Of a stretch of DNA of 32,576 nt, positions 1-32,576 are shown piece by piece (the stretch's first letter is position 1; the number at the start of each line of letters is the position of its first letter). A program made the position numbers and the translations under genes. The DNA is taken from NCBI GenBank assembly GCA_004299145.1, contig SCQD01000212.1:1-32576 (forward strand), read 5' to 3'. The notes beneath the pieces are model-generated. The model saw only the letters and a program-made list of their open reading frames with translations. It had not been told where the DNA came from and searched no databases. The stretch comes from Methylococcaceae bacterium. GTDB lineage: Bacteria > Pseudomonadota > Gammaproteobacteria > Methylococcales > Methylococcaceae.

Positions 1-882
1 GTAATACGGATGGTTTAAACGGCCTTGGCCTTCGGTGACGGTTACGACCTCGAACACGTCGTCGATGCGTTCGCCTTCGTAGTGCCAGGCAAACCCGCTG
101 CCGCTGATCGTGACGGACGGCGCATACGGCACGGTAAACACTTTCAGCCGGATGCCGCGCTCGCCGGGTATGGTCTCGCGCTGGACACTGATGGTTTGCG
201 GCGGTTGCACGGTGGCCGGCGTGGCGTAGCCGACCGTGACCGCGTTGTAGCCGGGCCGGAAGTCGAACGTTTCCGGCATGGCCAGCACTTCGTCGGCAAC
301 GGTGACGGTGACGTCGGGCGTTGCCGCGGCGTATTGGCTGGGACTGACCGGGTGCTGGGGGCGGACGATCAGCGTGCCGCCGTCGTCCAAGGTTTGCAGT
401 ACGGCACCCGCGGCTTGAACCAGTTGTTGCAACAGGGCCAGCGGCGTTTGCCCGTCGGCGGCAAACGCGCCGGCGTCGATGCGCCAATCGACGGTGCGCC
501 AGTCCAGGCTGATGCCGGCCAGGGCGCACAGTTCGGCGGCGATTTCCGACGCCATCGCCGCGCCCCAGATTTTGACGACGGCAGCGGCGTAAGGCGCGCC
601 CAGCAGGGCGGTTTTTTGCCTGCCGCTGATTTTATAAGTCAAGGCGACCGCGGCTTGATCACCGCTGCCGACCACGGTGCGGCTGCGTTCGGGCAATTCA
701 ACAATGAAATTTAATTGCCGTTGGTCATCGGGCGAATAACTGATTTCAACGGGATGCGTCGGATCGGCAGACAAGACGGCATATTCCGCCGCGCTTTGAA
801 TTTCGCCATTGAACGACGCGCAAAAGCTGTGCGTGTCGGCGCTGCACTGGAAGCTGGTAAAACTGGTGATGGCGATAGGCAT
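1..882 (-). CDS. Putative tail hub / baseplate-type protein (3' end cut by window)
   Basis: The frame starts at an ATG (882-880) that overlaps the TAA of the upstream gene (TAATG), and I read no stop in it down to base 1. At least 294 residues are therefore present and the C-terminus lies outside. It begins MPIAITSFTSFQCSADTHSF. A middle stretch resembling SEIAAELCALAGISLDW, followed by a segment rich in Ala/Gln/Leu and then TLIVRP, looks like the hub-domain pattern of tail hub and gpD/gp27-like proteins: a helix with Leu-Cys-Ala-Leu-Ala, then a 'disc of valid positions'-like beta region. The likely role is the central hub at the tail tip. Family assignment is by pattern memory only; a tail structural protein is secure, the hub role is inference. 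The plus-strand ORF covering the same bases is an antisense shadow. Confidence 0.6.
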   Translation of the reverse strand, partial: MPIAITSFTSFQCSADTHSFCASFNGEIQSAAEYAVLSADPTHPVEISYSPDDQRQLNFIVELPERSRTVVGSGDQAAVALTYKISGRQKTALLGAPYAAAVVKIWGAAMASEIAAELCALAGISLDWRTVDWRIDAGAFAADGQTPLALLQQLVQAAGAVLQTLDDGGTLIVRPQHPVSPSQYAAATPDVTVTVADEVLAMPETFDFRPGYNAVTVGYATPATVQPPQTISVQRETIPGERGIRLKVFTVPYAPSVTISGSGFAWHYEGERIDDVFEVVTVTEGQGRLNHPYY

Positions 883-1736
883 TATTCAATCCTTGCGAAG
901 TGCGGCGCGCGCTCCGGCAGATACAGCGGCGGCGGGTCATGATCCAGCCACAGCGCCGCCGCCGTTGCCGATACCGGGTTGGTATCCAGCACGCACCAGG
1001 TGGTGGCCGCATCGGTGGTGATGGATGGCCAAGCGGCCCACCGCGTGGCCGCGTCGGCGACTACTTCAACGTGCACTGCCCACTGCGCTGCCGCGCTGGC
1101 CGAGAGGCTACAGCGCCAGGTGGCGTGGGCGTCCACCATTGTGGCGCCGCTGCCGTCCGATGACCAAGTCGCCGCGGCAGCGGCGATAACCGCCTGGCGT
1201 GCGTCCCACAGCGTCGCCGCGGACACTGCCACGGGCGTGGTCTCGCTCCAGGTTGCGCTGGCGGCGTTGGAGACCACGTAGCGCCAGGTGGTCGCCGCAT
1301 CCACGATAATCGGGTAGTGCGTGTACCACAGCGCGGCCGCGTCGGCGACGACGGTAACCCGCGTATCCCACAGCGTGGCCGCGTCGACCGTGATGCTGAT
1401 GCGTTCGCCCCACAGCGTTGCCGCATCTGCAACCACCAAGGCCCGTGCATCCCATAGCGTTGCCGCATAGGCCGTGATGCCGACGCGCTCACCCCACAGC
1501 GCTGCCGCGTCGGCGGTGACGGCAACGTGCACGTCCCACTGCGCGGTGGCGGTGGCGCTACAAACATCCGTCCACGTCGCTGCCGCGGTGACGGTCACCT
1601 CGGCCCGCACGTCCCACAGCGTGGCCGCATCAGCGGTGACAGCCGGCCGCGTCGAAGGCCCCCAGGACGTGGCCAGGGCTACCCCGTCCATGGGGTTTTG
1701 CTCGATAAGTAGCGCCCCGTCAGCCCAGAGTGACAT
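882..1736 (-). CDS. Tail-associated protein built of ~14-residue Trp repeats
   Basis: This is a 284-aa protein. After a short N-terminus (MSLWADGALLIEQNPMDG), nearly the whole chain is about 17 imperfect copies of a 12-18 (mostly 14) residue unit with consensus V-x-A-D-A-A-T-L-W-D-x-R-x-x. One Trp occurs in every unit and is followed by a polar turn (DAR, GER, DTR, DVH). The C-terminus is Pro-rich and ends HFARIE. There is no signal peptide or membrane segment. It lies 2 bases downstream of the 296-aa tail gene and overlaps the next start, so it belongs to the distal tail operon. I recognise no family. The regular hydrophobic spacing suggests a beta-solenoid or fibrous repeat domain, plausibly an adsorption or tip protein; this is inference. 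Confidence 0.75.
   Translation of the reverse strand: MSLWADGALLIEQNPMDGVALATSWGPSTRPAVTADAATLWDVRAEVTVTAAATWTDVCSATATAQWDVHVAVTADAAALWGERVGITAYAATLWDARALVVADAATLWGERISITVDAATLWDTRVTVVADAAALWYTHYPIIVDAATTWRYVVSNAASATWSETTPVAVSAATLWDARQAVIAAAAATWSSDGSGATMVDAHATWRCSLSASAAAQWAVHVEVVADAATRWAAWPSITTDAATTWCVLDTNPVSATAAALWLDHDPPPLYLPERAPHFARIE
925..1700 (-). repeat. Degenerate ~42-bp tandem coding repeats
   Basis: The DNA encoding the Trp repeats is itself a degenerate tandem array with a period of about 42 bp. On the plus strand, blocks such as cccacagcgtggccgcgtc recur near 1367, 1410 and 1612, with variants near 1205, 1325 and 1493. Copies differ at synonymous and non-synonymous sites, so the array is old rather than freshly expanded. 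It could support copy-number change by recombination. Confidence 0.75.
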
Positions 1737-1738
1737 GG

Positions 1739-2629
1739 CTAATATTTCGGCACGGCAACCCGGCTATTGCCGGTATTTCCGTCGCGGAATACCACATAGG
1801 TTTTGCCGTTCAGCACCACTTCGTCGCCACTGTTGCCGTAACCGGACGTGGTTTGATAAATGTCGCCGAGGATTTTTCCGCCCAGGTGGTTATGATCGGC
1901 GTTGGATGCAAAAACGAAAAACGGCAGCATCGCGTGTTTCCCGGCAAGGTTTGCGTCCAGCGCTTGCAATACCGTGGCGTTATTCCACGGCGCGCAGGCG
2001 GTATAGGGAACGTATTGCCCCTCTGCCGAGGATTGATTGGACTGCATCATGCGCGGCGACCAGCATAATGGGTATGAGGCGGCGCATAACTTGGATTGCT
2101 TGGCAAACAACGTGGTCGGGTAACCACGCGCGGCGGTATCCCAGGCGTTGATGCGTTGCCGTTCCATCACGTAGATCGGTCCGTTTGCACTCCAAGTGGT
2201 GGATACACGGCCCTGCATCGCCAGCAATTGCGCGTTGGCGCTGATCCATAGTTCGCCGCCGCTGGCGGTATTGATGTCTGCCGCGTAAGTCAGCGAGTAA
2301 CTATTAGTCACCTTATTGCCGCCGACATTATTCACCACGTCCCAGCTCCCGCAAACCGTGGTCTGAAAATACCCGGCTACGCCGGTATCCAGCAAAACGT
2401 ACTTCATAACACCGGCTACGTCCGGCGCCGCAATTACCCGTTTATTTTGATCGACATTATCGTACAGCGTCCACCCGGCCGGCGTATCGGCGATGATATA
2501 GGAGGCGTTTTTATCGCAGCTGGCGGAAAATGCGTTGATATCCGTGGCGCCTGTGCAAAATAATGCGATATCGCTGTTGATATCGCCTGATGTAGCGCCA
2601 GCATTATATTTATAGTATAAAAAAGCCAT
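1739..2629 (-). CDS. Tail tip/fibre-region protein, unrecognised family
   Basis: This is a 296-aa protein starting MAFLYYKYNAGATSGD. It is rich in aromatic residues, Asn, Ser and Thr and contains several Cys: FCTGATD, SASCDKNAS, KLCAASYPLCWS, YTACAPW. The N-terminal MAFLYYKY pattern followed by short beta-prone segments is common in phage tail proteins. The C-terminus ends GNSRVAVPKY after a beta-strand-like VVLNGKTYVVFRDGN. It sits 2 bases after the 871-aa gene and 2 bases before the Trp-repeat gene, so it is cotranscribed with both. I do not recognise the fold; a receptor-contact or tail-tip role is inferred from position only. Confidence 0.65.
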   Translation of the reverse strand: MAFLYYKYNAGATSGDINSDIALFCTGATDINAFSASCDKNASYIIADTPAGWTLYDNVDQNKRVIAAPDVAGVMKYVLLDTGVAGYFQTTVCGSWDVVNNVGGNKVTNSYSLTYAADINTASGGELWISANAQLLAMQGRVSTTWSANGPIYVMERQRINAWDTAARGYPTTLFAKQSKLCAASYPLCWSPRMMQSNQSSAEGQYVPYTACAPWNNATVLQALDANLAGKHAMLPFFVFASNADHNHLGGKILGDIYQTTSGYGNSGDEVVLNGKTYVVFRDGNTGNSRVAVPKY

Positions 2630-2631
2630 CG

Positions 2632-5247
2632 CTAAACCTCTATCGTATCATTGGCGGTAATGCCGTCGGCGTCACTATCGGTATAGCCGGGCTTTTTAAC
2701 CGCAATATTGTGCGTGCCTTTTGTCAATAATCCGGCGTTTACCTGTCCCGTGTTATCGGTCAGCCCCACCGACAGCCCGTCGATAAACACGTCGGCGTCC
2801 TTGATCGGCACGCCGGTGTAGTCGTCCAGTATCGTGACCGTGGTGATCACGTAGACCGGCGTGCCTGGGCCGCCGGGATAGGGCGGTTGCGGTGGCGGGT
2901 AGATGCCGCCGGGGGGATTGGGTTTCGGTAGTTCCGTCGATACTTCAACGCGCCCGGTTACCTGCCGATCCGGCAGCGACCACAGATACAGCGGCGCGGT
3001 GCCAAGGTAGGGGATGGGATCGTGCCACCAGATTTTCGGCGCCGGCGCGATATAGGTCAGCGTGATGGCGCCGGACCATTGCGGGTCGAACAGCGCGTGG
3101 CCGTTGACTGCCGATGCCAGCGCCGTCACGTCGTAGCCGGACGGCAACAGGGTGGGCGCAGGCCCCAAGCCACGGGCAAACACGCGCGCCGCGGTTTCGT
3201 TGACCAGCACGGTGGATACATAGGCGCTGACGATATGGCCGGCGGTATACCATAGCCCTTCGATCTGGCCGCCGTTGACGGTGCAGACCTGGGTGATGGT
3301 CTGCGGCGCGCCGGCAGTGGCGGGCTGCAAGCTGGCCGTGGGGCTGTACAGCTCAAAGTCGGCGACGCTGTATAAATAGACCTGGAAATATTCCCCGACG
3401 GTGACAGTGCCGTTCGGCCCCGATGATGAGGCTTGCGCCGGCGGAAAACTGCCGGTGGAACTGTAGCTGTTGATGATGGCCGAGGTTTGCGGAGCGATGA
3501 CGACGGCATAGGCCGGCAAGCGGGTGTCCACCGCCGCTGGTGCGCTGAGGCTGACCGATACGGTTTCCACGGTTTTGCGGTCCGGCGTGTCGTAGACAAA
3601 CAGCGTCAGTGCGCCGGCCTGGCCCAAGGCCGGCAGCGTCCATACTTGCGGCGCCGGCGCTTGATAGTCCAGGGTAATGGCGCCGCTCCAGGCCGGATCG
3701 AATTTGAACCAGCCGTTGTGCGCGTCGGCCAGGTGCGTGACGTCGCTACCGGCGCGAATCGTCGACGGCGGGCTACCCAGTCCGGCGGCGTAGGACTGGG
3801 CTTGTGCCAGGTTGATTAAATCCGTGGAGGCGGTGGCGCGGGAGAATGCCTGCACCGGGTACTGCGTGGCCGGGTAGCCGTCCGTGCCCAGCGCTACCTG
3901 TTCGCTGATCAGCGAGGCCATGCCGGGCACTGGGCCGGCCGGCGCGCCATAGGGCGAGTAAATCCCGCACGTCGACGTGCTGTAGACGCGCACTTCGACC
4001 GGATCTTGTGCGCTGGGGCTGCTGGGGTCGACTTCGGCTTTGATCAGCGGCACGGCGTCTTTGGCGGGCTGTGCGGGCGAGACGCCCGCGCTTCCAGAGC
4101 CGCCGCTTGCCAGGTTGACGGTGACCAGCTGCGACACGGCGCCAGGCGGCACGGAGGTGATGAAAAACGCCGCCGTGCCGGGCACGCCGACTGGCGGCAC
4201 GCTCCAGCGCTGACCTTGCACCGGCGTGTAGGTCAGCAGGATATCGCCGGCCAGCAGGGCGGCCAGCTGCAACTGCCCGTCCTGAACGCTGAGCTGCGGC
4301 ATGATGCTGCCGCCCACCGGCGTGATGGATGGCGCCAGGCCGCTGCCGGCCGCGCGTTGCAGTGTCGCCACGTCGACCAACAGCGTGGCCGCGACGGCAT
4401 CGTGGATAGACGCGATGGGATAATCCGTGTTGGCGGTCAAACCACCGCTCAAGCTGACGATTTCGGTAACCGGCGGGTGTGAAACGGCGGTCTTGCCGGT
4501 GACAGAGTAAGCCGAATACACCGCCAGTGGCGCGGTGCTGTATGCGGTTATGTAGAACGGCTCGTAATAGGTGGGCTGTTCCGGGCTGAATGCTACCGTC
4601 AGCGGCGCCGCGCTGGTGGTGCCCGCCGCGCCGGCGCCGCCCCCGGTATTGCCGCCCGCGGCCCCCACCGTCAGGCCGACGGTTTGCACCGCACCGGTCG
4701 CGGTCGAATACAGAAACAATTGGGCCTGGCCAGGCTGGCCGATGGCGCTGTGGCGCCAGCTTTGCGTGGGCGGCGGCGTGTAGGTGACGCTGACCGTGCC
4801 GTTCCAGCCGATGGGATACTGCATCTGGCCGGCGATGACGGACACATCGCTGGTCAGATTGGAACCGGCCGGGATGGTCGACGGCACGCGGCCGGAACCC
4901 TGCACATAGGCGACGGATTGCACGGTATTCACCAGCGCGGATACCGTGATCACGCGGGTAAAACTGTCGACCGCATAGGTGGTGTCGATTTGGCCGCTGG
5001 GCAGCAGCGAGACCGTTTCGGTGATCGGCGTGGCGGGGGTGGTGCGTTTGGCCACCACACCGTTTTCATAAGGCGAGTACAGCGCGTAGTCGGTGTGGCT
5101 GACCACGCTTAAATTCAACGCTTCGTCGGCGGCGGGATTCGCCGGCGTGATTTCGACGGGGATGGTTGCGGCGGTCGACACCGCGCCCGTGGCGTCGGTA
5201 GCGGCGGTAATGGCGCCGAATTCGACGACGAGGACTGCCCGTGTCAT
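2632..5247 (-). CDS. Large four-repeat tail fibre-like protein with C-terminal PEGA-like domain
   Basis: This is an 871-aa protein. Four related units of roughly 180 residues (about 25-215, 225-395, 405-590 and 600-775) each carry a YSPY-like motif, a conserved AxGLGxxPSTIxxGS-like segment, a WSGxITLxYxxP block and a closing W-x(4)-P-x-G-x-x-G-x-A-x-LFLYS motif. A Pro/Gly-rich hinge (about 780-800) follows, then a domain like carboxypeptidase-regulatory or PEGA folds: TILDDYTGVPIKDADVFIDG and KGTHNIAVKKPGY. This is typical of surface-exposed beta-sandwich proteins of phage tails. Its ATG overlaps the stop of the upstream gene (ATGA), indicating coupled translation. The fibre or adhesin role is inference. 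Confidence 0.7.
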   Translation of the reverse strand: MTRAVLVVEFGAITAATDATGAVSTAATIPVEITPANPAADEALNLSVVSHTDYALYSPYENGVVAKRTTPATPITETVSLLPSGQIDTTYAVDSFTRVITVSALVNTVQSVAYVQGSGRVPSTIPAGSNLTSDVSVIAGQMQYPIGWNGTVSVTYTPPPTQSWRHSAIGQPGQAQLFLYSTATGAVQTVGLTVGAAGGNTGGGAGAAGTTSAAPLTVAFSPEQPTYYEPFYITAYSTAPLAVYSAYSVTGKTAVSHPPVTEIVSLSGGLTANTDYPIASIHDAVAATLLVDVATLQRAAGSGLAPSITPVGGSIMPQLSVQDGQLQLAALLAGDILLTYTPVQGQRWSVPPVGVPGTAAFFITSVPPGAVSQLVTVNLASGGSGSAGVSPAQPAKDAVPLIKAEVDPSSPSAQDPVEVRVYSTSTCGIYSPYGAPAGPVPGMASLISEQVALGTDGYPATQYPVQAFSRATASTDLINLAQAQSYAAGLGSPPSTIRAGSDVTHLADAHNGWFKFDPAWSGAITLDYQAPAPQVWTLPALGQAGALTLFVYDTPDRKTVETVSVSLSAPAAVDTRLPAYAVVIAPQTSAIINSYSSTGSFPPAQASSSGPNGTVTVGEYFQVYLYSVADFELYSPTASLQPATAGAPQTITQVCTVNGGQIEGLWYTAGHIVSAYVSTVLVNETAARVFARGLGPAPTLLPSGYDVTALASAVNGHALFDPQWSGAITLTYIAPAPKIWWHDPIPYLGTAPLYLWSLPDRQVTGRVEVSTELPKPNPPGGIYPPPQPPYPGGPGTPVYVITTVTILDDYTGVPIKDADVFIDGLSVGLTDNTGQVNAGLLTKGTHNIAVKKPGYTDSDADGITANDTIEV

Positions 5248-5927
5248 TGCGCCAGACTATAGGCCAGCTGTTTTATGGATGCTTGAAAGGGCTCAAGCGC
5301 CATGTCCAGCACGCCGGAGCGGTGCGCCAAACGCAGCGACGTTTGCAACTGCCCGTCCAGGTTTTGCCGCTCGCCGGGGTTGCCGCTGTCGCCCGCCGAT
5401 AGTTTGCGCAGAATCAGCGATTGCGTATAACTGACCAATTGATGACTATTGACATCCGCTGTATCAAAACTGCCGTCGTCCAATTCGGTTTTGATCTTTT
5501 CCCACAGCAGAATTTCCCTGGCACGGTCTTTCGCAGCCAGCTCCATATCCTTTTGTTTAAACAAGCATTCGTCCAAGTCTACCTGCAACAACTCTCGATC
5601 AAACGAATCCGGTTGAGCGCGTCCCAAGCGGCTTTGCAGCCGCCTGATTTCTATATTATTGCGGCGGTAATCGAACGAGAGCACCGTTAAATTAGCCAAA
5701 AACACCGATTGCTCGCGCACAGCCTGCCAGTATTTGGCGGCATTGGTGGGATAATGCAGATCATCCAGCACGGACATCCTCATTTCCGTTTCCGTTCGCC
5801 ATATTTGCCGCTTTTGATAAACATCCTGCAACGCGGCGGATATAGCCAGCAGGCCGGTTAAATCCACTGGGTCCAAAAAACCATCGGTCGAAAAGCTTTC
5901 TATGACCTCGACCGGCAAACCATTCAT
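5244..5927 (-). CDS. Helical protein in tail-fibre cluster, unknown function
   Basis: This is a 227-aa, mainly alpha-helical and charged protein, in contrast to its beta-rich neighbours. Long helix-prone stretches occur in the middle (NNIEIRRLQSRLGRAQ; DLDECLFKQKDMELAAKDR), and a conserved-looking Trp lies in REILLWEKIKTELDDG. It has no signal peptide or membrane helix. Both ends overlap neighbours by ATGA (5927/5924 and 5247/5244), so it is tightly coupled to the 80-aa and 871-aa genes. Fibre assembly chaperones often lie beside fibre genes and are helical, which makes a chaperone role a reasonable guess. I recognise no family. Confidence 0.65.
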   Translation of the reverse strand: MNGLPVEVIESFSTDGFLDPVDLTGLLAISAALQDVYQKRQIWRTETEMRMSVLDDLHYPTNAAKYWQAVREQSVFLANLTVLSFDYRRNNIEIRRLQSRLGRAQPDSFDRELLQVDLDECLFKQKDMELAAKDRAREILLWEKIKTELDDGSFDTADVNSHQLVSYTQSLILRKLSAGDSGNPGERQNLDGQLQTSLRLAHRSGVLDMALEPFQASIKQLAYSLAQ

Positions 5928-6166
5928 GACAGTACCATCCGGTTGCCGTCTGGATGCATTAATCCGGCTGCATCAACCAAGGCTTGCGCTTCCGTCAGCG
6001 TCACATTGTGGGCGCCGGTACGTAGCGCCCATGCAGCCATCATTTCAGCATAGCCGTCGACGGCGTACAGGGTGGATAGTATCCCGGAGAATAGCAAGCC
6101 GTTATTCTCCACGTCTTCGTGCGTAATAAATCCAACGCCTGGATTAGGGTGCGTGTAATATTGCAT
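5924..6166 (-). CDS. Small tail-cluster protein, unknown function
   Basis: This is an 80-aa protein starting MQYYTHPNPGVGFITHED. It ends ALVDAAGLMHPDGNRMVLS. The initial beta-like segment followed by helical segments (YAEMMAAWAL; TEAQALVDAA) resembles small fibre-associated or tail-fibre-assembly proteins, but the match is not specific. It starts one base after the stop of the Kelch-like gene and overlaps the following 227-aa gene by ATGA, so translational coupling is likely. Confidence 0.6.
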   Translation of the reverse strand: MQYYTHPNPGVGFITHEDVENNGLLFSGILSTLYAVDGYAEMMAAWALRTGAHNVTLTEAQALVDAAGLMHPDGNRMVLS

Positions 6167-6167
6167 A

Positions 6168-7295
6168 TTAACTCAACGTTAGTGTTTTAACTGTGTAAGT
6201 GTCGCCTTCCAGATAAACTTCTGTTGCCGCACTATAAACGGAGCTTTCAACGGTCGATCCGGCGCATCCCAGCGCCGCCGCACTGGTGCCGGCGCCGGCT
6301 TGATAGAGTCGCGCGGTTGCCATGGTGGCGGCGGCGGACCAAGCATTGCCGTTATAAGCCACTGCCGTTGCAGTTGTTGCATTGGCGCGCTTGCCGCCGT
6401 ACGCTTTGGCAGCCGTGGCTGTGCCAGCGCCGGCAATGGCTGACCACGTCGCGGGCAGTGCGCCGCCAGAACTCCACGATATGCCGTTATAGGATTCGGT
6501 CGCTGTGCTGCCATCACCGCCAAAACTCAGCGCGGTCGAACTGCTGCCTACGCCGCCCAAAAAAGATCGCGCGGTAATCATGTTGCCGCCCGAACTCCAC
6601 GTGTTGCCGTTATACCCCTCCGTGGTCGCTGTGGTCGGGCCGCCCATCCCGCCGAACGCTACCGCAGCCGTTGCCGTGCCGGCTCCGGCATGGAACCAAC
6701 GGGACAGAATCAGGCTGCCGCCCGAACTCCATGAGATGCCGTTATTGCGTTCCGTAGCGCTATTGGCACCGCCGGCGTAACCGCCGAAGCTTAGTGCGCT
6801 GCCGCTCGATCCGGCGCCACCCAAGGCTTTGCGAGCGGTAATCAAATTGCCGCCTGCGCTCCACGTTAATCCATCGTACCCTTCGGTCGATGCCAGATTT
6901 CCACTGGCGTTATCACCGCCGAAATTAACGGACGCCGTAATTGTGCCGGCGCCGGCGAGTGTTTGCCTGGCCGTCAATGTATTGCCACCGGCGGCCCAGA
7001 CGCCGGGTGATAGCGTCTGCACCACCATTTTTACCGTCGCCGTGCCCAGGTCCGTCCGCATCCAGGCCTTGCCGGCATTGGCGGCGATGGCCGTTAAATC
7101 GCTGGTTCTACCGGGTATCGCCGGCGCGCCGAAAACGGCATTGCCGGCGCCGTCTTTTTGCAGTATGTCGCCTGTTTGCGCTGCCGCAACGCCGGCCAGC
7201 GCATTGATCGCGGCCTGCGCCGTACCCTGGCCGGTGCCGCCCTCGGCAACCGGCAGCGGCTGGGCAAAATCGACGACTGGGCTTAAGTCTTTCAT
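6168..7295 (-). CDS. Kelch-like beta-propeller tail fibre
   Basis: This is a 375-aa protein. The N-terminus has the tail-fibre attachment signature PVAEGGTGQGTAQAAINAL (about 15-33). From about residue 95 the chain is a series of roughly 45-residue units of the form GAGT-x-A-A-L-x-FGG...TEGYNG-x-xWSSGG-x-(L/M)ITAR. One partial and about six further units are visible. This is the Kelch or galactose-oxidase propeller pattern (Gly-Gly pair, conserved Tyr and Trp). A short beta strand (VYLEGDTYTVKTLTLS) closes the protein and may complete the last blade. The expected role is receptor binding at the host surface. Blade count and fold are inference. Confidence 0.75.
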   Translation of the reverse strand: MKDLSPVVDFAQPLPVAEGGTGQGTAQAAINALAGVAAAQTGDILQKDGAGNAVFGAPAIPGRTSDLTAIAANAGKAWMRTDLGTATVKMVVQTLSPGVWAAGGNTLTARQTLAGAGTITASVNFGGDNASGNLASTEGYDGLTWSAGGNLITARKALGGAGSSGSALSFGGYAGGANSATERNNGISWSSGGSLILSRWFHAGAGTATAAVAFGGMGGPTTATTEGYNGNTWSSGGNMITARSFLGGVGSSSTALSFGGDGSTATESYNGISWSSGGALPATWSAIAGAGTATAAKAYGGKRANATTATAVAYNGNAWSAAATMATARLYQAGAGTSAAALGCAGSTVESSVYSAATEVYLEGDTYTVKTLTLS

Positions 7296-7301
7296 TAGCG
7301 G

Positions 7302-8045
7302 TTACGCGGCAAACGATAACTCGTATTGATTGGTTGTCGGGATGATGGAGGCGTCGAACGTCACGGTAATGCTGGTGGTCGACGTCGCCACGATTTTGGC
7401 GCCGACAAACTCGCCGGTAGCCACTTCGCGTAGCGTGACGCCGATCAACTTTTGGGTGTTCAGCGCGTGGTTAACCACAAACGAACTATTCGTGCCGTCG
7501 CCGATCAGTGCGCTGCCTTTGCGCACGGCAACGGCGTCGTCCAGCGCAATCACCGATCCTGTGACGGTAACGCCGGCGGTGCCGCTATACGTTGCGCCCA
7601 GCGTCCACTGTGTAAATGTCAGCGCCGTGGTTCCCACGGTAATGGGGCCGGTTGTCGTCAAGCGCCAAACTTTCCCCGCGTGGTCGCCCTGGTCAATCGG
7701 CATGACGAAATTGGTGGTCAGCTCTGCGCTGCTATCGGCCCACGCGGCACGTGTCCATGCGCCCGCGGCGGCGACCCACGGACCGTTTTCAGTGGGGTCT
7801 GTTTGCCCCACTACCGCTATGGCATCGCCCGCCGACGGCGTGTAACCGTTGATGGCGAACAGCCCGGTCAACGCGATATTGGACGTTGCAACGGTGGCAT
7901 AGCTCCGCGTCCAGTCCAGGCCGGCCATGGCGGCGGATATCGCCGCATTAAGTTGGCCCAGCGATACCGGCTCGTTGGCCGCTACCGCGTCCGGGATTTG
8001 AATGCCGGCGACGGCAATGATTTTTCTTAAAAACTTGTCAAACAC
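7302..8045 (-). CDS. Tail fibre / tail-tip protein
   Basis: This is a 247-aa protein. Its N-terminal helix (MFDKFLRKIIAVAGIQIPDA) is followed by a VSLGQLNAAISAAMAGLDW segment common in phage fibre proteins. A module around residues 50-130 (GLFAINGYTPSAGDAIAVVG, NGPWVAAAGAWTRA, GKVWRLTTTG) matches a recurring fibre module with a buried Trp and a V-x-V-G-x-T closing strand. The C-terminal domain is beta-rich (VTLREVATGEFVGAKIVATS) and ends YELSFAA. It is probably a structural fibre segment immediately upstream of the Kelch-like protein. Confidence 0.65.
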   Translation of the reverse strand: MFDKFLRKIIAVAGIQIPDAVAANEPVSLGQLNAAISAAMAGLDWTRSYATVATSNIALTGLFAINGYTPSAGDAIAVVGQTDPTENGPWVAAAGAWTRAAWADSSAELTTNFVMPIDQGDHAGKVWRLTTTGPITVGTTALTFTQWTLGATYSGTAGVTVTGSVIALDDAVAVRKGSALIGDGTNSSFVVNHALNTQKLIGVTLREVATGEFVGAKIVATSTTSITVTFDASIIPTTNQYELSFAA

Positions 8046-8057
8046 GATTAACTCTCC

Positions 8058-8369
8058 TCACGAATAAAACGCCTGCCCGGCAATGGGCACACAAAACGAT
8101 AAAACGGTAATATCCCTGTCCGAGTCATCCCGACTGCCGTGGCATGTGTCGCCATCGGTGTCCTCCACTTCCACCCACGGCCGCCTCCCGAGGCCGTGAT
8201 GTATGACCCATTCGCTCGCTGGTTCGGCTTGCGTGTGGGTATAAACCGCCAGCGCCGTTGCGCGATTGGGCGTTGCCAACGGCGACACAGACACCCGTAG
8301 CGCCTCGCCGCTACGCGCGACCTGCCGCCGATTCGGCAAGCGCAGCGTTAACTGATTCGATTCAGCCAT
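8058..8369 (-). CDS. Small tail protein, unknown function
   Basis: This is a 103-aa protein. It begins MAESNQLTLRLPNRRQVARS and contains a segment WVIHHGLGRRPWVEVEDTDG followed by VLSFCVPIAGQAFYS. The motif W-x-I-x-HxLGRxP-x-V-x-V-x-D is seen in many phage tail-fibre and tail-needle knob proteins, where it forms a small beta domain. It overlaps the end of the upstream 124-aa gene by 8 bases. The fibre-knob or tail-tip assignment is moderate. Confidence 0.6.
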   Translation of the reverse strand: MAESNQLTLRLPNRRQVARSGEALRVSVSPLATPNRATALAVYTHTQAEPASEWVIHHGLGRRPWVEVEDTDGDTCHGSRDDSDRDITVLSFCVPIAGQAFYS

Positions 8370-8736
8370 TGCGCGTTACCCTCGCTGTTGGCCTGGTTTT
8401 GCCGTAGCACAGCCGCCGCTCCTGTCCGTCCGGCCAGCTCACCCACAGGTCGTAAACCAGCGTTCGCCGCCCGGCCAGCAGCGACTTGGCCGCCGATACG
8501 CGCCACTGCACGTTCGGCAAAGTAGCGCTGAAGGTGAAGTCGCCGCCCGTCAGCTCGAACACCACAGCACCGTCGGCATCGGGATGGCGCGCTTGCAACC
8601 ATCCGCTGCAACCGCTGAAATCCGCCGGCAATCCGCTGTCGATGAACACCAGCTCCAGCGGGAATACATGATCGGCTCCGGCAATCAACTCCAGGTCCAG
8701 CGGGAACCCTTCAGCAATCAGTACCGGATTAATCAC
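8362..8736 (-). CDS. Small tail protein (upper-baseplate-like), unknown function
   Basis: This is a 124-aa protein starting MINPVLIAEGFPLDLELIAG. The pattern of a short strand, a D-L-E-L-I-x-G strand, then PLELVFIDSGLPADFSGCSG and YDLWVSWPDGQERRLCYGK resembles small beta-sandwich proteins found next to phage tail-fibre genes, in which strands end in an R-x-x-Y-D-L-x-V motif. Its coding sequence overlaps the next gene by 8 bases. The assignment rests on pattern and position. Confidence 0.55.
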   Translation of the reverse strand: MINPVLIAEGFPLDLELIAGADHVFPLELVFIDSGLPADFSGCSGWLQARHPDADGAVVFELTGGDFTFSATLPNVQWRVSAAKSLLAGRRTLVYDLWVSWPDGQERRLCYGKTRPTARVTRNG

Positions 8737-8752
8737 GGCGTCTTCCGCTCAA

Positions 8753-9802
8753 TCACTCGCCCCAAGCGCGCAGCAGCAGGCCGTCCATCTGGCCGAAGGC
8801 GGCCATGTTGGGCGGCACGATGATCTTGATCCAGAACGGCAGCGCCGCCGCGCGGGTGGTCCAGGTGATGGTGTCGCCGGCTTGCCAGGTGCCGCCAAAG
8901 CCCGCCGGATTCAGCGAAAAATAGGGGATGGCGTAATCGGGATTGGTCGGCGCCTGGGTGTTGTTGATCGATCCGCCCGTGTACAGCGTGCCCAGGCTGT
9001 GGCCGGACAGGCTGATGGTCGTCGGCCCGGTAAAAGTCAGCGTCCAATCCTGCTCTATCGTCGCCAGGTTGTTGAGCGTGAGCGGATAACTGGCTTCGTT
9101 GTAGGTGCCGGCGGCGCTGGTTTCGACCCAGTTGGAGACCGACGGCGCCAGGCTGGCGCCGCCGCCGGACAGGCGGGAGCTGACCGTGACCGGTTTGCGC
9201 CCGGACGTGGTGGGCAAACCTTGCACGGTTTCGCTGAGGTCGGTGGCGTCGGCGGTGTTGGCGGCGTAGTCGTGGATCAGGCCGGCCGTTAAATTCAGCG
9301 TGGCGCGCTGGCCGACCCAGGTGATGGCCGCGCCGGTCAGCGTGGCTTTTTCTGAGTTGACGCCATCCGACAGGTAGAGGCTGTCGCCCGGCTGAAAGAT
9401 GCCGTCCGGGCTGCCGCCTTCGGTATCCACATAGATCGTGGTTGCGCCGGCGGTGGCGGCCACCGCCATCAACCCCGCGCCGTAATAGCGCGTCGGCGCC
9501 AGGCCGGACTGGGTATCGCGGGCGGTGCCGGCTGCCATCAACACGCGGGTGTTGCCGGGGGATGGCAGTTGCAGGGCAACGTAGGGATTGAGGAACGGCG
9601 TGGCGTTGGCGTTTTTGGCGGCGTGCACAAACAGCTTGTGCCATACCGTGATGCCGGTAGTGCGTTCATCGTCCGTGAAATCCGCCTCCATGGAACCCTG
9701 GGCGGCCTGCAAAACGCTGGCTGACATCAGTCCGCCGTTGGTGCCGGTGCGGGTGCGGGTTTGCGATAATCGATAGATTATCTCTGCGGGGATAAATGCC
9801 AT
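8753..9802 (-). CDS. Minor tail / tail-tip protein
   Basis: This is a 349-aa beta-rich protein. Its first 40 residues (MAFIPAEIIYRLSQTRTRTG) are helical, then ITVWHKLFVHAAKNANA introduces long Ser/Thr/Gly-rich beta regions (TTIYVDTEGGSPDGIFQPGD; TISLSGHSLGTLYTGGS). Near the C-terminus AGDTITWTTRAAALPFWIKI contains aromatic residues typical of a tail-tip beta domain. It starts 8 bases after the stop of the 127-aa gene, and no membrane segment is present. A frame-shifted ORF of 303 aa on the same strand (8733-9644) is Arg/His-rich and is a shadow. The precise function is unknown. Confidence 0.65.
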   Translation of the reverse strand: MAFIPAEIIYRLSQTRTRTGTNGGLMSASVLQAAQGSMEADFTDDERTTGITVWHKLFVHAAKNANATPFLNPYVALQLPSPGNTRVLMAAGTARDTQSGLAPTRYYGAGLMAVAATAGATTIYVDTEGGSPDGIFQPGDSLYLSDGVNSEKATLTGAAITWVGQRATLNLTAGLIHDYAANTADATDLSETVQGLPTTSGRKPVTVSSRLSGGGASLAPSVSNWVETSAAGTYNEASYPLTLNNLATIEQDWTLTFTGPTTISLSGHSLGTLYTGGSINNTQAPTNPDYAIPYFSLNPAGFGGTWQAGDTITWTTRAAALPFWIKIIVPPNMAAFGQMDGLLLRAWGE

Positions 9803-9810
9803 GGCAAACT

Positions 9811-10194
9811 CTACGTGGTCAATTGCAAAATAACGGTTTCAAAAATATCGCTGGGTTCGTAATACGTTTGTTCCATGATCGGCGCCGCCGCGATGGGCGT
9901 TCCGTCGTAACGCCAGCGCACTTCCAGTGCGCGATTGAGCGGCAACAGCAGCGCCATGACGATATCCGGCGTGTCGCGCAGCGCCGCCAGGGCATCCAGC
10001 GTGGCTTTACTCATCCACTCGCAACGCAGCGTGACCGGCCTGCCGCCACTGCGGCGCGTGGTGCGCGTCACGCGCCGCATCGGGCGGCCTATGGTCCAGG
10101 CGACGGTCTGCACGATGGGCGTGTAGTCAAATTCGTTGATCCATAACGTGTTTTCCGGCAGCACGACGCCGCTTAAACTGGGTAGGGAGGGCAT
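9811..10194 (-). CDS. Minor tail protein, unknown function
   Basis: This is a 127-aa protein beginning MPSLPSLSGVVLPENTLWIN. It has beta strands flanking a basic stretch (RPMRRVTRTTRRSGGRPVTL), a helix SKATLDALAALRDTP, and a C-terminus FETVILQLTT. The pattern 'L-W-x-x-E-F-D-Y-T-P' followed by 'G-R-P-V-T-L' is typical of small phage tail proteins that precede distal tail genes. It follows the 390-aa gene after a 52-bp gap holding a dispersed repeat. Confidence 0.55.
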   Translation of the reverse strand: MPSLPSLSGVVLPENTLWINEFDYTPIVQTVAWTIGRPMRRVTRTTRRSGGRPVTLRCEWMSKATLDALAALRDTPDIVMALLLPLNRALEVRWRYDGTPIAAAPIMEQTYYEPSDIFETVILQLTT

Positions 10195-10200
10195 TTACTC

Positions 10201-10235
10201 CCCCTCACCCCAACCCTCTCCCACAGGGAGAGGGA
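10201..10235. repeat. Dispersed palindromic element, copy 1 (CCCTCTCCC/GGGAGAGGG)
   Basis: The plus strand reads cccctcaccccaaccctc, then tcccacagggagagggag. CCCTCTCCC and GGGAGAGGG form a 9-bp stem with an ACA loop. A second copy occurs at 14669-14704 with loop GGT. Elements of this form are known as dispersed REP-type repeats in many proteobacterial chromosomes. It fills most of the 52-bp gap between two tail genes, with no T-run to make it a clear terminator. Confidence 0.8.
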
Positions 10236-10246
10236 GCCGGATGTGT

Positions 10247-11419
10247 TTAAGCCGCCGCATAAAGGGTTAAAAATTCGGCGTCGGTGGCGCCGTTGATGAC
10301 GGCGTATTCAAGGTCTGTGATCGTCGTCGGCCCTATATCAGTCGTCGTCAGGCCGATGCCGGGCGTGCCGGTGGTGGCGGGCGCTACGGTAAATGCCCGC
10401 GCTTCAATGCCGGCGGTCAGTGACTTGACGCCCACCACCGCCGCGACGCTGGGCACGTCCAGGTAAAAAATATCGTTGACGGCAAAATCGGTGCTGCCCG
10501 CCGACAACGTAAAACTTAGCCCCCCGCCGCTGAACGCCGCCCCGACCGTGCCCGTGCCGATGGCCGCGCCGGAGGGGGCTTTCAGCGTAAATTCGCCGGC
10601 GCCGGGTGCGGCGGTGGTGATCGTCAACGTGTGCGCGCCCACTTGAGCGGCCAGCGTGCGGGTGACGCCGCCCAGCGCGCCGTTGCCGGCGTTGGCGCCG
10701 CCCGCCGTGCGCGTGACGGCGGGCGTGTAGTGGATGCGGGGGATATCGCCGGTGGTGACCAGCTGGCCCAGTACGCGGATGACGGGACACAGATCGGGCC
10801 GCGCCGTGCTGGAGCCGGCAGGGTTGTAGGTGCCGATGCCGATGCGAAGGTTGCCGGCATTGCTGATGGCGTAGTGCCCAGTGCAAAGGATTTTGGGCGC
10901 GGTGGTGGTGGTGACGCCTGCCGTGGTGGTGGTCACGCCGCCCACGGGCGTCATGGCGCAGCTCGCTGCGGACGGCTGGTTCCAGCCCGACAAATCGGCG
11001 AAATCCGCCGTTTGTGCGGCGTAATCGCCGTTCCACTCGCCCAAGCGCGGGCGCGTTCTGGCCGCTGCGCCGGACACCGGGATGGTGATTCCGAATGGGA
11101 AAAGGGTGAATGCGGCATAGCCATAGGCTTGCAGGGCTGGGTTTTCGTAGAGTTTCAGCGCCAGCCCCGCCGCCGCCGTTGCCGGCTTCAGGTGCACCAT
11201 CGCCTTGGCGCGCTTTGGCGCTATCCCTGCCGGTATTATCCTGAGTGTGCATGCCGCTTCGCCGAACACGTTGTAGGCGGTGTTGCTCATGGGGATCACC
11301 GGCGCATCGACGCTGCGCACCTGCACCGCTGCACCGCGTTTGCCGTGCGTGGTGGTGGGCGCGCCGATGGGGAGCGGCGGGCGCTGTTTGCCTTCGGGCA
11401 CCAGGACGAAGTCGTTCAT
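10247..11419 (-). CDS. Tail protein after the tape measure
   Basis: This is a 390-aa Ala/Gly/Thr-rich protein (MNDFVLVPEGKQRPPLPIGA...). The N-terminal region around residues 40-60 (APVIPMSNTAYNVFGEAACT) and a helix-poor, beta-rich remainder suggest a structural tail protein. Two thirds along, VGVTRTLAAQ-like strands and a Gly-rich region (GEFTLKAPSGAAIGTG) recall phage decoration-type beta domains. The C-terminus ends DAEFLTLYAAA. The start overlaps the stop of the tape measure gene by ATGA. Position right after the tape measure suggests a distal-tail or tip component; the family is unrecognised. Confidence 0.6.
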   Translation of the reverse strand: MNDFVLVPEGKQRPPLPIGAPTTTHGKRGAAVQVRSVDAPVIPMSNTAYNVFGEAACTLRIIPAGIAPKRAKAMVHLKPATAAAGLALKLYENPALQAYGYAAFTLFPFGITIPVSGAAARTRPRLGEWNGDYAAQTADFADLSGWNQPSAASCAMTPVGGVTTTTAGVTTTTAPKILCTGHYAISNAGNLRIGIGTYNPAGSSTARPDLCPVIRVLGQLVTTGDIPRIHYTPAVTRTAGGANAGNGALGGVTRTLAAQVGAHTLTITTAAPGAGEFTLKAPSGAAIGTGTVGAAFSGGGLSFTLSAGSTDFAVNDIFYLDVPSVAAVVGVKSLTAGIEARAFTVAPATTGTPGIGLTTTDIGPTTITDLEYAVINGATDAEFLTLYAAA

Positions 11420-14400
11420 ACCGCACGTCCCAAGCCGGCGCGCTTGAGTTCGGCGATCAGCTCTGCCGCGCCGCTGCCGTGCAATGTGCCTGCTACCGGC
11501 GCGCGGCCATTGCCGATGCTCAGAGTGATGTGATGCACTGCGCCGGACGTGCTGGGCAGAGCCGGTGCGGGCGCCTTCAGGTGCGATAAATCGGGCAGGC
11601 TGGCGGCGGCGTAATCGGCAAAAGTCGGCACAACGCCGCCGCCGGCAAATTGAAGTGCGGGGACGGGGGATTGCCAGATATCCAGCAAGCGCTGGACTGC
11701 CGCGTCGGCGCCGAAGTTCAGAAAATCCAGCAGCGAGTGTGTCTGCCGGGCGCGCTGGGCGTTGACGATGTAGGCGTATTCGCCGTTGCTGACGTTGACG
11801 GGGATGCTGTCGGAGGTGCCGGTGCCGGGACCACGGATCGGGCCGGGCTGGAGCCGCCGGCGCGGCGTGCCGCCGTCTGCCAGGTTTTGCACCGGGCCGC
11901 CGACTGCAAAGCCTGCCACCGGGCCGCCGCCGGCAGCGGCGGGGACTTCGGAAATCTGAATGACCTTGGTGGCCGGCGAGTTGACAAAATCGTTGACCCG
12001 CTGCATAAACTGGGTAAAACCCGTGTCATCAATGGCGACGTGCAGCGCCGGCGGGCTGGAAAGCTGCGTGTAAAACCCCTGCAACGTGGCTTGTGCATCG
12101 CCCAAACGCGCTTGCAAGCCGGTGATCGATCCTTGCAATTGTTCATGCTGTTGCAACTCGTTTTGCTGGCCGGCCTGCAAGATCGACTTGATCAAATCGC
12201 TGGCGCTTTGTACACCCTGCACGTACTGTTCTACCGCCGCTTGCGTGACTTCGCCGGCTTTGACGGACTCTTCCGCCGTGTTGGCCACGTCTTGCCTGAT
12301 TGACAGCGCTTTTTGGGCGTAGGCTTCGGCGGTTTTAATGTCGCCTTCGGCCAGCGCGGCGCGGGCCTTGGATTCCAGCTCTGAAGCCTGAATTTGCTTG
12401 TCCTGGAACACTTGCCAATCCGACATGCCGCGCTGGCGGATGCTGCGGATGGTGTCTTCGGTGTCGAGAGCCAAGCCGGCAATCTGCTCATCAATCGCCT
12501 GAGCCGCTTCCAGGTGGCGCTTATCTTCGTTGATCAAATCAGAGATTGCGTTGCGGTAAGTCGCCACCATGGCTTCGTAGACCTTGCGGCGGTCTTCGGC
12601 CAGGGCTTTGGTGATTTCGGCGGTTTGCGCCGTCGTGCCCTTGATGGCTGCCAGTTGCTTGGCTTCCGAGTCTTTGATGGCCGCCAGTTGCTTTTCGGCA
12701 CCGCCGACATAGACAGCGACGCGGTCGCCCACTTCGTTGACCAACAGGCGCGTCAATTCCTTTGCCTGGGTCGATTGATCGACGTTGCTTGCGTCCAATG
12801 CATTTTTTAGGGACTCGTACTTTCCGGCGACCGCTGCCAATTCCTGCTTTTGCGCGTCTTCGGCTTCCTTCAAATAGTCCTTCAGCGATCCTTTCAACTG
12901 CTTGGCGGTTTCTTCGGCCACTTGGATTTTGTGCTGGGCGGCATCGGTTGCAGCTTTCTTTTCCTGCTCACTGGCGGCAACGGCCTGCCGGCCAGCACCG
13001 GACTGTTCTGCCGCCAGCTCTTTGTAACGCTGCCGGATTTCGTCGATTTTTTCCGCCAGCGAAGAGTCGCCGGCCAGGACGTCACCGCTGAAAAAATGCT
13101 GCTGTGCCGTGGCAACCACTTCGATGGACTCTGCAAGCTCCAGCGTCAACCCGTTAAACCACTCAAATTTTGACGCCCATTCGCCGATGGTTTTGCCGAC
13201 TTCGTAGGCTAAAAACGCCGTGAACACACCGTTGACGCCGGCCATGGCCGCCTGCATGCCAGTGATGGCAGGCGTCGCTGCCGCCACTGCTTTTTCGTAG
13301 GCCGCCGTTTTGGCCGCCGCCGCTGTCATCGCGGTGCTGTGTGCGGTCATCGCCAAGGTCAGTTCGCGCTGGGCCAGCGCTTGCTGTTCCATCCCCACCG
13401 CCAGCGCTTTCTGCAATTGCAACTCTTCGACGGTCAATGCCAAGTTTTTGGCCTTGATCGTCGCAGCGGATGCGGCCGCTTGTGCCAGCCCGAGCTGGGC
13501 GGCTTGGGCTTCCGTCGCCGCTATTGTGGCGGCGCGCTGTTGAATGACGTTTTGCGCCAAAGCGACGCTGCCGGCTACCAGGTTGCGTACCAGAGAGGCC
13601 GCCAGCACTTCGCCCAGGCTGATGGCGGTGGAGGCCAGTGTGTCGATGTTGTCCGCTGCACCGGACACCGCTTTGGATATCGCGGCCGTAGCGCCGACTG
13701 CGTTATTCTGTTCGCCTACCCAGCGCTGAGTGGAGTTGATCAGGCGCTGCCAGGACTGTTCCACCGTCAACGGCATTTTGTCCGCCGCGGCTTTCATTTC
13801 GTCGTAGCCGGCGACGACGGCGTTGATCAGGGCGGTGTTGGCTACCTGGCCATCTGACATGGCCTGTTTCAGCGCGCCGATGCCGTCATAGCCCAGGTTT
13901 TTGGCGGCCAGATTGACCAGTTTAAGGTTGGTGTCGGCCAGTTGGCCGAAGTCCTCCCACTGCACCGCATCGGTGGCGATTGCCTGAGTAAGCTGGGTAA
14001 TAGTGGATGAAGTTTCTGCCGCGTTACTGCTCTGCGCTTTGAACGACAGCGCCACGGTGTCGACGAATTTGGACACCGTGGCTTGATCGGCGCCGAACTT
14101 TAGCGCAACATCGCTGGAACGTGCGTACAGACGCGACATGTCGTCCAGCGATGCGCCGACTTCTTGGGCGATGCGGAACATGTCCTGTTGGGCCTTGGCC
14201 GCGTCGGCGCTGGACTTGGTGGCGCCTTCGATGCGGGCTTGCAGCGTTTTGTAGCCGTCGGCCAGGTCGATAGCGTCATGGGCCAGACCCGCCAGCACGT
14301 CGACGGCCAGAAATGCCTGGACGCGCGATTGCAGGTTGTCCAGCTGCGTGCTGATGGAGCGGATGCCATCGCGCGCCGACGTCACGCCTGGCCCGGTTTG

Positions 14401-14451
14401 GTCTTCCGCGCCGATCAGCAGTTTTAACGCAATATCGTTGAGGGTTGCCAT
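11416..14451 (-). CDS. Tail tape measure protein
   Basis: This is a 1011-aa protein (MATLNDIALKLLIGAEDQTG) that sets tail length and helps DNA ejection. Residues about 50-260 carry the tape-measure domain: a long Ala/Gln/Thr-rich helical region with SSDVALKFGADQATVSKFVD, QWEDFGQLADTNLKLVNLAA and MPLTVEQSWQRLINSTQRWV. A hydrophobic segment near 390-415 (MAGVNGVFTAFLAYEVGKTI) may insert in the membrane during ejection. Long coiled-coil-like stretches follow, then a Gly/Pro-rich tail with GPIRGPGTGTSDSIPVNVSN, a motif typical of tape measure C-termini. By the usual rule of about 0.15 nm per residue the tail would be near 150 nm. The ATG (14451-14449) interlocks with a plus-strand start at 14450, and its upstream sequence has no strong Shine-Dalgarno. 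Confidence 0.92.
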   Translation of the reverse strand: MATLNDIALKLLIGAEDQTGPGVTSARDGIRSISTQLDNLQSRVQAFLAVDVLAGLAHDAIDLADGYKTLQARIEGATKSSADAAKAQQDMFRIAQEVGASLDDMSRLYARSSDVALKFGADQATVSKFVDTVALSFKAQSSNAAETSSTITQLTQAIATDAVQWEDFGQLADTNLKLVNLAAKNLGYDGIGALKQAMSDGQVANTALINAVVAGYDEMKAAADKMPLTVEQSWQRLINSTQRWVGEQNNAVGATAAISKAVSGAADNIDTLASTAISLGEVLAASLVRNLVAGSVALAQNVIQQRAATIAATEAQAAQLGLAQAAASAATIKAKNLALTVEELQLQKALAVGMEQQALAQRELTLAMTAHSTAMTAAAAKTAAYEKAVAAATPAITGMQAAMAGVNGVFTAFLAYEVGKTIGEWASKFEWFNGLTLELAESIEVVATAQQHFFSGDVLAGDSSLAEKIDEIRQRYKELAAEQSGAGRQAVAASEQEKKAATDAAQHKIQVAEETAKQLKGSLKDYLKEAEDAQKQELAAVAGKYESLKNALDASNVDQSTQAKELTRLLVNEVGDRVAVYVGGAEKQLAAIKDSEAKQLAAIKGTTAQTAEITKALAEDRRKVYEAMVATYRNAISDLINEDKRHLEAAQAIDEQIAGLALDTEDTIRSIRQRGMSDWQVFQDKQIQASELESKARAALAEGDIKTAEAYAQKALSIRQDVANTAEESVKAGEVTQAAVEQYVQGVQSASDLIKSILQAGQQNELQQHEQLQGSITGLQARLGDAQATLQGFYTQLSSPPALHVAIDDTGFTQFMQRVNDFVNSPATKVIQISEVPAAAGGGPVAGFAVGGPVQNLADGGTPRRRLQPGPIRGPGTGTSDSIPVNVSNGEYAYIVNAQRARQTHSLLDFLNFGADAAVQRLLDIWQSPVPALQFAGGGVVPTFADYAAASLPDLSHLKAPAPALPSTSGAVHHITLSIGNGRAPVAGTLHGSGAAELIAELKRAGLGRAV

Positions 14452-14650
14452 GAAAACTTATACGCCGGCTGAAGCCGAAAAAATCATCAAAATTGCGGTG
14501 ACCGTTGGGTTTTTATTGGTCATGGCCTACGCATTCGCGCCTGCGGCGGTTAAGTTTTGGATCATGGCCGGCATCTTCGTTTTCGCCTTTTTTGTCAAAC
14601 CGGTGGTGTCGATTGCGCTGTGGGTGATTCGTGGCGTGAGCCGTTGGTGA
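14450..14650 (+). CDS. Small two-helix membrane protein on the opposite strand
   Basis: This is a 66-aa ORF (MKTYTPAEAEKIIKIAVTVG...) and the only convincing plus-strand gene in the window. Two hydrophobic helices are visible, about residues 13-31 (IAVTVGFLLVMAYAFAPAA) and 35-58 (FWIMAGIFVFAFFVKPVVSI), with a basic end RGVSRW. The start is supported by GAGG seven bases upstream of the ATG, although that site lies inside the 5' end of the tape measure gene on the other strand. The two start codons share the CATG tetranucleotide. It fills an otherwise non-coding gap between the tail chaperone and the tape measure. A holin-like or superinfection-exclusion role is possible, but there is no family evidence. 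Confidence 0.6.
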   Translation: MKTYTPAEAEKIIKIAVTVGFLLVMAYAFAPAAVKFWIMAGIFVFAFFVKPVVSIALWVIRGVSRW

Positions 14651-14668
14651 AGCGCTGACCTTGTTTAT

Positions 14669-14704
14669 CCCCTCACCCTAGCCCTCTCCCGGTGGGAGAG
14701 GGAA
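14669..14704. repeat. Dispersed palindromic element, copy 2
   Basis: The plus strand shows cccctcaccctagccctctc followed by ccggtgggagagggaac, with a 9-bp stem CCCTCTCCC/GGGAGAGGG and loop GGT. It has the same organisation as 10201-10235, with the flanking CCCCTCACCC also shared. It lies 18 bases downstream of the plus-strand membrane gene and also supplies the last codons and the stop (14673-14675) of the -1 frame of the tail assembly chaperone, giving a C-terminus SVPSPTGRGLG. Confidence 0.8.
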
Positions 14705-15106
14705 CAGATAGCCGCTCTACGGCACGGCGGAAAAATCCCCAGCCGTATTGACAGGCGTTGATATGGCCGCGCTCGATGAGGACACAGCAAGCGATATCAA
14801 GTTCGGCCACGGGATCACTATGCCCAGTTGCGCGGCGCTGGACAAAAAAGGGGCGTTCAACTCACTGAATTCGTTGACCAAGGTCTGGATGGCGGCAAAA
14901 CCAATATGGTCCAGGGATACGCCTTCGGGTAATACCAGACAGTCGCCCAGCAACTCGCTGATATACGGCAATCCCGCTTCCATCAGCTTGTCAACGGGCA
15001 ATCCTTGCTCTTTCAGCAACAACATAATCCGCCGCACGTCTACCGGGCGCAGCTCGTTCAGCGTGATGGCGTGGTTGTCGATGGTGATTTGCTTACTGTT
15101 GCGCAT
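14673..15106 (-). CDS. Tail assembly chaperone, predicted -1 frameshift product (gpGT-like)
   Basis: The first 88 codons are shared with the gpG-like protein. At 14849-14843 the minus strand reads T TTT TTG in the zero frame, which fits the X XXY YYZ slippery pattern. A -1 shift there re-reads G14843 and continues GTC CAG CGC... for 56 residues to a TGA at 14675-14673. The extension includes AELDIACCVLIERGH and ACQYGWGFFRRAVERL, a charged helical, aromatic-containing sequence more protein-like than the zero-frame tail. Its last 10 or so residues come from the dispersed repeat. In lambda-like tails the GT extension recruits the tube protein to the G-coated tape measure. Presence of the site and open frame is observed; use of the shift is inferred. 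Confidence 0.6.
14717..15106 (-). CDS. Tail assembly chaperone (gpG-like), unshifted product
   Basis: This is a 129-aa protein (MRNSKQITIDNHAITLNELR...) in the position of lambda gpG, between the tail tube protein and the tape measure. The N-terminal half is mostly helical, with VDVRRIMLLLKEQGLPVDKL and IGFAAIQTLVNEFSELNAPF. Such chaperones coat the tape measure during tail assembly. From residue 89 onward the zero frame becomes Ser/Ala-rich and low in character (SSAAQLGIVIPWPNLISLAV), while the -1 frame is open and looks more protein-like. A slippery TTTTTTG heptamer in the correct phase (minus strand 14849-14843) lies exactly at that change, as in the lambda G/GT system. Confidence 0.75.
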   Translation of the reverse strand: MRNSKQITIDNHAITLNELRPVDVRRIMLLLKEQGLPVDKLMEAGLPYISELLGDCLVLPEGVSLDHIGFAAIQTLVNEFSELNAPFLSSAAQLGIVIPWPNLISLAVSSSSAAISTPVNTAGDFSAVP

Positions 15107-15112
15107 GGGTTA

Positions 15113-15892
15113 CTACGCCGCTATCAAATTATAATTAAGCTCATAAGGCCCTGTTTTGATCTCTGGCGTCATCATGCGCCCTTTCATACTGATATCTATC
15201 GGCTTATCCGACAGCCAATCAATTTCGCTATCCGAGGACAGCGATACGTCGTAGGCGATAAACTCACACCCCCTGCCGTCCACCAGGTTTGCGCCTTCCA
15301 AACGCAACATGCCACGGACGTTGGGGGCCGTTCCGCCGATGATCTTATCGCCGGAAATGGCGGAATAGGTGCCTTTAATATCGAGCAGCATGCCGTCGGG
15401 TATGGTGCTGCTGGCCAAAATATGTACATATCCACCGGCATAATCCACCGTATAGTCGATGTCTTTTGCGTAAGTTGTCGGTGTTGTTTCCGTGCTTTTT
15501 ACAGATAATCCTGTACCGTTTATATTTCTGTAATCTAATTTGATACTGGTGCCATTGGCAGACTTTGCCCCTTGAACCAGTGCGACCGGCGTGGCGCCGC
15601 TGGCGGCCTGGCTGTATGCGCCAGCGGTGCCTTGCAATCCCATGGCCAGCGCTTTGGGGGATACAGAGCTAAACGTCAGTGATAAATCGGTCGGCTTAGG
15701 CACAACCACTGACGCGAGCACCTGGCCGTATTTACCTTTCTGTTTGCTGGTAATGTCCTTGGTTTCATTGTTATGTTTCAGTGCAAGCTTTCCGGCAAAC
15801 AGGCTGACGTAATTTTCATAGGTATCGTCAGGGTTGCGGCGCGCTAGCCATACGTCGCCTTCCAGTAAAATACCTGCCGCTGCTTCTGCCAT
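15113..15892 (-). CDS. Major tail tube protein
   Basis: This is a 259-aa protein (MAEAAAGILLEGDVWLARRN) in the lambda gpV position. It shows the tail-tube pattern: N-terminal LLEGDVWLARR, then KLALKHNNETKDITSKQKGK near residue 40, and a long central insertion rich in Thr/Ser/Gly (YAKDIDYTVDYAGGYVHILA) that looks like an Ig-like surface domain. It ends with MKGRMMTPEIKTGPYELNYN. The start has a strong Shine-Dalgarno (AGGAG six bases before ATG), fitting a highly expressed structural protein. It forms the hexameric tube rings through which DNA passes. Confidence 0.8.
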   Translation of the reverse strand: MAEAAAGILLEGDVWLARRNPDDTYENYVSLFAGKLALKHNNETKDITSKQKGKYGQVLASVVVPKPTDLSLTFSSVSPKALAMGLQGTAGAYSQAASGATPVALVQGAKSANGTSIKLDYRNINGTGLSVKSTETTPTTYAKDIDYTVDYAGGYVHILASSTIPDGMLLDIKGTYSAISGDKIIGGTAPNVRGMLRLEGANLVDGRGCEFIAYDVSLSSDSEIDWLSDKPIDISMKGRMMTPEIKTGPYELNYNLIAA

Positions 15893-15901
15893 GGTGCGCT
15901 C

Positions 15902-16345
15902 CTAAAAAATAGTGGTTGGCTGTTGACTAACGTGACAATTTCTTTGTTTTGTCAGTATTTGTTTGAGCTTTGCCGACATAATTGATTTTTCTTGGCAGTT
16001 TGAATCGCACTCGGTCACTTTCTCCAGCGCTTCCACTACGCAGACCTTGATTTCTGCCAAAACCCGATTCAGCGACGATATTTCAGTTTCCAAAGCGGCT
16101 ATCCTTTCCTTCCACAACTTTTCGTCTGCTCTGTGGGCATCTTTCAACTCCCGGATGTCATCACCCATACGGGTGATTTCGCCTTGTAGATTGTTGTAAA
16201 TCGTGGCTTCCGCTCGGTCCTTCCGCGTTTCCGTCGCCTCGGATGACAATAATCGCCATAGTTTTTTGCCGATGACGAGCAAAAATGACAGCCCGGCTGT
16301 ACCGCCTGCCAATACTTCAATATTCGGTATCTCGTCCAGCTTCAT
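15902..16345 (-). CDS. Membrane-anchored coiled-coil protein between tail genes
   Basis: This is a 147-aa protein. It has one hydrophobic segment near the N-terminus (about 10-28, VLAGGTAGLSFLLVIGKKLW), then a charged region (about 35-115) with heptad-like character (ELKDAHRADEKLWKERIAAL, ETEISSLNRVLAEIKVCVVE). Three or four Cys follow (KVCVVE, CDSNCQEK, QRNCHV). The layout of N-terminal anchor plus periplasmic coiled coil, at about 150 aa, is like i-spanins (Rz) and some holin-associated proteins, but no nested Rz1 lipoprotein was seen. AGGG eight bases before ATG supports the start. It sits 14 bases after the tail terminator-like gene. A lysis role is a guess. Confidence 0.6.
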   Translation of the reverse strand: MKLDEIPNIEVLAGGTAGLSFLLVIGKKLWRLLSSEATETRKDRAEATIYNNLQGEITRMGDDIRELKDAHRADEKLWKERIAALETEISSLNRVLAEIKVCVVEALEKVTECDSNCQEKSIMSAKLKQILTKQRNCHVSQQPTTIF

Positions 16346-16359
16346 TTACAAACCCTGAC

Positions 16360-16791
16360 TTACAACGGCATTTGCACGGTAAAAAAACTCGGGAACTCCC
16401 CGTAACCCACTTCGAAATACGGCAATCCGCAGCCGTCGAAACGTAGCGCGTGGGTCAGCGTTGGCGGCAACCAGCCTTTGAGGGCGTTGATGACGCCCAG
16501 CTGCAACGGCCCAGCCTGCATGGCGGTGGTGTTGATATCGTTGGGATCGCGAATATTCGCCACCGCCACCGTCACTTGCCACATTTGCTTGATCACTTGC
16601 ACCGCGCCTTTTTGCGTATCACCCGCCGGCTCGCTAGGGCCGGCCAGCACGAACGCCGCCGGGCAGTATTTGGCGATGTCCTGCACGCCGGCCAAAATCG
16701 AACCGGAGGCCACGGTTTTCAGCCCCAGCACTTGCGACGCCAAGCGCTCGATAATCAACGGCTCGAGGACGTAGAGGTTATTTAACGCCAC
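16360..16791 (-). CDS. Tail terminator-like protein (gpU position)
   Basis: This is a 143-aa protein (MALNNLYVLEPLIIERLASQ). The pattern of an N-terminal helix, then SGSILAGVQDIAKYCPAAFV and a strand KQMWQVTVAVANIRD, with a C-terminal FDGCGLPYFEVGYGEFPSFF, matches phage tail terminator or minor tail U-type proteins that cap the tail tube. It follows the gpZ-like gene with a 14-base overlap and precedes the tail tube gene, the same place as lambda U. The family match is by pattern. Confidence 0.65.
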   Translation of the reverse strand: MALNNLYVLEPLIIERLASQVLGLKTVASGSILAGVQDIAKYCPAAFVLAGPSEPAGDTQKGAVQVIKQMWQVTVAVANIRDPNDINTTAMQAGPLQLGVINALKGWLPPTLTHALRFDGCGLPYFEVGYGEFPSFFTVQMPL

Positions 16792-17314
16792 GCACGTTGA
16801 CCTCGTAGTTCAATTCCTGCCGCATAACGTCCCGCAGGCGCGGCCCGACCAGCTTGGCTACCCGTTCCGCCGCGTCTTTGGCACCCAGCATGGCCACCGT
16901 TTGCTCATCAATGGGCAAACGCGCTTTGCCGAACCGCTTGAACACGCCCTGGTGGCCGCTGCGCATGCGCGCCACGAAGCCTTTTTCAAAGTAAAACTGG
17001 CGCGCCCAGGCACCGCCTTCATCCTGCTGCAATTGGCCGATGTAGCCGGATTTGACCGGGTTGTAGCCCAGCCAAACCGCACCGCTGCCATCGGGCGCTA
17101 TGCGGCTGCTGATACGCCGGCCTTTGCCTTTGTGTATCAAAACGCTCAACGGGATTTGCGTGGTCAATGCCACTTGCCGCGCCAGTTGTGACGTGGCGAA
17201 TGCCGTGACTTTGCGGATCGTCCGCTTGCTGGCCCGTTCAATTTGCCGGGGCAGGGCGGCGAACTCGCTAACCGCTTCGTCCAGTCCGTCAAGACTGACC
17301 TGTAGACGGATCAT
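16778..17314 (-). CDS. Minor tail protein Z-like
   Basis: This is a 178-aa basic protein (MIRLQVSLDGLDEAVSEFAA). After an initial beta strand there is an amphipathic helix (FAALPRQIERASKRTIRKVT), a Lys/Arg/Gly stretch (LIHKGKGRRISSRIAPDGSG), then GAVWLGYNPVKSGYIGQL and FYFEKGFVARMRSGHQGVF. Its C-terminal helix includes AAERVAKLVGPRLRDVMRQE. The order and the VWLGYNP...FVARMRSGHQGVFKR signature are those of prophage minor tail protein Z, needed at the head-tail joining stage. It overlaps the next gene by 14 bases. Confidence 0.8.
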   Translation of the reverse strand: MIRLQVSLDGLDEAVSEFAALPRQIERASKRTIRKVTAFATSQLARQVALTTQIPLSVLIHKGKGRRISSRIAPDGSGAVWLGYNPVKSGYIGQLQQDEGGAWARQFYFEKGFVARMRSGHQGVFKRFGKARLPIDEQTVAMLGAKDAAERVAKLVGPRLRDVMRQELNYEVNVRGVK

Positions 17315-17352
17315 GACAAAATGGCAGGACAGCCGTTTTGCACGGCGCAGCC

Positions 17353-17387
17353 GCCCCGAAGGGGTGAATGGGCGGGAAGCCCATTCA
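17353..17387. repeat. Tandem hairpins in the Z/FII intergenic gap
   Basis: Two inverted repeats lie side by side on the plus strand: ccccgaagggg (17354-17364) and tgaatgggc-gggaa-gcccattca (17365-17387), the latter a perfect 9-bp stem with a 5-base loop. The outer arm of the second one supplies the TGA stop of the FII-like gene. There is no T-run in either direction, so this is more a dispersed repeat or an mRNA-stabilising hairpin than a terminator. Confidence 0.55.
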
Positions 17388-17726
17388 TGAAAACGCCCTC
17401 AGCGTCAGCGTGGTCATGCCACCATCGTCGGGTCTGGTCTGCACGACAACAAACACGCCTTGATCCGGCACTTCCACGTCCACGCCATCGCTGCCGCCGA
17501 CTGCTACCCATTCCGCCGTTGCCAGTTGCAAAGTGGGATCTGGGCTATGCGTCGGCACGCCGCGTCCCCGATTGCCGCCACCCCCCAATGTGCCAACCAT
17601 CACCGGCGCGGTATAAATCCCGGTGACCGGATACTGATAGCCGTCGACGGTGATGGTGGCGGGACCACCAAAACCTGTGCCATCCGTGGCGAGCAACGCT
17701 TGGCGCATGGGGGCGAAGTCGATCAT
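17385..17726 (-). CDS. Head-tail connector (gpFII-like)
   Basis: This is a 113-aa protein (MIDFAPMRQALLATDGTGFG). It is rich in beta strands: ATITVDGYQYPVTGIYTAPV, a Gly-rich loop (TLGGGGNRGRGV), and VEVPDQGVFVVVQTRPDDGG. The length and the strand pattern of I-x-V-D-G...VTGIY...PTLQL suit the gpFII family of head-tail joining proteins, which form the attachment ring for the tail. It follows the 74-84-aa gene with an ATGA overlap at 17723-17726, and precedes gpZ-like, the same order as lambda FI-FII-Z. Confidence 0.65.
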   Translation of the reverse strand: MIDFAPMRQALLATDGTGFGGPATITVDGYQYPVTGIYTAPVMVGTLGGGGNRGRGVPTHSPDPTLQLATAEWVAVGGSDGVDVEVPDQGVFVVVQTRPDDGGMTTLTLRAFS

Positions 17727-17947
17727 GGCGCCGCTTCATCCGGGCGGGTTTCATCCTCCGGCGCGGGCCAATCAGCCAAACCGCGCAGTACCAGGCTTTC
17801 CGCTTCCGCCGCTTCCAGTGCAATGGAGCTGCCGGGCGGGACGGTCTCGCCTTGCGCCACCACGGCGCTGACGCGCAGGATCACCGCTTTTGTTGTCGGC
17901 TTTCCAGAAGCCTGAGTCATTCCGACTAGCGTCGGCGGCTTTGCCAT
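17723..17947 (-). CDS. Small head protein (gpFI position)
   Basis: This is a 74-aa protein if started at the ATG at 17947 (MAKPPTLVGMTQASGKPTTK), which has AAGG upstream. An in-frame ATG at 17977 would give 84 aa but would overlap the major capsid gene by 19 bases. It contains VILRVSAVVAQGETVPPGSS and ends APEDETRPDEAAP. The beta region VILRVSAVVAQGETVPPG followed by a Glu-rich 'EAAEAESLVLRGLADWP' helix resembles small head-completion proteins with a C-terminal 'L-x-x-G-A-A' motif. The N-terminal residues AKPPTLVGMTQASGK come from a REP-like element (17906-17942). Confidence 0.55.
   Translation of the reverse strand: MAKPPTLVGMTQASGKPTTKAVILRVSAVVAQGETVPPGSSIALEAAEAESLVLRGLADWPAPEDETRPDEAAP
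17906..17942. repeat. REP-like element, copy C (in coding sequence)
   Basis: The plus strand reads agaagcctgagtcattccga, then ctagcgtcggcggcttt. It shares agaagcctgagtcattccg and cggcggcttt with the copies at 20609-20647 and 23653-23691. The inner stem here is CCGAC/GTCGG rather than CCGCG/CGCGG, a paired change that keeps the hairpin. The outer arms AAGCC/GGCTT also pair. It encodes residues 2-14 of the 74-aa head gene. Confidence 0.85.
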
Positions 17948-17958
17948 GGCTGCGCCCT

Positions 17959-18972
17959 TTACAAAACGGTGGCGCAAAAACTGGCGTTGACGCGCGTCGG
18001 CACCACCAGCGGCGCGGATTGCATGAGCAAATAGCGCACTGCCGGGTCTTTTTCCGTCCAGGACTTGGGAAAGTATTCCAGCGCTTGCAGGCCGGCGTCT
18101 TCGTCCTCAATGGCGCCAAAAGCGCGCACGCCTTCGATTTGCGAACCGGCCATGATGACGGTGCCGCTGGGCAGCATGGGTTGTTCGATGCCGTTGTCGT
18201 CGACGTACCAGTCGATGTAAACAAAGATGTTGTAAGCGTCGACCTGCCCCATGTAGGTGGCGCCTTGCTTGATGGCGGCTTCGGGAGTTAACGTCGCTGT
18301 AGTTTTGAAGCGGTCGATCCAGGCAATGACTGCCGGGTTCTTGCGGAAGACTTTCCAGGTGTCGATGTCCATGATGACGTCGGTCGGCGTGGCGCCGCTG
18401 GCCTTGGCGATCATCAACGACCACTCTTGCAGATGGTCCAGTGGGTCGACGCCGGACTGGTTCCAGCGGTTGACGCCGGTCAGCACCACGGTATTGCCGG
18501 CGGCGCGGCCAAAATTGACGTTTTGGGTGGGGTATCCTTCGCCGGTTACCGTGACGCCCCCTGTGCGAAACGCTTCCACCGCCATGGTTTCCAGGCGGCG
18601 GTCGATCATGTCAATTTGATCCTGCAAATCCATGGCGACCAGCGCAATCATGCGCTGCGCTGCCGACAGGGTGCCGCCTATGCCTTCGCCCGCCATGCGT
18701 TTGACGGCGCGGCGCGGCCTGAATACGCGCTTGTCTTTCACGTAGGCCGGCTTAAAAGTTTGGGTGGTGTAACCCTGGCTTTGCACAATACGGCCGGCCA
18801 CGACCGGCGACACAAAGGGGGCCAGGCGCCGCTTTTTATCGATCACATCGAAGTGAATTTCTTCGGATTCGTCCATCGAAACCCGCGGGAAATAGCGCGT
18901 TAAGAAAAACTGTGGCGAGATGATCAGGCTTTGCACAATGCCCAACAGCGTGTGGGTTGAAAATAAATCCAT
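17959..18972 (-). CDS. Major capsid protein (gpE family)
   Basis: This is a 337-aa protein. The start at 18972 (MDLFSTHTLLGIVQSLIISP) is chosen because GGGAG lies 9 bases upstream and it begins 4 bases after the decoration protein stop; the longer open frame to 19119 would overlap that gene. The sequence is typical of the lambda gpE family: FFLTRYFPRVSMDESEEIHFD, then RLAPFVSPVVAGRIVQSQGY, TQTFKPAYVKDKRVF, TDVIMDIDTWKVFRKNPAVI and a C-terminal MLPSGTVIMAGSQIEGVRAF. It forms the icosahedral shell in the HK97 fold. It lies in order D-E-FI as in lambda. Confidence 0.93.
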   Translation of the reverse strand: MDLFSTHTLLGIVQSLIISPQFFLTRYFPRVSMDESEEIHFDVIDKKRRLAPFVSPVVAGRIVQSQGYTTQTFKPAYVKDKRVFRPRRAVKRMAGEGIGGTLSAAQRMIALVAMDLQDQIDMIDRRLETMAVEAFRTGGVTVTGEGYPTQNVNFGRAAGNTVVLTGVNRWNQSGVDPLDHLQEWSLMIAKASGATPTDVIMDIDTWKVFRKNPAVIAWIDRFKTTATLTPEAAIKQGATYMGQVDAYNIFVYIDWYVDDNGIEQPMLPSGTVIMAGSQIEGVRAFGAIEDEDAGLQALEYFPKSWTEKDPAVRYLLMQSAPLVVPTRVNASFCATVL

Positions 18973-18976
18973 AACG

Positions 18977-19351
18977 TTAAGCTCCCAAGCTGGAAACGAG
19001 GAGGATGCCGCGCCGATCTTGCAGGCCGTCGCGGATGCCGGCGATGGTGTGTCCAGCGCCCAGGGTGAGGTTTTCGGCGATAAACTGGCCGCCGATCCAA
19101 GCGATAGCGGGTTTGTCACCGCCGCCGGCGTCGCAGGCTTCGGCCAGGATCAAGTCCGGCGTTTGAGAGCCATCCGTGGCGGCGGCTACGCTCAACGTGT
19201 ATTTGTCCGTGGTGGTGATTTTGCCCAGCACGGCGCCGGCGGGCAGGTTTTGGCCGGACAGCAGGGTGATGTTGCGGCTAACCAAGTCGTCAGCGTCGCC
19301 GGCGACGATTTCCTGGTACTGATACGGGGTCGATGAAAAGCTGGCTGGCAT
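18977..19351 (-). CDS. Head decoration protein (gpD family)
   Basis: This is a 124-aa protein (MPASFSSTPYQYQEIVAGDA). It matches the gpD family: N-terminal flexible arm, then NITLLSGQNLPAGAVLGKIT, a strand near DKYTLSVAAATDGSQTPDLI, and a C-terminal FIAENLTLGAGHTIAGIRDG with RGILLVSS. Trimers of this protein bind the three-fold axes of the expanded capsid and stabilise it against DNA pressure. It is located directly upstream of the major capsid gene. Confidence 0.9.
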   Translation of the reverse strand: MPASFSSTPYQYQEIVAGDADDLVSRNITLLSGQNLPAGAVLGKITTTDKYTLSVAAATDGSQTPDLILAEACDAGGGDKPAIAWIGGQFIAENLTLGAGHTIAGIRDGLQDRRGILLVSSLGA

Positions 19352-19363
19352 GGTCGTTGCACC

Positions 19364-19786
19364 TTATTGCACGGTGGTCGGAGCGCGCAACAGGCCGATG
19401 GAGGCCATAACGCTATGGATGTTCTTCATGGCTGTTGCGTCGCCGTCATCGTTGTCGGTGTCCGCGCCGACCTTGGGATTACCGATGGCCTGCATGTGCT
19501 TTTCAAACTCACTGACACCGGTTTTGCCGGACGGCGGTGGGGTTGCCGCCGGCAGGCTTGCCAACACTTTGCCGATCTGTTCCGCGCTCATGTCTGTTTC
19601 CAGGGCCATCGTTTGGGCCGTGGCTTCGCGCCCTTGGGCTTCCGGAAGGGCAAAAATGGCGGCCATGCGGGCTTTTTCGGCGGCAACGCCTTCGGCGTGA
19701 CCGGCTGTTTTACCGGTCGCGTGCGCCGTTTCGCGGGCTTTTTCCAGGTCGGCGGCGGTGTAGACCTGGTCGGTGGGTGTGGTCAT
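19364..19786 (-). CDS. Nested capsid scaffold (Nu3-like), internal start
   Basis: An in-frame internal ATG at 19786 (MTTPTDQVYTAADLEKARET) is preceded by GGGAG with about seven bases spacing, a better ribosome site than that of the full-length gene. The 140-aa product is helical and Ala/Glu-rich (KARMAAIFALPEAQGREATA), ends with SGKTGVSEFEKHMQAIGNPK and further polar residues, and resembles capsid scaffolds. This repeats the lambda C/Nu3 arrangement in which scaffold is made from an internal start inside the protease gene. Translation from this start is inference. Confidence 0.6.
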   Translation of the reverse strand: MTTPTDQVYTAADLEKARETAHATGKTAGHAEGVAAEKARMAAIFALPEAQGREATAQTMALETDMSAEQIGKVLASLPAATPPPSGKTGVSEFEKHMQAIGNPKVGADTDNDDGDATAMKNIHSVMASIGLLRAPTTVQ

Positions 19787-20650
19787 GGTTTTTCTCCCCA
19801 TGGGGTACGGTGTGGTTGATTGGGTAGCTTGAATACTGGAGATGACGGCATCCAGTGAGCCCAGCGCATCCGCCAGGCCAAAATCGACGGCTTTTTGCCC
19901 GACCAGCATTCCGCCGCGGGCGCCGGCGATTTGTTCCGGCGTTTTGCCGCGGTTGTCGGCGATGGCGCCGATGAATACCGCCGCCAGGTCGTCCACCAGA
20001 GTCTGGTAGACGGCGCGGCCTGGTTCGGTGCCATGATCCGGGCGCTTGTCGGGGGATTGGCTGGAGACGATTTCCAGCGGTGCGCTTTCGCTTTTCGGCG
20101 GTATGGACAGCACGACGCCGATGCTGCCGACCAAGGCCATGGGGTCCAGAACAATGCGCTGGGCGCCGGAAGCCAGCAGGTAGGCGGCGGATGCCGCTTG
20201 TCCGCTGACGTAGGCGGTCGTGGGCTTGCTAAGGCCCCGGATCATCGTCATCGCTTCATGCACGCCGGTGGTTTGGCCGCCGGGTGAGTGAATGTCGATT
20301 ACGATGTGCGAGACCGCCGGATTGGCGTCGGCGGCAGCGATGTCCTGCATGAATTGCTCCAGCGAGGTGGCGCCGGAAATTTCGGTGAACAAATTGGCTT
20401 TGGGGAATATCGGCCCGGACAGCGGAACAACCGCCACGCTGCCGTGCAGGGTGACGTCACGGGTATTTTCCAGGGGGCGGCCCAATCGCAGCGCCAGGGC
20501 TTCCGGGTCCTGGTTGTCGCGCTTGGCCACGCTGATAATGGTGTCCATCGCCTCGCGGGTGATGGCCCAGGGTTCGCCCAGCATGATGAAATCCATGGCC
20601 GTGCGCCTCAAGAAGCCTGAGTCATTCCGCGAGAACGCGGCGGCTTTCAT
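19364..20650 (-). CDS. S49-family head maturation protease with fused scaffold
   Basis: This is a 428-aa protein from the ATG at 20650, whose TGA overlap with the portal gene suggests coupling. A second candidate start at 20596 (MDFIMLGEPWAITREAMDTI) has GAGG nine bases upstream; the first 14 residues after 20650 come from a REP-like element. The protease domain spans about 60-285: PLSGPIFPKA, HIVIDIHSPGGQTTGVHEAM, the nucleophile region SGQAASAAYLLASG (Ser154) and IVSSQSPDKRPD with a likely catalytic Lys202. As in lambda gpC, it cuts scaffold and itself during prohead maturation. The C-terminal part (289-428) is the scaffold region. Confidence 0.88.
   Translation of the reverse strand: MKAAAFSRNDSGFLRRTAMDFIMLGEPWAITREAMDTIISVAKRDNQDPEALALRLGRPLENTRDVTLHGSVAVVPLSGPIFPKANLFTEISGATSLEQFMQDIAAADANPAVSHIVIDIHSPGGQTTGVHEAMTMIRGLSKPTTAYVSGQAASAAYLLASGAQRIVLDPMALVGSIGVVLSIPPKSESAPLEIVSSQSPDKRPDHGTEPGRAVYQTLVDDLAAVFIGAIADNRGKTPEQIAGARGGMLVGQKAVDFGLADALGSLDAVISSIQATQSTTPYPMGRKTMTTPTDQVYTAADLEKARETAHATGKTAGHAEGVAAEKARMAAIFALPEAQGREATAQTMALETDMSAEQIGKVLASLPAATPPPSGKTGVSEFEKHMQAIGNPKVGADTDNDDGDATAMKNIHSVMASIGLLRAPTTVQ
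20609..20647. repeat. REP-like element, copy B (at protease gene start)
   Basis: The plus strand reads caagaagcctgagtcattcc, then gcgagaacgcggcggcttt. It differs from copy A (23653-23691) at two loop positions only (agaa versus aaga). It has an inner stem CCGCG/CGCGG and outer arms AAGCC/GGCTT. It lies at the join of the portal stop and the protease start and encodes residues such as SRNDSGF in the N-terminal extension. Confidence 0.85.
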
Positions 20651-22314
20651 GCGTCCTCCGATGGGGGATCGACTTTTGGCGATGGCTCATTATCTGAAGC
20701 GTAGGCTTTTGGAGCTTTGGAAGTGGCCGCTTGCGGTTCTTCCCACAGGCCGCGTTCTTGCAAATATCGTTTTTCATAGGCGCGCTGGTCTGCGACGTCT
20801 TCAAAATCTTCGCCTTGTTCGGCGCATTCCATGGAGCGCGAGGTGACGCCCACGCGGATACGGCCTTCCACCGCGTCAATTTCTTTGCCGGGGTCCACCC
20901 AGCCGCGGCCTGCAAAAACCCAGCTCGCGCGGGTATAGGCGAACTGGTGGTCGTAGAAGCCGGGCGCGGCAATACGGCTTTTGTCGACGGCTTCTTCCAT
21001 CCAGATTTTGTAACAAGGTCTTAGCCAGTAATCCGACAGCCAGCGGCGGCGGCCCAGAAAGTAGCGCCAGGCTTCCAGCAACGCGGCGCGGGCGCTGGAG
21101 TAGTTGGTTTGGCTGAAATCCTTGAGCAGCAGCTCGTAGGGCATGTTCAGCCCAGCCGCGGCGTGGCGGTAAACGGCGGTCATGAACGCACCGAATTGGG
21201 CGTTGGGTCGCGTCGGCTGGTGGAATTTGAGGCTGGCGCCGGGCGGTACCGGGACGACGGTGTTGCTGCGTAGCGTGGGGCGATAATCGCGCAACTTTTG
21301 GAAGTAGGCGTTGGGGATGGCTTCGCCGGGCTTGGGGGCGCCGAAGGGACGCTCTTCTTCGAACAGGCGCGAGGCTTCTTCCGCCGGCAGGGTCGATTCG
21401 AGGAACGCCAGCACCATGGCGTTGGCCACGGTGGCATCCAGGTCGGCGTCGGCGTAACGTCCGGCCAGGTGAAACTGGCGCATGACGGCGGTGAAGATGG
21501 GTTTGCCGCGGCTTTGCCCAGTGCGCTCTTTGTCGTGCAAGTGGATGACGCGCGGTCTGCCCCAGGGCGTTTTGGCGGGAATGCGTTCGTAGTCGTTGGG
21601 ACCGGCTTGCAGCAGGCCGTAGCGGTCGCCGGGGTGGCTTTTGAGTATCCAGTAGGCTTGCGGTTTGCCTTTGTCGTTGACCTCAATACCCCCGCGCAGC
21701 AGCGGGTTGGCCGATAAATGCGGCGGCGTTGCCAGGCGGTCGGATTCGATCAGCATCAGCCGTGTCGACCATTTTAAGTGGGGTTCCGGCTCCCAGAGCG
21801 GCACGGCCAGGGCGTCGCCGTTGAGCATGGCGGAACGCAGCATCAGCAAGGTGAGCCCAAGGAAGGTCAACTGGCCGGCGGCGTCGCATTCTTCCGGCTC
21901 TTCGGCCCAGGTGCGGAATTGCGATTCCACGCCGTTGCCCCATTCACGCGCGGCTTCGCGATCCCAGCCCAACAGCCGGTAGTCCGGCTTGGCCGACAAG
22001 CGTAGTTGATGGCCGACGATGTTGTCGGCGTAGGTTTGCAGGGCGCCATGAACGACGCCGTTGTTGCGGTCGGCGTCGCGGGCGCGCGACATCAGCGTGG
22101 TGATGTCCGGCAGTGTGTCGGCGTCGGCGCTGGCGGCCAGCGGCGTCCAGGTGCGAAAGGCGGGATCGGTGGTGGAAGCGGCTGCGTGGGAACCTTGGCC
22201 GTGATAACCATAGCCGGTCATGGATAGGCCGCTATCCCCGGTGGTTACTGAGGGATGCTTGACCTTCGCCATACTGCGCAGGGATACCGCTTTGGCTGAG
22301 TAGGCTGCATCCAT
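20647..22314 (-). CDS. Portal protein (gpB family)
   Basis: This is a 555-aa protein (MDAAYSAKAVSLRSMAKVKH). It carries the lambda-type portal signature: LMSRARDADRNNGVVHGALQ, then YADNIVGHQLRLSAKPDYRL, RYGLLQAGPNDYERIPAKTP, the GRPRVIHLHDKERTGQSRGK motif, NMPYELLLKDFSQTNYSSAR and a C-terminal Asp/Glu-rich tail. Twelve copies form the ring at one capsid vertex through which DNA is packaged. It starts 3 bases after the gpW-like stop and ends in an ATGA overlap with the protease gene. Confidence 0.93.
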   Translation of the reverse strand: MDAAYSAKAVSLRSMAKVKHPSVTTGDSGLSMTGYGYHGQGSHAAASTTDPAFRTWTPLAASADADTLPDITTLMSRARDADRNNGVVHGALQTYADNIVGHQLRLSAKPDYRLLGWDREAAREWGNGVESQFRTWAEEPEECDAAGQLTFLGLTLLMLRSAMLNGDALAVPLWEPEPHLKWSTRLMLIESDRLATPPHLSANPLLRGGIEVNDKGKPQAYWILKSHPGDRYGLLQAGPNDYERIPAKTPWGRPRVIHLHDKERTGQSRGKPIFTAVMRQFHLAGRYADADLDATVANAMVLAFLESTLPAEEASRLFEEERPFGAPKPGEAIPNAYFQKLRDYRPTLRSNTVVPVPPGASLKFHQPTRPNAQFGAFMTAVYRHAAAGLNMPYELLLKDFSQTNYSSARAALLEAWRYFLGRRRWLSDYWLRPCYKIWMEEAVDKSRIAAPGFYDHQFAYTRASWVFAGRGWVDPGKEIDAVEGRIRVGVTSRSMECAEQGEDFEDVADQRAYEKRYLQERGLWEEPQAATSKAPKAYASDNEPSPKVDPPSEDA

Positions 22315-22317
22315 CGG

Positions 22318-22569
22318 CTACATGCCTACCCGAAAGGCGTGCGACGTGGCGCTGCCGCCGCGTTCCTTGGCGGCGATGGCGGCATTCAAATCGGCGATGT
22401 AGGCGTCCAGCCTGGCCGATTCGGTTTGCTGAAATTCGACGCGGTTGGCGCCTTGCCCCAGCGATACCGTGCGCATCCCGACGTTGAGTTTGTGACGCGC
22501 GCCCAGCGCTTCGGCTTTCCATTGCCGAAGCGTGGTCAGGTCATACTCTTTGTAATCGGTTGCTGCCAC
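22318..22569 (-). CDS. Head-tail joining protein (gpW-like)
   Basis: This is an 83-aa protein starting at GTG (22569-22567). The sequence KEYDLTTLRQWKAEALGARH, then VGMRTVSLGQGANRVEFQQT and ARLDAYIADLNAAIAAKERG, matches the gpW layout (helix, beta hairpin, helix) with the characteristic R-V-E-F/Q strand. Lambda gpW is 68 aa; this one is extended at both ends. It binds the portal and prepares it for tail joining. As in lambda it precedes the portal gene, here with 3 bases between. Confidence 0.8.
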   Translation of the reverse strand: MAATDYKEYDLTTLRQWKAEALGARHKLNVGMRTVSLGQGANRVEFQQTESARLDAYIADLNAAIAAKERGGSATSHAFRVGM

Positions 22570-22801
22570 CGGGGCGCCCTATCGCGTGGATGTTGCGATC
22601 AGGCTACCGATAAAGTTGTGACATGTTTAGTAAAGCGTGACACTATTTTTGCGCCGGGCGGTGAACCCCGAACCGCCTGGGCGGAACCGCTATCAGCCCG
22701 GATGTACTGAGTCGGCGAAGCGCATCTGTTGCGACCGGTGCTCACCGCACCCTACGTGCTACGGCGCAAATCTTTACGCCTTTTGGGGTGTATATTTCGC
22801 G
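22570..22801. promoter_or_regulatory. Intergenic region with paired direct repeats upstream of the gpW/portal operon
   Basis: This 232-bp gap is the second largest in the window. Two copies of a direct repeat, taaagttgtgaca (22611-22623) and taaagcgtgaca (22631-22642), start 20 bp apart, about two helical turns, 42 bases upstream of the gpW start. That spacing is typical of an activator or repressor site. The stretch 22690-22780 contains gcgcatctgttgcgaccggt and accgcaccctacgtgctacg, a form I associate with dispersed genomic repeats; I cannot confirm that here. A Mor-type regulator is encoded about 600 bp away. Function is inference. Confidence 0.4.
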
Positions 22802-23086
22802 TTATACCCATAAACTGTCAGCCGTGGCTTTCATATTGGCTTTTAGCTGGGCTATCGCTTTCCCTTCGTCTTCACCTTTACCAGTCGAGTAGTTATCATA
22901 AAATTTTTCATGGAATGGGTTATGGTCGCAAGCTGCAAATGCTTCCTCTGTCATATTTGTCGCGCCCATAAGAGCAAATCCACATCTTGCTTCTAACATG
23001 CCATCTTCATGCTGTTTCACATGCACTGGCGTTGTTCCTGCTATTCCAATATTGCTGCACTGGTAAATTACTGTTTCTTCAGTCAT
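22802..23086 (-). CDS. Probable moron, unknown 94-aa protein
   Basis: This is a 94-aa protein (MTEETVIYQCSNIGIAGTTP). It has a strong ribosome site (GGAG with spacing six, in gaggagcaacgatg read on the minus strand). The gene is lower in GC than its neighbours and is flanked by non-coding DNA on both sides (72 bp upstream, 232 bp downstream), unlike the packed genes around it. It contains HVKQHEDGMLEARCGFAL, FAACDHNPFHEKFYDNYSTG and ALM-x-TN, with no clear fold signal; Cys, His and acidic residues occur in pairs. The pattern suggests an independently acquired gene. I do not recognise it. Confidence 0.65.
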   Translation of the reverse strand: MTEETVIYQCSNIGIAGTTPVHVKQHEDGMLEARCGFALMGATNMTEEAFAACDHNPFHEKFYDNYSTGKGEDEGKAIAQLKANMKATADSLWV

Positions 23087-23158
23087 CGTTGCTCCTCGGT
23101 GTATAACCCGTCGCTCAACAGAAGCGCGGATTTAATCTATGTTTAAATTACGGGCGCT

Positions 23159-23491
23159 TTATCGCGCCCACTCCGGCACCTGCGTTTGCTGAATAAATAC
23201 CCTGGGGCCAGCGGCGTGCAGGATGCGGTAAAACTGCCGGGGGCTGATGCCGTACCTAGCACACACCTCATCCCGGTTGTTGCCACGGAAAGCGGCGATC
23301 ACCGCAGCGTCGCGGGTGGCGCGCCGGGCTTCCTTGAACGACGGCACGTAGAGGTTGCCTGCTCCCACTGACTGCTGCAACCGTTCGATCAGCCCAGCTG
23401 CCAGCGCTTGGGCGGCATCACTCCCCACGCCTTGCGCCATCGCGGATTCTTGCGCCAGTTCCGCCAGTAATGCCATGTCGCCGCCTACCAT
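23159..23491 (-). CDS. Mor-family transcription activator-like protein
   Basis: This is a 110-aa protein with the Mor/C DNA-binding layout. The N-terminal helical part (MALLAELAQESAMAQGVGSD, AQALAAGLIERLQQSVGAGN) is the dimerisation region. A GNLYVPSFKEARRATRDAAV strand/loop and a C-terminal helix-turn-helix follow (IAAFRGNNRDEVCARYGISP, then RQFYRILHAAG), the RDxAI-x-x-x-F-x-GxN...YGISxRxxYRIL pattern of that family. Mor activates Mu middle transcription. Here the gene overlaps the terminase end by 7 bases inside a late-type operon, so it might autoactivate or control head genes. The DNA-binding family is secure; the role is inference. Confidence 0.8.
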   Translation of the reverse strand: MVGGDMALLAELAQESAMAQGVGSDAAQALAAGLIERLQQSVGAGNLYVPSFKEARRATRDAAVIAAFRGNNRDEVCARYGISPRQFYRILHAAGPRVFIQQTQVPEWAR

Positions 23492-25599
23492 AATGCTGCT
23501 CCCGCTGTCTGCTCATTGATCGGATGTCCCCACGGCTTATCTTGGGTGGTGCTGTAGGCGATGGGGGATTGGGCTGCCGTCGGCGTTACCGCAGGCGGGG
23601 CGGTTGGTATTTGGGGGATGTCTGCGGTCATGGCTTTTTCCATGGCGGCTTTCAAGAAGCCTGAGTCATTCCGCGAAGACGCGGCGGCTTTGAGAGCAAA
23701 CAGCGCATTGGTCGATGGGGTGGGCGCCGGCGTCGGTTCCACGTCGGCAGGTTCCAGCATGGCGCGCAGTCTGGCCCATTCCCTGGCCGTTTTGCGGTGC
23801 ACGCGCAGCGCCGGATCGGGGTTGTGACTGGCGGCACAAGCATATCCCCAGGTGTCCAGCCCTTCGTTGTGTCGTCCACGCAGTTTGACGTAGCGATTTT
23901 GCAGGGGATCGTACACTTCGGACAGCAGTTGTTTGTAGTAGTCCAGCGGCAAGTCACTGGAGAACCGCACTTTCCGGGCACAGGCTTCGCGCTCGGCATC
24001 GCCGGCCAGGCGGTTGTACAGAGTGCTTTTGACGGTGTTGACCCCCACTTGCCACAGGGCGCAGCCTTTTTTGTCCACTTTTTCGCCCCACCGCACGTCT
24101 TGATAGGTGGGCCGGGCGCTCAGGATCGGACCGGCGAGGCGTTTGCTGCCCTGAATAGCCATCGGGCGGCGGATTTTTTTTTGCCGCACGAAGTGGTAAA
24201 CGGCGTGGGTGTGGTGGCCCATGGCGTCGATGGCGGCGGCTTCGACGTAGAGCACTTGGCCGTAGGCGTTTTCCAGCGGGGTGTTGAGGTGGGTGGTCAG
24301 ACGGTCCCACAGCGCTTCGTCTTCGGGGTCGCCGAACAGTTCAACCCAGTCGATGACGGCGCACACTTCGCCTTCGCCCCAGCCGAGTATTTGCGCGGAA
24401 AGGCGGTCGTCCTGTGTGTCGACGCCGGCAGTCAGTAGCAGGAAGCCGGGGGGGACGGTGCGCAGCCGGTAGTCTTCGGCGCGCTCTTGCAGGGTTTCCG
24501 GGCGGATGTCGCGGGTTTTGTCTTTCCATGTTTCGCCCAGGTGGGTGTTGATGAAGGTGCGTAGCTTGCGCTGGTCGCCTTGGGCGGCTTTCCATTCACG
24601 CGCCAGTTCTACCCAGGATGGACCCAGGCCGATGGCGGCATAGAGGGCGCTGAGGTGGTAGCCGCGGCGGCGGTGTTTGGGGTTTTTGGCCTCCCAGCGC
24701 CCTTGGGCCAGCATGCGCGGTTTTTCGTGTTCTTCGATCAGGCAGCCGTGGATTTCGCACACGTACCAAGCACGGTCGGTGTCGAGATCCCATTGCAGGT
24801 TTTTCCAGTGCAGCGGCTGGTATTCACCGCAATGGGGACAGGGCACGTGATAGTGCCGCTGGTCGGTGTCTTCGAATTCGCCGGCCACGACCGACGCGCC
24901 GTCGATGGTGGGGGTGGAGATGATGACCAGCTTGGAGTTGGGAAACGCTTTGCAGCGACCGCGCGCCAGGGATACGGGGTCGCCTTCTTTGCCGACTTCG
25001 GCGGGAAAGCGGTCGGCGTCGTCGAGCATGACGTAGCGGGCGGTGCGTTGGGCGTAGCTGTTGGGGCTGTTGCCGCCGGCCAGGAATAGCATGCCGCCGG
25101 GGAATTCTTTGAGGTCTTTGCGATTGCCGGCATCGCGCGATTTTGCCCCTTGCATGACGCGGTTGACGGCGTCGCTTTCGGTAATCATGGGGTTCAGCTT
25201 TTGCTGGACCCAGGCGTCGCGCGATTCTTCGGTGGGCAGCAGCACCATGGTGGGCGCCGGCGCGTGGTGCATGATGCAGCCAATCCAGTTGATGGTGCAT
25301 TCGGTGACGCCCACTTGGCTGGATTTCATGATGACGATTTCTTGCACCGGCGAGTGCGGCGATAGGACGTCCATGATTTCTTTGAGGTAGGGTGTGCGCG
25401 AGGTGCGCCACAACCCCTTTTCTGCTGAGCCTTTGCCGGATAGCCAGCGGTAGCGGTCGGCCCACGTGGATACCGTGAGCTTTTCGCGCCGGGCTATATG
25501 GCGCGCCAAGCGTTGGTAGCAATAGCTTTTGCCCACCTTGAGCAGCCGGTAGACGCGCTTGTCTTTGGGCTTGCGGGCGGGGCGGGCTGTGGTGTTCAT
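23485..25599 (-). CDS. Terminase large subunit (GpA family)
   Basis: This is a 704-aa protein of the lambda gpA type. The ATPase has a Walker A-like VIMKSSQVGVTE (about 89-100), then Walker B YVMLDDADRFP (189-199) and an FLAGGNSPNSYAQRTARYVM motif. A zinc-like C-P-H-C...C-E-I-H-G-C pair lies at 254-286, and the nuclease domain begins LLLTAGVDTQDDRLSAQILG (about 387) with further acidic residues. It pumps DNA into the prohead and cuts at cos sites. The C-terminal tail (after about 620) contains a REP-derived AAASSRNDSGFL and Pro/Thr-rich residues. The ATGA start overlaps terS. Confidence 0.95.
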   Translation of the reverse strand: MNTTARPARKPKDKRVYRLLKVGKSYCYQRLARHIARREKLTVSTWADRYRWLSGKGSAEKGLWRTSRTPYLKEIMDVLSPHSPVQEIVIMKSSQVGVTECTINWIGCIMHHAPAPTMVLLPTEESRDAWVQQKLNPMITESDAVNRVMQGAKSRDAGNRKDLKEFPGGMLFLAGGNSPNSYAQRTARYVMLDDADRFPAEVGKEGDPVSLARGRCKAFPNSKLVIISTPTIDGASVVAGEFEDTDQRHYHVPCPHCGEYQPLHWKNLQWDLDTDRAWYVCEIHGCLIEEHEKPRMLAQGRWEAKNPKHRRRGYHLSALYAAIGLGPSWVELAREWKAAQGDQRKLRTFINTHLGETWKDKTRDIRPETLQERAEDYRLRTVPPGFLLLTAGVDTQDDRLSAQILGWGEGEVCAVIDWVELFGDPEDEALWDRLTTHLNTPLENAYGQVLYVEAAAIDAMGHHTHAVYHFVRQKKIRRPMAIQGSKRLAGPILSARPTYQDVRWGEKVDKKGCALWQVGVNTVKSTLYNRLAGDAEREACARKVRFSSDLPLDYYKQLLSEVYDPLQNRYVKLRGRHNEGLDTWGYACAASHNPDPALRVHRKTAREWARLRAMLEPADVEPTPAPTPSTNALFALKAAASSRNDSGFLKAAMEKAMTADIPQIPTAPPAVTPTAAQSPIAYSTTQDKPWGHPINEQTAGAALW
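23653..23691. repeat. REP-like element, copy A (inside terminase large subunit)
   Basis: The plus strand reads caagaagcctgagtcattcc, then gcgaagacgcggcggcttt. It is near-identical to copy B (20609-20647) and related to copy C (17906-17942). It has an inner hairpin CCGCG-aaga-CGCGG and outer AAGCC/GGCTT arms. It is translated in frame near the end of the terminase (encoding AAASSRNDSGFLK). Confidence 0.85.
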
Positions 25600-26159
25600 G
25601 CGGCTTCGTCCAGCTCTCTGGCGCGCTTGAGCAGTGCGGCGTTGAGGGTGTCGATGATGGACGAGACCGCTTCTTCAATGGCGCCGCGGGCTTCGTCCAG
25701 CGTTTTGGCGGGCAGCACCACCGGCGCCAGTTGATCAGGAAGGTTATCCAGCAGCGACAGGAACAGTGCGGCCAGGTCGTCCAGCACGAAATCGACGTCG
25801 TCACGCGCTACCAGGTTGCCCGCCATTTTTTCGACTTCCAGTCCGGCTCTGTCGGCATCGCTGCGCATTTTGCGCGCGCGGTCGAGGCTGAAGGTTTTTG
25901 ATATTTTGTCGGCGTCGCTGTCCACTGCTGCCTGTGCTGGTTTGGCGGCTTTGGCTGCTCTGGCTTCGGCGTGGCGCTGCATGACGTCGATGCGGTTTTC
26001 GTCCGCGGTGGCTTTGATGCGTTCCAGGCTGGCGGCAACATCGACCAGGCCGGTTTCGTTCAGCACCAGGCGCCCATCTTGCTTGAGCTTGGTGACGTAA
26101 CTTTTTGCCCAGCCTTGGCTGGCGGCAAACTCGGCTTGGGTGAGGTGTTGTGCTGGCAT
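25596..26159 (-). CDS. Terminase small subunit
   Basis: This is a 187-aa protein (MPAQHLTQAEFAASQGWAKS). The N-terminal winged/helix-turn-helix segment (LTQAEFAASQGWAKSYVTKL, then KQDGRLVLNETGLVDVAASL) is the DNA-recognising part that binds cos. A central linker follows (RHAEARAAKAAKPAQAAVDS) and a C-terminal helical region (FVLDDLAALFLSLLDNLPDQ, DEARGAIEEAVSSIIDTLNA) that contacts the large subunit. Its size is like lambda Nu1 (181 aa). Residues 94-121 (RARKMRSDADRAGLEVEKM...) correspond to an 86-bp stretch that is repeated in inverted orientation at 26329-26414. Confidence 0.85.
   Translation of the reverse strand: MPAQHLTQAEFAASQGWAKSYVTKLKQDGRLVLNETGLVDVAASLERIKATADENRIDVMQRHAEARAAKAAKPAQAAVDSDADKISKTFSLDRARKMRSDADRAGLEVEKMAGNLVARDDVDFVLDDLAALFLSLLDNLPDQLAPVVLPAKTLDEARGAIEEAVSSIIDTLNAALLKRARELDEAA
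25795..25880. repeat. 86-bp inverted duplication, arm inside terS
   Basis: I compared it base by base: the reverse complement of 25795-25880 equals 26329-26414 with no mismatch. Both ends diverge at once (26415 g against c; 26328 t against c). In terS this arm encodes RARKMRSDADRAGLEVEKMA and the next eight residues. Confidence 0.9.
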
Positions 26160-26328
26160 GGCTGTTAAAACGGTAACCGACTATCGATGATGAGTTGACA
26201 AATAACTGACTCGCTCAAACCAACGCTTGCGGTCTTTTTTACGATGAGGGGACGACCACAGCGATGCAGCTTTTCTTGTCGCGCAAGCCGAAACGACTCC
26301 AGCAGTAGCGCAAAGCGCGTCTGTCTTT

Positions 26329-26414
26329 CGCGCGCGCAAAATGCGCAGCGATGCCGACAGAGCCGGACTGGAAGTCGAAAAAATGGCGGGCAACCTGGTA
26401 GCGCGTGACGACGT
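26329..26414. repeat. 86-bp inverted duplication, arm upstream of terS
   Basis: This is the perfect inverted partner of 25795-25880. Here the terS codons run on the plus strand: the frame can be followed from about 26248 (GDDHSDAAFLVAQAETTPAV, AQSASVF), then RARKMRS... to VARDDVSWV and a TGA at about 26424. No start codon in this frame follows the in-frame TGA at 26245-26247, so it is best read as a truncated, displaced copy. The rest of 26160-26467 holds no convincing gene. A minus-strand ORF 26165-26419 is made partly from the antisense of this arm. Confidence 0.9.
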
Positions 26415-26467
26415 GTCATGGGTTTGACCTTACGTTTGATATTTGCGCCTTCCTTGGCTAAAAATCC

Positions 26468-26578
26468 CTAGATGCTTTTGGTTTTGCGATTGCCGCGCGC
26501 GGCGCGGATCGCGTTAACGCGCCCTTTGTGCCGGGTGAATTTTCCACCCTTGCTCCAGGCTCCTCCTGCACTGGCCAT
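26468..26578 (-). CDS. 36-aa highly basic protein downstream of the radical SAM gene
   Basis: The minus strand shows a perfect AGGAGG five to six bases before ATG (26578-26576). The ORF reads MASAGGAWSKGGKFTRHKGR, then VNAIRAARGNRKTKSI, ending with TAG at 26470-26468. About 11 of 36 residues are Lys, Arg or His, with no hydrophobic core, suggesting a nucleic-acid-binding or accessory peptide. It begins 9 bases after the radical SAM stop, so it is likely cotranslated. No family is recognised. Confidence 0.65.
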   Translation of the reverse strand: MASAGGAWSKGGKFTRHKGRVNAIRAARGNRKTKSI

Positions 26579-26587
26579 ATCAACCTC

Positions 26588-27823
26588 CTACATTTGCAGC
26601 GTTTTTACCGGGTTTTTGTCGATGTCCCAGAACACGTCCCCGGCATTGACGTGGTCTTTCGTATACACCAGCAGGGGCAGGTCGTCGCCCTCGCCGGTAT
26701 AGAGGTACGGCTGTTTGGCATCATCTGTGCCGTTGGCCAGAAACAGGTTATCTATCGCCAATGGCGTGGGGTAGGCGCTGATGTCGTAAAAATATCGGTT
26801 CACTTCACTGAGGGTGCGCACCTTGGGTTCTTGGCCGGTGGCGTTGTAAATCGTGCGGCGAAAGGGTTTCAGAAACTCTTTGAACGCGGATGTTTGCACG
26901 TCCAGGCCGATGCTGGCCCAAGCGTCGAAATGGCGGAAGCCGAACAATTGCGGTTCTCCCGCTTGTTGTTCGCATCGTTCCAGGTAGGCAAAAAATCCGT
27001 CCGCCGTGGGATAGAACGGGTACCCCAAGGCAAAGTAGCTGTCCCAAAAGCCGTTATGGGTGGCTTTACCGTGCTGGAATACGTTGATGCCGCTGTTTTT
27101 CAGTTGGCTTTCGTACATTTCCAAGTAACTGTCGGGTTTCCTGCGTTTGGCATAGGCGATTTCGGTAGTGAATTTGCGCTTAGCCGATACGGACATGTTG
27201 TTGATTTGATCGGGCGTCAGATGCAATGCACCATTCCAAACATGCCGGACGTCCAACGCTTTGAGCTGCTGGATCAGGCCGTTGAAGTCGTCCCACCACC
27301 AGTGGATCAGCGGGTTTAAGCCGACGATAACGAGGTGACCGCACGCTTTTGCGCGGCGAATGAAGTCCAGCCGGTGGGTATGACCGGGTGCGCCGGGTTC
27401 TGCCTGTCGCAACAGGTCTTCGTTGTCGCTGGTGAGGCTGACGTAAATCATGGTCGGCGCGTCTTTGAGGATGATGGCTTCGTCTTCCGGTTTGCCGCCT
27501 TTGGTTTGGTAGCACATGCGCGCGCCGGCTTCGCCCAGCGCCTCATGCGCGGCTTTGAATACTTCGATGTTGCTGGCCGCCAGGGGGTCGGAGTCGTTGG
27601 ACATCAGTACCGGGTAGCCGCGGGAGAGCAACCAGCTTTCGACGGTGTTGGTTTCGCCGCTTCGCAGTTTTTTGAGTATCCGCACCAGGCTTTGCATATC
27701 CACTCGCCGATCTGGCTTGTTGAGATTTGCAAAACAGTAGAAACAGCCGTGGCTGCATGCGTTGAAGCCGAAGTGCATGGGGATGGGCGATACCAGGTAT
27801 TCGCCGCAGTAGGGTCGTAGCAT
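26588..27823 (-). CDS. Radical SAM protein, spore photoproduct lyase-like
   Basis: This is a 411-aa protein. It has the radical SAM CxxxCxxC at Cys23, Cys27, Cys30 in NACSHGCFYCFANLNK, which should hold a 4Fe-4S cluster and cleave S-adenosylmethionine. The context GFNACSHGCFYC, followed by PVLMSNDSDPLAASN, matches the spore-photoproduct-lyase-like subgroup, many of which act on nucleic acids. The long remainder is rich in aromatics (NPLIHWWWDDFNGLIQQL; WDSYFALGYPFYPTADGFF). Its ATG overlaps the ParB-like stop (ATGA), so the two are coupled. A DNA- or RNA-modifying role is inferred from subgroup and neighbours; the substrate is unknown. Confidence 0.85.
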   Translation of the reverse strand: MLRPYCGEYLVSPIPMHFGFNACSHGCFYCFANLNKPDRRVDMQSLVRILKKLRSGETNTVESWLLSRGYPVLMSNDSDPLAASNIEVFKAAHEALGEAGARMCYQTKGGKPEDEAIILKDAPTMIYVSLTSDNEDLLRQAEPGAPGHTHRLDFIRRAKACGHLVIVGLNPLIHWWWDDFNGLIQQLKALDVRHVWNGALHLTPDQINNMSVSAKRKFTTEIAYAKRRKPDSYLEMYESQLKNSGINVFQHGKATHNGFWDSYFALGYPFYPTADGFFAYLERCEQQAGEPQLFGFRHFDAWASIGLDVQTSAFKEFLKPFRRTIYNATGQEPKVRTLSEVNRYFYDISAYPTPLAIDNLFLANGTDDAKQPYLYTGEGDDLPLLVYTKDHVNAGDVFWDIDKNPVKTLQM

Positions 27824-28527
27824 CAGGTTGCATCCTCTGTGGTCAGGTCGTTGAAGTAGCCGATCAGTTTGTCCAGGACCTCGTAGTCATACTTGAGTTT
27901 CAGCTTGCGCTTGGCGTCGCGAAACGCTTGGTAGACCGGGCGCGGGCAGTTGTCGATGAGCAGCGGCACAGGCAGGCCTGTCGACTTGGGTTCCTGGGCT
28001 TTTTCCGGGACGATTGCCGGGTTTTTGGGGACGGGTTCAGGATTGGGGGCGCCGGCGCCGTCCTTCATGCCGTCTTCGCTTCTCTCTGGGGGGGCGGTTT
28101 GTGCGCGGGTTTGCAGGCCGTCATCGAACAGGTCTTCCAGTTGTTCTTGCCAGCGGTCGCTGTCGAACCCCAGCGTGTCCAGGTCCAGACCCTGGGAGTA
28201 GACAAAATCCATTTCCTCCCGCAGCCGCTCGACATCCCAACCGGACAGTTCGGCCAGACGATTGTCGGCGATGATGTACGCGCGCTTTTGTGCATCGGTC
28301 AGTCCCATCAGGCGGATGCAGGGGATTTGCTGCATGCCCAGTTCTCTGGCGGCCAGGACGCGGCCATGTCCAGCAATCAGCCCGCCGTCGTCGTCGATCA
28401 GCACGGGGTTGGTCCAACCGTATTCGTGGATGCTGGCCGCCAGTTGCGAAATTTGTTCGTCGCTATGCGTGCGACTGTTGTTTGCGTAGGGCGTCAGCGC
28501 GTCGATAGGGAGTGTTTCGATTTTCAT
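27823..28527 (-). CDS. ParB/Srx-fold protein
   Basis: This is a 234-aa protein from the ATG at 28527, which has GAGG in gaggaaaaccatg on the minus strand; a longer frame to 28578 would overlap the upstream gene and lacks a ribosome site. It begins MKIETLPIDALTPYANNSRT. The ParB N-terminal core includes HSDEQISQLAASIHEYGWTN, then PVLIDDDGGLIAGHGRVLAA (the GHGR box) and IPCIRLMGLTDAQKRAYIIA. The C-terminal part is a Pro-rich linker (APNPEPVPKNPAIVP), then a charged helix (FRDAKRKLKLKYDYEVLDKL). Such phage ParB-like proteins often accompany methyltransferases. Nuclease, NTP-binding or partition activity cannot be told apart from sequence. Confidence 0.88.
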   Translation of the reverse strand: MKIETLPIDALTPYANNSRTHSDEQISQLAASIHEYGWTNPVLIDDDGGLIAGHGRVLAARELGMQQIPCIRLMGLTDAQKRAYIIADNRLAELSGWDVERLREEMDFVYSQGLDLDTLGFDSDRWQEQLEDLFDDGLQTRAQTAPPERSEDGMKDGAGAPNPEPVPKNPAIVPEKAQEPKSTGLPVPLLIDNCPRPVYQAFRDAKRKLKLKYDYEVLDKLIGYFNDLTTEDAT

Positions 28528-28543
28528 GGTTTTCCTCATGTCG

Positions 28544-28813
28544 TTAATTTTCAAGGCTTTCGGCGTTCTGACGGCCATGCAGCAGCGCGTGCAGCGTCAC
28601 CTGCACGCCTTCTTCGCGCCGGTAGTACTGCCGGCCTGTATCCATGATGATTTCACCGCTTTCCGCCACCACCTGCACAAAGGCGGGCTTACCGAAGGCT
28701 TGGTGGATGGCCGTGAGAAATTCCGCCGTTGCCGGCTGTTCTGCCTGAATGCGGCGCCAAGCGGCTTGCCTGGCGTTGTTGACGGTGTGTACATCGCTGT
28801 TTACGGTTGTCAT
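28544..28813 (-). CDS. Small protein upstream of the ParB-like gene
   Basis: This is an 89-aa protein (MTTVNSDVHTVNNARQAAWR). The central part AEFLTAIHQAFGKPAFVQVV, then AESGEIIMDTGRQYYRREEG suggests a small alpha/beta domain with a beta hairpin. It stops 16 bases before the chosen ParB start and its own ATG overlaps the stop of the preceding short ORF (ATGA). The function is unknown. Confidence 0.65.
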   Translation of the reverse strand: MTTVNSDVHTVNNARQAAWRRIQAEQPATAEFLTAIHQAFGKPAFVQVVAESGEIIMDTGRQYYRREEGVQVTLHALLHGRQNAESLEN

Positions 28814-29031
28814 TTTTCACAAACCCTTATTTTTCGCGGGGTGTTACGGTGTATACGGTGTGTACGGTCGTTTCCCGTATGCGCGCGGGATTTTTTTATT
28901 TTGCGGCTCACGTTTTTTGCCTTTGCGCGTATGGGCGCGCGCGTTGACCGTAAACACCGTCTACACCCTAGAGCGGCGCGGGTTTCGACCGTATACGCGA
29001 CCGTACATATGGCCGTATACACCGTATACAT
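28810..29031 (-). CDS. Possible short basic ORF across the repeat array
   Basis: This is a 73-aa ORF whose ATG overlaps the primase stop (ATGA) and whose stop overlaps the start of the 89-aa gene (ATGA). It begins MYTVYTAICTVAYTVETRAA and continues with an Arg/Lys-rich stretch (RAPIRAKAKNVSRKIKKSRA). The YTV repeats simply mirror the 9-bp DNA repeats. The double coupling favours translation, but the composition favours a by-product of the array. I treat it as doubtful. Confidence 0.35.
   Translation of the reverse strand: MYTVYTAICTVAYTVETRAALGCRRCLRSTRAPIRAKAKNVSRKIKKSRAHTGNDRTHRIHRNTPRKIRVCEK
28842..29029. repeat. Array of nine iteron-like 9-bp repeats (ACCGTATAC / GTATACGGT)
   Basis: On the plus strand, three tandem GTATACGGT-type units lie at 28842, 28851 and 28860. 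The inverted form ACCGTATAC lies at 28947, 28956, 28988, 29000, 29012 and 29021, with adjacent pairs exactly 9 bp apart. Units 28988 and 29021 are perfect ACCGTATAC; 28851 is its exact inverse. The left and right clusters form an imperfect long inverted repeat (28849-28868 with 29012-29031). Its position directly after a primase-helicase gene suits a replication origin or operator. Function is inference. Confidence 0.8.
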
Positions 29032-31397
29032 CAGCGCTCCAGTCCGTCGACGGCGTCGCGGAATTCTTCTACGCAGGCGGTTAACCAGCGTATTCGGGTT
29101 GTGTCCAGTGGCGGCTGAATGTCTTTTGGTAAAAACACGCGCACCGAGCTTCTTGATGCGCTGTTCATAATGGCGTCACATTTGTATTTCCCGCCAGATA
29201 ATCTAGCGATTACTGCCGATAATCTATTGTTTGCTGCTTGAAATCGCTCGCCTTCGCGATTACACCACCACCGATAAAACCGGTGGATATCGGTGGAGGC
29301 GGCCGGGCTTACCGGAATGCCCAGTATTCCTGCTGACCAGTCCAGCCAAAAACGCTCTGTGTTGTCCATGGATAGCTCGATCAGCGCATGTTTGGCGTCG
29401 GTGTCAGGCGGCGGTGTCCAGGGCTTGAAATCGGATATATCCAGGTGCAATAAATGGTGATGCAACGCTGCAATGCCGCCAGATTCTATTTCGGCAGTGA
29501 CTTCGTCATAGAGCGTTTGCGGGAGTTTTGGCGGGGTATGGACCACGGCATAACGGCGGTCATCTTTTTCCAACACCAGCGGCTGGTGTTCATTGGACAA
29601 AAAACAAATATTGACGTGGTTTCGCTCTTCGTGCGCCGCCACGTTTTTGGGGTTTATGCGTATCCAGTCGCCTGTAATTAGGCACTTAAGTTTGTTTTTT
29701 AAGTGGAATAACTCCAGTCTGGCGACAACTTCATCGGCAATCAGAAATAGTTTCCGACTGGCCCAATCGTTGAATTTGTCTTCAATGGCCGCTTGGTCGA
29801 TAACCCGCGCATATTCGCCATAAATGGCCGCGTAACTCTCAAAAAACAGGTTTTTTCCAACGCCCTGGGGGCCATGGAATACCAGGGCGGTTTTCATTTT
29901 TGCGCCAGGGTGCTGGACGGGATAGGCCAGCCAGCAGAGTACCCATTGATAAACGTGGTGGCCGTTGGGTTCCTCATTGCACATGTAGGACAGCAATTCC
30001 AACAACCGTTCGCATGAGCCCGAACGCGGCACGGTGGGCCAGGCGCCCCATAGGTTGCACCGCAGGCCCGCTTTTTCGGTGGGGTCGAACCCCACTTCAG
30101 TCAGCCGCACAGCGGGCTTTTCCGACCAATCGGGATGGCGCCGCATGTCGCGCCAACCGTGTTCCGGCAGTAAATCGGATACTGCTGCGCGGCTGACCAG
30201 CATATGTTCCTGGTGATCGAATAAAGTGCCGCCTTCGGCGGTATAAACCAGGCTATACCGGGATATACAATTATCAACCGATATAATCGACCTAAGCGCC
30301 GCTTTCCCCGCCCCCCCTGGGTTGTGGTTTCGCGCGGATGCGGTTTTAGCCCGCCAGTTCAGCGCGTCCAGACAGGCTTCGATTTGAGCGCGTACCGAGT
30401 GGGTGCCCTCGATAAGTTGCAAGTCGTTGAAATCGCTGATTTTTTTGTTTCCGCGATCTTCAGCGAAAACGGGCGCGATCCATGCGCCATTGACCGCCAG
30501 CGCGGCGGCCTGGGCGGAGTTGACGCCGGCGTTTTGTTTGCCGTGTTCCTCGCCGCAATGCATGCAGGTTGGATTGTTTACTGGCGTTAAACATTTGCAG
30601 GCGCGACATTTTTGAACGTGGTCATCGTCTGCGCAGATCAGGATTTTTGAAGCGCGATAGCGCTTTTTCAGCGCCTCGCAGACGGGCAACAGGTTGCCGC
30701 TGTCGAAGGCCACCGCGACACATAAACCGGTTGCGGCATGTAGGCTGGCAGCCGTGGCGTAGCCTTCAGCGACCAGGATGAGGCTGTTATTGGGCAATCC
30801 CAGCAAGTGGAAATGCCCTTGCTTGGCAACGCCCTGCGGCCAATATTCTTTGTTGCGCCCTTTTTTCTTGATGGCATCTGCGTCACCGTACAGCACTTGC
30901 AGGCCGTGAATTTTGCCGTCGACGTCCAGCATGGGGACCAGCGCGTTGCCTTTCGGCGTATAGCGCAAGCCGTAGCCTGGCACGCATTTTGTCTCCAGGT
31001 AGGCACATGTGCCTGATTCGCTGGCGTGCTTGCTCCAGCACTTTGCCGCAACGCGCGCGGCACGGTCAGCGGCTATCTGTCGTTCATGTTCGGCCTGGCG
31101 CTTGTTTTCCGAGATGCGGATTTTCAGTGCCGTTTTCTGTTCATCACTGAGCCGCTTGCTGTTGACCTTGATTTTTTGCGCGTTGTTGTCAGAACCGTAC
31201 CAAACGCCAAATGATCCGACGAGTAACCACTCGTTATCATTCCCCTGTATTTCATGCAGGCAATACCAGCCGCGTTTTTCCCGTTCACCATCAACTTTGC
31301 ACCGCACCATACGCCCAGTCTCGATGACGGAAACGATCAGACCAGCGCCTTTAAGCTGGTGGAGTGCGGAATCGTAATTGCAGGCGGTGACAGTCAT
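29031..31397 (-). CDS. Phage primase-helicase (TOPRIM + P-loop)
   Basis: This is a 788-aa protein for replication initiation. The N-terminal 100 residues are of unknown type. A TOPRIM-like core follows, with LILVAEGYATAASLHAATGL (Glu211) and KILICADDDH (255-260). A zinc-binding cluster has Cys264, 267, 269, 278 and 281 (CRACKC...CMHC). The C-terminal helicase has Walker A GPQGVGKN (509-516), Walker B FLIADEV (551-557), SNEHQPLVLEKDDRRYAVV and a PPKLP turn, the DUF5906/SF3-like pattern. It would synthesise primers and unwind DNA. The ATG is 26 bases downstream of the 42-aa ORF and lacks a clear Shine-Dalgarno. The stop overlaps the next ORF. Confidence 0.88.
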   Translation of the reverse strand: MTVTACNYDSALHQLKGAGLIVSVIETGRMVRCKVDGEREKRGWYCLHEIQGNDNEWLLVGSFGVWYGSDNNAQKIKVNSKRLSDEQKTALKIRISENKRQAEHERQIAADRAARVAAKCWSKHASESGTCAYLETKCVPGYGLRYTPKGNALVPMLDVDGKIHGLQVLYGDADAIKKKGRNKEYWPQGVAKQGHFHLLGLPNNSLILVAEGYATAASLHAATGLCVAVAFDSGNLLPVCEALKKRYRASKILICADDDHVQKCRACKCLTPVNNPTCMHCGEEHGKQNAGVNSAQAAALAVNGAWIAPVFAEDRGNKKISDFNDLQLIEGTHSVRAQIEACLDALNWRAKTASARNHNPGGAGKAALRSIISVDNCISRYSLVYTAEGGTLFDHQEHMLVSRAAVSDLLPEHGWRDMRRHPDWSEKPAVRLTEVGFDPTEKAGLRCNLWGAWPTVPRSGSCERLLELLSYMCNEEPNGHHVYQWVLCWLAYPVQHPGAKMKTALVFHGPQGVGKNLFFESYAAIYGEYARVIDQAAIEDKFNDWASRKLFLIADEVVARLELFHLKNKLKCLITGDWIRINPKNVAAHEERNHVNICFLSNEHQPLVLEKDDRRYAVVHTPPKLPQTLYDEVTAEIESGGIAALHHHLLHLDISDFKPWTPPPDTDAKHALIELSMDNTERFWLDWSAGILGIPVSPAASTDIHRFYRWWCNREGERFQAANNRLSAVIARLSGGKYKCDAIMNSASRSSVRVFLPKDIQPPLDTTRIRWLTACVEEFRDAVDGLER

Positions 31398-31422
31398 GAG
31401 TTAATCAGTAAATTACAGTTCA

Positions 31423-31551
31423 CTATATTTCCAGCCGATACCCTACAGACAAAACGCGCGTCTTTTGACCCGTGTTCACGGCCTTCGGGAAGGACCCGCA
31501 TACCGGTTTTTTTTCAGCCATAATTTTTTGATATGGCGATTTTTTTGCCAC
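31423..31551 (-). CDS. Possible 42-aa protein upstream of the primase gene
   Basis: On the minus strand GAGGA lies six bases before a GTG at 31551. The ORF starts VAKKSPYQKIMAEKKPVCGS (GTG read as Met when initiating) and ends LSVGYRLEI at TAG 31423-31425. An internal ATG (residue 11) would give 32 aa. The product is basic. It stands just before the primase gene in the 272-bp gap 31398-31669, which otherwise holds only AT-rich sequence, and it may be cotranscribed with that gene. There is no family support. Confidence 0.4.
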   Translation of the reverse strand: MAKKSPYQKIMAEKKPVCGSFPKAVNTGQKTRVLSVGYRLEI

Positions 31552-31669
31552 CTATCTTCCTCAAAGTTTTCGACGTAAGTAAGCGATGACTTACAATAAA
31601 ACCGGGGCGAGACAGATCAAATGGGGTGCGGGTGCGAATCATCTATTGAAAATGCGTCAGCCCTTCGGG

Positions 31670-32576
31670 TCATGCTGTTGGCTTGTCGCTTGGCTTAGGG
31701 TGCATTGCTGCGTAATCCTCGTTGATTTCGCAGCCGACCCATTTGCGCCCCAGTTGTTGTGCCACTCTCCCCGTGGTCCCGCTGCCAAAAAATGGATCGA
31801 GCACGACATCACCCGGACGGCTACCGGCCAGAATGCAGGGGATAATCAGCGCGGGTGGGAAAACTGCAAAATGAGCGCCTTTGAACGGCGCGGTTGGGAT
31901 CGTCCACACGCTTCGCCGATTGCGTGTGTCGCCGTTGTAACTGACGTCTGCGCGCCCAGGACGATGCGTCCCATACCGCTGAGCAGGCGTCGTAGCCTGC
32001 TCGCGCTTATTGCAGGCGGCCCGCTTAAACGAGCAGGCGGCAGATGATCCACCACCCACTGCCGGTTCCCGTATCGCGTCGCAGTCGAAAAAGTAACGTC
32101 CGTTTTTTGACAGCAAAAAAATGTATTCATGCGCTCTGGTACAACGGTCTTTGACGGATTCCGGCATTGCGTTCGGCTTGTGCCATACCAAGTCCTGGCG
32201 CAGATACCACCCGTCGCTTTGCAGTGCGAATGCCACCCGCCAGGGGATGCCTATCAGATTTTTTGGCGGCAGGCCTGTCGAAACTTTTCCGCGCCCAATG
32301 CCGGTATTGCCGTGCAACGCCGCCGCGTGCTTACCACCGCTGCTTCCTCCCCACTTCCCGTCGTTTGCATAACTGTCACCCAGGTTCAACCATAGCGTCC
32401 CATCGTCGGCCAGTACGTCGCGCACCAGCGCGAAACACTCGATCAGCAAGGCAATGTATTCATCGGGGGTTTTTTCAAGCCCGATTTGGCGGGCGTCGCC
32501 GTAATCGCGCAAACCGTAATACGGCGGCGACGTTACGCACATTTGCGCTTTGATGCCATGGTCGATCATTGACTGG
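31670..32576 (-). CDS. DNA methyltransferase, N4-cytosine or N6-adenine type (5' end cut)
   Basis: At least 299 residues are visible; the frame stays open to the right edge and the start is outside. Beta-class motif order is seen: catalytic motif IV TSPPYYGLRDYGD early (about 13-25), then LADDGTLWLNLGDSYANDG, GIPWRVAFALQSDGWYLRQD, and the SAM-binding motif I VLDPFFGSGTTGRVAQQLGR near the C-terminus (about 257-276). SPPY is usual in N4-cytosine and also some N6-adenine enzymes. It would mark phage DNA, perhaps against host restriction. No cognate endonuclease is visible in the window, so it looks like an orphan modification enzyme. Confidence 0.9.
   Translation of the reverse strand, partial: QSMIDHGIKAQMCVTSPPYYGLRDYGDARQIGLEKTPDEYIALLIECFALVRDVLADDGTLWLNLGDSYANDGKWGGSSGGKHAAALHGNTGIGRGKVSTGLPPKNLIGIPWRVAFALQSDGWYLRQDLVWHKPNAMPESVKDRCTRAHEYIFLLSKNGRYFFDCDAIREPAVGGGSSAACSFKRAACNKREQATTPAQRYGTHRPGRADVSYNGDTRNRRSVWTIPTAPFKGAHFAVFPPALIIPCILAGSRPGDVVLDPFFGSGTTGRVAQQLGRKWVGCEINEDYAAMHPKPSDKPTA

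What the first reader, a model, noticed from the sequence alone, without database searches (positions are those of the whole stretch)
26468..28527. ParB-like / radical SAM / basic-peptide cassette next to a phage methyltransferase and primase
Seen: a ParB/Srx-fold protein and a spore-photoproduct-lyase-type radical SAM protein are translationally coupled by an ATGA overlap. Nine bases later comes a 36-aa basic ORF with a perfect AGGAGG. An orphan DNA methyltransferase lies about 3.1 kb upstream. Known: SPL-type radical SAM enzymes act on nucleic acids, and ParB-like folds recur in phage DNA-modification contexts. Inferred: the cassette could make or protect a modified base, or act on RNA. Nothing in the sequence names the product.
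Basis: partly seen in the sequence, partly recalled or inferred. Interest (0 to 1): 0.75.

Follow-up and report, generated by a model that had tools for sequence, protein, structure and literature searches.

The report
Phage ParB–radical-SAM–small-peptide cassette
Many uncultured bacterial viruses carry the same small gene cassette beside their DNA-packaging genes: a DNA-clamp-like protein joined to a previously unrecognised family of free-radical enzyme and often a tiny basic protein. It most likely chemically alters the virus's DNA, and no published description of it was found.

Summary
The window rSAM protein (411 aa) has no match in 50,697 phage records. A degenerate codon pattern for its cluster motif, followed by profile searches, uncovered a divergent family in metagenomic viral contigs and prophages. 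Of 48 non-redundant loci with enough upstream sequence, 43 have a ParB-fold gene directly upstream, mostly overlapping; 4 more have it one gene away. Among 70 genome-collection rSAM loci only 7 have a ParB nearby, and those 7 carry the same ParB-rSAM arrangement. In relatives the cassette lies before TerS or between TerS and TerL, so it moves as a unit. The 36-aa ORF is real: 19/37 long-clade loci carry a small basic ORF right after rSAM (control gene ends 9/272), many starting MAxxGGxW. The nearest ParB domains are otherwise fused or coupled to DNA methyltransferases, once to Mom, on an intermixed tree, and ParB-MTase fusions occupy the same slot in related prophages.

Most likely: a ParB-guided, rSAM-catalysed nucleic-acid (DNA base) modification module. 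Main rival: rSAM modification of the small peptide. Chemistry, substrate and product are untested. No description was found in the literature searched, including a 2025 ParB-fold survey.

The parts
27823..28527 (-). ParB/Srx-fold protein, 234 aa: N-terminal ParB_N domain (GHGR motif), flexible linker, C-terminal helical segment that may be ribbon-helix-helix-like
   Evidence: PF02195 E 2.2e-6; phrog_620 E 2e-55, phrog_498 E 2e-50; model pLDDT 84; ParB/Noc Z ~13.5 for residues 1-94, C-terminus only weak matches to ribbon-helix-helix proteins Z 3-5
26588..27823 (-). radical SAM enzyme, 411 aa, founder of the family described here
   Evidence: PF04055 E 3e-12; phrog_13321 E 1e-10; model pLDDT 94, pTM 0.92; family alignment A2 of 44 rows
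27734..27757 (-). CSHGCFYC, the CX3CX2C [4Fe-4S]-binding motif (residues 23-30)
   Evidence: the three cysteines are invariant in 44/44 sequences
26468..26578 (-). 36-aa basic protein MASAGGAWSKGGKFTRHKGRVNAIRAARGNRKTKSI
   Evidence: conserved position and N-terminal motif MAxxGGxW in relatives
26584..26589 (-). AGGAGG Shine-Dalgarno of the 36-aa gene, overlapping the rSAM stop codon
   Evidence: sequence
31670..32569 (-). N6/N4 DNA methyltransferase, truncated at its N-terminus by the contig end; its homologue lies between ParB and rSAM in L060, L061, L063
   Evidence: PF01555 E 4e-51; homologues E 1e-90 to 1e-104 in those loci
29031..31397 (-). phage primase/helicase (Toprim + DUF5906)
   Evidence: homologues upstream of the cassette in nine related loci
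25596..26159 (-). terminase small subunit
   Evidence: phrog_57 E 1e-22
23485..25599 (-). terminase large subunit
   Evidence: homologous or analogous terminase downstream of the cassette in most loci

Best explanation
The cassette is a phage nucleic-acid-modification module, most likely acting on the phage's own DNA before packaging. SHOWN by sequence and comparison: a ParB-fold protein and an rSAM enzyme of an undescribed phage family are inherited as one translationally coupled unit beside the terminase genes, often with a small basic protein as third member, and the same ParB domain elsewhere carries DNA-modifying enzymes in that slot. INFERRED: the ParB-fold protein binds an NTP and DNA and recruits the enzyme, as it presumably does for fused methyltransferases; the single [4Fe-4S] cluster cleaves SAM to the 5'-deoxyadenosyl radical, which abstracts a hydrogen from a nucleobase or deoxyribose and so installs or converts a modification, protecting phage DNA from host nucleases; the small basic protein helps binding or is a regulator.
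For: Linkage: 43 of 48 testable non-redundant loci have ParB directly upstream (31 overlapping), 4 more within 1.1 kb, 1 lacks it; only 7/70 genome-collection rSAM loci have ParB, and those 7 show the same ParB-rSAM arrangement; 0/29 profile-found chromosomal rSAM loci have one within 1.5 kb. Co-inheritance: ParB and rSAM distances correlate, r 0.48, 0/5000 permutations. Unit mobility: cassette before TerS in the window and L097, between TerS and TerL in L060-L064, L069, L079. Partner swap: ParB domain 50-57% identical to domains of phage ParB-DNA-methyltransferases; prophages of the same host order with homologous TerL carry tandem ParB-MTase fusions upstream of TerL; L060/61/63 have ParB-MTase-rSAM-TerL; Psychrobacter phage Y8A has ParB coupled to a Mom homologue 39% identical to Mu Mom; on the ParB-domain tree partner labels intermix, including supported pairs Mom/MTase and rSAM/MTase.
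Against: No substrate, product or DNA binding was tested. ParB genes are common near phage terminases, so part of the linkage could be a shared insertion hot spot. The ParB-Mom pair is one case; five other Mom genes have no annotated ParB beside them. ParB partners also include an FkbM methyltransferase and a protein with a nucleotide-binding motif, whose substrates are unknown. The conserved small peptide could be the substrate. The ribbon-helix-helix reading of the ParB tail rests on weak matches.
Confidence: 0.5

Rival explanations
1. Peptide modification: the small basic protein, or other phage proteins starting with MAxxGGxW, is the substrate of the rSAM enzyme, in the manner of rSAM maturases of ribosomally made peptides; ParB is an NTP-dependent partner.
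For: Small basic ORF with strong Shine-Dalgarno right after rSAM in 19/37 long-clade loci; shared N-terminus MAxxGGxW with variable tail; a scan of viral contigs for Shine-Dalgarno plus MA[S/A/T/P]xGGxW, without rSAM information, returned 10 loci, 4 of them carrying the peptide directly after rSAM sequence, two of these from a member not seen before; the same N-terminus heads two larger proteins after rSAM in L110; peptide-acting rSAM enzymes are among the best structural matches, PFL activase Z 16.9 and SuiB Z 13.2.
Against: Absent in all 9 short-clade loci tested, and no MAxxGG ORF with a Shine-Dalgarno was found in the close relatives L060-L064; no conserved auxiliary cysteines; no recognition domain found; does not explain why ParB is shared with DNA methyltransferases.
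Confidence: 0.25
2. RNA modification: the enzyme acts on tRNA, rRNA or phage RNA rather than DNA.
For: RNA-acting rSAM enzymes (RlmN, Z 14.2; TYW1, Z 12.0) lie in the same structural neighbourhood.
Against: ParB relatives are joined mainly to DNA methyltransferases; no RNA-binding domain found; no conserved extra cysteines of the RlmN kind.
Confidence: 0.09
3. DNA repair: a phage photoproduct lyase relative that reverses a lesion.
For: SPL is a leading structural match (Z 15.2); phrog_9252 'DNA repair photolyase' weakly matches one member.
Against: No conserved cysteine beyond the cluster motif, whereas SPL needs its Cys140/141; translational coupling to a methyltransferase-type ParB is unexpected for a repair enzyme.
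Confidence: 0.06
4. Free nucleotide chemistry: the pair makes a modified NTP, with ParB as the nucleotide-binding half.
For: Viperins are structural neighbours (Z 13.9) and the weak PADLOC hit is pVip, E 0.003; ParB folds bind CTP, ATP or GTP (PMC12704722).
Against: Family is not closest to viperins by sequence; location beside terminase and swap with DNA methyltransferases favour a DNA target.
Confidence: 0.06

Closest known systems
Phage ParB-DNA methyltransferase fusions (phrog_498; PF02195 + PF01555)
   Same: Same ParB domain (50-57% identity), often the same place upstream of the terminase, phage origin
   Different: Methyltransferase domain is replaced by a separate, coupled rSAM enzyme; the ParB protein ends in a linker and a small C-terminal segment
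Mom DNA-modification protein (PF25680) coupled to ParB in Psychrobacter phage Y8A
   Same: ParB gene overlapping a downstream enzyme gene, next to TerS and TerL
   Different: Mom is not an rSAM protein; pairing seen once only
PA0069 / Rv2578c radical SAM families (NF033668, NF038135)
   Same: rSAM core, residues ~20-200, about 27% identity
   Different: Far below their cut-offs (36 bits against 430); chromosomal, no ParB neighbour in the loci examined; relatedness seen only over the core
Spore photoproduct lyase
   Same: CX3CX2C, similar barrel (Z 15)
   Different: No SPL catalytic cysteine, 18% identity over aligned residues, phage operon
phrog_13321 (phage rSAM family of unknown function)
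   Same: Best PHROG for the window protein and for all seven other members scanned
   Different: No annotated function; its own members' neighbourhoods could not be read here

Membership tests
Spore photoproduct lyase | CX3CX2C radical SAM motif | tested here: met
   invariant in 44/44
Spore photoproduct lyase | catalytic hydrogen-donor cysteine (Cys140/141; PDB entries of C140 mutants) | tested here: not met
   no other conserved cysteine column; best other 18/44
Spore photoproduct lyase | repairs spore photoproduct | not testable with these tools
   needs enzyme assay
PA0069 / Rv2578c families (NCBIfam) | curated score cut-off | tested here: not met
   36.3 bits vs 430 and 22.7 vs 360
Chromosome/plasmid partition ParB | ParB_N domain | tested here: met
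   PF02195 28.0 bits, cut-off 26.3; ParB/Noc Z ~13.5
Chromosome/plasmid partition ParB | full ParB family model TIGR00180, which goes beyond the N-terminal domain | tested here: not met
   25.8 bits vs 58.45; only ParB_N found by Pfam
Phage ParB-DNA methyltransferase | ParB and methyltransferase domains in one protein | tested here: not met
   window ParB has no methyltransferase domain; a separate methyltransferase lies 3.1 kb upstream
Phage ParB + base-modifying enzyme modules (broad kind) | ParB domain coupled to a downstream or fused nucleic-acid-modifying enzyme near the terminase | tested here: inconclusive
   architecture met; enzymatic activity on DNA not testable here
Radical SAM peptide maturase (RiPP) systems | small peptide gene next to rSAM gene | tested here: met
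   19/37 long-clade loci vs 9/272 control ends; 0/9 in the short clade
Radical SAM peptide maturase (RiPP) systems | SPASM/auxiliary-cluster cysteines (present in many, not all) | tested here: not met
   no conserved auxiliary cysteines
Viperin | membership by profile | tested here: inconclusive
   pVip E 0.0028 only; structural Z 13.9 among many rSAM folds

The most novel reading that the evidence does not exclude
A ParB-fold nucleotide switch loads a radical SAM enzyme onto phage DNA and installs a new radical-made base modification ahead of packaging, with the MAxxGGxW peptide as a third component. This would be a class of DNA modification unlike methylation, glucosylation, deazaguanine or Mom.
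Probability: 0.3. Interest if true: 0.92.

Novelty: new variant of a known kind. Interest (0 to 1): 0.74.

Why it matters
Phage DNA modifications are a main way to escape restriction and CRISPR, and each new chemistry has been useful as a tool. Radical enzymes are not on record as partners of ParB-fold proteins in what could be searched: a 2025 survey of the ParB fold lists methyltransferase and DUF fusions and its main text contains no occurrence of 'radical' (PMC12704722). This cassette is missing from the isolate phage collection searched yet recurs in metagenomic viruses and in prophages of cultured strains, so the question can be tested directly.

Tried and rejected
Single-sequence searches (tblastn in phages and plasmids, peptide-pattern scans in viral and genome contigs) found no ortholog; a degenerate codon pattern for CxHGCxYCFAN opened the family. 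A first blind scan for the peptide used a mis-framed pattern and is discarded; the corrected scan is. tblastn of a 42-aa relative of the peptide in phages: no match. No convincing solved structure by sequence. ParB-Mom as a general pairing: not seen by annotation in five other Mom loci. Two phage-record rSAM hits (L264, L265) have no ParB hit within the stretch fetched and score low, so are not counted as members. L044 and L135 were dropped from the counts. A joint ParB-rSAM complex prediction was not possible (single chains only). Literature searches for ParB with radical SAM in phages found nothing relevant.

Full report
What is there. The window is a whole contig (C249) of a 4.6 Mb, 353-contig genome, and the genes identified on it are phage genes. 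On the minus strand the order is DNA methyltransferase (cut by the contig end), primase, an 89-aa ORF, ParB-like gene, radical SAM (rSAM) gene, 36-aa ORF, terminase small subunit, terminase large subunit, a Mor-type activator, and late genes. ParB starts at 28527 behind AGGA; its stop overlaps the rSAM start by one base (TGATG). The 36-aa ORF follows after nine bases, with AGGAGG overlapping the rSAM stop codon.

Finding the family. The rSAM protein matches Pfam Radical_SAM and phrog_13321 but only resembles the chromosomal PA0069/Rv2578c families at about 27% over the core, far under their cut-offs. It has no tblastn match in 50,697 phage records, even at E 1. Scanning viral contigs for the codons of CxHGCxYCFAN gave 21 loci, about 16 with clear relatives of the window protein. 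An alignment of 11 (A1) then gave 166 relatives in viral contigs (79 loci kept) and 75 loci in genome contigs, the latter mostly chromosomal PA0069-type. Family members are about 20-44% identical to the window protein; invariant positions include the three cysteines, D79, R151 and P171. In 398 Pseudomonadota genomes searched with the profile, the window copy was the only clear full-length member, so the module is rare in sequenced genomes but recurrent in metagenomic viruses.

The linkage. Of 50 non-redundant members, 48 have enough upstream sequence; 43 have a ParB-fold gene directly upstream (31 overlapping, mainly -4, -8, -1 and -11), 4 have it one gene away, 1 (L086) has none. As control, 70 rSAM loci from the genome collection were examined with the same ParB profile: 63 have none in the flanks held, and the 7 that do have ParB immediately upstream of rSAM, usually two in tandem, as in the short-clade members from viral contigs. 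Twenty-nine further chromosomal rSAM loci found with the profile have no ParB within 1.5 kb. ParB and rSAM distance matrices correlate (r 0.48; 0 of 5000 permutations reach it), though shared phage ancestry contributes. A terminase large subunit follows on the same strand in most loci, in three separate sequence clusters. In relatives with homologous primase and terminase, the cassette lies before TerS (window, L097) or between TerS and TerL (L060-L064, L069, L079): it moves as a unit.

The third gene. After rSAM, 19 of 37 non-redundant long-clade loci have an ORF of 30-110 aa with net charge +5 or more and a Shine-Dalgarno, starting within 35 bases; the same test at 272 other gene ends gives 9; none of 9 short-clade loci has it. 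Many share MA(S/E/A)xGGxW followed by a basic stretch with R/K-F/Y and often RxGES. Divergence is concentrated at third codon positions (differences at positions 1/2/3): L069/L079 3/4/12, L075/L137 9/6/33, L070/L073 5/4/12. A scan of viral contigs for Shine-Dalgarno plus MA[S/A/T/P]xGGxW, with no rSAM information, returned 10 loci; four of them (L224, L228, L231, L233) carry the peptide directly after rSAM sequence, including a member not seen before (L228/L231), three are one unrelated protein family, and three are others. In L110 the same N-terminus heads two larger proteins, one with a NUDIX domain.

Structures. The rSAM model is excellent (pLDDT 94, pTM 0.92). Best solved matches cover residues 1-250: pyruvate formate-lyase activase Z 16.9 (rmsd 3.5, 224 aligned), spore photoproduct lyase Z 15.2 (3.7, 232), NifB 14.7, RlmN 14.2, viperin 13.9, SuiB 13.2. 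This shows an rSAM barrel but does not name a substrate; residues beyond about 320 are barely tested. Only the CX3CX2C cysteines are conserved, so neither SPL's catalytic cysteine nor auxiliary clusters are present. The ParB model has a firm N-terminal ParB/Noc domain (Z about 13.5, rmsd 1.4-1.9 over 91-92 residues), a disordered linker and a confident C-terminal helical pair with weak matches to ribbon-helix-helix proteins (Z 3-5; weak Pfam hints in one relative). That tail motif recurs in many rSAM-linked ParBs and differs in the Mom-linked and L033 ParBs.

What it does. Function is inferred from partner exchange. The window ParB domain is 50-57% identical to ParB domains of phage DNA methyltransferases, and in a spread of 60 ParB relatives about a third are annotated as DNA methylases or methyltransferases. 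In prophages of the same host order with homologous TerL, two tandem ParB-methyltransferase fusions sit upstream of TerL. In L060, L061 and L063 a methyltransferase homologous to the window's lies between ParB and rSAM. In Psychrobacter phage Y8A a close ParB is coupled to a Mom homologue, 39% identical to the Mu enzyme that modifies adenine. On the ParB-domain tree partner labels intermix: Mom_L036 pairs with MT_L271 (96/91) and rSAM-linked L081 with MT_L267 (97/85). This resembles a ParB adaptor serving interchangeable nucleic-acid-modifying enzymes, of which this rSAM family is a new one. Caveat: other partners include an FkbM-type methyltransferase (L274) and a protein with a GxxGxGKT nucleotide-binding motif (L035), with unknown substrates.

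Alternatives. The conserved peptide beside an rSAM gene is the classical arrangement of peptide-maturation systems, so peptide modification is kept at 0.25. RNA modification, repair and free-nucleotide chemistry are less supported.

Novelty. Searches of the paper library for ParB with radical SAM in phage context found no description, and the December 2025 survey of the ParB-CTPase fold reports methyltransferase and DUF fusions with no occurrence of 'radical' in its main text (PMC12704722). I call it a new variant of a known kind (ParB plus modifying enzyme), with a categorically new DNA chemistry as the open possibility.

Noticed in passing
window 25795-25880 and 26329-26414: Perfect 86-bp inverted repeat: a reversed copy of an internal TerS stretch lies between TerS and the 36-aa gene. 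Recent inverted duplication or assembly artefact; no alternative TerS reading frame was evident in the ORF list, but this was not tested further.
   Followed up: partly
window 20608-20647 and 23652-23691: 40-nt direct repeat, 95% identical, shared by the 3' end of the TerL gene and the start of the gene at 20650-19364.
   Followed up: no
L036 4992-6249: Psychrobacter phage Y8A: ParB gene overlapping a Mom gene (PF25680 E 2e-55) just upstream of TerS; a ParB-Mom pair.
   Followed up: yes
L274 1411-2753: Cyanophage MED4-184: ParB gene overlapping an FkbM-type methyltransferase gene (PF05050), another coupled ParB partner.
   Followed up: partly
L035 4959-6562: Pseudoalteromonas phage SL25: ParB gene followed by an overlapping gene for a protein with a GxxGxGKT nucleotide-binding motif, not annotated in the record.
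   Followed up: partly
L180 6791-9846: Faecalibacterium prophage: two tandem ParB genes, short rSAM, then an overlapping PLP-dependent enzyme (PF00291 E 5e-12).
   Followed up: no
L110 9206-10732 and 10734 onward: Two consecutive larger phage proteins (one NUDIX) begin with the same MAASGGxW N-terminus as the small peptide, suggesting a mobile N-terminal tag.
   Followed up: partly
L266 6539-9405, L268 5942-9917, L269 7287-10294: Tandem ParB-methyltransferase fusions upstream of TerL in prophages of the same host order.
   Followed up: partly
window 28544-28813: 89-aa ORF upstream of ParB without family hits and without homologues in the related loci.
   Followed up: no
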